DNA from: Pseudorhodoferax aquiterrae
GTDB lineage: Bacteria; Pseudomonadota; Gammaproteobacteria; Burkholderiales; Burkholderiaceae_C
DNA: 64,000 nt
NCBI RefSeq assembly: GCF_014652235.1
Contig: NZ_BMYK01000023.1
Coordinates: 46,196-110,195, forward strand
Direction of reading: 5' to 3'
Below the pieces are notes generated by a model. That model ran no database searches and was not told the DNA's origin. It saw nothing but the letters and a program-made list of their open reading frames with translations. The position numbers and the translations under genes are program-made. Of the stretch, positions 1-64,000 are shown piece after piece (within the stretch, counting starts at the first letter, position 1; each line of letters begins with the position of its first letter).

Positions 1-36
1 AATCCTCCAGGACATTCGCAGAGCTCCATTTTGGCG

Positions 37-64
37 TTGCGGCCATCTTGGTTTTCAGTATACT
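37..64 (+). promoter_or_regulatory. Predicted promoter of the diiron-oxidase operon
   Basis: A -35-like TTGCGG (37-42) and a good -10 TATACT (59-64) are separated by 16 bases, about 50 bases before the first start codon. The -10 lies inside the ATACTGTAT palindrome, so a bound regulator would block polymerase. The -35 matches only three of six consensus bases, so this is a prediction. Confidence 0.45.
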
Positions 65-71
65 GTATTCT
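57..71. promoter_or_regulatory. Operator copy 1 (core ATACTGTAT)
   Basis: The core ATACTGTAT (60-68) is an inverted repeat, ATAC/GTAT around one base, and overlaps the predicted -10. The same nine-base core recurs at 9535-9543 (reverse strand), 9632-9640 and 9854-9862, always upstream of a gene in the same putative pathway. An AT-rich palindrome kept four times in such GC-rich DNA is strong evidence for a shared regulator site. Its size would suit a GntR-type dimer, but the regulator itself is not in the window. Confidence 0.7.
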
Positions 72-112
72 TCCGAGCACGGAAACACCCTTCAATCTGC
101 AGGAGCTGCGCC

Positions 113-841
113 ATGACCGCCGAACTGATGAACCGCGACACTTTCCGCACCGCCCTCGAAAACGCCATCCAGGGCAAGAGCGCCAACAAGGCCCCCTTCA
201 GCCAGGCCTGGGCCTCGGGCGAACTGAGCCGCGCCCACCTGGCGCGCTGGGCCGAGAACCACTACCACTACGTGGGCCCGTTCGCCGACTACCTGGCCTA
301 CATCTACGCCCGCACGCCCGACACCATGACCGAGGCCAAGGACTTCCTGCTGGCCAACATGTACGAGGAAGAGATCGGCGGCGACCGCCACACCGATCTG
401 CTGGTGCGCTTCGCCGAAGCCTGCGGCACCACGCGCGAGCGCGTGGTCGACCCGGACAACATGTCGCCCACCACGCGCGGCCTGCAGAGCTGGTGCTATG
501 CCGTCGCCATGCGCGAAGACCCGGTGGTGGCCGTCGCCGGCCTGGTCGTGGGCCTGGAATCGCAGGTGCCGTCCATCTACCGCAAGCAGACGCCCACGCT
601 GCGCGAGAAGTACGGCTTCACCGACGAAGAGGTCGAGTTCTTCGACCTGCACATCGTCTCCGACGAGATCCACGGCGAACGCGGCTACCAGATCGTGCTG
701 GAGCATGCGAACACGGTGGAGCTGCAGCAGCGCTGCCTCAAGATCTGCGAGATCGGCGCCCAGATGCGCCTGCTGTACACGACGGCGCTCTACCACGACT
801 ACGTGGCCAACGACCTGCCCGCGCTGAAGCTGGCAGCCTGA
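113..841 (+). CDS. Heme-oxygenase-like (TenA/PqqC/CADD superfamily) putative diiron oxidase
   Basis: This 242-residue all-helical protein belongs to the TENA/THI-4/PqqC superfamily. It shows the metal ligand pattern of CADD-type non-heme diiron oxidases: Glu86 with His93 seven residues on, Glu149 in GLES, and the triad His180-x3-Asp184-x2-His187 (H-I-V-S-D-E-I-H). That argues against the metal-free thiaminase TenA. Known relatives use O2 and external electrons to cleave C-C or C-N bonds of small amine or acid substrates. The start is supported by AGGAG ten bases upstream. It is the first gene of a six-gene operon that includes a reductase able to supply electrons and an aldehyde dehydrogenase able to take the product. 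The substrate is unknown. Confidence 0.85.
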   Translation: MTAELMNRDTFRTALENAIQGKSANKAPFSQAWASGELSRAHLARWAENHYHYVGPFADYLAYIYARTPDTMTEAKDFLLANMYEEEIGGDRHTDLLVRFAEACGTTRERVVDPDNMSPTTRGLQSWCYAVAMREDPVVAVAGLVVGLESQVPSIYRKQTPTLREKYGFTDEEVEFFDLHIVSDEIHGERGYQIVLEHANTVELQQRCLKICEIGAQMRLLYTTALYHDYVANDLPALKLAA

Positions 842-860
842 CGCGGGAACCGACGCCACC

Positions 861-2318
861 ATGTCCGCCCCACCCGAAGAGTTCCTGAACCACATCCAGG
901 GCGAATGGGTCCGCAGCCGCGCGGGCCGCACCTTCGACAGCCTCAACCCGCACGACACGCGCGAGACCGTGGGCCGCTTCCAGGCCTCGGGCCCGGCCGA
1001 TGCCGAGGCGGCCGTCGCGGCGGCATCGGCCGCGTTCGAGGGCTGGCGCGCCACGCCGATCGGCAAGCGCGCCAAGGTCCTGCAGGACGCGGCCAGCTAC
1101 CTCGAAACCCATGCCGCACGCTTTGCCGAAGAGCTCACGCGCGAAGAGGGCAAGTCGGTCGCGCTGGCCCGGGACGAGTTCATGCGCTCGGCGCAGACGC
1201 TGCGCTTCTACGCCGTGGAGGGCCAGACCCTGGGTGGCGAGACCTACCCGCAGGACGACCCGCTGATGACCGTCTACAGCCAGCGCGAGCCGCTGGGGGT
1301 GGTGACGGTGATCGCACCGTGGAACTTCCCGGTGTCGATCCCGGCGCGCAAGATCGCGCCGGCGCTGATCACGGGCAACACCGTGGTGTTCAAGCCCTCG
1401 TCGGACGCGCCGCTGTCGGGCCTGCGCCTGGCCGAAGCCCTGGTGCAGGCCGGCCTGCCCAAGGGCGTGCTGAACTTCATCACCGGACGCGCCGGCGATG
1501 TCGGGCCGGTGATCACCACGTCCGAGGCCGTGCGCGCGATCTCGTTCACGGGCTCCACCGCGGCGGGCGAGGCCATCCACCGCACCGTGCACCTGACCAC
1601 GCGGCTGCAGATGGAGCTGGGCGGCAAGAACCCGCTGATCGTGATGGACGATGCCGACCTCGACCAGGCCGTGGACCTGGCCGTCAAGGGCGGCTTCTCG
1701 CTGTCGGGCCAGGCCTGCACGGGCACCAGCCGCGTGATCGTGCTGCGCGCGGTCAAGGAAGAGTTCACACGCAAGCTGGTCGCGCGCGTGCAGCAGCTCA
1801 GGATCGGTAGCGGCCTCACGCCCGGCATGGACCTGGGCCCGCTGGCCACGGCCAAGCAGCTGGAGACCGTGCTGTCTTACCTGGCCATCGGCCGGCAGGA
1901 GGCCCGGCTGCTGTGCGGCGGCGAGCGGCTCACGGCCGAGCCCTATGCGCACGGCTACTACGTGTCGCCCGCCGTGTTCGACGAGGTGGCGCCCGAGGCG
2001 CGCATCGCGCGCGAGGAGATCTTCGGCCCGGTGATCGCGGTGCTGGAGGCCGACGGCTACGCCGACGCCATCGCCAAGGCCAACGACACGCGCTACGGGC
2101 TGTCCGCCGCCATCGCCACGCGCAACCCGCGCGTGATGCACGACTTCGCGCAGCAGATCCAGGCCGGCACCGTGAAGATCAACCGCACCACCACCGGCAA
2201 CCTGGTCAACGCGCCGTTCGGCGGCATCAAGCAGTCCAGCACCTCCACGTTCCGCGAGTCGGGCCGGGCCGGGCTGGAGTTCTTCACCCAGATCAAGACC
2301 ATCTACCGAGGCGTCTGA
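861..2318 (+). CDS. NAD(P)-dependent aldehyde dehydrogenase
   Basis: A full-length (485 residue) ALDH-superfamily enzyme that should oxidise a cytoplasmic aldehyde to the acid. The signature residues are present: Asn155 in APWNFP, Glu252 in MELGGKNP, nucleophile Cys286 in GQACTG, and EEIFGPV near residue 385. The family resemblance is to semialdehyde dehydrogenases such as alpha-ketoglutaric semialdehyde or benzaldehyde dehydrogenases, but I cannot fix the substrate. It begins 19 bases after the diiron oxidase and is followed within four bases by the GlcG-like gene, so it is co-transcribed. It is the natural candidate to remove an aldehyde released by the oxidase. Confidence 0.9.
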   Translation: MSAPPEEFLNHIQGEWVRSRAGRTFDSLNPHDTRETVGRFQASGPADAEAAVAAASAAFEGWRATPIGKRAKVLQDAASYLETHAARFAEELTREEGKSVALARDEFMRSAQTLRFYAVEGQTLGGETYPQDDPLMTVYSQREPLGVVTVIAPWNFPVSIPARKIAPALITGNTVVFKPSSDAPLSGLRLAEALVQAGLPKGVLNFITGRAGDVGPVITTSEAVRAISFTGSTAAGEAIHRTVHLTTRLQMELGGKNPLIVMDDADLDQAVDLAVKGGFSLSGQACTGTSRVIVLRAVKEEFTRKLVARVQQLRIGSGLTPGMDLGPLATAKQLETVLSYLAIGRQEARLLCGGERLTAEPYAHGYYVSPAVFDEVAPEARIAREEIFGPVIAVLEADGYADAIAKANDTRYGLSAAIATRNPRVMHDFAQQIQAGTVKINRTTTGNLVNAPFGGIKQSSTSTFRESGRAGLEFFTQIKTIYRGV

Positions 2319-2321
2319 AGC

Positions 2322-2798
2322 ATGAAACCATCCCTGAAGATCGAACGCGCCGAAGCCCGCCTGATGGCCGATGCGGCGCTGCAGAAGGCGCGCGAGATCG
2401 GCGTGGCCGAGACCGTCTGCATCGCCGACGAAGGCGGCTTTCCGCTGGTGCTCGAGCGCATGGACGGCGCCCGCATCACCGGCCCGCAGATCGCCTGGAA
2501 CAAGGCATTCACGGCGGCCGGCCACAAGCGCTCCACGCACTTGTTCACCACGCCGCCGAACGGCCCGGCGCTGCCCGGCAACGAGGCCTTCGGCATCCAG
2601 CTCAGCTTCGAGGGCCGCTTCGCGGCCTTCGTCGGCGGCTACCCCATCGTGGTGAACGGCGAGGTGGTGGGCGGCATCGGCCTGTCCGGTGGCAACGGCG
2701 AGCAGGACACGGCCTGCGGCGTGGCCGCGCTGCAGGCGCTGGCCCAACAGCTGGCCGGCCAGCACGAGGTGCTGGTCGCGGCCGACATCAAGAAGTAA
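2322..2798 (+). CDS. GlcG/HbpS-family protein (DUF336)
   Basis: This 158-residue protein matches the GlcG/HbpS family in length and pattern: the N-terminal helix, the AETVCIADEGG strand, NKAFTAAGHKRST, and the glycine-rich VVGGIGLSGGNGEQD near the C-terminus. Members bind heme or cobalamin, or accompany oxidative catabolic operons (glc, propanediol, aromatic degradation), often with no defined enzymatic role. No signal peptide is visible, so it should be cytoplasmic. It starts 3 bases after the aldehyde dehydrogenase stop and lies just before the reductase. A role in cofactor handling or as an accessory subunit for the oxidase is inference only. Confidence 0.8.
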   Translation: MKPSLKIERAEARLMADAALQKAREIGVAETVCIADEGGFPLVLERMDGARITGPQIAWNKAFTAAGHKRSTHLFTTPPNGPALPGNEAFGIQLSFEGRFAAFVGGYPIVVNGEVVGGIGLSGGNGEQDTACGVAALQALAQQLAGQHEVLVAADIKK

Positions 2799-2815
2799 AC
2801 CGCACGGAGGCCGCC

Positions 2816-3817
2816 ATGGAACACCGCGTGCACTGGCTGGAGGGCGACACCACCTTCGCCGTGGCGAGCGGCGAGACCGTGCTGGACGCCGCGCTGCGCC
2901 AGCAGGTCGCCCTGCCGCACGACTGCCGCTTCGGCGGCTGCGGCACGTGCCGCGTGAAGCTGGTCGAAGGCCGCGTGCACTACGAGGAGCAGCCGTTCGC
3001 CCTCGGCGACGAAGACATGGCGCGCGGCGAGGCCATCGCCTGCCAGGCGCGGCCCTGCAGCGATCTGGTGCTGAGCGTGGCGCCGCCGCTGCGGTGCTCG
3101 CCGCCCACGCGCGCGCGCGCCGTGGTGAAGGATGTGGCGGCGCTCGCGCACGACGTGGTGCACCTGCAGCTCAGCCTGCCGGACGAACCGCAACTCGTCT
3201 ACCAGGCGGGCCAGTACATGAACGTGCTGCTGGGCGACGACCGGCACCGCAGCTTCTCGATGGCTTCCAAGCCCGGCAGCGGCCTGGTGGACTTCCATGT
3301 GCGCCGCATCGCGGGCGGACGCTTCACCGACCGCGCGCTGGCCGCGCTGCGCCCCGGCGACGTGCTCGACGTGGAGGTGCCGCTGGGCCAGTTCCGCTAC
3401 CACCGCGAGGACGAGCGGCCGATCGCCATGCTGGCCACCGGCACCGGCCTGGCACCGCTGAAGGCCATGCTGGAAGCGCTGATGGACGACGCGGACTGCC
3501 CGCCCGTGAGTCTGTACTGGGGCATGCGCGACCAGGGCGGGCTGTACCTGCACGACCGCATCCCGTCCTGGGCCGAGCGCCTGTACGACTTCCGCTACGT
3601 GCCGGTGCTGTCCCGCCCCGGCGCTGGCTGGAGCGGGCGCACCGGCTACGTGCACCAGGCCCTGCTGGAAGACCAGCCCGACCTGTCCGAGCACGCGGTC
3701 TACCTGTGCGGCTCGCCGAACATGGTGGCCGACGCGCGCAGCGCGGCCATCGCGCACGGCGCCGATCCGCAGTACGTGTATGCCGACGCCTTCACCTTCC
3801 AGGAGAACACCCGATGA
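2816..3817 (+). CDS. 2Fe-2S ferredoxin / FAD / NAD(P)H reductase
   Basis: A 333-residue single-chain oxygenase reductase with three modules. The N-terminal plant-type 2Fe-2S domain has Cys37-x4-Cys42-x2-Cys45 and Cys76. The ferredoxin-reductase FAD domain has RSFSMAS at 145-151, and the C-terminal NAD domain has GTGLAPLKAML at about 209-219. It resembles CDP-6-deoxyglucoseen reductase and Rieske/diiron oxygenase reductases. The start is set by CGGAGG six bases upstream of ATG 2816; the frame is open much further upstream, but that part is antisense-like low-complexity sequence. No Rieske oxygenase is encoded nearby, so the likely electron acceptor is the diiron oxidase at the head of the operon. 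The stop overlaps the next start (ATGA). Confidence 0.9.
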   Translation: MEHRVHWLEGDTTFAVASGETVLDAALRQQVALPHDCRFGGCGTCRVKLVEGRVHYEEQPFALGDEDMARGEAIACQARPCSDLVLSVAPPLRCSPPTRARAVVKDVAALAHDVVHLQLSLPDEPQLVYQAGQYMNVLLGDDRHRSFSMASKPGSGLVDFHVRRIAGGRFTDRALAALRPGDVLDVEVPLGQFRYHREDERPIAMLATGTGLAPLKAMLEALMDDADCPPVSLYWGMRDQGGLYLHDRIPSWAERLYDFRYVPVLSRPGAGWSGRTGYVHQALLEDQPDLSEHAVYLCGSPNMVADARSAAIAHGADPQYVYADAFTFQENTR

Positions 3818-4596
3818 TGGATCTCGGCATCGCCGGCCGCACGGCCCTGGTGTTCGGCGGCAGCAAGGGCATGGGCCGCGCCTGCGCGCTGCACCTGGCG
3901 CGTGCCGGCGTGCAGGTCTGCATCGCCGCACGCACCGAGGCCACGCTGGCCCAGGCCGCGGCCGAACTCGGCGCCGCGACCTCGGCACCGGTGCGCTGGG
4001 TCGTGGCCGACATCACCACACCGGCCGGCCGCGATGCCGCACTGGCCGCCTGCCCCGACCCGGACATCCTGGTCAACAACGCCGACGGCCGCCCGCCCGG
4101 CGATTTCCGCGACTGGTCGCCGGCCGACTGGCATGCGGCGCTGGACGCGATGATGGTCGGCCCGATCGAGATGATCCGCCGCACGGTGGACCCGATGATC
4201 GCGCGCCGCTTCGGCCGCATCGTCAACATCGTCGCGCGCAGCGTGAAGTCGCCGCAGGCCGAGCTGGGCTTGTCCAACGGCGCCCGCTCGGGGCTGGTCG
4301 GCTTCGTCTCGGGCCTGTCGCGCCAGACCGTGCGCCACAACGTCACGATCAACAACCTGCTGCCCGGCGCCTTCGCGACCGATGCCCAGCGGCACCACGT
4401 GCGCGCAATGGCCGAGCAGTCGGGCCAGTCGTTCGAAGCGATCTGGCAGGAGCGCGAGGCGGCCACGCCCGCCGCCCGCTTCGGCGAGCCCGACGAGATC
4501 GGCGCGCTGTGCGCCTTCGTCGCCTCGCAGTACGCGGGCTACATGACGGGACAGAGCCTGCTGGTGGACGGCGGCTCCTACCCGGGCGCGTTCTAG
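3814..4596 (+). CDS. Divergent short-chain dehydrogenase/reductase, Y-x3-K replaced by S-x3-R
   Basis: A 260-residue Rossmann SDR with the cofactor loop GGSKGMG (15-21), NNAD (88-91) for the usual NNAG, and a normal C-terminal VDGGSYPG. Where classical SDRs have the catalytic Tyr-x3-Lys, alignment on the following GLVGF places Ser154-N-G-A-Arg158. The enzyme therefore lacks the standard proton donor and its lysine. Related SDRs with an LSNxxR motif exist, so this looks like a subclass rather than decay. It may catalyse an unusual reaction or a non-redox step such as dehydration. It overlaps the reductase stop by four bases and is followed two bases later by the gamma-glutamyltransferase-like gene. 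Confidence 0.82.
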   Translation: MMDLGIAGRTALVFGGSKGMGRACALHLARAGVQVCIAARTEATLAQAAAELGAATSAPVRWVVADITTPAGRDAALAACPDPDILVNNADGRPPGDFRDWSPADWHAALDAMMVGPIEMIRRTVDPMIARRFGRIVNIVARSVKSPQAELGLSNGARSGLVGFVSGLSRQTVRHNVTINNLLPGAFATDAQRHHVRAMAEQSGQSFEAIWQEREAATPAARFGEPDEIGALCAFVASQYAGYMTGQSLLVDGGSYPGAF

Positions 4597-4598
4597 CC

Positions 4599-6074
4599 AT
4601 GGCGGACATGGCTCCCCTGGCGTCCGCCGCCGGCGTGCTGGGCGACGCATGCATGGTGGCCACCGGCCACCCCCTGGCCTCGCAGGCAGCGCTGCGCATG
4701 CTGCGTGCCGGCGGCAGCGCGGTCGACGCCGCCATCGCGGCCGACGCGGTTCTGGGGGTGGTCGAGCCCATGGCCACCGGCATCGGCGGCGACATGCTGG
4801 CCATGGTCGTACAGGCCGACGGCACGCCGGTCTCCTACAACGGCACTGGCCGGGCACCCGCCGGCCTGGACGCGGCGCTGGTCTGCGCCCTGCCCGGCGC
4901 ACGCATCCCCGAACGCCACCCCTATGCGGTCACCGTGCCAGGAGCCGTGCGCGGCTGGCACGACATGCACCACCGCTTCGGGCGCCTGCCCTGGCCGGTG
5001 CTGTTCCAGCCGGCCATCGCCGCCGCCCGCGACGGTTTCGCCGTGGCGCCGGTCTGCGCGCGCGAATGGGCGCTGTTCGCCAGGGTGCTGCTGCGCGACG
5101 CCGCCAGCAGCACGCTGTACCGGGCCAGCGCGCCGCCGCGCGCCGGGGAGCGCTTCTCCAACCCTGAACTTGCACGCGTGTTGCAAGCGATCGCTGACGA
5201 AGGCCCCGACAGCTTCTATCGGGGGGCGCCTGCCCGCGCGGCGGCAGCCCAGGTCCAGGCACTGGGCGGCGTGCTGGCCGCGGAAGACTTCGCGGCCCAC
5301 ACCGGCGATTTCCGCACACCCGCCAGCACGCAGTTCCAAGGCCTCACGGTGCTGGAATGCCCGCCCAACACCCATGGCGTGGCGGTGCTGCGCGCATTGG
5401 ACACGCTGGCCCGGCAGGACTTGAACCCGCAGGACCCGCAGACCACGGTGCGTGCCGTGCAGGCCATGGACGAGGCCATGCAGTGGGCGCAGCAGACCGT
5501 GGCCGACCCGGCCGGCAACACGGTCTGCACGGCCATCGTCGACCGGGACGGGCTGGGGGTGTCTTTGATGACCAGCGTGTTCAAGCGGTTCGGCTCCGGC
5601 ATCGCGGCGCCGGGCTGCGGCTTCGTGCTGCAGAACCGGGGCTTCGGCTTCTCCGCACCCGGCCACATCAACGGGCCCGCGCCGCGCAAGCGGCCCTACC
5701 ACACCGTGGTACCGGGCGCTGCGCTGCGCGAGGGGCGCCTGCACGCGGTGTTCGGCGTCGTCGGCGGCGCGATGCAGCCGCAGGGCCAGCTGCAGCTGCT
5801 GCTGCGGCTGGCGGCCTGGGGCGAGCCGCTGCAGGCCGCGCTGGATGCGCCGCGGTGGCGGCTGGAATCCGCCGCCGCGCTGGCCATCGAAGCCGGCACG
5901 CCCCCTCCCGTCGAACAGGCCCTGCGCGCAGCGGGCTATGCAGACCCGGCCGGCATGGGCGAGCTCGGCGGCCGCTCCGACTTCGGCGGCGCCCAGTGGG
6001 TCACGCGCCAGCCCGACGGCCGCCTGTGCGGCGCCTCGGACCGCCGCAAGGACGGCATTGCGGCAGGTTGGTAG
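4599..6074 (+). CDS. Gamma-glutamyltransferase-family (Ntn-hydrolase) protein, apparently cytoplasmic
   Basis: This 491-residue protein follows the GGT fold: GHPLASQAALRMLRAGGSAVDAA at the N-terminus, TGIGGDMLAM, and the autocleavage region in which Thr308 (GNTVCTAIVDRDG) aligns with the nucleophilic Thr of E. coli GGT. Later come FGSGI and GGAMQPQGQ. Family members self-cleave and hydrolyse or transfer gamma-glutamyl or acyl-amide groups; some are acylases. There is no signal peptide and the chain is shorter than periplasmic GGT (about 580), so it probably acts on a cytoplasmic amide intermediate. The start is ATG 4599, two bases after the SDR stop; ATG 4608 is an alternative. It is the last gene of the operon and converges with the amidohydrolase gene. 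Confidence 0.82.
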   Translation: MADMAPLASAAGVLGDACMVATGHPLASQAALRMLRAGGSAVDAAIAADAVLGVVEPMATGIGGDMLAMVVQADGTPVSYNGTGRAPAGLDAALVCALPGARIPERHPYAVTVPGAVRGWHDMHHRFGRLPWPVLFQPAIAAARDGFAVAPVCAREWALFARVLLRDAASSTLYRASAPPRAGERFSNPELARVLQAIADEGPDSFYRGAPARAAAAQVQALGGVLAAEDFAAHTGDFRTPASTQFQGLTVLECPPNTHGVAVLRALDTLARQDLNPQDPQTTVRAVQAMDEAMQWAQQTVADPAGNTVCTAIVDRDGLGVSLMTSVFKRFGSGIAAPGCGFVLQNRGFGFSAPGHINGPAPRKRPYHTVVPGAALREGRLHAVFGVVGGAMQPQGQLQLLLRLAAWGEPLQAALDAPRWRLESAAALAIEAGTPPPVEQALRAAGYADPAGMGELGGRSDFGGAQWVTRQPDGRLCGASDRRKDGIAAGW

Positions 6075-6089
6075 ACGCGCCTGCCGGCG

Positions 6090-6758
6090 CTATGCCTGCA
6101 GCCGCTCGATGACCTCGCCGCTCTCCAGCACATCGCCGAAGAACAGCATCCAGTTGTTCAGGCAGGCGATGTGCTCGTCCTGCGTCACGGCGGACAGCGT
6201 GTCCGGCACCATCACGGTGGCGTAGTCCATCATCATCGCGTCGCGCGCGGTGGACTCGCAGCAGGCATTGGTGACCGTGCCGCCGATCAGCACGTGCGTG
6301 ATGCCATGCGCCGTGAGCACGGCGTCCAGATCGGACGAACCCGGCGCCAGCGCGCTGTAGCAGCGCTTGACCACGCGCGGGTCCTGCGGCTCGGCCTGCA
6401 GGCCGGGTGCCAGTTCGAAGCCCGCATGGCCGCGGCTGAGCTCCACCAGCCGGCGCGCGCTGCGCTCGGGCGTCAGCATCTTGGCGTGGTGGTGCGACCA
6501 GAACTGGTCGGCACCATCGGCGCAGGTCTGGATCCAGACGACCAGCCCACCGGCGGCGCGGACGGCCTGCGCCAGCCGGTTCACCGCGCCGAAGGTGGCG
6601 CGGGCCGGCGCGTTCTCGCCCTGGTAGCCGGGCTGGGTGAAGTAGTTCTGCAGGTCGACCACGACGAACGCGGTCTGGCGCGCCGGCAGGCGCTCGTGGG
6701 GGTGCAGGCAGCCCTGGCGGGCCAGCACGCGGTCGACCACCCATTGCGGAAATTCCAT
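6090..6758 (-). CDS. Cysteine hydrolase (isochorismatase-like amidohydrolase)
   Basis: A 222-residue isochorismatase-superfamily hydrolase with the complete catalytic triad: Asp35 (VVVDLQNYF), Lys131 (VKRCYSAL) and Cys166 (GTVTNACCESTARDA). The cis-peptide GGT precedes the cysteine. Relatives hydrolyse C-N bonds in N-carbamoylsarcosine, maleamate, nicotinamide or biuret. The start at 6758 has AAGGAG upstream. It is the last gene of the minus-strand ABC operon, ten bases after the permease, so it probably acts on the imported compound or on an intermediate of the convergent oxidase operon. An extended N-terminal stretch (residues 1-30) matches amidohydrolases of the nicotinamidase-like branch. 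Confidence 0.87.
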   Translation of the reverse strand: MEFPQWVVDRVLARQGCLHPHERLPARQTAFVVVDLQNYFTQPGYQGENAPARATFGAVNRLAQAVRAAGGLVVWIQTCADGADQFWSHHHAKMLTPERSARRLVELSRGHAGFELAPGLQAEPQDPRVVKRCYSALAPGSSDLDAVLTAHGITHVLIGGTVTNACCESTARDAMMMDYATVMVPDTLSAVTQDEHIACLNNWMLFFGDVLESGEVIERLQA

Positions 6759-6769
6759 CTGCAGCTCCT

Positions 6770-7636
6770 TCAGCCGTAGCGCTTGGCCACCACGGCTTCG
6801 AGCCGCGCGATGGCCAGGTACATGAGTCCGGACAGCACGGCCAGCACCACGATGGCGGTCATGACGATGTTGAGCTTGAAGATCTGGCTGCCGTTCACGA
6901 TCAGATAGCCCAGGCCCGCGTTGGCCGACTGGAACTCGCCGACGATCACGCCCACCAGGGCCAGGCCGATGTTCATCTTCAGCGCCGCGATCAAGGTGGG
7001 CACGCTGCCGGGCAGCACCACCAGGCGCAGCACCTGCGCGCGGCTGGCGCCCAGCGTCTGCGCCAGCTTGATCTTGTTCGGGTCGATGGACTGGAAGCCG
7101 TCGTAGACCACCATGATGGTGACGAACACTGCGATGGCCACCGCCATGCCGTAGACCGAGTAGTCCGATCCCAGCCACAGGTAGAAGATCGGCACGAAGG
7201 CGATCTTGGGCATGGCATTGGCCACGACCAGGAAGGGATCGAGCACCTTGTAGGCAAAGCCCGACCACCACAGCCCCGCCGCCACGGCGGTGCCGATGAG
7301 CATGCTCAGGCCGAAGCCGACCAACGTGGCGGCCAGCGTGGTCCAGGTGTGCATGGCGAGCTTGCCGTTGCGCAACAGGTCGAGGAAGGTGGGCCACAGC
7401 GCGCTGGGGTAGCTCGTGAGCATGGGGTTCACGATCTGCGCGCGGGCCAGGTACTCCCACAGCGCCAGGCTGGCCAGCAACAGCGCGGCGCGGGCCAGCA
7501 CGATCCAGTGCCGGCGCCGCTGTTCGCGCGCCAGCCAGGCCCGGTACTCGGGACTGGGGGGCCTGGCACTGGAGGAGGTATGGGCGGCGGGCGGGGCCAG
7601 CGGCGCCGCGACGGGGCTGTGCGTGGTGCTTGTCAT
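6770..7636 (-). CDS. NitT/TauT-family ABC transporter permease
   Basis: A 288-residue inner-membrane permease with a proline-rich cytoplasmic N-terminus and about six hydrophobic segments (starting near residue 44). It has the EAA-type coupling loop around GASRAQVLRLVVLPGSVPTLIAALK. The pattern is that of SsuC/TauC/ThiX permeases of the nitrate/taurine/aminopyrimidine group. It lies between the ATPase (six bases upstream) and the cysteine hydrolase in one minus-strand operon. With the NMT1-like binding protein it forms a complete importer. The substrate is undetermined; sulfonates, small heterocycles and amides are all imported by this group. Confidence 0.9.
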   Translation of the reverse strand: MTSTTHSPVAAPLAPPAAHTSSSARPPSPEYRAWLAREQRRRHWIVLARAALLLASLALWEYLARAQIVNPMLTSYPSALWPTFLDLLRNGKLAMHTWTTLAATLVGFGLSMLIGTAVAAGLWWSGFAYKVLDPFLVVANAMPKIAFVPIFYLWLGSDYSVYGMAVAIAVFVTIMVVYDGFQSIDPNKIKLAQTLGASRAQVLRLVVLPGSVPTLIAALKMNIGLALVGVIVGEFQSANAGLGYLIVNGSQIFKLNIVMTAIVVLAVLSGLMYLAIARLEAVVAKRYG

Positions 7637-7642
7637 GATGGA

Positions 7643-8479
7643 TCAGCCTTCGACATGGACATCCAGCTCGTCCCACAGGGTGCTGAAGTAGCGGTTGAAC
7701 TCCGGCAGGCCGCGCACCGCGAACGGGCTGGGCCGGCTGCTTTCGTGGCCGGCAAAGCGCATCAGGTGCTGCGACTTGATGCGGCCGGGCCGGCGCGACA
7801 ACACCACCACGCGGTCGGTCATGGCGATGGCCTCGCCGATGTCGTGCGTGACCAGCACCACGGACTTGCCCTCGCTGCGCAACACCTCGACGACCTCGTC
7901 GGCGATCGCCAGCCGGGTCTGCGAGTCGAGCGCGGAGAACGGCTCGTCCAGCAGCACCACGTCCGGGTTGGTGACCAGCGTGCGCGCCAATGCCACGCGC
8001 TGGCGCATGCCGCCCGACAACTGGCGCGGGTAATGGTGCAGGAAGTCGCCCATGCCGCACTTGTGCAGCAGGTGCGCTGCGCGCTCGCGCGCCCGCGGCA
8101 GGTTCAGGCCCTGGATCTCGGCGCCGAGCACGGCGTTGTCCAGGATGGTGCGCCACTCGTACAGGTAGTCCTGCTGCAGCATGTAGCCGATGCGCGGCGA
8201 GGGGCCGTTCACGGGCTTGCCGTCGACATGCACCGTACCCGACGACGCCGGCAGGATGCCCGCGATGATGGACAGCAGCGTGCTCTTGCCGCAACCCGAC
8301 TGGCCGATCAGGCTCACGAACTCACCGGCTGCGACATCCAGCGAGATGCGCTCCAGCGCCTGGGTCTCGCCCGCGTGGGTGAAGTAGCGCAGCGACACGT
8401 CGCGCACCTCGATGCGCGAGGGCTTCAGCACAGGGGCCGACACGGTGCCGGCGCAGGGGCGATCGAGGACTTCGCTCAT
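7643..8479 (-). CDS. NitT/TauT-family ABC transporter ATP-binding protein
   Basis: A 278-residue nucleotide-binding subunit with Walker A GQSGCGKST (59-67), Q-loop LQQD, signature LSGGMRQR (154-161), Walker B VVLLDEP (174-180) and the switch His in THD. The ATG at 8479 shares its A with the binding-protein stop codon (TGATG), showing translational coupling. An in-frame upstream extension to 8620 exists but lies inside the binding-protein gene and is not conserved-looking. It powers uptake by the neighbouring permease and would be expected on the cytoplasmic side of the inner membrane. Confidence 0.92.
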   Translation of the reverse strand: MSEVLDRPCAGTVSAPVLKPSRIEVRDVSLRYFTHAGETQALERISLDVAAGEFVSLIGQSGCGKSTLLSIIAGILPASSGTVHVDGKPVNGPSPRIGYMLQQDYLYEWRTILDNAVLGAEIQGLNLPRARERAAHLLHKCGMGDFLHHYPRQLSGGMRQRVALARTLVTNPDVVLLDEPFSALDSQTRLAIADEVVEVLRSEGKSVVLVTHDIGEAIAMTDRVVVLSRRPGRIKSQHLMRFAGHESSRPSPFAVRGLPEFNRYFSTLWDELDVHVEG

Positions 8480-9495
8480 CACTTGGCCTTCGCGGCGAAC
8501 TCGGTCACGACGAACTGCTCGTACGGCACGCGCTTGGCGGACTCCAGCACGCCGCTGGCCACCAGCATGTCCTGCAGCGACTCCATGGCGGCCTTCTCGA
8601 CCACCGGACTGGTCTTCCACAGCCCGATGCCGCGGTAGCGTTCGATGGCGGCCACCAGCTCGGCCTGGCCCATGCCGGGGAAGAACTCGGCGATCTGCCG
8701 GGCCAGATCGGCCGCGGGTGCGCTGGCGACGTGTTTTTGCGCGCGGACGATCACGTTCGCCCAGGTCTGTGCGATGGCCGGGTTCTTCTTGAGGAAGGCG
8801 TCGGTCGCCGTGAACACGGTGTAGTCCACCGGGCCGACTTCGCGGCCGATGGAGGCCACGGCGAAGGCCTGGCCCGCTTTTTCCAGCGCGGTGGCTTCAG
8901 GCTCCAGGAAGATCGCGAAGTCGGCCTGGCCGGCCGTCCAGGCGCCGGCACGCGCCGCCGGCCCGATGTTGTTGACCAGCTTCAGATCCTTCTTGGGGTC
9001 CAGGCCCTTCTTGCGCAGCGCCGCCTCCAGGAACACGTCCGGGTTGGACCCGGGCCTGAACGCCATGACGGTCTTGCCCTTGAGCAGGCTCCAGTCGAAC
9101 TTCTCGATCTTGCTGCGCGACATCAGCAGGAAGCCATCGGTGGCCGTCAGGCCCGCGAAGATCCGGGGCTTGACCGGCGACTCGCTGTTGGCCACGTAGA
9201 CCGAGGCCTCGGGTCCGATCAGCACGACATCGGCGCTGCCGGTCAACAGCGCAGCCATGCCCTTGTCCGTGCCCTGGGAGGTCTTCATGCCGACATCGAG
9301 GCCGGCCTCCTTGAAGAAGCCCTGGCCCAGTGCGACGTACATGGGCACGTACAGCACCGAGCGCACGACTTCTTCATAGCGCACCTTGACCGGTGCCGCG
9401 GTCTGCGCCCAGCCAGGCAATGCGAGACCGCCGCCGGCCAAGGCGGGCACAGCCTGCAGCACACGACGGCGGGAAAGGAGCGGAGGGCGGGGCAT
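8479..9495 (-). CDS. NMT1/THI5-like periplasmic substrate-binding protein of the ABC importer
   Basis: A 338-residue solute receptor. The signal peptide carries a twin-arginine-like SRRRVLQ and a hydrophobic stretch ending GWA, then the mature domain begins with the NMT1 pattern YVPMYVALGQGFFKEAGLDV. The same fold binds taurine, sulfonates, nitrate or aminopyrimidines. The start at 9495 has CAGGAGATC upstream; longer frames run into the promoter and are rejected. It is the first gene of the minus-strand operon and lies about 40 bases from operator copy 2. Finding it beside a TenA-superfamily gene might suggest thiamine-precursor salvage, but the oxidase metal ligands and the dehydrogenase genes argue for catabolism. 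Confidence 0.9.
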   Translation of the reverse strand: MPRPPLLSRRRVLQAVPALAGGGLALPGWAQTAAPVKVRYEEVVRSVLYVPMYVALGQGFFKEAGLDVGMKTSQGTDKGMAALLTGSADVVLIGPEASVYVANSESPVKPRIFAGLTATDGFLLMSRSKIEKFDWSLLKGKTVMAFRPGSNPDVFLEAALRKKGLDPKKDLKLVNNIGPAARAGAWTAGQADFAIFLEPEATALEKAGQAFAVASIGREVGPVDYTVFTATDAFLKKNPAIAQTWANVIVRAQKHVASAPAADLARQIAEFFPGMGQAELVAAIERYRGIGLWKTSPVVEKAAMESLQDMLVASGVLESAKRVPYEQFVVTEFAAKAK

Positions 9496-9531
9496 CGGGG
9501 ATCTCCTGGAAAAGCGGTTGAAGGGCAAGAA

Positions 9532-9546
9532 AACATACAGTATGCA
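9532..9546. promoter_or_regulatory. Operator copy 2 (core ATACAGTAT, reverse orientation)
   Basis: The core at 9535-9543 is the reverse complement of the ATACTGTAT core of the other three copies. It lies about 40 bases upstream of the binding-protein start on the minus strand, where a regulator could cover the promoter. Confidence 0.65.
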
Positions 9547-9628
9547 ATTCGCATACCCGATCCGCCGCAGACACGGCAAGACGGGCGCGCTAGCTGCGCC
9601 AACCTGAGAAACCGCTCGCAGATTAGTT

Positions 9629-9643
9629 GGGATACTGTATTCC
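9629..9643. promoter_or_regulatory. Operator copy 3 (GGGATACTGTATTCC)
   Basis: The site differs from copy 4 only at its third base. It lies midway between the two divergent genes and could serve as an auxiliary site. Confidence 0.65.
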
Positions 9644-9850
9644 TACACTTGGGAGTTACCCAGGCTTTTCGACGGGTAATCTCCGCCAGCGCCCGAAAAC
9701 CGCCTCGCCGGGACCCCGTTTTGAAGCAGATCGCGCACCAAAACCATGCAATCTGACGATGGATGCCCGCTTCGGCAACCGTTCGTCCGGGTTCAAGGGC
9801 TGTTTTGCGGGTTCACCCCAGGTACGCAACTTGCATCATGCGCCATGCTT

Positions 9851-9865
9851 GGAATACTGTATTCC
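9851..9865. promoter_or_regulatory. Operator copy 4 (GGAATACTGTATTCC)
   Basis: This is the most symmetrical copy: seven bases on each side mirror each other around the central T. It lies 32 bases upstream of the permease start codon, where binding would block transcription or elongation of that gene. Confidence 0.7.
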
Positions 9866-9896
9866 AACACCCCACGTTCTCGTTCAAGGAGTGCCC

Positions 9897-11429
9897 ATGA
9901 ACCCTGCTGTCCCTGTCGAAGCCGCCCATTGGGTGTACCTGGCCGGCGTCGCCGTCATCGTTCTCACGATGGTCCTGCGTGCCAATGTGGTCGTCCCGTC
10001 CATCGTCGCCACGTTCTGCGTGGCGCTGGCGTGGACGGGAAGCCCGATCTCGGCGCTCGGCAGCATCTTCAATGCGAGCTTCGTGGCCGCGAAGGAGCTG
10101 TTCAACATCTTCCTGGTGATCGCGCTGATGACCGCGCTGCTCAATGCGCTCAAGACGCTGCAGTCGGACATCCGCATGGTCGAGCCGTTTCGCGCCGTCA
10201 TGAAGAACGGCCACACGGCCTACTTCGTGCTGGCCGGCATCACCTACGCGATCTCGCTGTTCTTCTGGCCCACGCCGGCGGTGCCGCTGGTCTCGGCCGT
10301 GCTGCTGCCGGCTGCCATTGCCGCCGGCCTGCCGCCGCTGGCCGGCGCCGTGGCCATCGCCATCGCAGGGCAGGGCATGGCCCTGTCGTCGGACTACGTG
10401 ATCGGCGTGGCGCCCGGTATCAGTGCCAAGGCCGCCGGTGCCGTGGCCTCGGTGGTGGCCGACCGCGCGCTGGTGCTGTCGCTCATCACGGGCAGCGTGG
10501 CGCTGCTGATCGGCTACTTCTCGCTGCGCGGCCAGATCGTGCCGGCCAGCAACGCCTTGCTCGCGCGTTGGCAGGCCCAGTCGTCCAGCAACACCCCCGC
10601 CGTCGAATCGGCCGGCACCTTCGACAAGGCCGAGCTTGCGCGCGGCACCAGCCGCGACGCGCCTTTGCTGAGCGCCGCACAGATCAGTTCCGCGCTGGGC
10701 GCAGACGCAGGCCGCGTGATGTGGTCCAAGGTGTTCGCCGTCGTGACACCGCTGGCCTTCATGGCCGTGATCACCGCCATGGTGCTGCCCAAGGTCATGA
10801 CCTCCATGCCCGATCTCAAGGGCGGCGCCGCCGCCACGCTGGTGGGCGGCATGGCGGCCATGCTCATGATGCTGGCCACGCTGGCCGCCGAAGGCCCGCG
10901 CAAGATGCTGGACACCAGCGCCGAGCACATCACCGATGGTTTCGTGTTCGCCTTCAAGGCCATGGGCTCGGTGCTGCCCATCGCGGGCTTCTTCTTCATC
11001 GGCGCGGGCGAGACCTCGGGCGCCATCCTGGGTGTGGCCGACGGCCTGAAGCCGCCGCACCTGCTGTTCGAGCTGATCCAGAGCGCGCAGCACCTGATTC
11101 CCAAGAGCCACGCTTTCGTGGCGTTCGGCGTGCTGCTGGTGGGCATGATCACCGGCATCGACGGCTCCGGCTTCGCGGGCCTGCCGCTGACGGGAACCCT
11201 GTCCGGCGCACTGGCGCCTGCCGCCGGCATGCAGGCCGAGACGCTGGCCGCCGTCGGCCAGATGGGCGCAGTCTGGACCGGCGGCGGCACGCTGATCGCA
11301 TGGTCGTCCCTGATCGCGGTGGCCGGCTTTGCGCGGGTGCCGGTGCTCGATGCCGTGCGCGCGTTGCTGATGCCGGTCCTCTCGGGCCTGGTGGTGGCCA
11401 CCATCTGCGCGGTGGTGTTCTGGAGCTGA
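9897..11429 (+). CDS. Large putative membrane transporter (ion-transporter/C4-dicarboxylate-permease-like)
   Basis: This 510-residue, strongly hydrophobic protein has roughly 11-13 membrane segments and no signal peptide. Sequence features such as FNIFLVIALMTALLNALK, FFWPTPAVPL and GITGIDGSGFAGLPL resemble ion-transporter superfamily permeases (DcuC/CitM-like), but I do not recognise a specific family. The start ATG 9897 has AAGGA about seven bases upstream; a longer frame passes through the operator region and is rejected. Its own copy of the ATACTGTAT operator ties it to the oxidase and ABC operons, so it may import or export a substrate or product of the same pathway. It converges with the CoA-transferase gene. 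Confidence 0.75.
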   Translation: MNPAVPVEAAHWVYLAGVAVIVLTMVLRANVVVPSIVATFCVALAWTGSPISALGSIFNASFVAAKELFNIFLVIALMTALLNALKTLQSDIRMVEPFRAVMKNGHTAYFVLAGITYAISLFFWPTPAVPLVSAVLLPAAIAAGLPPLAGAVAIAIAGQGMALSSDYVIGVAPGISAKAAGAVASVVADRALVLSLITGSVALLIGYFSLRGQIVPASNALLARWQAQSSSNTPAVESAGTFDKAELARGTSRDAPLLSAAQISSALGADAGRVMWSKVFAVVTPLAFMAVITAMVLPKVMTSMPDLKGGAAATLVGGMAAMLMMLATLAAEGPRKMLDTSAEHITDGFVFAFKAMGSVLPIAGFFFIGAGETSGAILGVADGLKPPHLLFELIQSAQHLIPKSHAFVAFGVLLVGMITGIDGSGFAGLPLTGTLSGALAPAAGMQAETLAAVGQMGAVWTGGGTLIAWSSLIAVAGFARVPVLDAVRALLMPVLSGLVVATICAVVFWS

Positions 11430-11457
11430 GCATGGTGCGCCTGCGCAGAGCCGGCGC

Positions 11458-12690
11458 TCAGTCGGCCGCGCTGGCAACCACCCCACTGTCGTGCAACCGG
11501 CCGATGGCGCCGGCATCCAGGCCCAGCACCTCCGCCAACACGGCGTCGGTGTCGCTGCCGATGGTGGGCGCGGGCCGCGTGGGCACGCGCTCCATGGCCG
11601 GTGCACGCACGGCGCTGCCGGCCACCAGGTGCTCGCCCATGCCCGGTGTGTTCGTGCGTTCGAACACCGGGTTCTCCGTGCTCACGCGCCGGTCGCTGGC
11701 CAGCAGCTCGCCCACGGTCTTGTAGCGGCCCCAGCAGACCTTGTTCGCCTGCAACGCGCGCTCCACCTCGGCCGTGCCGCGCGCGGCGAACCAGGGCTCG
11801 ACGAGTGCGGCGATCGCCTCGCGGCCTTCGTAGCGCTGGGCCTCGTCGTCGAAGTCCAGGCCCAGGCGCTGCTGCGTGGCGCCCACGGCCTCGGCGATGC
11901 CGCAGGCCTGGACCAGGGAACGCCACTGCCCGGCCGAGATCGCCGCGACCATGATGCGTTCACCGTCGGCCGTCGCGAAGTCGCGGCCGAAGGCGCCGTA
12001 GATGTGGTTGCCGATGGAGGGGCGTTCCTGCTGCAGCAGCTCGGCCTCGGCCAGCACGCCCAGGTTGGACAAGGTGGCGAAGGCCACGTCCGACAGCGCG
12101 ATCTTGAGCTCGGTCCCCACGCCCTCGCGCTGGCGCCGGTTCACCGCGGCCACGATGGCGAACGCGGCCTGGTAGGCGCAGGCGACGTCCCAGGCCGGCA
12201 TCACGTGGTTGACGGGCCGCTCGCGCGCGCCGCCGCCCGTGGCGTACGGATAGCCCGTGGCGCAGTTGACCGTGTAGTCCACCGCCGTGCTGCCGTCGGC
12301 GTTGCCCTGGATGGTGCAGCTGATCATGTCGGCGCGGCGCGCAGCCAGCACCTCGTGGGCGAGCCAGGGCGTGCCGATGTTGGTCAGCAGCACGCCGGCA
12401 TCGGCACCCGGCGCCGTGGCCAGGGCCTGCACGAGTTCGCGGCCCTCGGGCTTGCGGATGTCGATGGCGACCGAGCGCTTGCCCTTGTTGAGGCCGGCCC
12501 AATAGATGCTGCGGCCACGGCCCTCGGGGTGCGGCATGCGCGGCAGCCGCGCATAGTCGATGCCGCCGCCGGGGATGTCCACGCGGATCACGTCGGCGCC
12601 GAACTGTGCGAGCGTGAGGCCGGCCAGCGGCGCGGCGATGAAGGCCGAACTTTCGACCACGCGCAGCCGGTTCAGGAAGGCGTAGGTCAT
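11458..12690 (-). CDS. Class III (CaiB/BaiF/Frc) CoA-transferase
   Basis: A 410-residue family III CoA-transferase, the enzyme type that moves CoA between carboxylates through aspartyl-CoA intermediates. Hallmarks are the N-terminal LRVVESSAFIAAPLAG, LNKGKRSVAIDI (about 67-78) and Asp168 in MPAWDVACAYQ, which corresponds to the catalytic Asp169 of formyl-CoA transferase. It overlaps the upstream hydratase by four bases (ATGA), so the two are translated together. A CoA-transferase beside an HTD2-like hydratase recalls mesaconyl-CoA or itaconyl-CoA metabolism, but which acid is activated cannot be decided here. Confidence 0.88.
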   Translation of the reverse strand: MTYAFLNRLRVVESSAFIAAPLAGLTLAQFGADVIRVDIPGGGIDYARLPRMPHPEGRGRSIYWAGLNKGKRSVAIDIRKPEGRELVQALATAPGADAGVLLTNIGTPWLAHEVLAARRADMISCTIQGNADGSTAVDYTVNCATGYPYATGGGARERPVNHVMPAWDVACAYQAAFAIVAAVNRRQREGVGTELKIALSDVAFATLSNLGVLAEAELLQQERPSIGNHIYGAFGRDFATADGERIMVAAISAGQWRSLVQACGIAEAVGATQQRLGLDFDDEAQRYEGREAIAALVEPWFAARGTAEVERALQANKVCWGRYKTVGELLASDRRVSTENPVFERTNTPGMGEHLVAGSAVRAPAMERVPTRPAPTIGSDTDAVLAEVLGLDAGAIGRLHDSGVVASAAD

Positions 12691-13565
12691 GCTCCGCCCA
12701 GCTCGGCCTGCGCCTGCATGGCCAGCGCGCCTTCGTGGTCGCGCGCCCACAGCCTAAGCTTGCCGTCGCCCTCGTCGCGGCCGCAGACGCTGAAGCGGTG
12801 GATGTCGAAGATCGGCCGCACCGCCTTGAACGAGAAGCTGCGCACGCTCTGGCCGGGCCGCTCGCGCCGCACCAGGTCCAGCAGCAGCGTGGCGATCAGC
12901 GGGCCGTGCACGATCAGGCCGGGATAGCCCTCGACCTCGGTCACATAGCTGCGGTCGTAGTGGATGCGGTGGCCGTTGAAGGTCAGCGCCGAGTAGCGGA
13001 ACAGCAGCACCGGGTCGGGCACGATGACGCGTTCGAACTGCGCGTCCGTGGGCGCGGCCTGCGGCGCGGGCGCCGGGGCGCCGGGTTGCGGCGCGTCGCG
13101 GTAGACGATGTCGTGCTGCTCGGTCAGCGCCACGCCGTCGGCGTCGCCGTAGCTGTGCTCCACCGTCACGAACACCAGCGCGCCGCTGCGGCCGCTCTTG
13201 GTGCTCACGTCCAGGATGCGCGAATGGCGCTCGACGGTCGCGCCCAGCCGCAGCGGGCGGTGGAACTGCAGCCGGCCGCCGGCCCACATGCGGCGCGGCA
13301 GCGGCACGGGCGGCAGGAAGCCGCCGCGGCGCGGGTGGCCGTCCTCGCCGATCTCGCGCGCGGGTGCCAGGGGCAGGAAGTACAGCCAGTGCCACAGCGG
13401 CGGCAGCGCGTCGCCGGCCACGGGCGCAGGGTCCTCGCGGTCCAGCGTGGCGGACATGGCGGCCACGGGCTGCAGCGTCAGCAGGTCGCGGCGCGATTCG
13501 CTGCGGCCGATCCAGCCGCGCAAATGGTCCAGCTCGGTCGAAGAAGAGGGCGTGGTGGTGCTCAT
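12687..13565 (-). CDS. HTD2/MaoC-type acyl-CoA hydratase (mesaconyl-C4-CoA hydratase-like)
   Basis: A 292-residue double hot-dog protein. The N-terminal half carries PRRMWAGGRLQFHRPL and the C-terminal half the hydratase motif FRYSALTFNGHRIHYD, with Asp/His residues typical of R-hydratases, then GLIVHGPLIATLLLDL. Relatives hydrate mesaconyl-C4-CoA or itaconyl-CoA, or act in fungal mitochondrial fatty acid synthesis (HTD2). It probably acts on the CoA ester made by the overlapping CoA-transferase. The start at 13565 has only a weak ribosome-binding site; internal starts would remove conserved N-terminal sequence. It lies 35 bases downstream of the gamma-glutamyl hydrolase gene, a likely operon partner. 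Confidence 0.85.
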   Translation of the reverse strand: MSTTTPSSSTELDHLRGWIGRSESRRDLLTLQPVAAMSATLDREDPAPVAGDALPPLWHWLYFLPLAPAREIGEDGHPRRGGFLPPVPLPRRMWAGGRLQFHRPLRLGATVERHSRILDVSTKSGRSGALVFVTVEHSYGDADGVALTEQHDIVYRDAPQPGAPAPAPQAAPTDAQFERVIVPDPVLLFRYSALTFNGHRIHYDRSYVTEVEGYPGLIVHGPLIATLLLDLVRRERPGQSVRSFSFKAVRPIFDIHRFSVCGRDEGDGKLRLWARDHEGALAMQAQAELGGA

Positions 13566-13600
13566 GCCGCGATGGTGCGCGATTTGCGCACCCGCGGCCA

Positions 13601-14413
13601 TCAGCTTTTGGCGAAGGGGCTGTTCGCCGCGCGGCGCGCGGCCACGGCGTCCAGGAAGTCCTTGAGCATGGCGGCGTCGTCGATGGTGTCCGAGCCGGGC
13701 TGGTGGAACTCGGGGTGCCACTGCACGGCCGCCACATAGCTCTTGGCCGGATCCTTGCGCCGGATCGCTTCGATGATGCCGTCGCTGACGCTGAAGGCCT
13801 CGGCCTCGAAGGCGTCGGCCAGGCGCTTGATGGCCTGGTGGTGGATGCTGTTGACGCGCACGCGCTCCACGCCCGGGTACAGCCGCGACAGCCGCGAACC
13901 CTGCAGGATGTTGACGCTGTGGTAGTTCAGGTCGTAGGTCACCGCATCGCGGTGCACGAAGGAATCGGGCACCTGGGTGTTGATGTCCTGGTACAGCGTG
14001 CCGCCGAAGGCCACGTTGAGCAGCTGCAGCCCGCGGCAGACGCCGAAGATGGGCTTGCCCACGGCCTCGAAGGCGGCCACCAGGGCCTTGTCGTATTCGT
14101 CGCGGATGCGGTCGCCGGCCCAGTTCTCGTGCAGCGGCTCCTCACCGTAGCTGCCGGGCCAGACATCGGCGCCGCCGTGCATGACCAGGCCGTCCAGCCA
14201 CTGCGCATAGTGCTCGTAGGTCACGTCGCCGCGCTGGGTGCTGCCCGTGGGGCAGGGCACCATCACGACCATCGCGCCGGTGGACATCAGCCAGTGCGCG
14301 ATGGACTGCTCCACGTACTGCAGCGTCTTGCCCGTGAACAGCGAGCGCGCCGGGTCCGCGTGCGAGAAGCAGGCGGACAGGCCGATCTTGAGGCGGCTGT
14401 GGACGGTGCTCAT
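13601..14413 (-). CDS. Gamma-glutamyl-gamma-aminobutyrate hydrolase-like (PuuD-type) class I glutamine amidotransferase
   Basis: A 270-residue peptidase C26 enzyme. The triad is visible: nucleophile Cys126 in GVCRGLQLLN, then His233 and Glu235 in QWHPEF. MHGGADVWP and NSIHHQAI match the PuuD subgroup, which releases glutamate from gamma-glutamyl amines in the cytoplasm. It has no synthetase domain, so it acts as a stand-alone hydrolase. It is probably first in an operon with the hydratase and CoA-transferase, a context that suggests catabolism of a glutamylated amino acid to an acid that is then activated with CoA. A free-standing PuuD without PuuA nearby is somewhat unusual. Confidence 0.88.
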   Translation of the reverse strand: MSTVHSRLKIGLSACFSHADPARSLFTGKTLQYVEQSIAHWLMSTGAMVVMVPCPTGSTQRGDVTYEHYAQWLDGLVMHGGADVWPGSYGEEPLHENWAGDRIRDEYDKALVAAFEAVGKPIFGVCRGLQLLNVAFGGTLYQDINTQVPDSFVHRDAVTYDLNYHSVNILQGSRLSRLYPGVERVRVNSIHHQAIKRLADAFEAEAFSVSDGIIEAIRRKDPAKSYVAAVQWHPEFHQPGSDTIDDAAMLKDFLDAVAARRAANSPFAKS

Positions 14414-14479
14414 GGCGGCGGTGCGCAAAAGAAGGCCATTCTGCCCAGGCCGCCTCGGCACGTCGCCGCCGCGCCGCAA

Positions 14480-14494
14480 GCCCCGATGCGGGGC
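14480..14494 (-). terminator. Possible terminator hairpin after the subtilase gene
   Basis: GCCCC and GGGGC arms flank GATGC, just downstream of the protease stop on the minus strand. No clear T run follows, so the call is weak. Confidence 0.3.
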
Positions 14495-14503
14495 ACGGAT
14501 TCG

Positions 14504-16312
14504 CTAGGCGGCACGCCGGCGCCAGGCCAGCAGCGCCAGCGCCCACAGGCCGGCGCCCCACCACCAGCCGCTGGCTCCGCCACCACCACCACCGCCGTCA
14601 CCGCCGCTGCCATTCGCGCTGGCCGTGGCGGCGAGCCTGGCCACGTCGCGCTGACCGGCGTTGTCCGTCACGGTCAAGCTGAACACATAGGAACCGGCCA
14701 CGGGCAAGGTCGCCGTGGTGTTCGCCGCGGACGGGTTGGCGATGGACGCGGTGGCGGGGCCAGAAACCTGGGCCCAGCGGTACGCCACGATGCTGGCCCC
14801 CGTGCTGGCCGTGCTGCCATTGCCGTTCAGCGCCACGGCGTTGCCCGCCGGAACGGTGGTCACGGGTGCGGCGACAGCACGCGGCACGAGCGAAGAACCC
14901 GCCGCCAGCACGGCCTGCGCGCCATCGAGCAGGCCGGCGCCGCAGGTGCTGGTGTCGCAGTTGCATGGCACCGTGCCATTGGTGCTGCACCGCAGTGCGC
15001 CGGCGACCGCCACGTGGGGCCGCGCCGCATCCTGCATGCGCACCACGAGTTGTGCCGGGGTCAGCGCCGGGTTGACGGCCAGCATCAGCGCCGCCACGCC
15101 TGCCGCCTGCGGCGAGGAGAAGCTCGTGCCCAGCTTTTCGCCGTAGGTGTCTACACCGGGCGTGGTGATTCCGTTGTTGTCCAGGGAATAGATCGGCCGC
15201 GTCTGGGTGCCACCCGGCGCAGAGATGCCAACGCGCGCGCCGTAGTTGGAATAGGCGGTCTTGCGCCCATCCTCCTGCACCGCGCCGACGGCCAGCACGC
15301 CATTGCAGTCGGCCGGCCTGGCCACGGCACCGGCCTCGTTGCCCGCGGCCACCACCAGCAGCGCACCGGCATCGGTGATTTCGTCGATCACGTCCTGGTA
15401 GCTGGGGCTGCAGGCGGCGTCGCCGCCGAAGCTCAGGTTCAGCACGCGGGCCGGGGTGGCGTTCGCCGGTGCCCCGGCCACGCTCAGGCCCGCGGCCCAG
15501 CGCATGCCGTCCAGCAGGTCGGACAGGAGCGCACCGCACTTGCCGGCGATGCGCACGGGCAGCACCTTGGCCTGCCAGTCGATGCCGGCCACGCCCAGGC
15601 CGTTGTTGGTGGCCGCTGCGATCTGGCCGGCGATGAAGGTGCCATGCCAGGAGCTGGCCTCCGTGTCGCAGGTGGAGAACAGCGGCGAGCGCTTGTCCGA
15701 CTCGCTGACCCAGTCGCCCGGGTCGTTGGGATCGGCGTCGCGGCCATCGCCATCGTTGGAGTACTCCACTTCACTCACGAAGTCGTACCCCGCGACGAGG
15801 CGGCCCGCCAGGTCGGGGTGGTTCAGGCGCACGCCGACATCCAGCACCGCCACGACCACCGAGCCGCTGCCCGTCGTGACGTCCCAGGCGGCCGGCATGT
15901 TCATGGCTGCGGCGTAGGTGGTCGGCGCCTGCAAGTGCCACTGCCTCACATAGTCCGGGTCGCTCGGAACGGCCAGGCGCCGCACGCGCACGTCGGGCTC
16001 CACGTCCAGCACATCGGGATTCAGGCGCAGGCGCCGCACCGTGGCCTCGAGCTGGGCGCCGGACTGCGCGGCCGGCATGCGCAGCAGCTGGTGGTGCCGG
16101 CCGACGGTACGCTCGTCCTCGAAGCCCACGCCCGCGGCGTTGGCCACGGAGCGCAGGCGCTCGCGCGCCGCCTGCGGCGCCTCGCGCGTCGAAGCCGTGG
16201 ACTCGGCCTGCGGCTTGAGCCGCACGATCAGGTTGCGGACCGGCTCCTGGCTGGTCTGGGCCGGGGCCAGCAGCGGAACAGCGAGCAATGCAGCAGCGAT
16301 GAATTTGAGCAT
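14504..16312 (-). CDS. Exported S8 (subtilisin-like) serine protease with C-terminal membrane anchor/sorting tail
   Basis: The 602-residue chain starts with a signal peptide (about 1-19, ending APAQ), followed by an inhibitor-like propeptide region (about 25-110) and the S8 domain. Catalytic residues are Asp158 (AVLDVGV), His223 (SSWHGTFIAG) and Ser397 (GTSFSSPQAAG), with oxyanion Asn325. A PKD/Ig-like domain follows (about 490-570), then a run of glycines, a short hydrophobic WWWGAGLWALALLAW segment and terminal RRR. That tail matches the layout of GlyGly-CTERM-type sorting signals processed by rhombosortases. Start 16312 is chosen because it gives a clean signal peptide. It is transcribed divergently from slyD and is probably monocistronic. 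Confidence 0.9.
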   Translation of the reverse strand: MLKFIAAALLAVPLLAPAQTSQEPVRNLIVRLKPQAESTASTREAPQAARERLRSVANAAGVGFEDERTVGRHHQLLRMPAAQSGAQLEATVRRLRLNPDVLDVEPDVRVRRLAVPSDPDYVRQWHLQAPTTYAAAMNMPAAWDVTTGSGSVVVAVLDVGVRLNHPDLAGRLVAGYDFVSEVEYSNDGDGRDADPNDPGDWVSESDKRSPLFSTCDTEASSWHGTFIAGQIAAATNNGLGVAGIDWQAKVLPVRIAGKCGALLSDLLDGMRWAAGLSVAGAPANATPARVLNLSFGGDAACSPSYQDVIDEITDAGALLVVAAGNEAGAVARPADCNGVLAVGAVQEDGRKTAYSNYGARVGISAPGGTQTRPIYSLDNNGITTPGVDTYGEKLGTSFSSPQAAGVAALMLAVNPALTPAQLVVRMQDAARPHVAVAGALRCSTNGTVPCNCDTSTCGAGLLDGAQAVLAAGSSLVPRAVAAPVTTVPAGNAVALNGNGSTASTGASIVAYRWAQVSGPATASIANPSAANTTATLPVAGSYVFSLTVTDNAGQRDVARLAATASANGSGGDGGGGGGGASGWWWGAGLWALALLAWRRRAA

Positions 16313-16437
16313 GCGCGGCGTTGTAGCACGGCGCGGTGGTACGCCGCGTGGGAAATGCATGACAGCGTGTGACGCCCCACCGGCTTGCACGACAATCGGC
16401 GCCCTCGCGCGACCGCGCCCACCGACTCCGCAGCACC

Positions 16438-16911
16438 ATGAAGATCAGCAAAGACACCGCCGTCACCCTGCACTACAGCGTGACCGAAGCCAATGGCAAG
16501 CCGCTGGCCAGCCGCGAAACCACGGACTACCTGCACGGCGGCTACGGCAACACCCTGCCCAAGATCGAGGAGGCGCTGGAAGGCCAGGAAACCGGCTTTC
16601 GCGTGACGCTGGAGCTGCAGCCCGAGGACGCCTTCGGCCGCCGCGAGGAGGCGCTGGCGCGCACCATCTCCAAGAAGGACTTCCCGCCCGGCGTGAAGGT
16701 CGGCGGCCAGCTGCGCGGCATGACCGAGGACGGTCGCGAACAGTTCTTCACGGTCATGAAGATCAAGGGCGACCAGGTGCTGCTGGACGCCAACCATCCC
16801 TGGGCCGACAAGGCGCTCAAGTTCACCTTGCAGGTGGGCGGCGTGCGCGCGGCCACGGCCGAGGAGATCGCCCACGGCCATGTGCACGGCGGCCACGGCC
16901 ACCACCACTGA
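16438..16911 (+). CDS. slyD: FKBP-type peptidyl-prolyl isomerase, SlyD-like
   Basis: A 157-residue cytoplasmic folding helper. The FKBP halves surround an insert-in-flap domain (about residues 70-125), with YSVTEANGKPLASR at the front and GNTLPKIEEALEGQETG as the active-site strand and helix. The histidine-rich tail HGHVHGGHGHHH is a nickel/metal-binding extension as in SlyD. The ATG at 16438 is the SlyD-length start; an upstream extension is not family-like. The stop lies directly against the stop of the convergent PAP2 gene, with no intergenic base. Confidence 0.9.
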   Translation: MKISKDTAVTLHYSVTEANGKPLASRETTDYLHGGYGNTLPKIEEALEGQETGFRVTLELQPEDAFGRREEALARTISKKDFPPGVKVGGQLRGMTEDGREQFFTVMKIKGDQVLLDANHPWADKALKFTLQVGGVRAATAEEIAHGHVHGGHGHHH

Positions 16912-17544
16912 TCAGCGCCGGCGCTGTTCGCGGTGCAGCATGTGGCGCGTGTAGACCGCGTCGCGGCTGGAGGCCAGCAGCGCCATCTTCTGCACGAGGC
17001 CATGGGTCTCGGCGGGCTGGCCCATCTGCGGCATCAGGCCCAGCATGCCGGCCAGCGCCATCGGCACCCAGCGCTGGCGCAGGCGCACCGTGCGGCCCGC
17101 AGCCCAGGCGATCGGCAGCGCAGCAGCCAGCGCCCCCAGCGCGAAGCCGGCTACGACCTCCGACACCGAGTGCGCGTTCAACACCACGCGCGAGACGCTG
17201 ACGAGCACGCCCACCAGCAGGCCGGCGGCGATGCCCAGCACCTGCAGGCGCCGCGACCGGTCGGCCACTGCCAGCCATGCCCCCATGGTGAACACCCCGG
17301 TCGCGACCGTCGCGTGGCCGCTGATGCCCGTGAAATCCAGCGCGGCGCTGCCGATGCCCCAGCCCATGAAGGCCAGCTTGCTGGCCAGCACCAGCAGCAC
17401 GGCGGTGCCGAAAGACAGCACCCACACCAGCGCCAGCGGCGCATGCCGTGTCTTGACCAGCCACAGCGCCAGCACCAGCGCGGCGGGCAGCAGCAGCGCA
17501 GAGTTGCCGAGGTGGGTGACGGTGGTCCAGAAATGCAGGGGCAC
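16912..17544 (-). CDS. PAP2-family membrane phosphatase
   Basis: A 210-residue integral membrane protein with about five to six hydrophobic segments and the PAP2 acid phosphatase motifs SGHATVATG (near residue 75) and SRVVLNAHSVSEVVAG (near 118). The first conserved motif (K-x6-RP) is not obvious. This resembles other short bacterial PAP2 proteins with a relaxed motif 1, which act on lipid phosphates such as undecaprenyl pyrophosphate or phosphatidic acid. The C-terminal tail is basic. It is convergent with slyD and lies downstream of the TetR gene on the same strand, but a hairpin separates them. Confidence 0.8.
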   Translation of the reverse strand: MPLHFWTTVTHLGNSALLLPAALVLALWLVKTRHAPLALVWVLSFGTAVLLVLASKLAFMGWGIGSAALDFTGISGHATVATGVFTMGAWLAVADRSRRLQVLGIAAGLLVGVLVSVSRVVLNAHSVSEVVAGFALGALAAALPIAWAAGRTVRLRQRWVPMALAGMLGLMPQMGQPAETHGLVQKMALLASSRDAVYTRHMLHREQRRR

Positions 17545-17570
17545 GTGCCGATTGTGCGGTGCCGCAATGA

Positions 17571-17591
17571 AGCCCGCGCCGACGCGGGGCT
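17571..17591 (-). terminator. Candidate terminator hairpin at the end of the TetR gene
   Basis: The arms AGCCCGCG and CGCGGGGCT (one mismatch) flank CCGA and overlap the TetR stop codon. A short T-rich tail (TTCATT) follows on the minus strand. The call is weak to moderate. Confidence 0.35.
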
Positions 17592-18264
17592 ACAAGCCGC
17601 GTTCCACCATGTCGAGCAGGCGTTCTCCCAGGGCGTCCACCTGGGCGGGCGGCAGGCCGCGCAGCGGCCCGTCCAGCAGCAGCAGCGCCAGACCGTGCAC
17701 GGTGGACCAGGCCAGGAATTCGGCCCCCGGCCGGCGCTCTGGCGGCAGCGCCCCGGCCGCCACCAGCGCGTCGAGCGCCGCACCGAGATGGCGGAACGGA
17801 TCCAGGCCGGACCGGCCGGCCTTGGCCGGATCGGGCGTGGCCGCGAGCGCAAAGCGCCCGCCGAACGCGGTGCGGAACAAGCCCGTGTGCGCCTGCGCGA
17901 AACCCAGGTAGCCCGCGCCCACGGCACGCACGCGGGCACGGGCGCGCGCCACCGCATCGCCCTGCGCGGGCAATTGCGCCATGCGCGCCTCCATCGCCTC
18001 GGCCACGGCGGCCACGGCGCCGGCGCGCACGGCGTCCAGCAAATCCTCGCGGTTGGCGAAATGGCGGTAGGCCGCGTTGGGCGCCACGCCGGCGCGGCGC
18101 GTGGCCTCGCGCAGCACCACGGCATCGGGCCCGCCCTCGGCGGCCAAGGCCAGCCCGGCCTCCAGCAGTGCGCGGCGCAGGTCGCCATGCCGGTAGCTGC
18201 CGCGCGCGGGCAGGGTCCGGGTGCGGGACGGAGGTGTGTTTTCTGCCATGTGGACAGCGTCCAT
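17590..18264 (-). CDS. TetR/AcrR-family transcriptional regulator
   Basis: A repressor of about 219-224 residues. The N-terminal HTH reads YRHGDLRRALLEAGLALAAEGG...VLREATRRAGVAPNAAYRHFANREDLL, and the C-terminal half is a WHG-type ligand-binding domain. Two starts are possible: ATG 18264 (M-D-A-V-H-M) or ATG 18249 (MAENTPPS). Neither has a Shine-Dalgarno sequence, so the message may be leaderless. The palindrome TGGACAGCGTCCA lies on or just before the start and a near-inverted copy sits by the divergent VOC gene, so it most likely represses itself and that gene. Confidence 0.87.
   Translation of the reverse strand: MDAVHMAENTPPSRTRTLPARGSYRHGDLRRALLEAGLALAAEGGPDAVVLREATRRAGVAPNAAYRHFANREDLLDAVRAGAVAAVAEAMEARMAQLPAQGDAVARARARVRAVGAGYLGFAQAHTGLFRTAFGGRFALAATPDPAKAGRSGLDPFRHLGAALDALVAAGALPPERRPGAEFLAWSTVHGLALLLLDGPLRGLPPAQVDALGERLLDMVERGL
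18251..18263. promoter_or_regulatory. TetR operator candidate 1 (TGGACAGCGTCCA)
   Basis: A perfect inverted repeat, TGGAC/GTCCA around AGC, covers the TetR start region and suits autorepression. Confidence 0.55.
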
Positions 18265-18284
18265 TATTGCTGCCAGAATCTTTG

Positions 18285-18297
18285 TGGACGCTGTTCA
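18285..18297. promoter_or_regulatory. TetR operator candidate 2 (TGGACGCTGTTCA)
   Basis: This is the reverse complement of candidate 1 with one base change. It lies 24 bases before the ATG of the VOC gene and 34 bases (start to start) from candidate 1, about three helix turns. Confidence 0.55.
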
Positions 18298-18320
18298 CAT
18301 TGATCCAAAGGAGGCAGTCC

Positions 18321-18767
18321 ATGCAGGTTCAGGCATATCTTTCCTTCGAGGGCCGCTGCCAGGAGGCCCTCGACTTCTACCGCGACAAGCTCGGGGCCCA
18401 GGTCGGCTTTCTGATGCGTTTCAAGGACGCGCCGCCCATGGACCAGCCTGCGCCCGAGGGCTGCGCCGGCGGCCCGCCGCCGGACGGCGAAAAGATCATG
18501 CATTCGGAGCTGCGCATAGGCGACTCCACGCTGATGGCCACCGACGGCATGGTCAGCGGCAAGCCGAGCTTCGCCGGCATCTCGCTCTCGCTGCTGGTGG
18601 CCGACGCGGCCGAGGCACAGCAGCGTTTCGATGCGCTGGCCGATGGCGGCCAGGTGCAGATGCCTCTGGCCAAGACCTTCTTCAGTCCGGCCTTCGGCAT
18701 GGTGGCCGACCGCTTCGGTGTGCAGTGGATGGTCGTCGCGCAAGATCCCAACCAGGCCACGCGCTGA
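18321..18767 (+). CDS. VOC-family (glyoxalase/PhnB-like) protein
   Basis: A 148-residue vicinal-oxygen-chelate protein of the PhnB/DUF3335-like type: YLSFEGRCQEALDFYRDKLGAQ at the front, HSELRIGDSTLMATDG in the centre, and FGMVADRFGVQWMVV at the end. Members act as dioxygenases, lyases or resistance proteins, and PhnB-like ones are mostly uncharacterised. A very strong ribosome-binding site (AAAGGAGG, 18307-18314) precedes the start. It is divergent from the TetR gene and downstream of a predicted TetR operator, so it is probably inducible. The next gene, DUF1579, follows in 16 bases and is likely co-transcribed. Confidence 0.88.
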   Translation: MQVQAYLSFEGRCQEALDFYRDKLGAQVGFLMRFKDAPPMDQPAPEGCAGGPPPDGEKIMHSELRIGDSTLMATDGMVSGKPSFAGISLSLLVADAAEAQQRFDALADGGQVQMPLAKTFFSPAFGMVADRFGVQWMVVAQDPNQATR

Positions 18768-18783
18768 ACCGGAGGCCACTGCG

Positions 18784-19269
18784 ATGGAACCGACCAAGCC
18801 CCTTGCTCAGCACCGTTGGCTGCAGCAGCTCGTCGGCGAATGGACCATGCAGGGCGAGGCCGACATGGGCCCCGGCGAACCGCCCAGCCACAGCACGGGC
18901 ACCGAGAGCGTGCGCATGCTCGGCGAACTGTGGGTGGTGCTGGAAGGCCAGGCCCAGATGCCCGAGGGCGGCGACACCGGCCACATGCGCATGACGCTGG
19001 GCTACGACCCGGACCGCCAGGCCTTCGTCGGCAACTGGGTCGGCTCGATGATGACGCTGATGTGGGTCTACCAGGGCCAGCTCGACGCCACGGGCAAGGT
19101 GCTCACGCTGGACACCGAAGGCCCGAGCTTTGCCGGCGACGGCACGACGGTGCGCTACCAGGACGTGATCACGCTGGTCGACGCGAACACGCGCACGCTG
19201 CACTCGCAGACGCTGGGCCAGGACGGCCAGTGGAAGCGCTTCATGACGGCGACCTACAAGCGACAGTAG
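18784..19269 (+). CDS. DUF1579-family protein
   Basis: A 161-residue protein matching DUF1579: the opening HRWLQQLVGEWTMQGEA, the central TLGYDPDRQAFVGNWVGSMM, and the terminal MTATYKRQ. The fold is expected to be a lipocalin-like barrel; no function is established. These proteins often sit beside VOC/PhnB genes, as here, under the same TetR-type control. No signal peptide is seen. The start at 18784 gives the family length. Confidence 0.85.
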   Translation: MEPTKPLAQHRWLQQLVGEWTMQGEADMGPGEPPSHSTGTESVRMLGELWVVLEGQAQMPEGGDTGHMRMTLGYDPDRQAFVGNWVGSMMTLMWVYQGQLDATGKVLTLDTEGPSFAGDGTTVRYQDVITLVDANTRTLHSQTLGQDGQWKRFMTATYKRQ

Positions 19270-19303
19270 GCACGCGCGGGCTCGGGTAGGCTCGCGCCCC
19301 GCC

Positions 19304-20524
19304 ATGTCCACGCCTTCCCTGCCTTCCCCGCGCACCGCCTGGCCCATGCTGCTGGCGCTGACGGCCGCCTTCGCCATGAGCCAGGCCTTCCGCACGCTGG
19401 CCGCCATCCTGGCGCCGCCGCTGCAGGCCGAGTTCCATCTTTCGCCGCAACAGCTCGGCCTGTTCGCGGCGAGCTTCCATTTCGCCTTCGGTGCGCTGCA
19501 GCTGTTCATCGGCATCGGCATGGACCTGCACGGCCTTCGCCGCACCGTGCTGACGGCGTTTCCGCTGGCCATCGCGGGCGCGGCCGTGTCGGCGCTGGCC
19601 ACGGGCCAGGGCGGGCTGATCCTGGGCCAGCTGTTGATCGGCGTGGGCTGCGCGCCGGCCTTCCTGGCCTGCACGCTTTTCATCGCGCAGAACTTCCCGG
19701 CTGAGCGCTTTGCCATGCTGTCGGGCCTGGTGCTCATGCTGGGTGGCACGGGCATGCTGTTCACGGGCACGCCGCTGGCCTGGTTGATCGAGGCCCATGG
19801 CTGGCGCTGGGGCATGTGGCTGCTGGCGGCCGGCTCGGCCGCAGCCTGGGCGCTGGTCTGGTGGAAGGTGCCGCACCGGCCGCCTGCCGCCGCGGCGCGC
19901 GAATCGCTGGGCCAGGCCCTGCGCGCCTTTGGCGCGCTGTTCCTGATGCCGCACACCTGGGGCATCGTCTGCATGTCGGCCGTGAACTACGCCTCCTTCC
20001 TGACGCTGCGTGGCCTGTGGCTGGGCCCGATGCTGGTCGAGCGCCATGGGCTGTCGCTGCTCGTGAGCGGCCATGTGGCACTGCTGGTGTCGGTGGTCTC
20101 GCTGGTCAGCCCGCCGCTGTTCGGCCGCTTCGACCCCGGCGGCATGGCGGCGCGGCGCCGGCGCATCGGCCGCTGCACGCTGGCCATGGCGGCGTTGTTC
20201 GTGGCCATGGCGCTGCTGCGCGGTCTGGTGGCCGACGTGCTGCTGGCGGTGGCCGTGGCCTGCCTGTCCGGCTACATGGTGCTGCAGTACGCCGACGTGC
20301 GCGCCGCCTACCCGCCGGCCATGATCGGCCGCGCGCTGTCAGTGTTCACCATGGCCATGTTCATGGGCGTGGCGCTCATGCAATGGGGCACGGGCTGGGT
20401 GGCGGCACAGGCAGCCGGCTGGGGCGCAGAGACCTTCACGGCACCGCTGCTGGCGATCGCAGCGGCGCTGCTGCTGGGCGCACTGGCCTACCGCTGGCTG
20501 CCGCAGCCGCCTGCGTCGACTTGA
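19304..20524 (+). CDS. MFS transporter
   Basis: A 406-residue major facilitator with about 12 hydrophobic segments. The first-loop motif reads GIGMDLHGLRRTVL, a variant of the MFS GxxxDRxGRR signature, and a second-half counterpart is GRFDPGGMAARRRR. It starts 34 bases after the DUF1579 gene and could belong to that transcript. Direction and substrate are unknown; proteins of this shape include drug, sugar-acid and cyanate carriers. It converges with the response-regulator gene with a three-base gap. Confidence 0.85.
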   Translation: MSTPSLPSPRTAWPMLLALTAAFAMSQAFRTLAAILAPPLQAEFHLSPQQLGLFAASFHFAFGALQLFIGIGMDLHGLRRTVLTAFPLAIAGAAVSALATGQGGLILGQLLIGVGCAPAFLACTLFIAQNFPAERFAMLSGLVLMLGGTGMLFTGTPLAWLIEAHGWRWGMWLLAAGSAAAWALVWWKVPHRPPAAAARESLGQALRAFGALFLMPHTWGIVCMSAVNYASFLTLRGLWLGPMLVERHGLSLLVSGHVALLVSVVSLVSPPLFGRFDPGGMAARRRRIGRCTLAMAALFVAMALLRGLVADVLLAVAVACLSGYMVLQYADVRAAYPPAMIGRALSVFTMAMFMGVALMQWGTGWVAAQAAGWGAETFTAPLLAIAAALLLGALAYRWLPQPPAST

Positions 20525-20527
20525 GCG

Positions 20528-21184
20528 TCACGCATGGCCGACCTGCAGGTCGGCATACGACACCGCGTACTTCACCAGCGCGGCCTGGCCTTCGATGCGC
20601 AGCTTGCGGCGCAGGTGCAGCCGGTGCGTCTCCACCGTGCGCACCGAGGCGCCGAGCGCATCGGCGATCTCTCGGTTCGAGCAGCCGTCGGCCAGCAGCG
20701 AGAGCACGGCCGATTCCTTGGGCGTGAGATGGCCCCAGGCCCGTGTGACGGGCGGCGGCGCGGGCTCGATCGGCAGCGGCAGGCCCGGGCTGAAGTAGCG
20801 CCCGCCCGCGTGCACGGCGTCGATGGCCTCGACCAGGTGGTGGCCCGGGCCGTCCTTGAGCACATAGCCCTGCACCTGCAGCGCGACCGCGCGGCGCACG
20901 TACTCGGCGTCCTGGTGCATGGACAGCACCAGCAGCTTGAGCGCGGGAAAGCGCGTGCGGAACAGACCGGCCAGCTGGATGCCGCTGGCGTCCGGCATGC
21001 GGATGTCGGTGACCACGATGTCGGGCTGCAGCGTGGCGGCCAGCTCTTCGGCCTCGCGCACGCTGCCGGCCTCGCCGACGACGCGGATGTGCGGCGTGGC
21101 ATGCAGGCGCATGCGCACGCCGTCGCGCAGCAGCGGGTGGTCGTCGACCAGCAGCACGCGGACGGTGGCAGGTTCTTGGGTCAT
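20528..21184 (-). CDS. LuxR/NarL-type response regulator
   Basis: A 218-residue two-domain regulator. The receiver domain has the acidic pair VDD (13-15), phospho-acceptor Asp60 (VVTDIRMPD) and Lys in VLKDG; the C-terminal LuxR HTH reads LTPKESAVLSLLADGCSNREIADALG. It overlaps the kinase gene by four bases (TCAT on the plus strand), so the pair is one operon. Likely targets are the divergent RidA/PLP-enzyme genes across the 342-base promoter gap. This target assignment is inference from position. Confidence 0.92.
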   Translation of the reverse strand: MTQEPATVRVLLVDDHPLLRDGVRMRLHATPHIRVVGEAGSVREAEELAATLQPDIVVTDIRMPDASGIQLAGLFRTRFPALKLLVLSMHQDAEYVRRAVALQVQGYVLKDGPGHHLVEAIDAVHAGGRYFSPGLPLPIEPAPPPVTRAWGHLTPKESAVLSLLADGCSNREIADALGASVRTVETHRLHLRRKLRIEGQAALVKYAVSYADLQVGHA

Positions 21185-22614
21185 GGTGTGGACGAGGCCA
21201 GGGGCATCGGTGGAGTCGCGGAAACAGGCGCCGCACGCGCGGGCCCGGCAGCAGCCTGCGGCAAGGGCAGCCAGGCCGTGATGCACGTGCCGTGGCGGCC
21301 GGATTCGATGGACAGCGTGCCGCCCAGGCTCTCGGCACGCTCGCGCATGTTGCGCAGGCCGATGCCGCGCGTGCCGTCGCCGGTGACGCTGCGCAGGTCG
21401 AAGCCCCGGCCGTCGTCGACGACCTGCAGGCCGACGCCGCGGCGCTGACCGTCCAGCACGATGTCCACGCGCGAGGCCTGGGCGTGGTTGCGGCAGTTCT
21501 GCAAGGCTTCCTGTGCGATGCGGAACAGCACCGTGCCGTGCTCGGCCGGCAGCGGCCCGGTCGCACCCCGGCACACCAGACCGACCGCGAAGGCACCGCT
21601 TTCCTGCACCTGCTGCGCGAGCAGCGTGAGCGCCGGCGCCAGGCCCAGGTCGTCGAGCAGGGCCGGGCGCAGCCCGTGCGAGACGCGCCGGATCTCCACC
21701 AGCGCGCTGGACAGGCGCGCCAGCCCCTGGTCCAGCGCTTGGCGCGGCGCCGCCGGGGCGGCCGTGGCCGGGTCGGCCAGCTGCAGCTGCGCGGTCTCGA
21801 GCAGGAACTTGGACGAGGCCAGCACCTGCACCACGCCGTCGTGCAGCTCGCGCGCCACGCGCACGCGCTCGTCCTCCTGCGAACGCACCACGCGGCGCGC
21901 CAGGCGACGCAGCTTGTCGCTGGAGACGCGGTGGTCCTTGAGGTTGAGCACCAGGCCGCCCAGCCCGATCAGCACCACGCAGACCGCGGCAATGGCGTAG
22001 ATGCGCTGGCGCGTGGCTTCGATGTTGGTGCGCGCACCGCTCTCGATGGCCTGCAGCGCGCCCTGCACGTCGTCCAGGTAGATGCCGGTGCCGATCACCC
22101 AGTCCCAGCCCGGCACCGTGAGCACATAGGCCATCTTGGGCACGACCGACCGGGAGCTCGGCTTGCTCCAGCTGTAGTGCACCACGCCGCCGCCGCGGCG
22201 CGCGACATGGAGGATGCGCTGCGCCGAATCGGCGCCGGCCGGATCGTTGGGATCGCAGAAGTCCACGCCCTGCATGGGCAAGGTCTTGGGGTCGATCAGC
22301 AGCTGGCCATGCTGGTCGTAGACGAAGAAGTAGCCGTTCTCGCCGAACTGCATGCGCGCCAGCGTGGCCAGCGCCTGCTCCTTGCGGGCGCCGACCTCGC
22401 CCGGCCCCTCCGCGATGCGCACCAAGGTGTTGCGCGCAAGCTCGACGTAGTGCTTGAGCTCGGCCTCCTTGCTTTGCATGAAGGCCTTCTGCACGAGCGA
22501 TTGCTCCTCGCGCACGAGCTTGTAGGTCTGCTGCTGCATGGTGGCGCCCATGAGCAGCAGGGCGACCACGATGGGAACCCCCGAGAGCAGCACCAGCTTG
22601 AGGCGCAACTGCAT
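21181..22614 (-). CDS. Membrane histidine kinase with extracytoplasmic Cache domain
   Basis: A 477-residue sensor. It has one membrane segment near residues 5-25, a single Cache domain (about 30-200, with GENGYFFVYDQHGQLLIDP and WDWVIGTGIYLDDV), a second segment (about 205-223), a HisKA_3 dimerisation helix with His258 (ARELHDGVVQ), and a HATPase with DDGRGFD and GTRGIGLRNMRERA. Cache domains bind small ligands such as carboxylates or amines in the periplasm. The start at 22614 places the first helix at the terminus; a longer frame to 22668 is less likely. It is paired with the overlapping LuxR-type regulator and is divergent from an exported enzyme pair. Confidence 0.92.
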   Translation of the reverse strand: MQLRLKLVLLSGVPIVVALLLMGATMQQQTYKLVREEQSLVQKAFMQSKEAELKHYVELARNTLVRIAEGPGEVGARKEQALATLARMQFGENGYFFVYDQHGQLLIDPKTLPMQGVDFCDPNDPAGADSAQRILHVARRGGGVVHYSWSKPSSRSVVPKMAYVLTVPGWDWVIGTGIYLDDVQGALQAIESGARTNIEATRQRIYAIAAVCVVLIGLGGLVLNLKDHRVSSDKLRRLARRVVRSQEDERVRVARELHDGVVQVLASSKFLLETAQLQLADPATAAPAAPRQALDQGLARLSSALVEIRRVSHGLRPALLDDLGLAPALTLLAQQVQESGAFAVGLVCRGATGPLPAEHGTVLFRIAQEALQNCRNHAQASRVDIVLDGQRRGVGLQVVDDGRGFDLRSVTGDGTRGIGLRNMRERAESLGGTLSIESGRHGTCITAWLPLPQAAAGPARAAPVSATPPMPLASSTP

Positions 22615-22956
22615 CTCAGCGCCCCACTCCGGGGACCCGGTGCACCAAATTTTCGGAATGTGTAGCAACGTGCATGGCGAGCGTGAATGTGCAGAGCAAA
22701 CCCGGTGCCAGCCAGTGACGTTTCATTTTGAAACACTGCTGCGCCGCGGCAAAAACAGGCGTCGTGCGGCCCTGCTGCGTACTACCACGTAAGGGAAATG
22801 AAACGTCGCGCACAGCGTTGCCATTCCTAGAATTCATCGCAAGTTAGACCGCATTGCACTGCAGCAAAACGTCCCGGGAGGGTCTGGCTTCTTGTCGCTG
22901 CGCAGGGTCCCCAGCCCCGCGCGGTTCTCGATTCCAGAAGTAGGAAAGGTGGCTCC
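22615..22956. promoter_or_regulatory. Divergent control region, kinase versus RidA/PLP-enzyme genes
   Basis: This 342-base gap is less GC-rich than its surroundings and has no convincing gene. It contains a perfect 12-base inverted repeat, GACGTTTCATTT at 22717-22728 against AAATGAAACGTC at 22796-22807, and the smaller palindrome GTTTCATTTTGAAAC at 22720-22734. Between the arms lies GTACTACCACGTAAGGG (22779-22795), an element of the general kind bound by LuxR-type response regulators. I cannot place -35/-10 boxes confidently. Confidence 0.5.
22717..22807. repeat. Perfect 12-base inverted repeat pair in the kinase/RidA promoter gap
   Basis: The arms are 22717-22728 and 22796-22807, separated by 67 bases. 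A dyad this long in a promoter gap may be a pair of binding sites for one regulator, or a weak long-range stem. The left arm also forms a short palindrome with its own downstream bases. Confidence 0.5.
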
Positions 22957-23430
22957 ATGCCCAACAACATCCGTGCCGGCCGCTTCACCAAGGTGGTGGC
23001 CGGCTGCACTGCAGCCTTGCTCATGACGGCCTGCGCCATGCCGACCCAACGCACCGTGCTGTCCACGACCGGCGTGCCGCCGGCGATCGGCCCGTACTCG
23101 CAGATGGTTTCCCACGGCAACACGCTGTACCTCTCGGGCGTGATCCCGCTCAACGAGGCCGGCAACGCCGTCGTCGGCACCACCATCGAGGAGCAGACCC
23201 ATGCCGTGCTGCGCTACATCGGCACGATGCTCAAGTCCCAGGGGCTGGACTACACCGACGTGCTCTCGTCCTCGGTGTTCATGAAGGACCTCAACGAGTT
23301 CGCCGCGATGAACAAGGTCTACGGGGAGTACTTCAAGCCCGGCAATGCGCCCGTGCGCGCCACCGTCGAAGTGGCACGTTTGCCGCGTGACGTGAAGGTC
23401 GAGATCGCCGTCATCGTCGGTCGCCGTTGA
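22957..23430 (+). CDS. Exported RidA-family (YjgF) enamine/imine deaminase, probable lipoprotein
   Basis: A 157-residue protein: a 25-residue signal peptide ending MTA-Cys26, then a RidA domain. The domain keeps GPYSQ, the LYLSG strand and Arg134 in PVRATVEVARLP, which corresponds to the RidA catalytic arginine. RidA hydrolyses reactive enamine/imine intermediates made by PLP enzymes. Most RidA proteins are cytosolic, whereas this one should be secreted and perhaps lipid-anchored; Met at the -3 lipobox position is atypical, so anchoring is uncertain. The following gene encodes an exported PLP enzyme 22 bases downstream, which suggests they work together in the periplasm. Control by the divergent Cache kinase system is likely. 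Confidence 0.87.
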   Translation: MPNNIRAGRFTKVVAGCTAALLMTACAMPTQRTVLSTTGVPPAIGPYSQMVSHGNTLYLSGVIPLNEAGNAVVGTTIEEQTHAVLRYIGTMLKSQGLDYTDVLSSSVFMKDLNEFAAMNKVYGEYFKPGNAPVRATVEVARLPRDVKVEIAVIVGRR

Positions 23431-23452
23431 ACCCCTCTGGAGCACCCACACC

Positions 23453-24922
23453 ATGCAAGACCAACAGATCGTCACCGCCCGCACCGCAAACCTCGAGGCA
23501 CTGGCTGCGGCCGACACCACGCGCTGGCCGTCCAAGCGGCGCGACTTCCTGCGCATGCTGGGCTACGGTGCCGGCGCCGCCGCGCTGGGCCCGGCGCTCA
23601 TGGCCTGCGGCAGCAGCAACTCGGCCACGCCGGCCGCCGAGCTGCGTGCCCAGCTCGCGGCCAACGAGGCCTTCTGGACCGACGTGCAGAACATGTTCAC
23701 GCTGGACCCGGCCAAGACCTTCATGAACATCGGCACGGCCGGCTCCATGCCCAAGGTGGCGCTGGACCTGTTCGACACCGAGAACCGCAAGAAGGCCCGC
23801 GAATCGGGCAACGGCTACACGGACCACAACGCGCTGCGCGCGCTGGTGGCGCCGGCCTTCGGCGTGGATGTGGACGAGCTGGCCTTCTCGGCCAACACCT
23901 CCTCGGGCATGTGCCACGCCATCCTGGGCATTCCCTGGCAGCGCGGCGACGTGGTGGTCACGACCAACCACGAGCATGGCGGCGGCAACACGCCGCTCAA
24001 CATCGCGGTGGACCGCTACGGCATCGAGATCTCGCGCATCGAGATGCCGGTGGGCAACAACCAGACCGCGGCGACCTACCAGAACCTGTTCGACGAGCGC
24101 ATCCGCACGCTCAAGGCGGCCGGCAAAAACGTGCGCGCCGTGATGTGGTCCTCACCGACCTACGTGACCGGCACGCTGCTGCCGATCGCCGAGATCATGG
24201 AGGTGGTGAAGACGCACGGGCTGATCAGCATCGTGGACGGCGCCCACCTGCCGGGCATGATGCACTACGACTACGGCGCGCTGGGCATGGACTTCATGTC
24301 CGGCGCCGGCCACAAGTGGCAGTGCGGCCCGGGCTCCACCGGCATCCTGATCATCCGCAACAAGATCCGCGCCTCCAACCCGCTGCCGCTGCCCAAGTGG
24401 TACCCGGTGCACACCAGCACCTACTCCACGCGCGAACGCACGACCAACGGCACGGCCACCTACGACATCGCGGCCAGCGTGACCAGCTGCGGCAGCACGC
24501 ACACGCCGCTGTTCCAGGCCCTGGTCAGCGCCTGCCAGCTGTGGGACCAGATCGGCCGCAAGAACATCGAGACCTACGACCTCACGCTGTCGGCCTACCT
24601 CAAGGAGAAGATCGTCGAGCGCTGGGGCGTGGAGTCGCTGTACTCGCCCAAGGACGACCCCAAGCTGGTGTGCGCGCTGACCTCGTTCAACCCGTTCCGC
24701 AACAAGGACGACGTGATGAACTCGGCCAAGGCCACGCAGTTCGTCTCGCGCCTGCAGGCCGAGTACCCGCAGGGCCTGATCATCCGCAACGCCAGCTTCC
24801 CGGTGATCGGCGCCGCCTCGAACCACTACGCGATGCGCGTCTCCACGCACCTGTGGCACGACGCCAACGACATCGACGCGCTGGTCGATGCCATGTGGGA
24901 CCTGTCGGGCAAGATGGCCTGA
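23453..24922 (+). CDS. Tat-exported class V aminotransferase-fold PLP enzyme
   Basis: A 489-residue fold-type I PLP enzyme of the cysteine desulfurase / isopenicillin-N-epimerase-like group. The N-terminus carries a Tat motif SKRRDFLRM (27-35), a hydrophobic stretch and Leu-Met-Ala-Cys52, a possible lipobox, followed by a Ser/Asn linker. In the core, Asp262 and His265 (VDGAHLPG) and Lys288 (SGAGHKWQCGP) are the expected PLP-contacting and Schiff-base residues. Tat export carries folded, cofactor-loaded proteins, which fits a periplasmic PLP enzyme. With the exported RidA just upstream it may run a beta-elimination, deamination or epimerisation outside the cytoplasm. The substrate is unknown. 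Confidence 0.88.
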   Translation: MQDQQIVTARTANLEALAAADTTRWPSKRRDFLRMLGYGAGAAALGPALMACGSSNSATPAAELRAQLAANEAFWTDVQNMFTLDPAKTFMNIGTAGSMPKVALDLFDTENRKKARESGNGYTDHNALRALVAPAFGVDVDELAFSANTSSGMCHAILGIPWQRGDVVVTTNHEHGGGNTPLNIAVDRYGIEISRIEMPVGNNQTAATYQNLFDERIRTLKAAGKNVRAVMWSSPTYVTGTLLPIAEIMEVVKTHGLISIVDGAHLPGMMHYDYGALGMDFMSGAGHKWQCGPGSTGILIIRNKIRASNPLPLPKWYPVHTSTYSTRERTTNGTATYDIAASVTSCGSTHTPLFQALVSACQLWDQIGRKNIETYDLTLSAYLKEKIVERWGVESLYSPKDDPKLVCALTSFNPFRNKDDVMNSAKATQFVSRLQAEYPQGLIIRNASFPVIGAASNHYAMRVSTHLWHDANDIDALVDAMWDLSGKMA

Positions 24923-24941
24923 GGGTCTGCGCGGCCGGGCC

Positions 24942-25859
24942 TCAGCCCAGCTCGGGCGCCAGGCCCGGCGCCTTGTCCATGTCGGCCCCGTTGTACAGCT
25001 TGTGCTGGGCAGCGGGGCTGCCCACGTCGGACACCACGGCCAGGCGCCATTGCGGGTCGCGCCGCGCGAAGGCGCGCTGCCCGGCCGTCAGCGCATAGCC
25101 GGTCGCCCCCGTGGCCGTGCCCTTCACGACGAGCTTGAGCAGGGTCTTGCCCTTCTTGTCGCGCACCTCGGCCTCGTAGCCCGGGTTGGGCGCCTCCAGC
25201 AGCTCGGTCTTGTAGCCGTAGCCGGCGAAATGGCGCGTCAGGTGGTCCAGCGCGGCGCTGTGCAGGTCGCCGCCACCGCCGACCTCGATGGCCGGCGCAT
25301 CGGGCGCGGCGTCCACGATGCCGGCACGCGCACGCGCAGCCTGGATCTCGGCCTCGTTCGGCACCCAGCCGCGCGGGCCGCGCACCAGCACCACATGGCG
25401 CTGCTCGGGGCTCCAGACGGCCACGTGCCAGGGCTCGTCGTCGGGCACGCGCACCGACATGCGGGCGGCCTTGTCGGTCTCGATGTCGGCGATGGCCACG
25501 CGGTTGGTCTGCAGCACGGCGCGCAGGGGCTGGTCGGCGTCCAGCGCCCGCTTGATGAGCTGGATGCGGTCCTTGGTGCGCTGGATGCGCAGGTCGGTGC
25601 GCTCGCCGCCGCCGATGCGGTGCAGCGGGTCGAGCGACTCGAGCAGGAACCAGCGCCCACCCTCGCCCACGCTGACGAGCTCGGCCCAGATGGTCACGAT
25701 GATGTTGTCGCCGGTCGCCAGCCAGGCCAGGTCGGAGGCCGTGTCGCGCGCGTCGAACACGCCCATCTTGGCGATGATCTCCACCGGCGTGCGTTTGTCG
25801 CCGGACAGGCGTTTCTCGTTGATGACCGCCAGGACGGCGGGTGCGACTTCTTTGTCCAT
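24942..25859 (-). CDS. Uncharacterised protein with DUF3883-like (nuclease-fold) C-terminus
   Basis: A 305-residue protein starting at ATG 25859 (MDKEVAPAV). The first half has no recognised family. The C-terminal part (about 210-290) resembles DUF3883: AALDHLTRHFAGYGYKTELL, YEAEVRDKKGK, LVVKGT and ALTAGQRAFARR. DUF3883 has a restriction-endonuclease-like fold, but in the EVK-type motif the acidic residue is replaced by Val (LVVKGT), so nuclease activity may be lost. The gene stands alone between the exported PLP enzyme (convergent) and a small helical protein, with a hairpin in front. The function is unknown. Confidence 0.75.
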   Translation of the reverse strand: MDKEVAPAVLAVINEKRLSGDKRTPVEIIAKMGVFDARDTASDLAWLATGDNIIVTIWAELVSVGEGGRWFLLESLDPLHRIGGGERTDLRIQRTKDRIQLIKRALDADQPLRAVLQTNRVAIADIETDKAARMSVRVPDDEPWHVAVWSPEQRHVVLVRGPRGWVPNEAEIQAARARAGIVDAAPDAPAIEVGGGGDLHSAALDHLTRHFAGYGYKTELLEAPNPGYEAEVRDKKGKTLLKLVVKGTATGATGYALTAGQRAFARRDPQWRLAVVSDVGSPAAQHKLYNGADMDKAPGLAPELG

Positions 25860-25870
25860 GGAAAACAGGA

Positions 25871-25895
25871 GGGCCGGTCTCGACCGGCCCTTTTT
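25871..25895 (+). terminator. Strong intrinsic terminator-like hairpin with T run
   Basis: GGGCCGGT (25871-25878) and ACCGGCCC (25883-25890) pair perfectly around CTCG and are followed by TTTTT. It is oriented for plus-strand transcription although both neighbouring genes are on the minus strand. On the minus strand its tail (TCCTGTTTT) is only moderately T-rich. It may stop read-through from either side or attenuate the downstream minus-strand gene. Confidence 0.65.
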
Positions 25896-25918
25896 CTGGG
25901 GGGTGGAAGGAGGGGGGC

Positions 25919-26197
25919 TCAGCCGCGCGGTGGCGCGGCGGCCTTGTCCAGCGCGGTGTTGACCTCGTCCAGCGTCTCGGCCGACTGGGTCAGCGTCTTC
26001 TCGACGGCGCCCGTGTGGCCCAGCGCCTGCTCGATCTCGCGCGTGCGCGCTTCCTCGCTCAGGTGGGTGTCGAGCACGGTGTTGGCCACGGCCAGGTCGT
26101 CGGCCGCCTGCCGGATGTCGGCGGCGACCTCCTTGGCCTTTTCGATCGCCTGCTCCAGGTGCTTGGCGGCCTGGGCATCGTTGGAAGGCTGGGACAT
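25919..26197 (-). CDS. Small helical, charged hypothetical protein
   Basis: A 92-residue protein, MSQPSNDAQ... to KAAAPPRG, almost entirely helix-forming and rich in Ala, Glu, Asp and Lys with heptad-like spacing (coiled-coil tendency). It has no signal peptide and no recognised domain. The length and regular composition fit a real gene with its own start at 26197. It lies downstream of gap on the same strand, behind two hairpins, so separate transcription is likely. The function is unknown; a phasin- or scaffold-like role would be speculation. Confidence 0.65.
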   Translation of the reverse strand: MSQPSNDAQAAKHLEQAIEKAKEVAADIRQAADDLAVANTVLDTHLSEEARTREIEQALGHTGAVEKTLTQSAETLDEVNTALDKAAAPPRG

Positions 26198-26216
26198 GGT
26201 GGAACTTCTGGGACAA

Positions 26217-26269
26217 GGCGGGCGCACATCGTAGCGCGCCCGCCAGCGCCGGGACAAGCCGCCCGGCGC
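26217..26269 (-). terminator. Tandem GC hairpins downstream of gap
   Basis: Two stems lie between the gap stop and the next gene: GCGCCGGG/CCCGGCGC (26246-26253 with 26262-26269) and GGCGGGCGC/GCGCCCGCC (26217-26225 with 26236-26244). Neither has a clear T run. They probably end the tkt-gap transcript or stabilise its 3' end. Confidence 0.4.
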
Positions 26270-26292
26270 AGCGCTTCGCTTACTTGGCGCTC

Positions 26293-27315
<1,023 letters not shown>

Positions 27316-29463
27316 TTACTTGGACAAAACCTTGCGCACGGTGGCCGCCACGTTCTCGGACGTGAAACCGAAGTGCTTGAACAGCACGGGCGCGGGGGCA
27401 GACTCGCCATAGGTGTCGATGCCGACCACGGCCGCGCAGCCGTACTTCCACCAGCCGTCGGTCACGCCCATTTCCACCGCGATGCGCGGCAGGCCTTCGG
27501 GCAGCACGGCCTTCTTGTAGGCCAGGCTCTGGCGGTCGAAGGTGGTGGTGCTGGGCATGGAGACCACGCGCACGGCGATCTTCAGTTCTGCCAGCTGCTT
27601 CTGGGCGGCCAGCGCCAGCTGCACTTCGGAGCCGGTGGCGATGATCACGGCGCGGGCCTTGCCCTTGAGGCCCACGTCGGCGGGCTCGCTCAGCACGTAG
27701 GCGCCGCTGGCGATGTGGTCCAGCGCGTCCTCGCTCTTGGGCGCGTAGGGCAGGTTCTGGCGCGACAGCAGCAGCGCGGTCGGCCGGTTCTTCTGGGCCA
27801 GGGCCACGGCCCAGGCGATGGCGGTCTCGGCCGTGTCGGCCGGGCGCCAGACGTCCAAATTGGGAATCAGGCGCAGGCTCGCGGCATGCTCGATGGACTG
27901 GTGCGTGGGGCCGTCCTCGCCCAGGCCAATGGAGTCGTGCGTGAACACGTGCACCACGCGCTGCTTCATGAGCGCGGCCATGCGGATGGCGTTGCGGCTG
28001 TAGTCGCTGAAGGTCAGGAAGGTGCCGCCGTAGGGGATGTAGCCGCCGTGCAGCGCCACGCCGTTCATGATGGCGGCCATGCCGAATTCGCGCACGCCGT
28101 AGTTGATGTGGCGGCCGATCACGCCGTGCGGCGGCTCCTCCACCGGGGCGGCCTTCTCGTCCTCGGCACCGGCCTTGCGGTCGGGCGCGGCGCCCAGCAC
28201 CACGGCGCCGGTTTCGGCCTCGAAGCGCAGCGCCGGTGTGTGGCTGGTGTTGGTCAGGTTGGAGCCGGTCAGGTCGGCAGAGCCGCCCAGCAGCTCGGGC
28301 AAGGCGGCCGTGAAGCCTTCCAGCGCCAGCTGGCTGGCCTTGCGGCTGGCCACGGTGGCCGCCAGGTCATGGGCTTCGGAGGCGATGCGCGCGGCGGTCT
28401 CGGCGAAGCTGGCGGGCAGCTCGCCCTGCATGCGGCGCGTCAGCTCGGCGGCCAGTTGCGGGTGGGCCGCCTTGTAGCCGGCGAACAGCACGTCCCAGTC
28501 GGCCTCGGCGGCCAGGCCCTTGGCCTTGGCGTCCCAGGCGGCATAGACGTCTTCGGGGATCTCGAAGGGGGCGGCATCCCAGCCCAGCGCTTCGCGCGTG
28601 AGCTTGATTTCCTCGGCACCCAGCGGCTCGCCGTGGGCCTTGGCCGTGCCGGCGCGGTTGGGCGAGCCCTTGCCGATGGCGGTCTTGCAGATGATCAGGG
28701 TGGGCTTGCCCTGCGAGGCCTTGGCCTCCTCGATGGCCTTGGAGACGGCTTCGGCGTCCTGGCCGTCGACCGGGCCCAGCACCTGCCAGCCGCTGGCGAC
28801 GAAGCGCAGCGCCGTGTTGTCGATGAACCAGGGCGCGACCTTGCCGTCGATGGAGATGCCGTTGTCGTCGTACAGCGCGACCAGCTTGTCCAGCTTCCAG
28901 GCACCGGCCAGGGCCACGGCCTCGTGGCTGATGCCTTCCATGAGGCAGCCGTCGCCCAGGAACACGTAGGTGCGGTGGTCGACGACGGGGAAGTTCGGCC
29001 GGTTGAATTCAGCGGCCAGCAGCTTCTCGGCCAGCGCCATGCCCACTGCGTTGGTGATGCCCTGGCCCAGCGGGCCGGTGGTGGTTTCCACGCCGGGCGT
29101 GATGCCGTGCTCGGGGTGGCCGGCAGTCTTGCTGTGCAGCTGGCGGAAGTTCTTGAGTTCTTCGATCGGCAGCGCGTAGCCCGTCAGGTGCAGCAGCGCG
29201 TACAGCAGCATGGAGCCGTGGCCGTTGGACAGCACGAAGCGGTCGCGGTCGAACCAGGCCGGGTTGCGCGGGTTGTGCTTGAGGTGGCGGGCCCACAGCG
29301 CGACGGCCATGTCGGCCATGCCCATGGGGGCGCCCGGGTGGCCGGAATTGGCCTGCTGCACGGCGTCCATGGCCAGCGCGCGGATGGCGTTGGCCATGCG
29401 GCTGGCGGGCGCGGCGGCCTCAACGACGGGGGTGGAAGAGGCCAGCGTGTCAGTGTTCGCCAT
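27316..29463 (-). CDS. tkt: Transketolase
   Basis: A 715-residue thiamine-diphosphate enzyme of the pentose phosphate pathway. Visible features are [21 protein letters not shown] at the N-terminus (substrate His), the ThDP motif [32 protein letters not shown], the pyrimidine-domain [15 protein letters not shown] (transketolase signature), and a C-terminal domain ending [14 protein letters not shown] charged insert, roughly [20 protein letters not shown], lengthens the protein relative to E. coli TktA (663). Start 29463 gives the usual N-terminus; the longer open frame is rejected. It is upstream of gap in one transcript. Confidence 0.97.
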
Positions 29464-29571
29464 GGGTGGGCAGCTCCGGTCGAAATCGGGGGAAACCCGG
29501 GATTTTAGCGAGGCGGCCATGCCACGGCTCTGCCCTACAGTCGCCAAGGCTCCACCACCTGGCCCCTGCCC

Positions 29572-30498
29572 ATGCCTTCTCTTCCCGCTGGCGTCGTGCT
29601 GTTCGAGCGCGGCTGGCTCTCCTCGAACAACCTGTTGCTGACCGATCCGCGCGGCGCGGGCCCGGCCGCGCTGGTCGATTCAGGCTATTGCACGCATGCC
29701 GCGCAGACGCTGGCGCTGCTGGACCAGGCCCTGGGCGGCGCGCCGCTGGACCGGCTGCTCAACACCCACCTGCACAGCGACCATTGCGGCGGCAACGCGG
29801 CCTTGCAACAGCGCTACCCCGCGTTGCACACGGCCATCCCGCCGGGCCAGGCCCAGGCGGTGCGCGACTGGGACGCCGACGCGCTGAGCTACGCGCCCAC
29901 GGGCCAGCTGTGCCCGCGCTTCAATTTCGACAGCCTGCTGCAACCCGGCCAGGAGGTCGCCCTGGGCGCCGGGCACTGGCAGGTGCATGCGGCACCCGGC
30001 CACGATCCGCATGCCGTGCTGCTGTTCGAGCCCTCCTGGCGGCTGCTCGTGGCCGGCGACGCGCTGTGGCACAACGGCTTCGGCGTGGTGTTCCCCGAGC
30101 TCGAAGGGGCATCCGCCTTCGCCGAGGTCGGTGCCTCGCTGGACCTCATCGAACGGCTGGCCCCGGCCACCGTCGTGCCGGGCCATGGCGGCGCCTTCGA
30201 CGACGTGGGCCCGGCGCTGGAGCGCGCGCGCCGGCGGCTGGACGGCTTCGTCGCCGCGCCGCGCAAGCATGCGCTGTACGCGGCCAAGGTGCTGCTGAAA
30301 TTCAAGCTGCTGGAACTGCAGTCCATCGGCGAGGCCGCGCTCCTGGACTGGGCCCGGCGCACGCCCTACTTCCAGACCCTGCACGTGCGGCACTTCGCCG
30401 ATACCGGCCCCATCGACGCCTGGGGTGCAACATTGGTCGAGGACCTGCTGCGCTCGGGTGCCGCGGCGCGCGAGGGGGCACTGCTGGTCAACCGCTAG
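29572..30498 (+). CDS. MBL-fold metallo-hydrolase
   Basis: A 308-residue metallo-beta-lactamase-fold hydrolase with the zinc motif H66-L-H68-S-D70-H71 ([11 protein letters not shown]), a second His in [11 protein letters not shown], Asp in VAGDALW, and His in VPGHGG. Relatives include glyoxalase II, lactonases and quorum-quenching enzymes; a C-terminal helical extension (about 220-308) separates it from glyoxalase II. No signal peptide is present, so it acts in the cytoplasm. It is transcribed divergently from tkt with a 108-base gap. The substrate is unknown. Confidence 0.87.
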
Positions 30499-30566
30499 CG
30501 TTCACGTGGCTGTCATGCGGCGCGGGCAGGCTCGCGGGCTTGTCTTTCCACCCCGGACCCCTTCGC

Positions 30567-31916
30567 ATGTTCCGCCTGACCCTCGCCGCGCTCTCCTGCG
30601 CCGCCGCCCTGTCCCCCGCCGCCCAGGCCCAGCAGGCCTACCCGGTCACGCTGGCCGGCCACGCCGTGCTGCCCGCCCTCACGCTGATCGCGCCGCCGGC
30701 CGATGCGCCGGCCGACCTGCGCATGGCCGGCAAGTTCACGACGGCCCAGCGCGCGGACCAACCCGGTGCGGTGATGGGCCTGTCCGGCGGCCGGCCCACG
30801 GGCATTGGCCTGCCGTTCCAAGGCCAGCCCGCCCAAGGCCATTCGGGCATCAAGCGCATGGCCGACGGCAGCTTCTGGATCCTCACGGACAACGGCGCCG
30901 GCAGCAAGGCCAACTCGCCGGACTTCATGCTCTACCTGAACCACTACGCGGTGGACTTCCAAAGCGGCCGCTTCGAGCGCAAAAAGACCGTGTTCCTGCA
31001 CGATCCCGACCGCAAGGTGCCCTTCCGCATCGTCCAGGAGGGCAGCGAGAAGCGCTACCTGACCGGCGCGGACTTCGACCCCGAGAGCTTCCAGTTCGCC
31101 GGCGGCGCGCTGTGGATCGGCGAGGAGTTCGGGCCCTACTTGATCCAGGCCGACCTGGACGGCAAGGTGCTGGCCGTGTTCGAGACCCAGGCGGACGGCA
31201 AGACCGTGCGCTCGCCCGACCACCCGGCCGTCGCGATGCCGGGCGCGCCCGACGCTGCGCTGCCGGCCTTCGAGGTGCGCCGTTCCAAGGGCTTCGAGGG
31301 CATGGCCGCCTCGCCCGACGGCAGCAAGCTCTACGCGCTGCTGGAAGGCCCGCTCTGGAACGCCGCCACCCATTCCAACGAGATGGTGGACGGCAAGACC
31401 GCGCTGCGCGTGCTCGAGTTCGACGTGCAGAAGAAGGCCTGGACCGGCCGCCACTGGAAGTACCCGCTGGAGGCCGGCCACCACGCCATCGGCGACTTCA
31501 ACATGGTCGACGCGACGACCGGCCTCGTCATCGAGCGCGACAACGGCGAAGGCACGCTGGACAAGGCCTGCCCCGCCGGCGAGAAGCGCAACGACTGCTT
31601 CCACGACCTGGCCAAGTTCAAGCGCGTCTACAAGATCGAGATGACGCAGGCCAACGTGGGCCAGGCCGTGCGCAAGATCGGCTACATCGACCTCATGGCC
31701 ATCCAGGACCCGAACAAGCTGGCGAAGAAGCCCTTGACGAACGGCGTGCTGACCTTCCCGTTCTTCACGATCGAGAACGTGGACATCGTGGACGCCACGC
31801 ACATCGTGGTCGGCAACGACAACAACCTGCCGTTCAGCAGCAGCCGCGTGCCCGACCAGGCCGACGACAACGAGCTCGTGCTGCTCGAGGTGGGCGAACT
31901 GCTGCGCGCCAAGTGA
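30567..31916 (+). CDS. Exported esterase-like (phytase-like beta-propeller) protein
   Basis: A 449-residue protein with a clear signal peptide (MFRLTLAALSCAAALSPAAQA) followed by the domain called esterase-like activity of phytase. Conserved pieces include HSGIKRMADGSFWILTDNG, GADFDPESFQFAGGALWIGEEFGPYLIQAD, KGFEGMAASPDGSKLYALLEGP and ENVDIVDATHIVVGNDNNLPF. It is expected to be a periplasmic beta-propeller phosphodiesterase or esterase. It starts 68 bases after the MBL-fold gene and may share its transcript. The first residue was chosen to begin the signal peptide. Confidence 0.88.
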   Translation: MFRLTLAALSCAAALSPAAQAQQAYPVTLAGHAVLPALTLIAPPADAPADLRMAGKFTTAQRADQPGAVMGLSGGRPTGIGLPFQGQPAQGHSGIKRMADGSFWILTDNGAGSKANSPDFMLYLNHYAVDFQSGRFERKKTVFLHDPDRKVPFRIVQEGSEKRYLTGADFDPESFQFAGGALWIGEEFGPYLIQADLDGKVLAVFETQADGKTVRSPDHPAVAMPGAPDAALPAFEVRRSKGFEGMAASPDGSKLYALLEGPLWNAATHSNEMVDGKTALRVLEFDVQKKAWTGRHWKYPLEAGHHAIGDFNMVDATTGLVIERDNGEGTLDKACPAGEKRNDCFHDLAKFKRVYKIEMTQANVGQAVRKIGYIDLMAIQDPNKLAKKPLTNGVLTFPFFTIENVDIVDATHIVVGNDNNLPFSSSRVPDQADDNELVLLEVGELLRAK

Positions 31917-31923
31917 GGGGCTC

Positions 31924-31942
31924 CATTCAAAAGGCTTGAATG
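31924..31942. repeat. Inverted repeat upstream of wrbA
   Basis: CATTCAA and TTGAATG are perfect arms around AAGGC, eight bases after the esterase-like gene stop. It may be a weak terminator for that gene or an operator for wrbA. The low-GC dyad stands out in this region. Confidence 0.4.
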
Positions 31943-32023
31943 CTGCCTTCACCTTTGGGCGATGCCGGCCGGGTTGAGGCCGCCAACAATGCAGCCATCT
32001 CTTCACCCACCTGGAAGCACACC

Positions 32024-32623
32024 ATGGCCAAAGTCCTCGTCCTCTACTACTCCACCTACGGTCACATCGAGACCATGGCCGGCGCCATCGCCGAAGGCGC
32101 GCGCGCCGCGGGCGCCCAGGTGGACATCAAGCGCGTGCCCGAGACGGTGCCCGAGGAGATCGCCAGGAAGTCGCACTTCAAGCTGGACCAGGCGGCGCCC
32201 GTGGCCAAGGTCGAGGACCTCGCGAACTACGACGCCATCGTGGTCGGCACCGGCACGCGCTTCGGCCGCATGTCCTCGCAGATGGCGGCCTTCCTGGACC
32301 AGGCCGGCGGCCTGTGGGCCCGAGGCGCGCTGAACGGCAAGGTCGGCGCGGCCTTCACCTCCACGGCCACCCAGCACGGCGGCCAGGAGACCACGCTGTT
32401 CTCCATCATCACCAACCTGCTGCACTTCGGCCTCGTGATCGTGGGCCTGCCCTACAGCCATGGCGGTCAGATGACGCTGGACGAGATCGTCGGCGGCGCC
32501 CCGTATGGCGCGACCACGATCGCCGGCGGCGACGGTTCGCGCCAGCCCAGCGACATCGAACTGGCCGGCGCACGCCACCAGGGCGAGCTGGTGGCCAAGA
32601 CGGCGGCCAAGCTGTTCGGCTGA
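32024..32623 (+). CDS. wrbA: WrbA-type NAD(P)H:quinone oxidoreductase (flavodoxin-like)
   Basis: A 199-residue FMN protein with the flavodoxin phosphate loop [12 protein letters not shown] near the start, the [13 protein letters not shown] active loop, [13 protein letters not shown], and [20 protein letters not shown]. This is the standard WrbA pattern and length. WrbA performs two-electron reduction of quinones in the cytoplasm and limits oxidative stress. A dyad 80 bases upstream may affect its expression. The next gene is 29 bases downstream, so it could be co-transcribed. Confidence 0.95.
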
Positions 32624-32652
32624 ACCACCGCCCGGTCCCGATAATCGGGACC

Positions 32653-33384
32653 ATGCCTTCCCCGACCTCCCCTGCGCAGCCCGTCCGCTGCGCCATGGTG
32701 CTCGCTGCCGGCCGCGGCGAGCGCATGCGGCCGCTGTCCGACCAGACCCCCAAGCCGCTGCTGGCCGTGCATGGCAAGCCCATGGTCGTCTGGCACCTGG
32801 AGGCGCTGGCGCGCGCGGGCGTGCAGCGCGTCGTCGTCAACACGGCCTGGCTGGAGGAGCAGATCCCGGCCGCGCTGGGCGACGGCAGCCGTTGGGGCCT
32901 CACGATCCACTACTCCATGGAAGGCCGCGACCATGGCGGTGCGCTGGAGACGGCCGGCGGCATCGCCAAGGCATTGCCCTGGCTGGACGAGTGCTTCTGG
33001 CTGGTCTCGGGCGACATCCACGCGCCCGATTTCGCCTACGACGCCGCGCGGGCCGCGGCCTTCGTGGCGCAGCCCGCGCTTCTGGCCCACCTGTGGCTGG
33101 TGCCCAATCCCGACTTCCACCCCACCGGCGACTTCGGCATCGCCGCCGACGGCCTGGCCCTGGCCGATGCCGGCCCGGATGGCCGGCGCTGGACCTACGC
33201 CAACTTCGCGCTGATGCGCAAGGCGTTGTGCGCCGGCGTGCCCGTGGGCCAGAAAGCCGCGTTGGGCCCGCTGCTGAAGGCCGCGATCCGCGACCGCCAG
33301 ATCGGCGCCGAGGTCTACCACGGTGCCTGGCACAACATCGGCACGCCGGCCCAGTTGGCGGCCCTGGACGGAGCCGCCCCGTGA
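32653..33384 (+). CDS. MurU-like nucleotidyltransferase
   Basis: A 243-residue sugar-1-phosphate nucleotidyltransferase with the signature LAAGRGERMRPLSDQTPKP (about 17-35), metal-binding Asp in LVSGDIHAPDF, and the C-terminal AWHNIGTPAQL. Length and motifs match MurU (N-acetylmuramate-1-phosphate uridylyltransferase) of the peptidoglycan recycling route, though the partner kinase AmgK is not in the window. It is translationally coupled to the next gene by a GTGA overlap. Confidence 0.85.
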   Translation: MPSPTSPAQPVRCAMVLAAGRGERMRPLSDQTPKPLLAVHGKPMVVWHLEALARAGVQRVVVNTAWLEEQIPAALGDGSRWGLTIHYSMEGRDHGGALETAGGIAKALPWLDECFWLVSGDIHAPDFAYDAARAAAFVAQPALLAHLWLVPNPDFHPTGDFGIAADGLALADAGPDGRRWTYANFALMRKALCAGVPVGQKAALGPLLKAAIRDRQIGAEVYHGAWHNIGTPAQLAALDGAAP

Positions 33385-34022
33385 AGGTGCTGCTGGCCGG
33401 CGCCACGGGCCTGGTCGGCCGCGAAATCCTCGCGCTGCTGCTGGCCGACCGCGGTGTCGCAGCCGTCCACACGCTGGGCCGGCGCGCGCCGCCCACGCCG
33501 CACGCCAAGCTGCACCACCATGTTTCGGACCTGCGCAGCATCCCGACGCTGCCGCCGCTGGACAGCGCTTTCATCGCCCTGGGCACCACGATCAAGGTGG
33601 CCGGCAGCCAGGAGGCCTTCCGCGCCGTGGACCACGATGCCGTGCTGGCCGTGGCCCGCGCGGCGCGGGCCGCGGGCGCCCGCCGGCTGGGCCTGGTCAG
33701 CGCCATGGGGGCGGACGCCGGCTCGCGCGTGTTCTACAACCGCGTCAAGGGCGAGGTCGAGCAGGCCGTTGCGCAGATCGGCTTCGAGACCCTGGTCATC
33801 GCACGGCCCTCGCTGCTGGTCGGCGACCGCGGCCCGCTGGGCCAGCCCGAGCGCCGCGGCGAGGTCGTCGGCGAGGCCATCAGCCGCTGGCTGCGGCCGC
33901 TGATCCCGGCCAACTACCGCGCGATCCGCGCCGGCGACGTGGCCCATGCGCTGGTGTCCTCCGTCGCACGCGGCGCGCCGGGCCGCAGCCTTCTGCTGTC
34001 GGGCCAGATGCAGCGCGGCTAG
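33381..34022 (+). CDS. NAD(P)H-binding oxidoreductase (HTATIP2/YbjT-like atypical SDR)
   Basis: A 213-residue Rossmann protein starting with GTG, which overlaps the previous stop (GTGA). It has VLLAGATGLVGREIL at the N-terminus, SAFIALGTTIKVAGSQEAFRAVDHD, LVSAMGAD, and a Tyr-x3-Lys pair in FYNRVKGEVE. The SxxF/TTIK pattern matches the HTATIP2/oxidoreductase group. The function in bacteria is unclear; ubiquinone- or stress-related reduction is possible. It lies in a run of plus-strand genes from wrbA to pepP. Confidence 0.85.
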   Translation: MKVLLAGATGLVGREILALLLADRGVAAVHTLGRRAPPTPHAKLHHHVSDLRSIPTLPPLDSAFIALGTTIKVAGSQEAFRAVDHDAVLAVARAARAAGARRLGLVSAMGADAGSRVFYNRVKGEVEQAVAQIGFETLVIARPSLLVGDRGPLGQPERRGEVVGEAISRWLRPLIPANYRAIRAGDVAHALVSSVARGAPGRSLLLSGQMQRG

Positions 34023-34046
34023 GCCGCGCGGCGTTAGCATCGCCGC

Positions 34047-35426
34047 ATGACCACGCCCTACGCCCAACGCCGCGCCGAAGTCGCCCGCCAGATCGGGCGC
34101 GACGGCATCGCCATCGTCCCGACCGCACCGGAGCGCCAGCGCAACCGCGACAGCGACTTCCTGTACCGGCACGACAGCTACTTCTACTACCTGACCGGCT
34201 TCACCGAGCCCAATGCCTGGCTGGTCATCACCGGCGACGGCAGCAGCACGCTGTTCTGCGCGCCCAAGGATCTGGAGCGCGAGATCTGGGATGGCTACCG
34301 TCTCGGCCCGGAGGCCGCGCCCGAGGCGCTGGGCGTGAGCGCGGCCCACTCGGTGGCCACGCTGGACGCCCAGCTGCCCAAGCTGCTGGAGAACCGCGGC
34401 ACGGTCTGGTTCCCGTTCGCGATCCACAAGGGGCTGGAGTCGCGCATCGACGGCTGGCTGTCCTCGGTGCGCGCACGCGTGCGCTTCGGCGCGCTGTGCC
34501 CCGAGTCGCAGCGCGACCTGTGCGGCATCCTGGACGAGATGCGGCTGGTCAAGGACGCGCACGAGCAGGACATCATGCGCCGTGCCGCGCAGATCAGCGC
34601 CGAGGCCCACATCCGCGCCATGCAGACCAGCGCGCGCATGCTGCGCGAAGGCAAAGAGGTGCGCGAGTACCACCTGGACGCCGAGCTGCTGCACGCCTTC
34701 CGCATGGGCGGCTCGCAGTACCCGGCTTACGGCTCCATCGTGGCGGCCGGCGCCAACGCCTGCGTGCTGCACTACCGCGCCGACGCCGCGCCCGTGCGCG
34801 ATGGCGAACTCGTGCTGATCGACGCCGGCTGCGAACTCGACGGTTACGCCAGCGACATCACGCGGACCTTCCCGGCCAATGGCAAATTCACCGGCCCGCA
34901 GCGCGCGCTGTACGACCTGGTGCTGGCCAGCCAGGACGCGGCCGTGGCGGCCACGCGGGCGGGCAAGCGCTTCAACGACCCGCACGAGGCCACCGTCAAG
35001 GTGCTGGCCCAGGGCATGCTGGACCTCGGCCTGCTGGACAGGAACAAGGTCGGCAGCGTCGACGACGTGGTCGAGAAGCGCGCCTACTTCGCCTACTACA
35101 TGCACCGCACCGGCCACTGGCTGGGCATGGACGTGCACGACTGCGGCAGCTACGTGGAGCCCAGCGAGATCGGCAATGGCAGCCAGCGCAAGGATGCGCT
35201 GTCGGGCGAGACCATCACCGACCGCCCCAGCCGCATCCTGCGCCCCGGCATGGTGCTGACCATCGAGCCCGGCATCTACGTGCGGCCCGGCACCGAGGCG
35301 CCGGAGCAGTTCCACGGCATCGGCATCCGCATCGAGGACGACGCCATCGTCACGGCCGACGGCTGCGAACTCATCACGCGCGGCGTGCCCGTGAAGGCCG
35401 ACGAGATCGAGGCGCTGATGCGCTGA
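34047..35426 (+). CDS. pepP: Xaa-Pro aminopeptidase (aminopeptidase P)
   Basis: A 459-residue cytoplasmic M24 metallopeptidase that removes N-terminal residues preceding proline. The AMP_N domain (about 1-135, FLYRHDSYFYYLTGFTEP) precedes the pita-bread domain. Metal ligands are Asp259, Asp270, His357 (HRTGHWLG), Glu407 (TIEPGIY) and Glu430 (IRIEDD). An insertion of about 25 residues after DVHDCGSY is typical of betaproteobacterial pepP. It starts 24 bases after the oxidoreductase and converges with the antitoxin gene. Confidence 0.95.
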   Translation: MTTPYAQRRAEVARQIGRDGIAIVPTAPERQRNRDSDFLYRHDSYFYYLTGFTEPNAWLVITGDGSSTLFCAPKDLEREIWDGYRLGPEAAPEALGVSAAHSVATLDAQLPKLLENRGTVWFPFAIHKGLESRIDGWLSSVRARVRFGALCPESQRDLCGILDEMRLVKDAHEQDIMRRAAQISAEAHIRAMQTSARMLREGKEVREYHLDAELLHAFRMGGSQYPAYGSIVAAGANACVLHYRADAAPVRDGELVLIDAGCELDGYASDITRTFPANGKFTGPQRALYDLVLASQDAAVAATRAGKRFNDPHEATVKVLAQGMLDLGLLDRNKVGSVDDVVEKRAYFAYYMHRTGHWLGMDVHDCGSYVEPSEIGNGSQRKDALSGETITDRPSRILRPGMVLTIEPGIYVRPGTEAPEQFHGIGIRIEDDAIVTADGCELITRGVPVKADEIEALMR

Positions 35427-35430
35427 GGCT

Positions 35431-35838
35431 TCAGGCCAGCATCTCCATCGGCACGGAAAAGCGCTGTGCCAGCGCCTTGACCTGGCGCAGGTTCAGCGCC
35501 CGCTTGCCGGCCAGCACGGCGCTGACCACGCTCTGGGCGCCGATCTCGGGCAGGTCGGATTGTTTCAGGCCATGCTCTTCCATGAGGCTGGCCAGCACCG
35601 AGGCCGGCGTGCTGGTGTCGGGCCAGGGGTGGACCCGGTCCTCGTATTCGCGCACGCGATCGGCCAGCAGTTCGACCAGGCCACCGAGCGGGTGGGCAGG
35701 GTCGGCGGCCACCTGGTCGAACACTTGGTCGATAAAAGCCAGCACCTGCGCATAGGCCGCCTCGTCCGCAATGGGAGCGCCCAGGCCCAGGGCTTCATGC
35801 AACGCCACCCAATGGCCGGCCACATCGCGCACGTTCAT
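35431..35838 (-). CDS. higA: HigA-type antitoxin with C-terminal XRE helix-turn-helix
   Basis: A 135-residue protein whose N-terminal half is acidic and helical (toxin binding) and whose C-terminal half is an HTH: SVLASLMEEHGLKQSDLPEIGAQSVVSAVLAGKRALNLRQVKALAQRF. It overlaps the toxin gene by four bases and follows it, the toxin-first order of HigBA systems. It should neutralise the toxin and repress the operon through the dyad at 36134-36148. The start is ATG 35838; a longer frame lies inside the toxin gene. Confidence 0.88.
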   Translation of the reverse strand: MNVRDVAGHWVALHEALGLGAPIADEAAYAQVLAFIDQVFDQVAADPAHPLGGLVELLADRVREYEDRVHPWPDTSTPASVLASLMEEHGLKQSDLPEIGAQSVVSAVLAGKRALNLRQVKALAQRFSVPMEMLA

Positions 35839-36125
35839 TTCCAGGCTCCTTTGTCGTACTCGGCGTGCGTCAGCACGGCCTTGACCCACAGCATGCGCCG
35901 CGCGAAATCCAGCGCGGCGACCAGGCGGTACTTGTTGCCGCCGATGTTGAACACATAGCGTTCGCCGACCTTGTCGACCGCGGGAAACACCGCCCGCAGA
36001 TCGGCGAAGTGCGCGAAGCTGCCCTTTTCGATCTTGCGCCGGAAGTCCTGCAGAGGCTGCGCCGCATCCGCATGGACAGTGGCGAACTCACGCAGCGCGC
36101 GGTTGGAGATCAACTTGGTCGGCAC
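35835..36125 (-). CDS. higB: HigB-type mRNA interferase toxin
   Basis: A 96-residue RelE-superfamily toxin of the HigB family: LREFATVHADAAQPLQDFRRKIEKG, FPAVDKVGERYVFNIGGNKYRLVAALDF, and the C-terminal LWVKAVLTHAEYDKGAWK. The catalytic and RNA-contact residues (Arg, Lys, His, Tyr in THAEYDK) are present, so it looks intact. Translation starts with GTG at 36125. It cleaves mRNA at the ribosome when free. The gene pair sits alone between pepP and a lipase-like gene, typical of an acquired module. Confidence 0.88.
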   Translation of the reverse strand: MPTKLISNRALREFATVHADAAQPLQDFRRKIEKGSFAHFADLRAVFPAVDKVGERYVFNIGGNKYRLVAALDFARRMLWVKAVLTHAEYDKGAWK

Positions 36126-36133
36126 AGCACTTT

Positions 36134-36148
36134 ATAGCAGATTGCTAT
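36134..36148. promoter_or_regulatory. HigA operator (ATAGCA-GAT-TGCTAT)
   Basis: A perfect 6+6 inverted repeat begins nine bases upstream of the toxin GTG, in an AT-rich stretch (TTTATAGCAG) that can hold the -10. This is where HigA autorepression would act. Confidence 0.65.
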
Positions 36149-36239
36149 GTTAGAGATGCCTTTCCGTACGCACGGCCGCACAGCCGGCGTGGGCCTGTTC
36201 CGACACATTGCGGGCGACCTGCCGTGGCATGCTGCGTCC

Positions 36240-37037
36240 ATGCGCACAACCAAACGCCGCCTGACCAAGCTCGCCTTCGCGCTGTACAGCCTGGGACTCG
36301 GCGCCTCGGCAGGGGCGCAGACCATGCCATTGCAGACCGGCCGCGGGGCGCCCCAGCAGCGCGCCGCCACGGCCGTGGACACGCGCTGGAAGGAGAGCTT
36401 CGACGCCTTCGCCGCGGCCGACCTGCAGCAGGCGCCGCAGACCGGCGGCGTGCTGTTCGTCGGCAGTTCCTCGATCCGGCTCTGGGACGATCTGGAGACC
36501 CAGTTCGACAAGATGCCGGTGATCAAGCGCGGCTTCGGTGGCTCGCGCATGCTGGATGTGGCCGCCCATGTGGAGCAGCTGGTGCTGCCCTACAAGCCCC
36601 GGTTGATCGTCGTTTACGCTGGCGACAACGACCTGGCCGAAGGCCGCACGCCGCAGCAGGTGCTGGACAGCTTCGCCGAGTTCGTGGAACGCGTGCGCGC
36701 CGAACTGCCCCACACGCGCATCGCCTACCTGTCGATCAAGCCCAGCCCCTCGCGCGCGGCGCTGATGCCGCAGGCCATGCAGGCCAACGCGCTCATCGCG
36801 GGCTACAGCGCGAACACGCCCAACCTGGACTTCATCGACATCTATTCGCGCATGCTCGATGCCGATGGCAAGCCCCGCACCGACCTCTACTCGGCCGACG
36901 CGCTGCACATGAACCCGGCCGGCTACGCGATCTGGAAAAGCACGATCACGCCGCACCTGCTGCCGCAGCAGCCCCAGGCCGCCGGGCTCAACGCGGCAGC
37001 GCTGCGGAAGACGGCGTCGGCCCCGCCTGCTCCTTGA
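36240..37037 (+). CDS. Exported SGNH/GDSL hydrolase
   Basis: A 265-residue esterase/lipase-fold protein. A basic n-region and hydrophobic segment (MRTTKRRLTKLAFALYSLGLGASAGA) form the signal peptide. SGNH blocks follow: LFVGSSSIRLWDD (Ser), KRGFGGSRM (Gly), VYAGDNDLAEG (Asn) and SADALHMNPAGY (Asp/His). It should deacylate a carbohydrate or lipid substrate in the periplasm. The start at 36240 is chosen for the signal peptide. Its 3' end overlaps the convergent OpgC-like gene by 50 bases, which is unusual but plausible for converging genes. Confidence 0.88.
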   Translation: MRTTKRRLTKLAFALYSLGLGASAGAQTMPLQTGRGAPQQRAATAVDTRWKESFDAFAAADLQQAPQTGGVLFVGSSSIRLWDDLETQFDKMPVIKRGFGGSRMLDVAAHVEQLVLPYKPRLIVVYAGDNDLAEGRTPQQVLDSFAEFVERVRAELPHTRIAYLSIKPSPSRAALMPQAMQANALIAGYSANTPNLDFIDIYSRMLDADGKPRTDLYSADALHMNPAGYAIWKSTITPHLLPQQPQAAGLNAAALRKTASAPPAP

Positions 37038-38193
37038 TGCGGCGCGCGGCGCGCGCGCTGCGCCGCGCGGCCGCCTGGCGGTCCAGCTCCTGGCTCAGCA
37101 GCGCCACACCGTACAGCGCGGCGAACGAGACCACCACGATGCCCACGTCGATCCACGCGCTGCGCGCGGGCGTGGGCGCACCGAACAGCGCCAGTGCCAG
37201 CAGCGCCAACACCAGGTGGCCGCAGAACACCGGCAGTGAGGCCGCCCCCAGCGTCTCCAGTGCGCGCACGCGCGGCAGGTGCGTGGCCAGCCATGGCGCG
37301 TAGTGCATGGCCAGCACCAGCAGGGCGAACAGGTTGAACAGCCGCAGCGGCGCCAGCTGCCACTTGTCGAACAGCATGTTCAAGCCGGCGTCCTGCGGGA
37401 TGGGCACCTGGCCGACCACGTGGCGCCAGACGAAACACACCGCCGCATAGACGATCGCGGTGTGCAGCAGCCAGCGCGGGAACACGACGGGCGGGCGCTG
37501 GGCGGCGCGCTCGGCCCCCATCCACAGCCCCATGATCCAGAGGAACTGCCAGGCCAGCACGTCGAAGGCGCCGGTCTGCACCAGCGGCACGCGGATGCCG
37601 GCGGCCGGCGCCAGCGCCTCGTAGAGCCAGGCGCCGACCTTGAACTGCGCCGCCAGCCACAACGCCACGCTGCAAGCCAGGATGCCGCCCCAGCCATGGC
37701 GCAGGCCGTGCAGCAGCACCATGGGGCTGATCAGCATGAACAGCACGTACAGCGGCAGGATGTCAAGCAGAGGCGGGCTGTAGATCAAGAGCAGCGCGCC
37801 GACCAGCGCGTGCAGCGGCTCGTGCAGGTAGTACTTCATGAGGCCGGTGATGGCGTCCTCCTGCAGCACCACGGCGATCAGCGCCACCACGCTGAACAGG
37901 AACAGCAGCATGGCGGCCTGGCACAGGTAGATCTTGGCCACGCGGCGGTAAAAGGCCGCACGCATGCGTTCTTCGCCCTCCTTGCGCTCGCGGCCCGCAT
38001 AGACCATGCCGGCCATGAAGCCCGACAGCAGCACGAAGCCCTCGGCCGCCGAGACGAAGCCGAAGGGCTGGCCCGTGGGCGAGGCGAACAGCGTGGGCAG
38101 GTGCGTGAAGGTCATCAGCACCAGCATGAGGCCGCGCAGCGCGTCGATCTGCCACAGGCGCTGGCTGGGCTGGCCAGGGGAGGGCGCGGACAT
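36988..38193 (-). CDS. OpgC-domain membrane acyltransferase-like protein
   Basis: A 401-residue protein with about ten membrane segments. It begins RLWQIDALRGLMLVLMTFTHLP, the conserved OpgC opening with its His, and has FVSAAEGFVLLSGFMAGMVYAGR as the second conserved loop. OpgC succinylates osmoregulated periplasmic glucans; related proteins modify other envelope glycans. The opg synthesis genes are not in the window. The C-terminus is basic and overlaps the end of the SGNH hydrolase gene. It is followed upstream by the YihY gene on the same strand. Confidence 0.88.
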   Translation of the reverse strand: MSAPSPGQPSQRLWQIDALRGLMLVLMTFTHLPTLFASPTGQPFGFVSAAEGFVLLSGFMAGMVYAGRERKEGEERMRAAFYRRVAKIYLCQAAMLLFLFSVVALIAVVLQEDAITGLMKYYLHEPLHALVGALLLIYSPPLLDILPLYVLFMLISPMVLLHGLRHGWGGILACSVALWLAAQFKVGAWLYEALAPAAGIRVPLVQTGAFDVLAWQFLWIMGLWMGAERAAQRPPVVFPRWLLHTAIVYAAVCFVWRHVVGQVPIPQDAGLNMLFDKWQLAPLRLFNLFALLVLAMHYAPWLATHLPRVRALETLGAASLPVFCGHLVLALLALALFGAPTPARSAWIDVGIVVVSFAALYGVALLSQELDRQAAARRSARAARRIKEQAGPTPSSAALPR

Positions 38194-38202
38194 GCGGCGA
38201 GC

Positions 38203-39141
38203 CTACCCGTGCGACGCGCTGGGCGTGCGAAAACCCGCAGCCGCCGCGGGTTCAGCGTGGCCGAGCCGCTCGAACTCGGCGATGACCTGCGCGCCCAGCA
38301 AGAGCAGCGCCGCCGCCAGTTCCAGGCTCAACAGCACCGCGATGGCCGTGGTCAGGGAGCCATAGACCTGGCCGATCTGCGATAGCGTGGCCATGTACCA
38401 GACCAGCACGCGGCGCGAGATCTCCCACAGCACGGCCGCGGCGAGTGCCCCCATCAGCGCATGCGCGGGCGATGGCCGCCCCACCGGCAACACCAGGTAG
38501 ATGGCGGTCAGCACGAACACCTCGCCGGCGAAGCCGAGCAGGTACAACAGCGCCGTGGAGACATGGTCCAGCGACCAGTTCAGCCACAGGAAATGCAGTT
38601 CCTCGCGGCCGACCGCCTGCAGCGCGCCCGACACCAGCGTGACCACCAGCAGGCCCATCCCCAGCACGAGGATGCAGACGTAGGGCAGCACGGCCGAGAC
38701 GGCGAAGTGCCGGCGCCGCACCACGCGGTGGTGGAACACCACCGACATCGCGTTCTCCAGCACCGTGAAGGCCAGCGAGCTGAAGAACAGCATGCTGGCC
38801 AGCAGCACCCAGCCCAGCACCTCGCGGTGCGCGAGGAAGTTGGCCAGTTCGGTCACCACCGCGCCCGACTGCCCCGGCAGCAGCCAGGCCAGGTAATGCC
38901 GCAACGTGGCCAGCAACGCGGCCTCGTCGATGAAGTGCGAGAGCGCGATGACCGTCAGGATCAGCATGGGCACGATGGACAGCAGCGCGTAGTAGGCCAC
39001 CGCACCGGCCAGCAGCAGGCCCTGGTTGGCCTTGAAGGCCTTGAGCACGCGCCAGGCGAAGCCAGCCGGGTCGGCCAGCAGCAGCGCGAGGCGGTCGGGC
39101 CGTCCCGCCCGTTCAAGGACCTGGTTGCGGCGGCGCGCCAT
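38203..39141 (-). CDS. YihY/BrkB-family membrane protein
   Basis: A 312-residue inner-membrane protein with six predicted segments and the family patterns GLLLAGAVAYYALLSIVPMLILTV, FFSSLAFTVLENAMSVVFHHR and VYGSLTTAIAVLLSLELAAALLLLGAQV. Members were once called ribonuclease BN or BrkB; their function is still debated (permeability or transport). The start at 39141 follows the MARRRNQ basic n-region. The OpgC-like gene begins nine bases downstream, so they form an operon. A possible small proline-rich frame overlaps its 5' end. Confidence 0.88.
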   Translation of the reverse strand: MARRRNQVLERAGRPDRLALLLADPAGFAWRVLKAFKANQGLLLAGAVAYYALLSIVPMLILTVIALSHFIDEAALLATLRHYLAWLLPGQSGAVVTELANFLAHREVLGWVLLASMLFFSSLAFTVLENAMSVVFHHRVVRRRHFAVSAVLPYVCILVLGMGLLVVTLVSGALQAVGREELHFLWLNWSLDHVSTALLYLLGFAGEVFVLTAIYLVLPVGRPSPAHALMGALAAAVLWEISRRVLVWYMATLSQIGQVYGSLTTAIAVLLSLELAAALLLLGAQVIAEFERLGHAEPAAAAGFRTPSASHG

Positions 39142-39268
39142 CGGGGTCCGGCTCCGCTGGCCGGCCGGGCTCGGGTGCGCCGTCGCCAGGCTCCACGGGC
39201 ATGCCGCCCGGTTCGGGCTCGCCATCGTCTTCGCCGTGGCGGCGTGGGGGGCGGTGGGACAAGGTCAT
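39113..39268 (-). CDS. Possible 51-residue proline/glutamate-rich protein
   Basis: The frame starts MTLSHRPPRRHGEDDGE and ends in PEP/PGP repeats; it overlaps the YihY start by 29 bases. It has a weak ribosome-binding site (CGAGAG). Low complexity and the lack of a known family make this a low-confidence gene; otherwise the 296-base gap 39142-39437 holds no gene. If real, it would be co-transcribed with yihY. Confidence 0.3.
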   Translation of the reverse strand: MTLSHRPPRRHGEDDGEPEPGGMPVEPGDGAPEPGRPAEPDPDGAPPQPGP

Positions 39269-39437
39269 GGCGCTCTCGGGGTACAGGAGCCGATGATCGT
39301 CCGCGGCCGTGCCCATGCCGCCCGGCCGCTGCCGCGAAGCGCTGTAGTCGCGGACCGACAGCGGGCAGGCGGTCGTGGGCCGCCCGGGCGGCGTACGTGC
39401 TGAGCCCACCTGCGCGCGGACCCGTGCCCACCCGACC

Positions 39438-40316
39438 TCAGCGCCAGACCTCGGTCACCAGCTCGCGCAAGGCTGCGAGCGCGGGCTCTTCGTGCGGCGA
39501 CGCGCGCTGCAACCAGCACAGCCACGTGGCGCCCTGCCAGTGCGGCCAGATGCGCAACTCGCCGGCGCGCTCGGCCGCCTCGGCCTGGTCGCGCCGCAGC
39601 AGGCCGAGTCCCAGGCCGCTGGCGACCATGCCGCGCACTGCGCTTTCGGTTTCGGCCATCAGCCCCTGGGGCAGCTCGCGCGACTGCGCGCCGAACAGCG
39701 CCTCCATCGCCGGACGCAGGCCGCAGTCCGGTGGCGTGGCGACCCATGGCAGCGCCAGCAGCTGCGGCAGATCCTGGGGCCAGGCCGATGCCGCGAGCCG
39801 CGTCGGCAGCACGACGGCGAGTTCGATCTGGCTCAGGCGCTGGATCCGCACGCCTTCGACCGCATCCTGCCCGTTGAGGACGTAGGCGCAGTCGACGTCT
39901 CCGCGTTGGAGCGCCTGCAGGCTGTGCAGAGAGAGCCGCTGGTGCAGTTGCAGTGCCACCTTGGGATGGCGCTCGGCGAGGCGCACCATCACTTCGCCCA
40001 GGCGCAGCGAAATGGGGTCGCTGACCGTGCCCATGCGCAGCACGCCTTCGACCTCGCCGCGGATCTGCGCCGCCGCCTGGCGCAGGCGCTGTGCAGCGTC
40101 CAGCGTGCGGCGCGCCTCGTCGGCCAGGCGCTCGCCGGCGGGCGTCAGCGACATGCCGCGGGAGCTGCGTTCGAACAGCTGGATACCCAGTTCCTCTTCG
40201 AGCGCCTTGATCTGCGCGCTGACGGCGGGGCCGCTGGTGAAGACCTTCTCGGCGGCACGCGTGAGATTGCGCTCGGCCACCACGGCCAGGAAACTTTTCA
40301 GCTGGTAGAGCTCCAT
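39438..40316 (-). CDS. LysR-family transcriptional regulator
   Basis: A 292-residue LysR protein. The N-terminal winged HTH reads MELYQLKSFLAVVAERNLTRAAEKVFTSGPAVSAQIKALEEELGIQLFERS, followed by a periplasmic-binding-like effector domain from about residue 90. It is divergent from the EamA exporter with a 132-base gap, the usual position for a regulator and its target. The inverted repeat GAACG-CC-CGTTC at 40364-40375 in that gap may be its site. The start is ATG 40316; upstream residues are not LysR-like. Confidence 0.92.
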   Translation of the reverse strand: MELYQLKSFLAVVAERNLTRAAEKVFTSGPAVSAQIKALEEELGIQLFERSSRGMSLTPAGERLADEARRTLDAAQRLRQAAAQIRGEVEGVLRMGTVSDPISLRLGEVMVRLAERHPKVALQLHQRLSLHSLQALQRGDVDCAYVLNGQDAVEGVRIQRLSQIELAVVLPTRLAASAWPQDLPQLLALPWVATPPDCGLRPAMEALFGAQSRELPQGLMAETESAVRGMVASGLGLGLLRRDQAEAAERAGELRIWPHWQGATWLCWLQRASPHEEPALAALRELVTEVWR

Positions 40317-40363
40317 GGCGGCGATTGTGTGGCGCGGCAGCCTGCGCTGCATTCGGTTTCCTC

Positions 40364-40375
40364 GAACGCCCGTTC
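40364..40375. promoter_or_regulatory. Inverted repeat GAACG-CC-CGTTC in the LysR/EamA gap
   Basis: A perfect short dyad between divergent genes. It lacks the usual LysR T-N11-A form, so assignment to the LysR protein is tentative. Confidence 0.35.
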
Positions 40376-40448
40376 AAACGCATGGCCGGCTCGCGGCCTT
40401 CGCAGGAGACTGCGCAGCCTTCTTTCACCGCACGGAATTCCCACTGCC

Positions 40449-41378
40449 ATGAGCACCCTTCCTGTTCGCGCCACGCCGGGCCTCGCGCCGGTGCTGGCCC
40501 TGCTGTTCGCCGCCTGCGCTTGGGGCAGCATGTTCCTGGTCAGCAAGCCGGTGGTCGCGCGCGTCTCGCCCTTGTGGTTCACCACGCTGCGCTATGTCTT
40601 CGCGGCGCTGCCGCTGTCGCTGCTGCTGTGCTGCCTGGGCGATCGGCCCTGGCGCAAGCTGCGCCAGCACTGGGCCGGCCTGTCTGTGCTGGGCCTGCTG
40701 GGCTATGGCTTCTTCGGCGTGGCGACGATGACGGGCCTGTTGCTGTCGCAGCCTTCGCACGGCGCCGTGCTGATGGCGACGGTGCCGCTCACCACGCTGC
40801 TGCTGCGCTGGGCGCTGGACAGCCAGCGGCCCGGCCCGCGCGTGGCGGGCGCGGCGGTGCTGGCCCTGGCCGGCGTGGTGCTGGTGTCCGGGCTGGCCGG
40901 CGGCGCCGCGACCACGCCCCGCGCCCTGGCCGGCGACGCGATCATGTTGCTGGGCACCGTCGGTTGGGTGCTCTACACCCGCGGCGGTGCGCGGTGGCCG
41001 AGCTTCAGCGCGCTGGAGTACTCGGGTCTGACGGCCGTGATGGCGGTTCCGGTGTTGCTGCTGGTCTCGGCCAGCGCCACGGCGGCCGGCGTGGTGGAGG
41101 CGCCGCGCTGGTCGGAGCTGTCCGCCGTGCTGCCGCAGCTGCTCTACATCGCGGTGGTCCCCACGGTCGCCGCGGTACTGGCCTTCAACTACGGTGTGCG
41201 CCAGCTGGGCGCGGCGCGGGGCTCGCTGTTCCTCAACGGGGTGCCGGTCTCAGCGCTGCTGATGGGTGCGGCGCTGGGCCAGCACCCGGCAGCGCAGGAA
41301 TGGCTGGGCGCTCTGTGCGTGATCACTGCGCTGACCTTGAGCAGCGGCGCCAGCGTCCCAGCCCGTGGCCGGCGCTAG
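40449..41378 (+). CDS. EamA-family (DMT superfamily) transporter
   Basis: A 309-residue protein with ten predicted membrane helices in two EamA repeats: CAWGSMFLVSKPVVARVSPLWF at the start and the second half beginning GDAIMLLGTVGWVLYTRGG. Such proteins export amino acids, purines or other metabolites. It is divergent from the LysR gene, which probably controls it. The start ATG 40449 places the first helix at residue 12. It converges with the broken DUF1428 gene. Confidence 0.9.
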   Translation: MSTLPVRATPGLAPVLALLFAACAWGSMFLVSKPVVARVSPLWFTTLRYVFAALPLSLLLCCLGDRPWRKLRQHWAGLSVLGLLGYGFFGVATMTGLLLSQPSHGAVLMATVPLTTLLLRWALDSQRPGPRVAGAAVLALAGVVLVSGLAGGAATTPRALAGDAIMLLGTVGWVLYTRGGARWPSFSALEYSGLTAVMAVPVLLLVSASATAAGVVEAPRWSELSAVLPQLLYIAVVPTVAAVLAFNYGVRQLGAARGSLFLNGVPVSALLMGAALGQHPAAQEWLGALCVITALTLSSGASVPARGRR

Positions 41379-41399
41379 CGGACGGCCCTGCCGCGCCGT

Positions 41400-41770
41400 T
41401 CAGTCCTTCTTCACTTCGACCACCTGCGCGAAGCCGCCGAAGATCATGCGCTTCCCATCGAACGGCATCGGCGGGTTGCCCGGCGCGGAAGGGTCCATGC
41501 GCGGGTCTTCCATCATCTTCTTCATGCCGGCGTCGCGCGTGGCCTTGTCCGGCCACTCGACCCAGGAGAACGCCACCGTCTCCTCGGGCGTGGCCTGCAC
41601 GGCGCGGTAGAAATCCGTGAGCTTGCCGGGGGAACGTCGTCGCCCCAGCCCTCGATCACGCGCAGCGCGCCCAGCTCGAGGAAGATCGGGTCGAGCTGGC
41701 GCGCGTGCTCGATGAACTTCTGCTTGTTGGCGGTAGGCACGGCGATCACGAAACCATCGATGTAGGACAT
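41400..41770 (-). pseudogene. DUF1428 family gene with a one-base frameshift
   Basis: The gene begins at 41770 with MSYIDGFVIAVPTANKQKFIEHA and reads correctly to GWGDDVP, then continues in another frame as GKLTDFYRAVQATPEETVAFSWVEWPDKATRD to the stop at 41400. Together the halves give the full DUF1428 length of about 120 residues. One base is missing in or next to the five-G run 41628-41632 (plus strand), a typical slippage or sequencing-error site. The flanking protein sequence is otherwise well conserved, which points to a recent mutation or an assembly error. DUF1428 proteins have a ferredoxin-like alpha/beta barrel fold and unknown function. Confidence 0.8.
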
Positions 41771-41826
41771 GTCTTGACTCCGGTTGGGTTGAACGGTCGG
41801 CGCGCCCGTCCAGGCACACCCCGTCC

Positions 41827-41843
41827 CCCTCGACGAACGAGGG
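41827..41843 (-). terminator. Hairpin downstream of the GntR gene
   Basis: CCCTCG and CGAGGG pair around ACGAA, 27 bases past the regulator stop on the minus strand. No T run follows, so the call is weak. Confidence 0.3.
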
Positions 41844-41869
41844 CGGGCCGGATCGACATCGCCAGGCGC

Positions 41870-42598
41870 TCAGCGCCGCGCCGCCACCAGCTTCATGCCC
41901 GGCATGAGTTCGGCCGCCAGTTCGGGCCGCTCCAGCGCGTAGTCCAGGTTCATGCGCGCGATCTCCACATGCTCCTCGCCCAGGGCCTGGGCGCGGTAGC
42001 CCTGGCCCTTCTCGATCGCCTGCACCATGGCGTGGTGCGTGCGGTGGGCCTGCTGCATCCATTGCTGGCCCTCCTGCATGGAGGACTGCATGGGCAGCAT
42101 GGCACTGGGCGCGGCGAAGGGCTGGCTGTCCAGCAGATCCATGATGCGCTTGACGGCCGCGTTGCCGCAGCCCTCCACCACCAGCCGGTGGAAGCGGTCG
42201 TTCATCTCCACATAGGCCGCGTAGTCGTCCAGCTCCATGGTGGGCTTGTTGACGGCCTTGTCGCCCTCGTCCAGGCAGTCGTGCAGCTCGCGCAGCAGCT
42301 GGCGCGGCGCGCCGTCTTCGGCCAGCAGGCGCAGCGCCAGCCCCTCGATCACGCCGCGCACGCGGATCGCGTCGGCGATCTCCTGCGAAGTGAAGCGCCG
42401 CATCTGGTAGCCGCCGGCCGGAGAGGGCTCGATCAGCCCCTCGTGCTCCAGGCTGGCCAGCGCGAGGCGCACGGGCGTGCGCGAGGCATTCAGTTTCTCG
42501 GCCAGGGGAATCTCGGCCAGGCGCTCGCCCGGGCCGAATTCGCCCTTCAGGATCATGTCGCGCAGCTGCACGAGCACGCGGGATTGTTGGGAGTCCAT
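41870..42598 (-). CDS. GntR-family regulator with FCD domain
   Basis: A 242-residue regulator. The winged HTH reads VLVQLRDMILKGEFGPGERLAEIPLAEKLNASRTPVRLALASLEHEGLI, and the C-terminal FCD ligand domain contains VIEGLALRLLAE, DRFHRLVVEGCGN and a final HHAMVQAIEKG helix. FCD members sense organic acids or pathway intermediates and usually repress. The start at 42598 gives the standard N-terminus; longer frames cross the operator. It is divergent from the Rieske operon, and TTGCATGCAA sites sit before both genes, so it most likely represses itself and that operon. Confidence 0.92.
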   Translation of the reverse strand: MDSQQSRVLVQLRDMILKGEFGPGERLAEIPLAEKLNASRTPVRLALASLEHEGLIEPSPAGGYQMRRFTSQEIADAIRVRGVIEGLALRLLAEDGAPRQLLRELHDCLDEGDKAVNKPTMELDDYAAYVEMNDRFHRLVVEGCGNAAVKRIMDLLDSQPFAAPSAMLPMQSSMQEGQQWMQQAHRTHHAMVQAIEKGQGYRAQALGEEHVEIARMNLDYALERPELAAELMPGMKLVAARR

Positions 42599-42609
42599 GA
42601 GGGGCCTCG

Positions 42610-42619
42610 TTGCATGCAA
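42610..42619. promoter_or_regulatory. GntR operator at the regulator gene (TTGCATGCAA)
   Basis: A perfect 10-base palindrome lies 11 bases before the regulator start and about 14 bases after a TACAAT -10 on the minus strand (42633-42638), where it would block transcription. Confidence 0.65.
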
Positions 42620-42632
42620 GTTTCCGCCAGGG

Positions 42633-42638
42633 ATTGTA
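42633..42638 (-). promoter_or_regulatory. Candidate -10 of the GntR gene (TACAAT)
   Basis: This hexamer matches five of six consensus bases. No convincing -35 was found at 16-18 bases spacing. Confidence 0.4.
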
Positions 42639-42685
42639 GGAGTCGGCTTCGATGCACGCAGCACCAGGCTGTTTGGCCCGATTTC

Positions 42686-42693
42686 TGCATGCA
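42686..42693. promoter_or_regulatory. Third partial copy of the GntR palindrome (TGCATGCA)
   Basis: The core matches the two full sites but lacks the outer T and A. It may be an auxiliary site between the divergent promoters. Confidence 0.4.
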
Positions 42694-42795
42694 TAGATTT
42701 CAAAATGCAAGAGAGCAAACGCGCACGCACCACTTTGACGCAACGCAAACCCTGCCTTCCGCCCCAAAACCCGAGCAATCCAGTGTGACAAGGCT

Positions 42796-42823
42796 TTGAC
42801 GCAGATCAGATCATGCAGACAAT
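42796..42823 (+). promoter_or_regulatory. Predicted promoter of the Rieske operon
   Basis: TTGACG (42796-42801, five of six) and GACAAT (42818-42823, four of six) are spaced by 16 bases. The operator TTGCATGCAA begins eight bases later, at the expected transcription start. Confidence 0.5.
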
Positions 42824-42831
42824 GAATCCCA

Positions 42832-42841
42832 TTGCATGCAA
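42832..42841. promoter_or_regulatory. GntR operator at the Rieske operon (TTGCATGCAA)
   Basis: Identical to the site before the regulator gene. It overlaps the predicted transcription start and lies 38 bases before the Rieske start codon. Confidence 0.68.
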
Positions 42842-42879
42842 CGGCGTGCAGACCTGAACTCACCCCTGGAGCCCCCACG

Positions 42880-44205
42880 ATGATCAGCGCCGAACAGAAC
42901 GACTTCATGACCCGCGTCGGCCGCGGCACGCCGGCCGGCACCCTGCTGCGCAAGTACTGGCAGCCCGTGGCCTTGTCCGAGGAACTGCGCGGACCGCGCC
43001 CGCTCAAGCCCGTGCAGCTCATGGGCCAGCACTTCGTGCTGTTCCGCGACGAAACGGGCCGCCTCGGCCTGCTGGACCGCGACTGCCCGCACCGCGGTGC
43101 CGACCTGGCCTATGGCCGGCTGGAGAACGGCGGCCTGCGCTGCGCCTTCCATGGCTGGCTGTTCGACGCCAGCGGCCAGTGCCTGGAGACGCCGGCGGAG
43201 CCCGCCGGCAGCAAGCTCTGCACGCGCATCCGGCAGGGCGCTTATCCGGTGGTGGAGAAGAGCGGCATCGTGTTCGCCTACATCGGCGAGGGCGAGCCGC
43301 CGGCCTTTCCCGATTTCGACTGCTTCGTCGCGCCCGACAGCCACACCTTCGCGTTCAAGGGCCTGTGGGAATGCAACTGGCTGCAGGCGCTGGAGGTGGG
43401 CATGGACCCGGCCCACGCCTCCTTCCTGCACCGCTTCTACGAGGACGAAGACACGGCGGAGAGCTACGGCAAACAGTTCCGCGGCGCCTCGGCCGACTCC
43501 GACATGGCCATCACCCAGGTGCTGCGCGAGTACGACCGCCCCGAGATCCGCGCCGAGGCCGCGCCCTACGGCATGCGCCTGACCACGCTGCGCACGCTCT
43601 CGCCCGAACAGACGCACGTGCGCGTGACCAACGTGGTGTTCCCGCAGGCCTTCGTGATCCCCATGAGCACGGAGATGACGATCTCGCAGTGGCACGTGCC
43701 CGTGGACGACCACAGCTGCTACTGGTACGCGATCTTCACGAGCTTCACGGGCCCGGTGGACAAGGCGCAGATGCGCGCGCAGCGCCTGGAAACCATCGAC
43801 CTGCCCGACTACACCTCGCGCAAGAACAAGCGCAACCAGTACGGCTACAGCGCCGAGGAACAGCGCACCAAGACCTACACGGGCATGGGCGAGGACATCA
43901 ACGTGCACGACCAGTGGGCCTGCGAATCCATGGGCAGCATCCAGGACCGCACGCGCGAGCACCTGGGCACGACGGACAAAGGCATCATGCTGTACCGGCG
44001 CCAGCTCGTGAAGGCGATCGAGGCGGCCCAGGCCGGCGAGGCCGTGCCCATGCACCCGACTGCAGAGCAAGCCGGCAGCTTCACCGGCCCGCCGTCCATC
44101 GACGGCGTGGCCGCGGCGGACAAGACCGACAGCTACTGCCTCGACGCCGACCTGGCGCGCCGCCAGGGCTCCGACTGGGCCGCGGCCCGCCTGGTGGCGG
44201 CCTGA
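42880..44205 (+). CDS. Rieske non-heme iron oxygenase, alpha subunit
   Basis: A 441-residue oxygenase of the phthalate-dioxygenase/vanillate-demethylase-like group. The Rieske cluster ligands are Cys69, His71, Cys88 and His91 (CPHRGAD and CAFHGW). The mononuclear iron site lies in NWLQALEVGMDPAHASFLH, with His179 and His184 and the bridging acid nearby. The start ATG 42880 follows TGGAG; an upstream TTG-initiated frame crosses the operator and is rejected. It should take electrons from the ferredoxin and reductase genes two and three positions downstream. The gene ends one base before the GS-like gene. The substrate is unknown; with the ligase partner, an amine or glutamyl-amide is likely. 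Confidence 0.92.
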   Translation: MISAEQNDFMTRVGRGTPAGTLLRKYWQPVALSEELRGPRPLKPVQLMGQHFVLFRDETGRLGLLDRDCPHRGADLAYGRLENGGLRCAFHGWLFDASGQCLETPAEPAGSKLCTRIRQGAYPVVEKSGIVFAYIGEGEPPAFPDFDCFVAPDSHTFAFKGLWECNWLQALEVGMDPAHASFLHRFYEDEDTAESYGKQFRGASADSDMAITQVLREYDRPEIRAEAAPYGMRLTTLRTLSPEQTHVRVTNVVFPQAFVIPMSTEMTISQWHVPVDDHSCYWYAIFTSFTGPVDKAQMRAQRLETIDLPDYTSRKNKRNQYGYSAEEQRTKTYTGMGEDINVHDQWACESMGSIQDRTREHLGTTDKGIMLYRRQLVKAIEAAQAGEAVPMHPTAEQAGSFTGPPSIDGVAAADKTDSYCLDADLARRQGSDWAAARLVAA

Positions 44206-44206
44206 C

Positions 44207-45655
44207 ATGAGCAGCTTTGCCGAACGCTTCGGCCTGTGGAGCGCCGACCAACAGGCCCAGGCCGCCGAGATCGTCGCCCGCATCGACGCGGGCGAACTCG
44301 ACGTGCTGCGCTTCGCCTGGCCCGACCAGCACGGCGTGCTGCGCGGCAAGACGCTGGTGGCTGCGGCCGCGCGCGGCGCCCTGGCCAGCGGCATCAACCT
44401 CACGACCACGCTGCTGGCCAAGGACACCTCGCACCGCTCGGTGTTCCCGGTGTTCTCGGCCGGCGGCGGCTTCGCGCTCGAAGGCCTGCAGGGCGGGGCC
44501 GACTTCACGGTGCTGCCCGACCCGGCCACCTTCCGCATGCTGCCCTGGGCGCCGCGCACGGGCTGGGTGCTGTGCGACGCCTACATGAAGGACGGCCAGG
44601 CCTGCCCCTTCGCCACGCGCCGCATCCTGCAGCGCGCCATCGACCGCCTTGCGACGCGCGGCCTGGAGTTCGTGGCCGGCCTGGAGGTCGAGTTCCACGT
44701 GTTCAAGCTCGACCAGGCTCCGATGGCGCTCAGCGACGCGGGCCAGCCCGGCACGCCGCCCGCCGTCTCGCTGCTCACGCACGGCCACCAGTACCTGACC
44801 GAGCTGCGCTACGACCGCGTGGACGCGCTCATGGACCTGCTGCGCCAGCAGTTGCAGGCCCTGGGCCTGCCGTTGCACTCGCTGGAGATCGAGTTCGGCC
44901 CCAGCCAGTTCGAGCTCGTGTTCGGCCCGACCATGGGCCTGCTGCCGGCCGACACCATGGTGCTGCTGCGCAGCGCGATCAAGCAGATCTGCCAGCGCCA
45001 TGGCTACCACGCCACCTTCATGTGCCGGCCCAAGATCCCGAGCGTGATGTCCAGCGGCTGGCATCTGCACCAGTCGCTGCGCCACACCCAGGGTGGCGCC
45101 AACGCCTTCATGCCCGCGGTCGGCGGTGCCGATGCGCATCCGCTGAGCCCGCTCGGCATGCAGTACCTGGCCGGCCTCAAAGCCCATGCCGTCGGCGCCG
45201 CCGCACTGGCCAGCCCCACGCTGAACGGCTACCGGCGCTACCGGCCCTTCTCGCTCGCGCCCGACCGCGCGATCTGGGCCCAGGACAACCGCGGCGCCAT
45301 GCTGCGCGTGCTGGGCGCGCCCGGCGACACCGCTTCGCGCATCGAGAACCGCGTGGGCGAGCCCACGGCCAACCCCTACCTCTACCTGGCCTCGCAGATC
45401 TTCTCGGGCCTGGATGGCGTGGAGCAGGCCATGGACCCCGGCCCCTCGGCCGACGTGCCCTACGAAACGCCGGCCGAGCAACTGCCGCGCTCGCTCGACG
45501 CCGCTCTGGCCGCGCTGCAGGCCGATCCCGTGCTGGTCGAAGGCCTGGGCAAAGGCTTCGTCGACTACTACTGCCACATCAAGCAGGCCGAGATCGCCAG
45601 GTTCAACCTCGAAGTCACCGAGTGGGAACACCGCGAGTACTTCGATATGTTCTAG
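44207..45655 (+). CDS. Glutamine-synthetase-like gamma-glutamyl ligase
   Basis: A 482-residue type I GS-fold enzyme. Metal and substrate residues are present: Glu160/Glu162 (GLEVEFHVF), Glu227/Glu229 through Glu236 (SLEIEFGPSQFELVF), His286/His288 (GWHLHQS), DNRGAMLRV and RIENRVGEPTANPYLY. The RIENRVGEP form marks GS paralogs used in amine catabolism rather than ammonia assimilation. In aniline and isopropylamine degradation such enzymes make gamma-glutamyl amides before oxygenation. Sitting between a Rieske oxygenase and its ferredoxin, it probably ligates glutamate to the amine substrate. True glutamine synthesis is unlikely in this context. Confidence 0.9.
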   Translation: MSSFAERFGLWSADQQAQAAEIVARIDAGELDVLRFAWPDQHGVLRGKTLVAAAARGALASGINLTTTLLAKDTSHRSVFPVFSAGGGFALEGLQGGADFTVLPDPATFRMLPWAPRTGWVLCDAYMKDGQACPFATRRILQRAIDRLATRGLEFVAGLEVEFHVFKLDQAPMALSDAGQPGTPPAVSLLTHGHQYLTELRYDRVDALMDLLRQQLQALGLPLHSLEIEFGPSQFELVFGPTMGLLPADTMVLLRSAIKQICQRHGYHATFMCRPKIPSVMSSGWHLHQSLRHTQGGANAFMPAVGGADAHPLSPLGMQYLAGLKAHAVGAAALASPTLNGYRRYRPFSLAPDRAIWAQDNRGAMLRVLGAPGDTASRIENRVGEPTANPYLYLASQIFSGLDGVEQAMDPGPSADVPYETPAEQLPRSLDAALAALQADPVLVEGLGKGFVDYYCHIKQAEIARFNLEVTEWEHREYFDMF

Positions 45656-45665
45656 AAACAACGAC

Positions 45666-45989
45666 ATGCCCACCATCCACTACATCCTCAAGGACGGCAG
45701 CACGCGCAGTGTCGAGGCCAAGCCCGGCGCCAGCGTGATGGAGACCGCCATCCACCACAACATCCGCGGCATCGACGCCGAGTGCGGCGGCAGCTGCTCC
45801 TGCGCGACCTGCCATGTCTACGTGGACGAGGCTTTTCTCGGCAAGCTCACGCCGCCCGACGAGATGGAAGACGAGCTGCTGGACGGCACGGCCAGCGCGC
45901 GCGCGCCCAACAGCCGGCTGTCGTGCCAGATCCCGGTGACGGCGGACCTCGACGGCCTCACGGTGCGCGTGCCGGAGACGCAGGTCTGA
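45666..45989 (+). CDS. 2Fe-2S ferredoxin (adrenodoxin/putidaredoxin type)
   Basis: A 107-residue ferredoxin with cluster ligands Cys40, Cys46, Cys49 and Cys87 (C-x5-C-x2-C spacing) and an extra Cys44. ATCHVYVDEAF and DEMEDELLDGTASARAPNSRLSCQIPV are typical of the Fdx type that serves oxygenases or P450s. It should carry electrons from the FAD reductase, whose start overlaps its stop (TGATG), to the Rieske oxygenase at the front of the operon. The longer upstream frame belongs to a shadow of the GS-like gene. Confidence 0.95.
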   Translation: MPTIHYILKDGSTRSVEAKPGASVMETAIHHNIRGIDAECGGSCSCATCHVYVDEAFLGKLTPPDEMEDELLDGTASARAPNSRLSCQIPVTADLDGLTVRVPETQV

Positions 45990-47245
45990 TGGCGGATGCG
46001 CTCGTCATCGTCGGTGCGTCGTACGCGGGCGTGCAGCTCGCGGCGTCCGCGCGCGAACTGGGCTTCGACGCGCCCATCGTGCTGCTCGGCGACGAGGTGC
46101 ATGCGCCTTACCAGCGCCCGCCGCTGTCCAAGGGCCTGCTGACCGGCAAGACGGCCGTGGACCAGCTCGCGCTGCGCGGGCCCGGCTTCTTCGCGGAACA
46201 GAAGATCGAACTGCGCCTCGCCACGCGCGCCACCGCGCTCGACCTCGCGGCCCGGCGCGTGCAGCTGGCCGATGGCAGCCACCTGGACTATGGCTGGCTC
46301 GCGCTGACCACCGGCGCGCGCTGCCGGCCGTTGCGCGTGCCCGGCGCTGCGCTGCAAGGCGTGCACGAACTGCGCACGCTGGACGACGCGCTGGCCGTGC
46401 ACGGCGCCGTTTCGGGCGCCCGCGCCGGCACGCGCGCCTGCGTGGTCGGTGGCGGCTTCATCGGCCTGGAAGTCGCGGCCGCGCTGACGGCCGCCGGTGC
46501 CCAGGTCACCGTGCTCGAAGGCCAGACGCGCCTGCTCGCGCGCAGCTTCCCGCCCGCCATGTCGGATTACGTGGCCCAGGCGCACCGCCAACGCGGCGTG
46601 GCGCTGGAACTGGGCCGGGGCGTCGAGGCGCTGCTGGGCAACGCCGCTGGCCATGTCGAGTCGGTCCTGCTCGACGACGGCCGCACGCTCCCCTGCGACC
46701 TCGTCGTGCTCGGCATCGGCGTGCTGCCCAACGTGGAGCTGGCCGAGGCCGCCGGCATCGCCTGCGCGGGGGGCATCCTCGTCGACGGCTGCGGCCGCAC
46801 CAGCGCGCCGAACGTGCTGGCCGCAGGTGACGTCGCCAACATGGAACTGCCGCATCTGCCCGGTGATCTTGGCCGCCTGCGCCTCGAATCCATCCAGGCC
46901 GCCAACGACGGCGCGCGCGCCGCGGCCTCGGTGCTGGTCGGCCAACCGCAGCCGCTCACGGCCGTGCCCTGGTTCTGGAGCGAGCAGCACGACCTCAAGC
47001 TGCAAATGGCGGGCATCCCAGCCCACGGCGACCCCACCGTGCTGCGCGGCGACATGGCCAGCGATCGCTTCACGCTGTTCTACTTGCGCGATGGCGCGGT
47101 GGTGGCGGCGCACACGGTCAACCGGCCGGCCGAACACATGCTGGCGCGCAAGCTGATCGCCAACGCGGCACAGATCCCAGCAGAGGTTCTGGCCGACCCC
47201 GCGGCCGATCTCAAACCCTTTTCCATCCCCCAGCCCCGCGGCTGA
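45989..47245 (+). CDS. FAD-dependent ferredoxin reductase
   Basis: A 418-residue NAD(P)H:ferredoxin reductase of the BphA4/putidaredoxin-reductase group. FAD binds at IVGASYAGVQLAASARELG, NAD at CVVGGGFIGLEVAAALTAAG, and the second FAD motif is VLAAGDVAN. A C-terminal Reductase_C domain contains PWFWSEQHDLKLQMAG. It completes a three-component oxygenase: reductase, ferredoxin, Rieske protein. The start codon shares bases with the ferredoxin stop. The next gene, an ABC binding protein, begins 24 bases after it, so uptake and oxidation are made from one message. Confidence 0.93.
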   Translation: MADALVIVGASYAGVQLAASARELGFDAPIVLLGDEVHAPYQRPPLSKGLLTGKTAVDQLALRGPGFFAEQKIELRLATRATALDLAARRVQLADGSHLDYGWLALTTGARCRPLRVPGAALQGVHELRTLDDALAVHGAVSGARAGTRACVVGGGFIGLEVAAALTAAGAQVTVLEGQTRLLARSFPPAMSDYVAQAHRQRGVALELGRGVEALLGNAAGHVESVLLDDGRTLPCDLVVLGIGVLPNVELAEAAGIACAGGILVDGCGRTSAPNVLAAGDVANMELPHLPGDLGRLRLESIQAANDGARAAASVLVGQPQPLTAVPWFWSEQHDLKLQMAGIPAHGDPTVLRGDMASDRFTLFYLRDGAVVAAHTVNRPAEHMLARKLIANAAQIPAEVLADPAADLKPFSIPQPRG

Positions 47246-47269
47246 TCCTTCCCCACGGAGTTCCCCACG

Positions 47270-48457
47270 ATGACGATGACCAAACGCTCCCTCCTCGCCG
47301 CCTCCGCCATGGCGGCGCTGGCTTGCATCGCCGGTGCCGCGCACGCCCAGGACGCACTCAAGATCGGCCTGATCGGCACCTACTCCGGGCCCTACGCGGA
47401 CTACGGCCGCCAGTTCGACGCCGGTGTGGCGCTCTACCTCAAGGAGCATGGCGGCAAGATCGCGGGCCGCACGGTGGAGATCGTCAAGAAGGACACGGCC
47501 GGCCCCGCGCCCGATGCCGCCAAGCGCATCGCGCAGGAACTCATCGTGCGCGACAAGGTGCAGATCCTCACGGGCCTGGACTTCAGCCCCAACGCCTACG
47601 CCGTGGCCGGCATCGCCACCCAGGCCAAGATCCCGACCGTGGTCATGAACGCCTCGTCCTCGGCGATCACGACGAGCTCGCCCTATGTGGCGCGCCTGTC
47701 GTTCACGGTGCAGCAGGTGTCCGACCCGATGGCGCGCTGGATGCTCAAGAACGGCACCAAGGAAGCCTACGTGGTCGTAGCCGACTACGCCTCGGGCACG
47801 GACGCGCTGACGGCCTTCAAGAAGGCCTTCGAGGAAGGTGGCGGCAAGGTCGTGGGCGAGCTGCGCACGCCCATGAACAACCCCGACTTCTCGGCCTACG
47901 TGCAGCGCATCAAGGACGCCAAGCCGCAGTCCGTGTTCTTCTTCTTCCCCTCGGGCGTGATGCCGCCGGCCTTCCTGAAGGTCTGGAAGGAGCGCGGCAT
48001 GGAAGAGGCCGGCATCAAGCTCTACGCCACGGGCGAGGCCACCGACGACAGCTACCTGGACGCCACGGGCGACGTGGCCCTGGGCCTCGTCACGAGCCAC
48101 CACTACTCCTACGGCCACCCCTCGGCCAAGAACCAGAAGTTCGTGAAGGATTTCGAGGCCCAGTTCGGCAGCGCGATGCGCCCGAGCTACTTCGCCGTGA
48201 CGGCCTACGACGCCATGGCCGCGATCGACCTCGCGCTCAAGAAGACCGGCGGCGATGCGAGCGGCGACAAGCTCATGGGTGCGCTCAAGGGCCTGGCGTT
48301 CGAGAGCCCGCGCGGCCCCATCGAGATCGACGCCACCACGCGCGACATCGTGCAGACCGTCTACATCCGCAAGACCGAGAAAGTGAACGGCAAGCTCGTG
48401 AACGTGGAGTTCGACAAGTTCGACCGCGTGAAGGACCCGGCCAAGGAAGCGAAGTAA
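47270..48457 (+). CDS. Branched-chain-amino-acid-type (HAAT) ABC substrate-binding protein 1
   Basis: A 395-residue periplasmic receptor of the Leu/Ile/Val-binding family. The signal peptide ends GAAHA, and the mature start LKIGLIGTYSGPYADYGRQFDAGVALYL is typical. Two lobes run to residue 395, with the family KTGGDASGDKLMGALKGLAFESPRGP near the end. HAAT receptors in catabolic operons bind amides, urea or aromatic acids as well as amino acids. It is the fifth gene of the operon and directly precedes the membrane components. Confidence 0.92.
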   Translation: MTMTKRSLLAASAMAALACIAGAAHAQDALKIGLIGTYSGPYADYGRQFDAGVALYLKEHGGKIAGRTVEIVKKDTAGPAPDAAKRIAQELIVRDKVQILTGLDFSPNAYAVAGIATQAKIPTVVMNASSSAITTSSPYVARLSFTVQQVSDPMARWMLKNGTKEAYVVVADYASGTDALTAFKKAFEEGGGKVVGELRTPMNNPDFSAYVQRIKDAKPQSVFFFFPSGVMPPAFLKVWKERGMEEAGIKLYATGEATDDSYLDATGDVALGLVTSHHYSYGHPSAKNQKFVKDFEAQFGSAMRPSYFAVTAYDAMAAIDLALKKTGGDASGDKLMGALKGLAFESPRGPIEIDATTRDIVQTVYIRKTEKVNGKLVNVEFDKFDRVKDPAKEAK

Positions 48458-48535
48458 GGCCTAAGCGCGCGCCAAGGCGCTGAACCCGGCACGTGGCACC
48501 CGCGGTGGTGCTGCGTGCCCCGCATCGGGAATCCA

Positions 48536-49396
48536 ATGGGAATCGTCCTTTTCGACGGGGTGGCCTACGGCATGCTCCTGTTCCTCATGGCGGTGGGCCT
48601 GTCCATCACCATGGGCTTGATGAACTTCGTCAACCTCGCGCACGGCAGCTTCGCGGTGGTGGGCGGCTACACGGCCGCGGTGCTCATGAACCAGGCGGGC
48701 CTCAACTACTGGGGCGCGCTCGCGGCGGCCTTCGTGGCGGCGGCGCTGCTGGGCGCGGTGCTGGAGCTGGTGTTCTACCGGCGCCTGTACCGCGCGCACC
48801 CGCTGGACCAGGTGCTGTTGTCCATCGGCGTGGTGTTCGTGTCGATCGCCGCGCTGACCTACTTCTTCGGCCCGACCATGCTGCCGTTCCACCTGCCGCC
48901 CGCGCTGCAAGGCCAGTTCGGCATCGCCGGCCTGGAGCTGAGCCGCTACCGCGCCTTCCTGATCGTCTGCGGCGTGGCCGTGCTGGTGCTGCTGATGCTG
49001 GCCATGGGCCGCACGCGCTACGGCGCCATGGTGCGCGCCGCGGTGGACAACCAGCGCGTGGCGGGCGGCACCGGCATCCATGTGCAGCGGCTGTTCTTCC
49101 TGACCTTCTCGCTGGGCTGCGGCCTGGCCGGCCTGGGCGGCGCGCTGAGCCTGGGCATGCTGGGCCTGGAGCCCTCGTTCCCGCTCAAGTACATGGTGTA
49201 CTTTTTGATCGTGGTCTGCGTGGGCGGGGCCGGCACCATCACCGGGCCCTTCATCGCCGCGCTGCTGGTCGGCATCGTCGACGTGGCCGGCAAGTACTAC
49301 CTGCCCGAGGCTGGCGCCTTCCTGATCTACGTGTTCATGATCGCCATGCTGCTGCTGCGGCCCAACGGCATCGTCCCCAAGAAGGGCATTGCATGA
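48536..49396 (+). CDS. HAAT ABC permease (LivH type)
   Basis: A 286-residue inner-membrane protein with about eight helices; the family pattern is SITMGLMNFVNLAHGSFAVVGGYTAAVL near the start and GGAGTITGPFIAALLVGIVD toward the end. ATG 48536 is preferred over the GTG at 48515, because it places the first helix correctly and the upstream residues PRIGNP look non-coding. It is coupled to the LivM-type permease by ATGA. Together they form the channel for the operon importer. Confidence 0.92.
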   Translation: MGIVLFDGVAYGMLLFLMAVGLSITMGLMNFVNLAHGSFAVVGGYTAAVLMNQAGLNYWGALAAAFVAAALLGAVLELVFYRRLYRAHPLDQVLLSIGVVFVSIAALTYFFGPTMLPFHLPPALQGQFGIAGLELSRYRAFLIVCGVAVLVLLMLAMGRTRYGAMVRAAVDNQRVAGGTGIHVQRLFFLTFSLGCGLAGLGGALSLGMLGLEPSFPLKYMVYFLIVVCVGGAGTITGPFIAALLVGIVDVAGKYYLPEAGAFLIYVFMIAMLLLRPNGIVPKKGIA

Positions 49397-50354
49397 AACC
49401 CGTCATCCTGAGCCCGGGCCAGCTGCGCGCGGCCGAGGTCCTGTTCTGGCTCGCGCTGGCGTCCAGCTTCTTCCTCGCGCCCAACCATCTCACGCTGCTC
49501 TCGCAGGTGCTGGTCTTCGGCCTGTTCGCCGTGGCGCTGGACATGGCGCTGGGCTACGCCGGCATCCTGACCGTGGGCCATGCGGCCTTCTTCGGTGCGG
49601 GCGCCTACACGGCGGGCCTGCTGGCCAAGCACGGCTGGGGCGAACCCTTCAGCGGCCTGCTGGCCGCGCTGCTCGTGGCCGGCGCGCTGGGCTATGCGCT
49701 GAGCTATTTGATCGTGCGCGGTGCCGACCTCACGCGGCTCATGATCACCATCGGCGTGTGCGTGCTGCTGTACGAACTCGCGAACCGGCTCTCGTCCATC
49801 ACGGGCGGCAGCGACGGGCTGCAGGGCATGAACGTGTCGCCCGTGTTCGGCGTGTTCGAGTTCGACCTGTTCGGCCAAACCGCCTTCCTCTACGCCTTCG
49901 GCGTGGTGCTCGCCATGTTCGGGCTCGTGCGTCTGGTGCTGCGCTCGCCCTTCGGTCTGGCGCTGCGCGGCATCCACGACAACCGCAAGCGCATGCTGGC
50001 CATCGGCTCGCCCGTGGAGGCACGGCTGCGCATGGCCTACGGCTTCTCGGCCGCGGTGGCCGGCGTGGCCGGCGCGCTGCTGGCACAGACCACGCAGTTC
50101 GTGGGCATCGAGTCCATCGGCTTCAACCGCTCGGCCGAGGTGCTGATCATCCTGGTGCTGGGCGGCACGGGCCGGCTGTACGGCGGGCTGGTCGGCGCCA
50201 TCGTCTACATGCTGGTGCACGACTGGTTCGCCGACATGAACCCCGAGTACTGGATGTTCTGGCTCGGCATCTTCATGATCGCGGCCGTCATGCTGGGGCG
50301 CGGCGGCATCATGGGCGCGCTGTCGCGCCGCATCCGCACCAAGGAGCATTCGGC

Positions 50355-50358
<4 letters not shown>
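49393..50358 (+). CDS. HAAT ABC permease (LivM type)
   Basis: A 321-residue membrane subunit with FAVALDMALGYAGILTVGHAAFFGAGAYTAGLL, GLALRGIHDNRKRMLAIG (the EAA-like coupling region) and GGTGRLYGGLVGAIVYMLV. It starts on the LivH-type stop (ATGA) and is followed, again by ATGA, by the ATPase. A charged C-terminus (RRIRTKEHSA) faces the cytoplasm. It pairs with the LivH-type protein. Confidence 0.92.
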
Positions 50359-51840
<1,482 letters not shown>

Positions 51841-51870
51841 CGCAGCCCACCCTTTCCAAGGAGTCCCCCA

Positions 51871-53031
51871 ATGTTCCACCGTCGCCACCTGCTCGCCGCC
51901 AGCGCCCTCGGCCTGGCCCTGCCCCGCGCCTTCGCTGCGCAGGACCCCGTCCGCATCGGTCTCATCGCCGAGATGTCCGGCCCCTTCGCCGAGTTCGGCC
52001 GCCAGATGCAGGCCGGCATCGCGGTCTACCAGAAGCAGTTCGGCGACAGCGTCGCGGGCCGCAAGGTCGAGGTGATCGTCAAGGACGTGGCCGGCCCCAA
52101 CCCCGAGCTGGCCAAGCGCCACGCGCAGGAACTCATCGTGCGCGACAAGGTCAGCGTGCTGGCCGGCTTCGGCTTCACGCCCAATGCGCTGTCGGTCGCG
52201 CCCATTGCCACGCAGGCCAAGGTGCCCATGGTGGTCATGAACGCGGCCGCGGCCAGGCTGACCGAGAAGTCGCCCTTCATGGTGCGCACCTCGTTCGACT
52301 ACCCCAACACCGTGCCGCCCATCGCGCAATGGGCCGCGCAGAAGGGCTCGAAGAAGGCCTACGTGATCGTGGCCGACTACGCGCCCGGCCACGACGCCGA
52401 GGCCGCCTTCCTGGCTGCCTACAAGGCCACGGGCGGCGAGATCGTGGGCAGCGTGCGCACGCCGCTGGTCACGCTGGACTTCTCGCCCTACATGCAGCGT
52501 GTGAAGGACGCCAGGCCCGATCTGCTGTTCGCCTTCGTCAATGGCGGCGACGTGGCGCCGGCCTTCATCCGCGAGTACCGAGAAAAGGGCCTGGAGCAGG
52601 CCGGCATCCAGCTCGTGGGCACGGGCGACATCGTCGACGAGGCCATCATCGAGACCATCGGCGAGCGCGCACTGGGGCTGACCACGGTCTACCCCTATTC
52701 CATGCACCACAAGTCGGAACTGAACGCCCGCTTCGTGCGCGACTTCAAGACCCAGCGCGACGCCAAGGCGCGGCCCACCATCATGGCCGTGGCCGCCTAC
52801 GACGGCATGGCCGCCATCTACGCGGCCCTGCAGAAGGCCGGCGGCAACGCCGACGGCGCCGCGCTGCTGCAGGCCATGCAGGGCCTGCAGCTGGACAGCC
52901 CGCGCGGGCGCATCGCCATCGACGCGAAGACGCGCGACATCGTGCAGGACCAGTACATCCGCCGCGTCGAAAAGGTCGGCGAGGTGCTGGCCAACGTGGA
53001 ATTCGAGACCTACCCGGCGACCAAGGGATGA
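51871..53031 (+). CDS. HAAT ABC substrate-binding protein 2
   Basis: A 386-residue receptor similar in architecture to the first one at 47270: the mature start VRIGLIAEMSGPFAEFGRQMQAGIAVYQ, the family pair PNPELAKRHAQELIVRDKV, and the C-terminal DSPRGRIAIDAKTRDIVQDQYIRRVEKVGE. A basic signal peptide ends RAFA. Two receptors in one operon probably feed the same permease with different ligands, or one senses and the other transports. It directly overlaps the amidase start (ATGA). Confidence 0.92.
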   Translation: MFHRRHLLAASALGLALPRAFAAQDPVRIGLIAEMSGPFAEFGRQMQAGIAVYQKQFGDSVAGRKVEVIVKDVAGPNPELAKRHAQELIVRDKVSVLAGFGFTPNALSVAPIATQAKVPMVVMNAAAARLTEKSPFMVRTSFDYPNTVPPIAQWAAQKGSKKAYVIVADYAPGHDAEAAFLAAYKATGGEIVGSVRTPLVTLDFSPYMQRVKDARPDLLFAFVNGGDVAPAFIREYREKGLEQAGIQLVGTGDIVDEAIIETIGERALGLTTVYPYSMHHKSELNARFVRDFKTQRDAKARPTIMAVAAYDGMAAIYAALQKAGGNADGAALLQAMQGLQLDSPRGRIAIDAKTRDIVQDQYIRRVEKVGEVLANVEFETYPATKG

Positions 53032-54389
53032 GCGCCCAGGCCCTGAAGCTGGACATCGGTGCGCTGACCGCCGCCTACGCGCGCGGCGTGCACGAGCCTG
53101 TGACCGTGCTGCAGGCCCTGCTGGCCGAGGTCGGTGCCGACGCGCAGGGCCTCAACGCCTTCTGCCACCTGGATGCCGAAGGCGCGCTGGCCCAGGCGCA
53201 GGCCTCGGCCGCGCGCTGGCAGGCCGGCCGGGCACTGGGCCCGCTGGATGGCGTGCCGGTCTCCATCAAGGACCTGCTGCCCGTGGCGGGCTGGCCCACG
53301 CGGCGCGGCTCGCTGTCCACGGCCGGCGACCCGCCCGCCGCGCAGGACGCACCGCTCGTGGCCCAGCTGCGCGCGGCCGGCGCTGTGCTGTTCGGCAAGA
53401 CCACGACCACCGAGTTCGGCTGGACCATCGAAAGCAGCAACCCGCACGCCGGCACCACGCGCAACCCGCGTGATGCGTCGCGCTGCGCAGGCGGCTCCAG
53501 CAGCGGCGCGGCCGCCCAGGTGGCCGCCGGCTGGGGCCCGCTGGCCGTGGGCAGCGACGCGGGCGGCTCGGTGCGCATCCCCGCCGCCTGGTGCGGTGTG
53601 GTCGGCTTCAAGCCGACCTTCGGCGCGATCCCAGCGGCGCCGCAGAGCGCCTTCGCCGAGTTCGCGCACTTCGGCCCGCTCACGCGCAGCGTGGCCGATT
53701 GCGCGCGCGCCATGGCCGTGCTGGGCCAAGCCGACGCACGCGACCCGGCCTCGCTGTACCCGCGCACGCCCGCGCAGCGTCCGGCGCAGCTGCGCATCGG
53801 CTGGAGCCTGGCGCTGGGCGCGCCGACCCCGCTGGACCCGGCCATCGCCCGGGCCCTGCAGGCGCTGCTGGAGCGTCTGGCCGCGGCCGGCCACCAACTG
53901 GTGGCGCTGCCGGCGCTGGGCCTGGACGCCGACCAGGCCATGTGGACCGTCTGGCAGTCGCGCGTGCACGAGTCCTTCGTCGACTGGAGCGACGCGCAGC
54001 GCGCCGCGCTGGCCCCGGCGCTGCAGCGCCTGTGGGAACAGGGCGCCGAAGTCGCGCCCGCGCGGCTGGCGCGCGCCCGTGCCCAGTTGCGCGGCCTGGC
54101 CGGCGCGCTGGCCCAGCAGTTCGCCGGCATCGACGTGCTGCTGACGCCGGCCGCACCGACCGTGGCGCCACCTCTACCTGCGGCGCCGGACACGCAGCCG
54201 CGCAACTGGTTCGCCGGCAACGGCTACTGCTACCCCTTCAACCTCACGCAGCAGCCGGCGCTGAGCCTGCCGCTGGGGCGCGACGCGCAGGGCCTGCCGT
54301 TCGGGCTGCAGGTGGTGGGGCGGCGCTATGCGGACGAGCTGGTGCTGCATGTGGGGCGGGTGGTCGAAGGGATGCTGGCGGCGGGGTGA
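53028..54389 (+). CDS. Amidase-signature amidohydrolase
   Basis: A 453-residue amidase-signature enzyme with the Ser-cisSer-Lys triad: Lys81 (SIKDLLPV), the cis-Ser in GGSSSG (155-160) and nucleophile Ser181 (GSDAGGSVRIP). It hydrolyses an amide to acid and amine or ammonia in the cytoplasm. As the last gene of the oxygenase/ligase operon, coupled to receptor 2, it could release the oxidised product from its gamma-glutamyl amide, or convert an imported amide before glutamylation. The pocket cannot be read from sequence. Confidence 0.92.
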   Translation: MSAQALKLDIGALTAAYARGVHEPVTVLQALLAEVGADAQGLNAFCHLDAEGALAQAQASAARWQAGRALGPLDGVPVSIKDLLPVAGWPTRRGSLSTAGDPPAAQDAPLVAQLRAAGAVLFGKTTTTEFGWTIESSNPHAGTTRNPRDASRCAGGSSSGAAAQVAAGWGPLAVGSDAGGSVRIPAAWCGVVGFKPTFGAIPAAPQSAFAEFAHFGPLTRSVADCARAMAVLGQADARDPASLYPRTPAQRPAQLRIGWSLALGAPTPLDPAIARALQALLERLAAAGHQLVALPALGLDADQAMWTVWQSRVHESFVDWSDAQRAALAPALQRLWEQGAEVAPARLARARAQLRGLAGALAQQFAGIDVLLTPAAPTVAPPLPAAPDTQPRNWFAGNGYCYPFNLTQQPALSLPLGRDAQGLPFGLQVVGRRYADELVLHVGRVVEGMLAAG

Positions 54390-54425
54390 GGTGATGCGGG
54401 GAGGCCGGTGGATGACAATCCAACG

Positions 54426-55502
54426 ATGCGTCCCCGCAAGCCGTCATCCAAGAAGCCTGGCGCAGTCGCGTCCCTACCGGTGGAGTCTGCCTTCGCCGAA
54501 GTGGTACAGCTCATCGAACAGGCGCGCCAGCGCGCCTACCAGGCCGTCAACACCGAACTGGTGGGCTTGTATTGGCAGATCGGCGAGTACATCAGTGGCA
54601 AGCTGGCCGCCTCCGAATGGGGCGAAGGCGTGGTGGACAAGCTGGCAGCACACCTGGCGCGCACGCTGCCCGGGCAGCGCGGCTTCACGCGCCGCAACCT
54701 GTTCCGCATGCGCCAGTTCTTCGAGACCTACCGCGGCGATGAAGTGGTGACAGCACTGCTGACACAACTTCCATGGACGCACAACCTCCTGATCCTGAGC
54801 CAGGCCAAACGCGCGGAAGAACGAGTGTTCTACCTGCGCATGGCGATCCAGCAACGCTGGGGCAGCCGGGAGCTGGAGCGGCAGCTGCGCCTGCGCGCCT
54901 TCGAACAGGTGGTGCTGGCTGCACCAAAAGTGTCAGCAGCGCTGACACAAATCCACGGCGATGCGGCGGCGGCGGCGTTCAAGGACGCCTATGCCGTCGA
55001 ATTCCTCAATCTTCCCGCTGGCCACACCGAGGCCGACCTGCACCGCGGCCTGCTGGCCGAACTGCGCAGCTTCCTGATCGAGCTGGGACGCGATTTCTGC
55101 TTCGTCGGCTCGGAATTCCCCCTGCAGGTGGGCGGGCGGGACTTCGCCCTGGACCTGCTGTTCTTCCACCGCGGCCTGAACTGCCTGGTGGCCATCGAGC
55201 TCAAGGTCGACCGCTTCGAGCCGGAACATCTGGGCAAGCTCAACTTCTACCTCGAAGCGCTGGACCGTGACGTGAAGAAGCCGCACGAGAACCCGGCGAT
55301 CGGCCTGCTGCTGTGCGCGAGCAAGGACGCGGAGGTGGTGGAGTACGCACTGAGCCGCACGCTGTCGCCCGCGCTGGTCGCGCAGTACCAGACGCAGCTG
55401 CCAGACCGGCAGCTGCTGGCGGCGAAGCTGCACGAGTTCTATGCGCTGAGCGCGCCCGAGGCGACGACATCCAAGCGCCCGCGCACGCGGCGCACGCCAT
55501 GA
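54426..55502 (+). CDS. YhcG-type PDDEXK nuclease (DUF1016)
   Basis: A 358-residue protein with the YhcG layout: the N-terminal DUF1016 helical domain (VVQLIEQARQRAYQAVNTELVGLYWQIGEYI, GFTRRNLFRMRQFFETY) and a C-terminal PD-(D/E)xK nuclease domain with Asp243 (FALDLLFF), Glu258 and Lys260 (VAIELKVDRF), then KLNFYLEALDRDVKK. All catalytic residues are present. ATG 54426 is preferred over a GTG at 54408. YhcG-type proteins are found as stand-alone genes or near defence and mobile elements; the role is uncertain. It is flanked by unrelated metabolic genes, which suggests transfer. Confidence 0.88.
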   Translation: MRPRKPSSKKPGAVASLPVESAFAEVVQLIEQARQRAYQAVNTELVGLYWQIGEYISGKLAASEWGEGVVDKLAAHLARTLPGQRGFTRRNLFRMRQFFETYRGDEVVTALLTQLPWTHNLLILSQAKRAEERVFYLRMAIQQRWGSRELERQLRLRAFEQVVLAAPKVSAALTQIHGDAAAAAFKDAYAVEFLNLPAGHTEADLHRGLLAELRSFLIELGRDFCFVGSEFPLQVGGRDFALDLLFFHRGLNCLVAIELKVDRFEPEHLGKLNFYLEALDRDVKKPHENPAIGLLLCASKDAEVVEYALSRTLSPALVAQYQTQLPDRQLLAAKLHEFYALSAPEATTSKRPRTRRTP

Positions 55503-55605
55503 CCGCGGCACCGCGCAGAGCCTGAGCGCAACGCAGGAGGATTCGGGCAGCGCCACAATCGCGCCCCGCACCCCGTTCCCTTCGGCCCGCACCGCCGCCT
55601 CCCGC

Positions 55606-56814
55606 ATGTCCGCCCCGCCTGCCGCGCCCGCCTCCTCCCCCGCGTTCTCCTTCCGCCGCATCGCCATCCCCGCCTTCGGCCCCTCGCTGCTGTTCGGCCT
55701 GGGCGAGGGCGCGATCCTGCCGATCGTGCCGCTCATGGTGCGCGAGATGGGCGGCTCCGTGCCCGCCGCTGCGCTGATGGTCACGCTGATCGGCCTGGGC
55801 TCGCTGCTCAGCAACATCCCGGCCTCGCTGCTCACCATGCGCTGGGGCGAACGCGGCGCCATCGTCGCCGCCGGCCTGTGGAGCGCGCTGGGCATGGCGA
55901 TCTGCGTGTTCACGGGGCACCTGGCGCTGTTCGCGCTGGGCTGCTTCATGGTGGGCATGTCGCAGGCCGTCTACAACCTCGCGCGCCAGAGCTACATGAC
56001 CGAGGCCGTGCCGCTGCAGTACCGTGCCCGCGCGCTGTCCACGCTGGGCGGCGTGATGCGCATCGGCATGTTTGTCGGCCCCTTCCTCGGCGCGGCGGCC
56101 GTGCATGCCTTCGGCCTGTCGGGCGCCTACGGCGTGGGCATCGCGGGCGTGCTGGCCGCGGCGGCCCTGGGCTCGCGCGTGCCCGATCTCGAAGTGCCCA
56201 AGGCGCCGCCGGGGCAGGCCGCACCGGCCGCCACCAGCATCGCTTCCACGCTGCGCGACCACCGCCGCACCTTCCTCACGCTGGGCCTGGGCGTCACGCT
56301 GCTGAGCGCCGTGCGCGCCTCGCGCCAGGTCGTGATCCCGCTGTGGGCCGACCACCTGATGCTGGCGCCAGCCGTGGCCTCGCTGGTCTACGGCCTGGCC
56401 GGCGGCATCGACATGCTGGTGTTCTACCCGGCGGGCAAGCTCATGGACCTCAAGGGCCGGCGCTGGGTCGCCGTGCCGTCCATGGTCATCATGGGCCTGG
56501 GCCTGCTGGCGATGCCATTCACCACCGGGTTCAACACGCTGCTGGCCGCGGCGCTGGCCATCGGTTTTGGCAACGGCATCGGCTCGGGGCTGATCATGAC
56601 GCTGGGCGCCGACCACTCGCCGCGCCACGGCCGCGCGCACTTCCTGGGCGTGTGGCGGCTGATGGCCGACATCGGCTCGTCCAGCGGCCCGGCGCTGCTG
56701 TCCTTCCTGGCCGGCGCGCTGTCGCTGGGCTGGGGCATCGCGAGCATCGGCCTGGTGGCCTTCGCGGCGGCCGGCGTGCTGGCGCACTTCATCCCGGCGC
56801 GCGTGCCACGCTGA
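55606..56814 (+). CDS. MFS transporter
   Basis: A 402-residue protein with about 12 membrane helices: [20 protein letters not shown] at the start and [14 protein letters not shown] as the first-loop GxxGxR-like motif, with a matching [17 protein letters not shown] in the second half. It resembles drug- or sugar-efflux carriers. A 103-base gap follows the YhcG gene. It is convergent with the LysR gene at 56818. The substrate is unknown. Confidence 0.87.
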
Positions 56815-56817
56815 GGC

Positions 56818-57717
56818 TTAGTCGGACGTGCCGGGAAAGCCGCGCAGGTATGCCTGGAGCGCCGCGATCGCGTGGCGCACCTTGGCCGGCTTGGCGTCGC
56901 GCTGCGGCGTCACGGCCCACAACGGCATGGGTGGCACACGCCAGGCGGGCAAGACCTGCACCAACCGCCGCGCCTGCAGATCCTCGTCAGCCTCGGTGCC
57001 GACCACGAAGGCCAGACCCAGGCCCGACACGCACAGCTGTTGCAGCGAGATCTGGCTGTTGCTCGTGATGCGCGGCACGACCTCGATGGACTCGGTCACG
57101 TCGTCGGGCCCGGTCATCTGCACAGGCATGGCGCGGCGGCCGCGAGGCGTCAGCCACTGGTGCGACGGCAGTTCGTGCGGCGACTGCGGCACACCCGCAC
57201 GCGCAAGGTAGGCCGGCGCCGCGCACAGCAACAGCGCGACGCCGCACAGGCGTTTGGCGCTCCAACCCGAGTCCGCCATCTCGCCGACGCGGATGGCCAG
57301 GTCGATGCGCGCATCGACAAGGTCGATCATGCGGTCGTCGATCTCCAGGTGCAGGCGCAGCGCGGCATGGTCGGCCAGCAACGGTGCCAGGGCAGGCGCC
57401 ACACAGCGCGCGAATCCCACCGGCGCCGACATGCGCAGCTCGCCCTCGGGCGCATCGCGCGCCAGCGCGAGCTGCTGGCGCGCCCGCGTGGCCGTGGCCG
57501 TCAGCGCCGCGCAGTGCTCGGCCAGGTTGCGGCCGGCTTCGGTCAGGCCGAGCTTGCGCGTGGAACGGTGCAGCAAGGTGACGCCATGGCGCTGCTCGAG
57601 CGCGCGCAGCTGCTGGCTCACGGCCGAGGTGCTGATGCCCAGGTGCCGCGCGGCCGCGCTCAGCGAGCCCGCGCGCACCACCTCGGCGAACAGCGCGAAG
57701 TGCTTGAGGTCGTCCAT
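56818..57717 (-). CDS. LysR-family transcriptional regulator
   Basis: A 299-residue LysR protein with the winged HTH MDDLKHFALFAEVVRAGSLSAAARHLGISTSAVSQQLRALEQRHGVTLLHRS and an effector domain from about residue 90. The CrgA/PA1141-like end GLAFVVGTEADEDLQARRLVQVLPAW is seen in regulators of dehydrogenases. It is divergent from the NmrA-like gene (114-base gap), its likely target. The frame open far upstream on this strand is a shadow. Confidence 0.92.
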   Translation of the reverse strand: MDDLKHFALFAEVVRAGSLSAAARHLGISTSAVSQQLRALEQRHGVTLLHRSTRKLGLTEAGRNLAEHCAALTATATRARQQLALARDAPEGELRMSAPVGFARCVAPALAPLLADHAALRLHLEIDDRMIDLVDARIDLAIRVGEMADSGWSAKRLCGVALLLCAAPAYLARAGVPQSPHELPSHQWLTPRGRRAMPVQMTGPDDVTESIEVVPRITSNSQISLQQLCVSGLGLAFVVGTEADEDLQARRLVQVLPAWRVPPMPLWAVTPQRDAKPAKVRHAIAALQAYLRGFPGTSD

Positions 57718-57831
57718 CGTGAAGCCCAGCTTAACGCAGCTTGCACGCCGTGGCGACTTCCGCCAATGACAGGCGCACCGTACCGTAGACGCCTCATTCA
57801 TCTGCACTTCAATATCGGAAAGGACCATGCC

Positions 57832-58665
57832 ATGCAGAACATTCTCGTCCTGGGTGCCAGCGGCACCGTGGGTTCCCTGCTCGTGCCGGCGCTGGTCGCG
57901 GCCGGCCAGCGCGTGCGCGCCGCCTCGCGCCACGCCAGGCCCTTCGCGGGCGCCGAGGCGGCGCGCTTCGACTTCGCCGATCCGGCCACGCTGGGGCCGG
58001 CCCTGGACGGCATCGACAGCCTCTACCTGCTGATGCCGGCCGACAACCTGCAGGTGGAGCAGTACCTGCTGCCCGTCATCGCCGCGGCCGCAGCGCGCGG
58101 CGTGAAGACCGTGCTGCAGTCCGTCATGGGCGTGGAGCACGAGCCGCAGAACCCCTACCGCCAGGTGGAGCTGGCCATGCAGCGCGCGTTGCCGTCCGCC
58201 GTGGTCCTGCGCCCCAACTGGTTCGCCGACAACTTCCACGGCATGTGGGCACCCGCCGTGGCGCAGGGCGTCATCGCGCTGCCGGCCGGCACGGGCGCGT
58301 CGAGCTTCATCGATGCGCGCGACATCGCGGCCTGCGCGCTGGCCGCGCTGACCAGCACCCGCTTCAACGGCCAGGCCTTCACGCTGACCGGGCCGCAGGC
58401 GCTGGACTACGGCGCGGCCGCCGCGCTGCTGTCGCAGGCCGCCGGCCGGCGCATCGTCTACCAGGCCATCGACGACGCGCGCTTCGTGGCCAACCTGCAG
58501 GCCGCTGGCGTTCCCGCAGACCATGGCCGCATGCTGGCCGGGCTGTTCGCGGCCGTGCGCGCGGGCCAAACCGCCCAGGTCAGCGACGCGGTCGAGCGCA
58601 TGACGGGGCGGCCGGCACGGACGCTGGCGCAGTACATGGCGGACCACGCCGGCGCGTTCCGCTGA
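57832..58665 (+). CDS. NmrA/QOR2-like NAD(P)H-binding protein
   Basis: A 277-residue atypical SDR: LVLGASGTVGSLLVPALVAAGQRVRAASRH at the N-terminus, DSLYLLMPADN, VVLRPNWFADNFHG and TGASSFIDARDIAACA. It lacks the Tyr-x3-Lys pair, as expected for NmrA-like proteins, which act as redox sensors or quinone reductases. AAAGGA precedes ATG 57832; the ATG five bases earlier is in another frame. It is divergent from the LysR gene. Confidence 0.88.
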   Translation: MQNILVLGASGTVGSLLVPALVAAGQRVRAASRHARPFAGAEAARFDFADPATLGPALDGIDSLYLLMPADNLQVEQYLLPVIAAAAARGVKTVLQSVMGVEHEPQNPYRQVELAMQRALPSAVVLRPNWFADNFHGMWAPAVAQGVIALPAGTGASSFIDARDIAACALAALTSTRFNGQAFTLTGPQALDYGAAAALLSQAAGRRIVYQAIDDARFVANLQAAGVPADHGRMLAGLFAAVRAGQTAQVSDAVERMTGRPARTLAQYMADHAGAFR

Positions 58666-58680
58666 GGCGGCCGCGCCGGA

Positions 58681-59574
58681 TCAGCGCTCACGCGACTGCG
58701 CGCGCAGCATCTGGGCGAAGGCCTGGGCCGCTGGCGACAGCGCCAGGCTGCGGCGCTGGTAGACGAAGAACTCCCGGTTCAGCGCCGGCGCGCGCAGCGG
58801 CAGGAAGCGGATGCCGAAGTTGGCGGCGAAGCTGCGCGCGTAGTCCGGCACCATGGCCACGCCGAGCCCGGCGCCGACCAGCGCCAGCGCGGTCGTGAGG
58901 TAGCGCACCTCGGTCGCGGTCTGCATCGAGAGCGAGGCATCGTGTTCCTGCAGGCGCTGCTCCACATAGCGGCTGAAATCACCCGAGTACACCACCCAGC
59001 GCTCGCCCTGCAGCTCGCGCCACTGCACGGCCTCGCGGCCGGCCAGCGGGTGCGCGGCGGCACAGACCAGGCGCATGGGCACGTGCATGAGGAAGCTGCG
59101 CGTGACGTCCTCGCCGATGGCGCGCTCCGGGCCGATTCCCAGCTCGGCGTCGCCGCGGCGCACCGTGCCCACGATGTCGTCGGCCGAGCCGTCGACGATG
59201 CGCAGGCCCACCTGCGGGTGCGCGCGCTCGAACCGCGCCAGCGCGCCGGCCACCCAGGTGCAGGCCATCAGCTGCGGCGCCACCACGCGCAGCACGCCGC
59301 TTTTCAAGCTGCGCAGGTCGCCCGCGCCCTCCTCGATCTGGCGCAGGTCGTCGAGCATGCGCCGCGCCAGCGGCAGCAGCTGCTGGCCGGCCTCGGTCAG
59401 CGTGACGGCATGGCGCGTGCGGTCGAACAGCTTGACGCCCAACTCTTCCTCGAGCTGCTGCACCAGCATGCTGACGGCCGACTGGGTCAGGTGCAGCTGG
59501 CGCGCGGCCAGCGTGAAGCTTGCGCTGCGTGCCACGACCGAGAACGCACGCATCTGGCGGAGGGTGATGTTCAT
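58681..59574 (-). CDS. LysR-family transcriptional regulator
   Basis: A 297-residue regulator with the HTH MNITLRQMRAFSVVARSASFTLAARQLHLTQSAVSMLVQQLEEELGVKLFDRT and a CysB-like effector domain (LRIVDGSADDIVGTVRRGDAELGIG). It is divergent from the D-amino-acid dehydrogenase-like gene with a 108-base gap containing ATCAG-AAATC-CTGAT, and probably controls the oxidase/hydantoinase/receptor operon. The starting Met at 59574 matches the family. Confidence 0.92.
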   Translation of the reverse strand: MNITLRQMRAFSVVARSASFTLAARQLHLTQSAVSMLVQQLEEELGVKLFDRTRHAVTLTEAGQQLLPLARRMLDDLRQIEEGAGDLRSLKSGVLRVVAPQLMACTWVAGALARFERAHPQVGLRIVDGSADDIVGTVRRGDAELGIGPERAIGEDVTRSFLMHVPMRLVCAAAHPLAGREAVQWRELQGERWVVYSGDFSRYVEQRLQEHDASLSMQTATEVRYLTTALALVGAGLGVAMVPDYARSFAANFGIRFLPLRAPALNREFFVYQRRSLALSPAAQAFAQMLRAQSRER

Positions 59575-59608
59575 GGCCGCACCATTGTGGCGCCGACGCG
59601 GCCTGTGA

Positions 59609-59623
59609 ATCAGAAATCCTGAT
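59609..59623. promoter_or_regulatory. LysR box candidate (ATCAG-AAATC-CTGAT)
   Basis: A perfect dyad with a five-base centre lies in an AT-rich stretch between the regulator and the oxidase gene, 60 bases before the oxidase start. Its form (T-N11-A within TCAG..CTGA) suits LysR binding. Confidence 0.55.
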
Positions 59624-59682
59624 GCACAAATCAAATGAATTCGTTGGCCTGATGTGCTCAGGGCTCGCACAATCCGCCGCCT

Positions 59683-60918
59683 ATGCATGTCGCCATCATC
59701 GGGACCGGCATCGTCGGCACCTGCACCGCCGCCTGGCTGCAGCGCGACGGTCACCAGGTCACCTTCTTCGATCCGCTGGAGCCAGGCGAGGCCTGCTCTT
59801 TCGGCAACGCGGGCTCGCTCTCGCCCAGCGCCTGCCTGCCCGTGGGCATGCCGGGCATGGCCAAGCGCGTGCCGAACTGGCTGCTCGACCCACTGGGTCC
59901 GCTCACGGTGCGCTGGCGCCATGCGCCGCTGGTCCTGCCCTGGCTGGTGCGCATGCTGCGGCATTCCTCCCGCGAGGAGGTCACGCGCATCGCCACCGCC
60001 TTGCGCAGCCTGCTCGTGCCCATCTTCGACTGCTATGGCCCGCTGCTGCAGGACGCCCAGGCGACGGATCTGGTGCGCCGCAGCGGCTGCCTCTACGTCT
60101 ACTCCTCGCGCGAGAAGGCCGCGCAATGGGCCTGGGGCATGAACCTGCGCCGCTCGCTGGGCGTGCAGATGCGCGACGTGGAGCAGGACGAGCTGGAGGA
60201 GCTGGAGCCCGACCTCAAGGGCCGCTTTCGCTTCGGCATCCTGGCGCCCGAGAACGGCTCCACCACCGACCCCTCGGCCCTGGTCAAGGCCCTGCACGCG
60301 CATTGCATGGCGCAGGGGGCCGTTCACCTGCGCAAGCGCGTGGCCGGCTTCGAGCGCCAGGGCCGGCGCATCACGGGCGTGCGCACCGAGGAAGGCGCCT
60401 GCCTGCCCGTCGACGGCGTGGTGGTGGCGGCCGGCGCCTGGTCGGGCCCGCTCGCGGCCCAGCTGGGTTCGCGCGTGCCGCTGGAGACGCAGCGCGGCTA
60501 CCACGTCACGGTGCGCAGCTCCAACCTGCGGCTGCGCCACACCGTGATGGCGGTGGAGAACAACCTCATGGTCAACCCCATGGCCATGGGCCTGCGGCTG
60601 GCCGGCACGGTGGAGTTCGCGGGCCTGAAGGCGCCGCCGCGTTACGAGCGTGCGCAGGCCTTGCTGCGCCTGGGCCGCCAGCTGTTCCCGCACCTGGACA
60701 CCAGCGAGACCACGCAGTGGATGGGCCACCGGCCCTGCCTGCCCGACAGCCTGCCCGTCGTGGGCCGCGCCCGCCACGCCGACAACGCCTGGCTGGCCTT
60801 CGGCCACGGCCACATGGGCATGTGCATGGGCGCGAGCACGGGGCGCGAGGTGGCGCACCTCGTGGCGGGCCGGCCCACGCAGGTCGATCTCACGCCGTTC
60901 CGACCGGACCGCTTCTGA
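59683..60918 (+). CDS. FAD-dependent D-amino acid dehydrogenase-like oxidoreductase (DadA-like)
   Basis: A 411-residue DAO-fold flavoprotein: FAD motif GTGIVGTCTAAW at residues 7-18, SFGNAGSLSPSACLP, GSTTDPSALVKALHAHC, VVAAGAWSG, and the final GHGHMGMCMGASTGREVA. These are DadA-family landmarks, so it should oxidatively deaminate a D-amino acid or cyclic imino acid and pass electrons to the respiratory chain. The hydantoinase-like gene begins one base after its stop. Together they suggest catabolism of a D-amino acid, 5-oxoproline or hydantoin-derived compound. Regulation by the divergent LysR is likely. Confidence 0.9.
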   Translation: MHVAIIGTGIVGTCTAAWLQRDGHQVTFFDPLEPGEACSFGNAGSLSPSACLPVGMPGMAKRVPNWLLDPLGPLTVRWRHAPLVLPWLVRMLRHSSREEVTRIATALRSLLVPIFDCYGPLLQDAQATDLVRRSGCLYVYSSREKAAQWAWGMNLRRSLGVQMRDVEQDELEELEPDLKGRFRFGILAPENGSTTDPSALVKALHAHCMAQGAVHLRKRVAGFERQGRRITGVRTEEGACLPVDGVVVAAGAWSGPLAAQLGSRVPLETQRGYHVTVRSSNLRLRHTVMAVENNLMVNPMAMGLRLAGTVEFAGLKAPPRYERAQALLRLGRQLFPHLDTSETTQWMGHRPCLPDSLPVVGRARHADNAWLAFGHGHMGMCMGASTGREVAHLVAGRPTQVDLTPFRPDRF

Positions 60919-60919
60919 G

Positions 60920-62920
60920 ATGCCGGACATCGCGCTGATCTGTACGGCAGGCTTCGCCGACGTGCTGACGCTGGCACGGCAGAACCGCGCGGACCCCTAC
61001 GCGCTGCACGTGCAGGCCTCGCCCTGGCCACAGCTGCTGCCGGCCGCCTGGCGCATCGAGGCGCGCGGCCGCATCGACGCGGCCGGCGCCGAGGCCGAGC
61101 CGCTGGACATGGCCGGCGTGCTCGACGCGCTGGCCGCGCTGCCGCGTCCGCCTACCGGCATCGCGATCTGCCTGCTGTTCGCCCACCGCAACCCCGCGCA
61201 CGAGCAGGCGCTGGCGCAGCGCATCGCGCAGCTGTGGCCCGACCTGCCCGTGGCCTGCTCGCACGCGGTGCTGGCGCAGGACGGCGAGTACGAGCGCACG
61301 CTCGCGACCGTGCAGGCGCTGGGACTGCAGGCGCCGGCCGCCCCCCCTGCACCCGCGCCCGACGATGGCCTGCCCCAGCAGCTGGAGGCGCTGGCCGATC
61401 GCATGCAGCAGCGCCTCGTGGCCGGGGCCGTCTCCAGCGTGGTGCGCGAGGCCATGGACTGCGCGGCCGCCATCTTCCTGCCCGACGGCCGGCTCGTGGC
61501 CCAGGCCCGCACGCTGCCGCTGCTGCTGGGCAGCCTGTCGCCGGCCGTGGCCGGGCTGCTTGCGCTGTACCCCGCCGAAACCATGGCCGAAGGCGACGGC
61601 TACCTGCTCAACGACCCCTGGCATGGCGGCACACACCTGCCCGACCTCACGCTCGTGCGCCCGGTCTGCGTGGCCGGCCGCACGGTGGCGCTCGTGGCCT
61701 GCGTGCTGCACCACCAGGACGTGGGCGGCATCACGCCGGGCTCGGTGCCCACGCACGCGACCAGCATCCAGCAGGAGGGCCTGCGCATCCCGCCCACGCC
61801 GCTGGTCCGCGCCGGCGCGGTCGACGCCGCGCTGCTGCGCCTGCTGCGCGCCAACAGCCGGATGCCCGACAACCTCGAAGGCGACCTGGCGGCGCAGTGG
61901 ACCTGCCTTGCGCAGGGCGCCGCGGAGCTGGCCGCCCTGTGGCAACGCACGCCCGAAGCGGCCGCGCAGTGCCGGGACGCACTGGCGGCCTCGGAGGCGG
62001 CGGCCCGCGCCGCACTGGCCGCCGCGCCCGATGGCGACTACCGCTTCGAGGACGCGCTCGATGGCGACGGCGTCAGCGCCAACCCCGTGCGCGTAGCGGT
62101 CTGCATCCGCAAGCGCGGCGACCGCGCGGAACTCGACCTCTCGGGTTGCGCCGACCAGACCCAGGGCCCCGTGAACGCCGCACGCGGTGCGGTGCAGGCG
62201 GCCGTGGCCTACTTCGCGCGCATGCTCGCGCCGCAGGCCGCCCCCAACGACGGCAGCCTCGCGCCGCTCACGCTGGTCACGCGGCCCGGCAGCATCGCCG
62301 ACCCGGCCTTCCCGGCCGCCGTCAACGCGCGCACCAACCTCGTCAAGCTGCTGGCGAACGCGCTGCTGGGCGCCTGGGCGCAGGCCCTGCCGGCACGCAT
62401 GCCAGCGCCCAACGCGGCCGAGGCCGTGGTGCTCTCGCTGGGCGGCACGCGGCCCGACGGCACACCCTGGCTGCTGACCGAGATCATCGCCTCGGCGGCC
62501 GGCGGCGCACCCACGGGGCGGGGCGGCTCGGGCGTGTCCACCGACGTGGGCAACGCGCGCAGCACGCCGGCCGAGGCCATCGAAGCCCAGGCGCCGCTGC
62601 GCGTGGAACGCGTGGCGCTGCGCGCGGGCTCGGGCGGCGCGGGCCGCCACCGCGGCGGCGACGGCGTGGTCCGCGTCTACCGCCTGCTGCACGGCAGCGG
62701 CAGCATTTCCTACCGCGGCGAGCGCCACGGCATCGCGCCCCAGGGCGCGGCCGGCGGCCTGCCCGGTGCCTGCGCGGCCGCACGCATCGAGCGCGCCGAC
62801 GGCAGCGTCGAACATCTGCCCGCCAAGGCCCGCGCGCAGTGGCAGGCCGGCGACCGGCTCGTGGTCGAGACCGCGGGCGGCGGCGGCTGGGGGCCGCCAG
62901 CGCCCGAGGCCACCGCATGA
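60920..62920 (+). CDS. Hydantoinase B/5-oxoprolinase subunit with an N-terminal hydantoinase A fragment
   Basis: The 666-residue protein has two parts. Residues 1-135 match the middle of the hydantoinase A N-terminal domain (ALICTAGFADVLTLARQNRAD, IAICLLFAHRNPAHEQAL, DGEYERTLATVQALG). They lack the first strand of that domain and the whole ATP-binding core that normally follows. From about residue 145 on it is a full HyuB: VSSVVREAMDCAAAIFLPDG, EGDGYLLNDPWHGGTHLPD, VLHHQDVGG, and the glycine-rich GGDGVVRVYRLL end. HyuB alone cannot run the ATP-dependent reaction, so a HyuA must come from elsewhere, or the enzyme works without ATP. It is followed 38 bases later by a Bug receptor. Confidence 0.87.
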   Translation: MPDIALICTAGFADVLTLARQNRADPYALHVQASPWPQLLPAAWRIEARGRIDAAGAEAEPLDMAGVLDALAALPRPPTGIAICLLFAHRNPAHEQALAQRIAQLWPDLPVACSHAVLAQDGEYERTLATVQALGLQAPAAPPAPAPDDGLPQQLEALADRMQQRLVAGAVSSVVREAMDCAAAIFLPDGRLVAQARTLPLLLGSLSPAVAGLLALYPAETMAEGDGYLLNDPWHGGTHLPDLTLVRPVCVAGRTVALVACVLHHQDVGGITPGSVPTHATSIQQEGLRIPPTPLVRAGAVDAALLRLLRANSRMPDNLEGDLAAQWTCLAQGAAELAALWQRTPEAAAQCRDALAASEAAARAALAAAPDGDYRFEDALDGDGVSANPVRVAVCIRKRGDRAELDLSGCADQTQGPVNAARGAVQAAVAYFARMLAPQAAPNDGSLAPLTLVTRPGSIADPAFPAAVNARTNLVKLLANALLGAWAQALPARMPAPNAAEAVVLSLGGTRPDGTPWLLTEIIASAAGGAPTGRGGSGVSTDVGNARSTPAEAIEAQAPLRVERVALRAGSGGAGRHRGGDGVVRVYRLLHGSGSISYRGERHGIAPQGAAGGLPGACAAARIERADGSVEHLPAKARAQWQAGDRLVVETAGGGGWGPPAPEATA

Positions 62921-62958
62921 CGCCCGCCCCGATTCCCTTCCATCTCCGAAAGTGCCCC

Positions 62959-63942
62959 ATGACCCAGCCCATCTCCCGCCGCCAGTCCCTGCGCCGCCTG
63001 GCCGCCGGCACCGCCCTGGCCGCCGCGCCGCTGCTGTCCCGCGCCCAGGGCGGCAAGACCATGCGCATCGTCGTGCCCTTTCCGCCTGGCGGCAGCACCG
63101 ACCTGCTGGCGCGCCGCATCGGCGAGAAGCTGTCGGTGGCGCTGGGCCAGACCGTGATCGTGGAGAACCGCGCTGGCGCGGGCGGCACCGTGGGCGCCGA
63201 CTACGTGGCCAAGTCCGCGCCCGACGGCATGACGCTGCTGATGGGCGTGACCGGCAGCAACGCGATTGCGCAGGCGCTGTACCCCAAGCTGCCCTACGAC
63301 GTGGTGAAGGACTTCGCGCCCGTCTCCATGGTCGTGAGCTCGCCGCTGGTGGTCACCGTGAACCCGACGGTCAAGGCCGAGACGCTCGCCGAGTTCATCG
63401 CGCTGGCCAAGGCCCGGCCCGGCGCCATCAGCTACGGCTCGGCCGGCAACGGCACCTCCATGCACCTGACGGGCGAGATGTTCAAGCAGGCCACGAAGAC
63501 CTCGATGGTGCACATCCCCTACCGCGGCAGCGCCGGCATGCTGCAAGACCTCATGGGCGGCCAGATCGAGGCGACCTTCGGCGACCTGCTGGTGGTGATG
63601 CCGCAGCTGGAGGCCGGCAAGCTGCGCGCGCTGGCCGTCACCTCCAAACAGCGCCACCCCATGCTGCCCAAGGTGCCGACCGTGGCCGAGAGCGGCTACC
63701 CGGGCTTCGAGGCGCTGTCCTGGCAGGGCCTGTTTGCCCCGAGCGCCACGCCGCCCGAGTTGGTCGCCAAGATCAGCACGGAGGTCAACAAGGCCATCAA
63801 GACGCCGGAGATCGCCGACTTCTTCGCCGCGCGCGGCTTCCTGATCGAGGGCACGACGCCGGCCGCGTTCAAGGCCCTGATCGAAGCCGAGGTCAGGAAG
63901 TGGACGCCGATCGTCAAGACCTCGGGCGCCAAGGCGGACTGA
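62959..63942 (+). CDS. Bug-family (tripartite tricarboxylate transporter type) substrate-binding protein
   Basis: A 327-residue periplasmic receptor. The signal peptide has SRRQSLRRLAAGTALAAAPLLSRA, then the Bug domain opens with MRIVVPFPPGGSTDLLARRIGEKLS, followed by VIVENRAGAGGTVGADYVAKSAPDG and SYGSAGNGTSMHLTGEMF. Bug proteins bind carboxylates, pyroglutamate or aromatic acids; they are abundant in Burkholderiales, often without adjacent membrane subunits, as here. Its place behind the hydantoinase-like gene suggests pyroglutamate or a similar ligand, which is inference. Confidence 0.93.
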   Translation: MTQPISRRQSLRRLAAGTALAAAPLLSRAQGGKTMRIVVPFPPGGSTDLLARRIGEKLSVALGQTVIVENRAGAGGTVGADYVAKSAPDGMTLLMGVTGSNAIAQALYPKLPYDVVKDFAPVSMVVSSPLVVTVNPTVKAETLAEFIALAKARPGAISYGSAGNGTSMHLTGEMFKQATKTSMVHIPYRGSAGMLQDLMGGQIEATFGDLLVVMPQLEAGKLRALAVTSKQRHPMLPKVPTVAESGYPGFEALSWQGLFAPSATPPELVAKISTEVNKAIKTPEIADFFAARGFLIEGTTPAAFKALIEAEVRKWTPIVKTSGAKAD

Positions 63943-63943
63943 C

Positions 63944-64000
63944 ATGGAACCACCCCGTTACCGTGAAAGCCGTCCAGCAAGCGGGCGAACTGGAGCCTGC
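63944..64000 (+). CDS. Possible start of a further gene, cut by the window edge
   Basis: An ATG at 63944 (MEPPRYRES) stays open to the window end. A second candidate, GTG at 63963, would read VKAVQQAGELEP. Neither has a clear ribosome-binding site, and no family can be recognised from this length. Confidence 0.2.
   Translation, partial: MEPPRYRESRPASGRTGAC

Follow-up and report, generated by a model that had tools for sequence, protein, structure and literature searches.

The two genes considered here lie within a 64-kb stretch of the genome of Pseudorhodoferax aquiterrae (7.1 Mb in 94 contigs), and this whole stretch is referred to below as the window. They occupy the plus strand, separated by 22 bp, and encode a RidA-family protein followed by a class-V PLP enzyme. 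The pair had been noted, with export signals on both proteins, in a preliminary description that placed both reading frames correctly; judged by motifs and homology, the pair with its predicted signals is confirmed. That description was right to join the two genes into one system but missed a linked sensor kinase and response regulator. The features of the locus are as follows:

20528 to 21184, minus strand: LuxR/NarL-type response regulator (start set by the overlap with the kinase stop)
21181 to 22614, minus strand: sensor histidine kinase with sCache_2 between two hydrophobic segments, and HisKA_3 (start set at an internal Met)
22615 to 22956: divergent intergenic region with 12-bp inverted copies of GACGTTTCATTT at 22717-22728 (plus) and 22796-22807 (minus), candidate regulator sites
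22957 to 23430, plus strand: RidA-family protein, predicted lipoprotein, 157 aa (PF01042, 119.4 bits; TIGR00004, 128.5 bits, cut-off 106.25)
22957 to 23034, plus strand: RidA signal sequence (residues 1-25) and lipobox Cys26, invariant in a 27-row alignment (A2)
23356 to 23358, plus strand: RidA Arg134, aligned to the ARSAVEVARLP motif of a solved RidA
23453 to 24922, plus strand: class-V (fold type I) PLP enzyme, predicted Tat lipoprotein, 489 aa (PF00266, 83.6 bits)
23453 to 23608, plus strand: Tat signal and lipobox of the PLP enzyme, with twin Arg29-Arg30 at 23537-23542 and Cys52 at 23606-23608
24314 to 24316, plus strand: Lys288, the predicted Schiff-base lysine, aligned with K223 of C-DES, which is Ala in the mutant 1n2t

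The PLP enzyme belongs to class V both by score, the gathering threshold of PF00266 being 21.5, and by possession of the PLP lysine; no other Pfam family matched it above its cut-off. The score of its partner places it in the TIGR00004 subfamily of RidA, and the catalytic Arg of the RATVEVARLP strand is present as Arg134. Tyr47 and Glu149 are also retained, and we take these three residues to be those with known roles in the RidA active site, Arg134 presumably corresponding to R105 in E. coli numbering. The Arg motif was matched in 119 of the best 120 relatives listed, and the catalytic Arg itself is kept in all 27 aligned exported RidAs. Downstream of the PLP gene, a minus-strand reading frame of 424 aa (24945-26216) had no Pfam match. 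The genome as a whole gave 15 Rid-family and 18 class-V matches, and the exported RidA is its only protein above the TIGR00004 cut-off; a signal-less protein on another contig (C12) reached 105.0 against the required 106.25 bits. Five other Rid genes with short, clear frames (L099, L100, L102, L103, and L105) lack a signal, and others lie in longer open frames. A second neighborhood of Rid and class-V genes, on contig C4 (L097), carries no signals and its PLP gene appears IscS-like; it was judged a coincidence.

The N-terminus of RidA is a short hydrophobic signal ending in LMTAC26, and that of the PLP enzyme carries KRRDFLRM, with R29 and R30, followed by a hydrophobic stretch and then LMAC52. 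The Tat motif and lipobox-like Cys52 of the enzyme, together with the Cys26 and retained Arg134 of RidA, were thus found as the preliminary description had them. All export calls made here derive from such motifs and their conservation. All 39 aligned relatives of the PLP enzyme keep R29, R30, F32, and R34, and 32 of them have Cys at the position of Cys52. Among the best 120 of 633 PLP relatives, 112 were observed to have both the twin-Arg and a lipobox, seven the twin-Arg alone, and one a late start; a lipobox was found in 117 of the best 120 of 2402 RidA relatives. A second motif classifier applied to the same lists recognized 107 PLP proteins and 118 RidAs. A lack of conservation of both signals in orthologs had been named beforehand as an outcome that would refute the proposal; the signals proved to be kept, and no refutation resulted. 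Directly after the lipobox Cys, the PLP enzymes carry Gly (74), Ser (30), or Asn (3), and the RidAs have Ala (108), Ser (5), Thr (3), or Val (2) at this place; Asp was never seen in either. Under the +2 rule for lipoproteins of E. coli, such residues direct a protein to the outer membrane.

The preliminary description had also spoken of matched export signals. This holds insofar as export is predicted for both proteins in almost all members examined, but the types of signal differ: the PLP enzyme carries a Tat motif, whereas the RidA of the window lacks a twin-Arg and resembles a Sec lipoprotein. The genome of the window does contain a gene for TatC. As a weak control on the Tat motif, the other class-V genes of the genome were inspected, and only five of eight loci could be read as class-V proteins (L001-L005); four of these lack the motif and the fifth is the window's own gene. 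With RidA, 30 of 46 matches in other genomes of the class were taken as controls, and none of these had a signal-like start by eye and hydropathy; two of them (L166 and L167) sit in longer open frames. The cytosolic, signal-less state usual for RidA, which is not a criterion of the profile, is therefore not predicted for the window protein; it is a RidA by profile, placed by its predicted signal within an exported group. A second, related set of RidAs was drawn from the best 120 of 7998 matches, and 116 of these were classified, the four top matches of 292-330 residues being left out. An N-terminal extension with a hydrophobic stretch was recognized in 113 of the 116: 73 SPase-I-like, 18 with a lipobox match, and 22 without a clear cleavage motif. 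The four long proteins that head this search (P0241-P0244) are possibly double-length, and many alphaproteobacterial RidAs (Bosea and others, P0246-P0360) have SPase-I-like signals.

The linkage of the two genes was followed across genomes at three scales, in searches that scored only the best first-look candidates of each genome (for the RidA profile A2, 25 of 98 in the window's own) and with cut-offs that differ between profiles. Within the taxonomic family, 150 genomes were searched, and the same 11 were matched at E <= 1e-60 with the PLP profile and at E <= 1e-38 with that of RidA; in all 11, which include the window's own and represent 10 genera, the two genes are adjacent and on one strand, and signals on both proteins were read in the ten other pairs as in that of the window. 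Over 274 genomes spread across the class, each profile matched one, the own genome. A search of the phylum with a profile of the downstream type of RidA matched 1 of 299 genomes, at a cut-off that missed even the own genome, and thus carries little weight for exported RidAs in other lineages. The adjacency that had been noted is conserved in the genomes with both genes, and it was also seen in most of a broader set of public loci. Of 89 loci found with the patterns AGHKWQC and NIGT[AG]GSM, 80 were kept, and in 54 of these the PLP gene has a RidA gene as its same-strand neighbor, upstream in 36 and downstream in 18. The linkage has consequently survived change of gene order, at least three such changes being forced on the RidA tree. 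Among the loci fetched, the nearest relatives of the window's locus are from Pseudorhodoferax and one strain labeled Variovorax boronicumulans.

The signals of these 54 pairs were also compared by motif. Both proteins have a lipobox in 39, a lipobox PLP enzyme is joined to an SPase-I-like RidA in six and the reverse holds in five; one pair is SPase-I-like on both, and three contain an unreadable start or frame. Given these mixtures, the conserved trait appears to be the export of both proteins rather than one identical signal. The PLP gene adjoins that for RidA in two Microvirga loci (L063 and L065), and in Paracidovorax konjaci (L069, 7950-9608) it spans two overlapping frames, perhaps by a frameshift or sequencing error.

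The 26 loci without RidA comprise 21 gamma- and deltaproteobacterial relatives of 31-38% identity (L072-L080, L082-L087, and L089-L094) and five others (L056, L058, L061, L068, and L095). Three of the five (L058, L068, and L095) lie at or near a contig end, and truncation at such ends may explain why RidA is missing beside these and at some loci of gammaproteobacteria. In Herbaspirillum robiniae (L056), a close PLP relative (65% identity) has the twin-Arg, no lipobox, and no RidA in the 17 kb examined. PLP relatives with a Tat motif and no RidA nearby occur in Shewanella, Psychromonas, Vibrio rumoiensis, the Desulfobacteraceae, and others (L072-L094). Near these gamma- and deltaproteobacterial genes, within the stretch examined, a family-3 solute-binding protein was found in 16 of the 21 loci and a GGDEF-EAL relative also in 16, the Pfam assignments having been made on examples only; at one locus (L093), all three genes run in one direction.

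A tree of RidA was built over 126 columns from 57 PLP-linked RidAs, 30 class controls, and the RidA of E. coli, after removal of Rid rows without a PLP neighbor, one badly placed row (L039), and duplicates; it was midpoint-rooted and its bootstrap values had not settled. All 57 PLP-linked proteins fell on one side of a branch (99/90) and the 31 cytosolic RidAs on the other, E. coli RidA and one control (L164) being nearest to the exported group. By this tree, the sampled PLP-linked RidAs are one clade apart from the cytosolic RidAs. They form two subgroups, of 36 rows (100/100) and 21 rows (94/68). Two independent recruitments of RidA had been considered on account of the profile scores of the upstream and downstream partners (most at approximately 240-278 versus 152-169 bits), and this was rejected with the 57 placed on one side.

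Profile comparison of the PLP enzyme with solved relatives gave 91.5 bits for the cyst(e)ine lyase C-DES, 64.4 for PvdN, 63.6 for a Thermococcus cysteine desulfurase, and 63.2 for Egt2; its nearest structure is that of PvdN. In an alignment of 39 rows (A1) that was assembled by word search and is free of pattern bias, K288, D262, H265, H175, and R462 are invariant in all 39; in four distant rows, H175 is replaced by Glu. The PLP lysine K288, the Asp D262, and the stacking His H175 align with their counterparts in C-DES, as would be expected of an enzyme of the C-DES/Egt2 type. Cys291 is invariant in the 80 loci, in part as a selection effect of the two search patterns. A cysteine desulfurase of the SufS/IscS type was considered and rejected, the catalytic Cys being absent from the loop before the substrate-binding Arg (R462): no Cys occurs at positions 412-462 in the columns of the window's enzyme across the 39 rows, the placement of the loop resting on the alignment. 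A first enzyme of the flavin amino-acid oxidase type, as in LAO1/LAO2, does not apply to a protein of PF00266.

The kinase gene is divergent from the RidA/PLP pair and overlaps the regulator gene; its product has hydrophobic peaks near residues 20-45 and 221-245, counted along the ORF. The best NCBIfam matches of the two proteins are MctS for the kinase (378.5 bits, below the cut-off of 700) and MctR for the regulator (196.3 bits, below 300). Kinase and regulator are linked to the system in 37 of the 80 loci, RidA being present at every one of these 37; among the 11 pairs found within the taxonomic family, seven have them in the stretch examined. They are mostly divergent; in Cupriavidus they are on the same strand, just upstream of the PLP and RidA genes. 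Between kinase and RidA, the two arms of GACGTTTCATTT are 100% complementary and 67 nt apart, and only these two matches occur in the 64 kb at one mismatch or fewer, with 0.04 expected. TTTCAT is found in four of the five closest loci and in none of the eight Cupriavidus loci compared. The inverted pair is on these grounds a candidate operator. An MFS transporter gene (19304-20524) is convergent with that for the regulator, and among the 80 loci a relative above 150 bits stands beside the system only in L017-L021.

With a conserved, strand-matched pair of which both products are predicted to be exported, enamine/imine chemistry in the periplasm that is cleared by RidA appears to be the simplest reading. 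The persistence of the pairing despite rearrangement suggests, for two exported proteins, that what the PLP enzyme produces is acted on by RidA. The pair is thus likely to work beyond the cytoplasm, degrading an amino acid along with the reactive by-product that arises from it. More specifically, we put at about one half the probability that the two proteins act together as a periplasmic amino-acid lyase/deaminase, the PLP enzyme releasing an enamine/imine and RidA hydrolyzing it to a keto acid and ammonia; the observations behind this are the strictly paired genes, the signal motifs of their products, and the conserved residues of the PLP site. The PLP enzyme would fold with PLP in the cytosol and leave by Tat, as PvdN does, while RidA would leave by Sec; both would become lipoproteins and, should the E. 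coli rule apply, both would be sorted to the outer membrane. The reaction would be one that regenerates PLP by itself, either a beta-elimination like that of C-DES or Egt2 or an oxidative deamination, and both could yield enamines/imines for hydrolysis by RidA. Self-regeneration is favored because a transaminase would need a periplasmic amino acceptor and would not call for RidA. The divergent Cache-domain kinase would then sense the amino acid or keto acid and control the pair via the regulator, for which the inverted TTTCAT sites may be the targets. Taken to its full extent, this suggests a tentative and rather doubtful scheme in which an envelope-anchored pair converts an extracellular amino acid to a keto acid via a free enamine cleared by a dedicated lipoprotein RidA, with the result read by the Cache-domain kinase (replaced in gammaproteobacterial relatives by the family-3 solute-binding protein and the GGDEF-EAL protein); bacteria would in this way sense and use amino acids without importing them.

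The most direct competitor of this model has the PLP enzyme act oxidatively on a bigger exported molecule: like PvdN, it would use O2 to decarboxylate or oxidize an amino-acid residue within a siderophore or peptide that has been exported, and RidA would remove an imine by-product. The window enzyme has a twin-arginine signal as PvdN does, but its score against the NCBIfam model of PvdN (NF051467) is 69.8 bits where 650 is required, a Cache-domain kinase for small ligands better suits a free small molecule, and the few shared neighbor clusters examined are of other kinds; we consider it unlikely. That the exported RidA serves its partner as a periplasmic chaperone or ligand-binding protein, and not as a deaminase, would agree with the annotation of E. 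coli RidA as both an enamine/imine deaminase and a redox-regulated chaperone, and a dedicated helper would account for strict pairing with one partner. Nevertheless, retention of the catalytic Arg throughout the aligned exported RidAs argues for catalysis, and a Tat substrate, being folded before export, would have less need of help in the periplasm, which makes this role decidedly improbable. A periplasmic transaminase or epimerase, with RidA guarding only against accidental damage, is very unlikely: neither would have a free enamine as its main product, which leaves the strict linkage to RidA hard to explain, and the names given in the source, "isopenicillin-N epimerase" and "aminotransferase," appear to be automatic, even if these names, the class-V fold, and the periplasmic transamination by PtaA are to its credit. 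Finally, accidental adjacency with misread N-termini has a negligible probability, for while 15 Rid-family and 18 class-V matches in one genome lead some neighbors to be expected, as seen with the signal-less genes on contig C4, it is contradicted by the counts of adjacent pairs in both searches and by the conservation of signals in both families.

The known role of RidA is to protect PLP enzymes in the cytosol, and extracytoplasmic enamine/PLP chemistry of the kind preferred here, in which an exported lyase or deaminase is served by RidA, is rarely reported. If this reading is true, a clade of exported RidAs bound to one exported PLP enzyme would mean that enamine stress, or useful enamine chemistry, exists in the periplasm also. 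The system would offer a two-gene test case, in culturable soil bacteria such as Pseudorhodoferax or Cupriavidus necator, for asking what makes RidA worth keeping in a compartment with ample water, and the substrate of the pair could be approached through the linked sensor kinase.

No paper on a pair of exported PLP enzyme and exported RidA was found in the open-licence PMC literature. A genomic study of the Rid family contains no mention of signal peptide, periplasm, secreted, lipoprotein, or targeting (PMC4433059), and in the available portions of two other papers Rid-family genes are described as cytoplasmic or implied to be so (PMC7688666, PMC9537276). A class-V aminotransferase of 41.6 kDa known from Delftia proteomics, as given in an excerpt of PMC4863599, is too small for this family of approximately 490 residues and was set aside. 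The claim that no periplasmic system of this sort had been described did not survive, since PvdN, PtaA, LAO1 with RIDA, and a Gluconacetobacter cluster precede it. PvdN and PtaA are Tat-exported periplasmic PLP enzymes, according to the accessible part of PMC6206403. Like the window enzyme, for which it is the best structural match, PvdN is of fold type I and class V and is exported by Tat; it differs in belonging to a pyoverdine cluster, and that part of the paper mentions no RidA partner. PtaA, as portrayed there, is likewise active in the periplasm after export by Tat, but it is a transaminase, and the comparison is one of description.

Closer in logic are two systems of extracytoplasmic amino-acid deamination in which a RidA partner is encoded alongside, as far as excerpts of the respective papers describe them: the periplasmic L-amino-acid oxidase LAO1 of Chlamydomonas with its LAO2/RIDA partner (PMC10805672), and the lao-cccA-ridA cluster of Gluconacetobacter, for which a Tat-type oxidase with RidA was proposed (PMC5053998). 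The first enzyme of both is a flavin L-amino-acid oxidase and not a PLP enzyme, and the part of PMC5053998 available does not say whether the Gluconacetobacter RidA is exported. MctS/R, which controls the alanine/pyruvate/lactate permease MctP in rhizobia by the excerpted account (PMC9100948), resembles the kinase and regulator of the window in combining a Cache-domain kinase with a LuxR-type regulator; those of the window fall below both equivalog cut-offs. C-DES and Egt2 are among the best PDB profile matches of the PLP enzyme and their PLP lysine aligns with its own, but they share only 22% and 17% identity with it, respectively, over the structural alignment, and we know of no export signal or RidA partner for either. 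The RidA of the window has the TIGR00004 subfamily and active-site residues in common with the cytosolic E. coli type, from which it differs as a predicted lipoprotein that stands apart on the tree and is tied to one PLP gene. Hence, neither half of the system, the periplasmic PLP enzyme or the extracytoplasmic deamination with RidA, is unprecedented; the reaction is one we infer, and the conserved pair is well supported.
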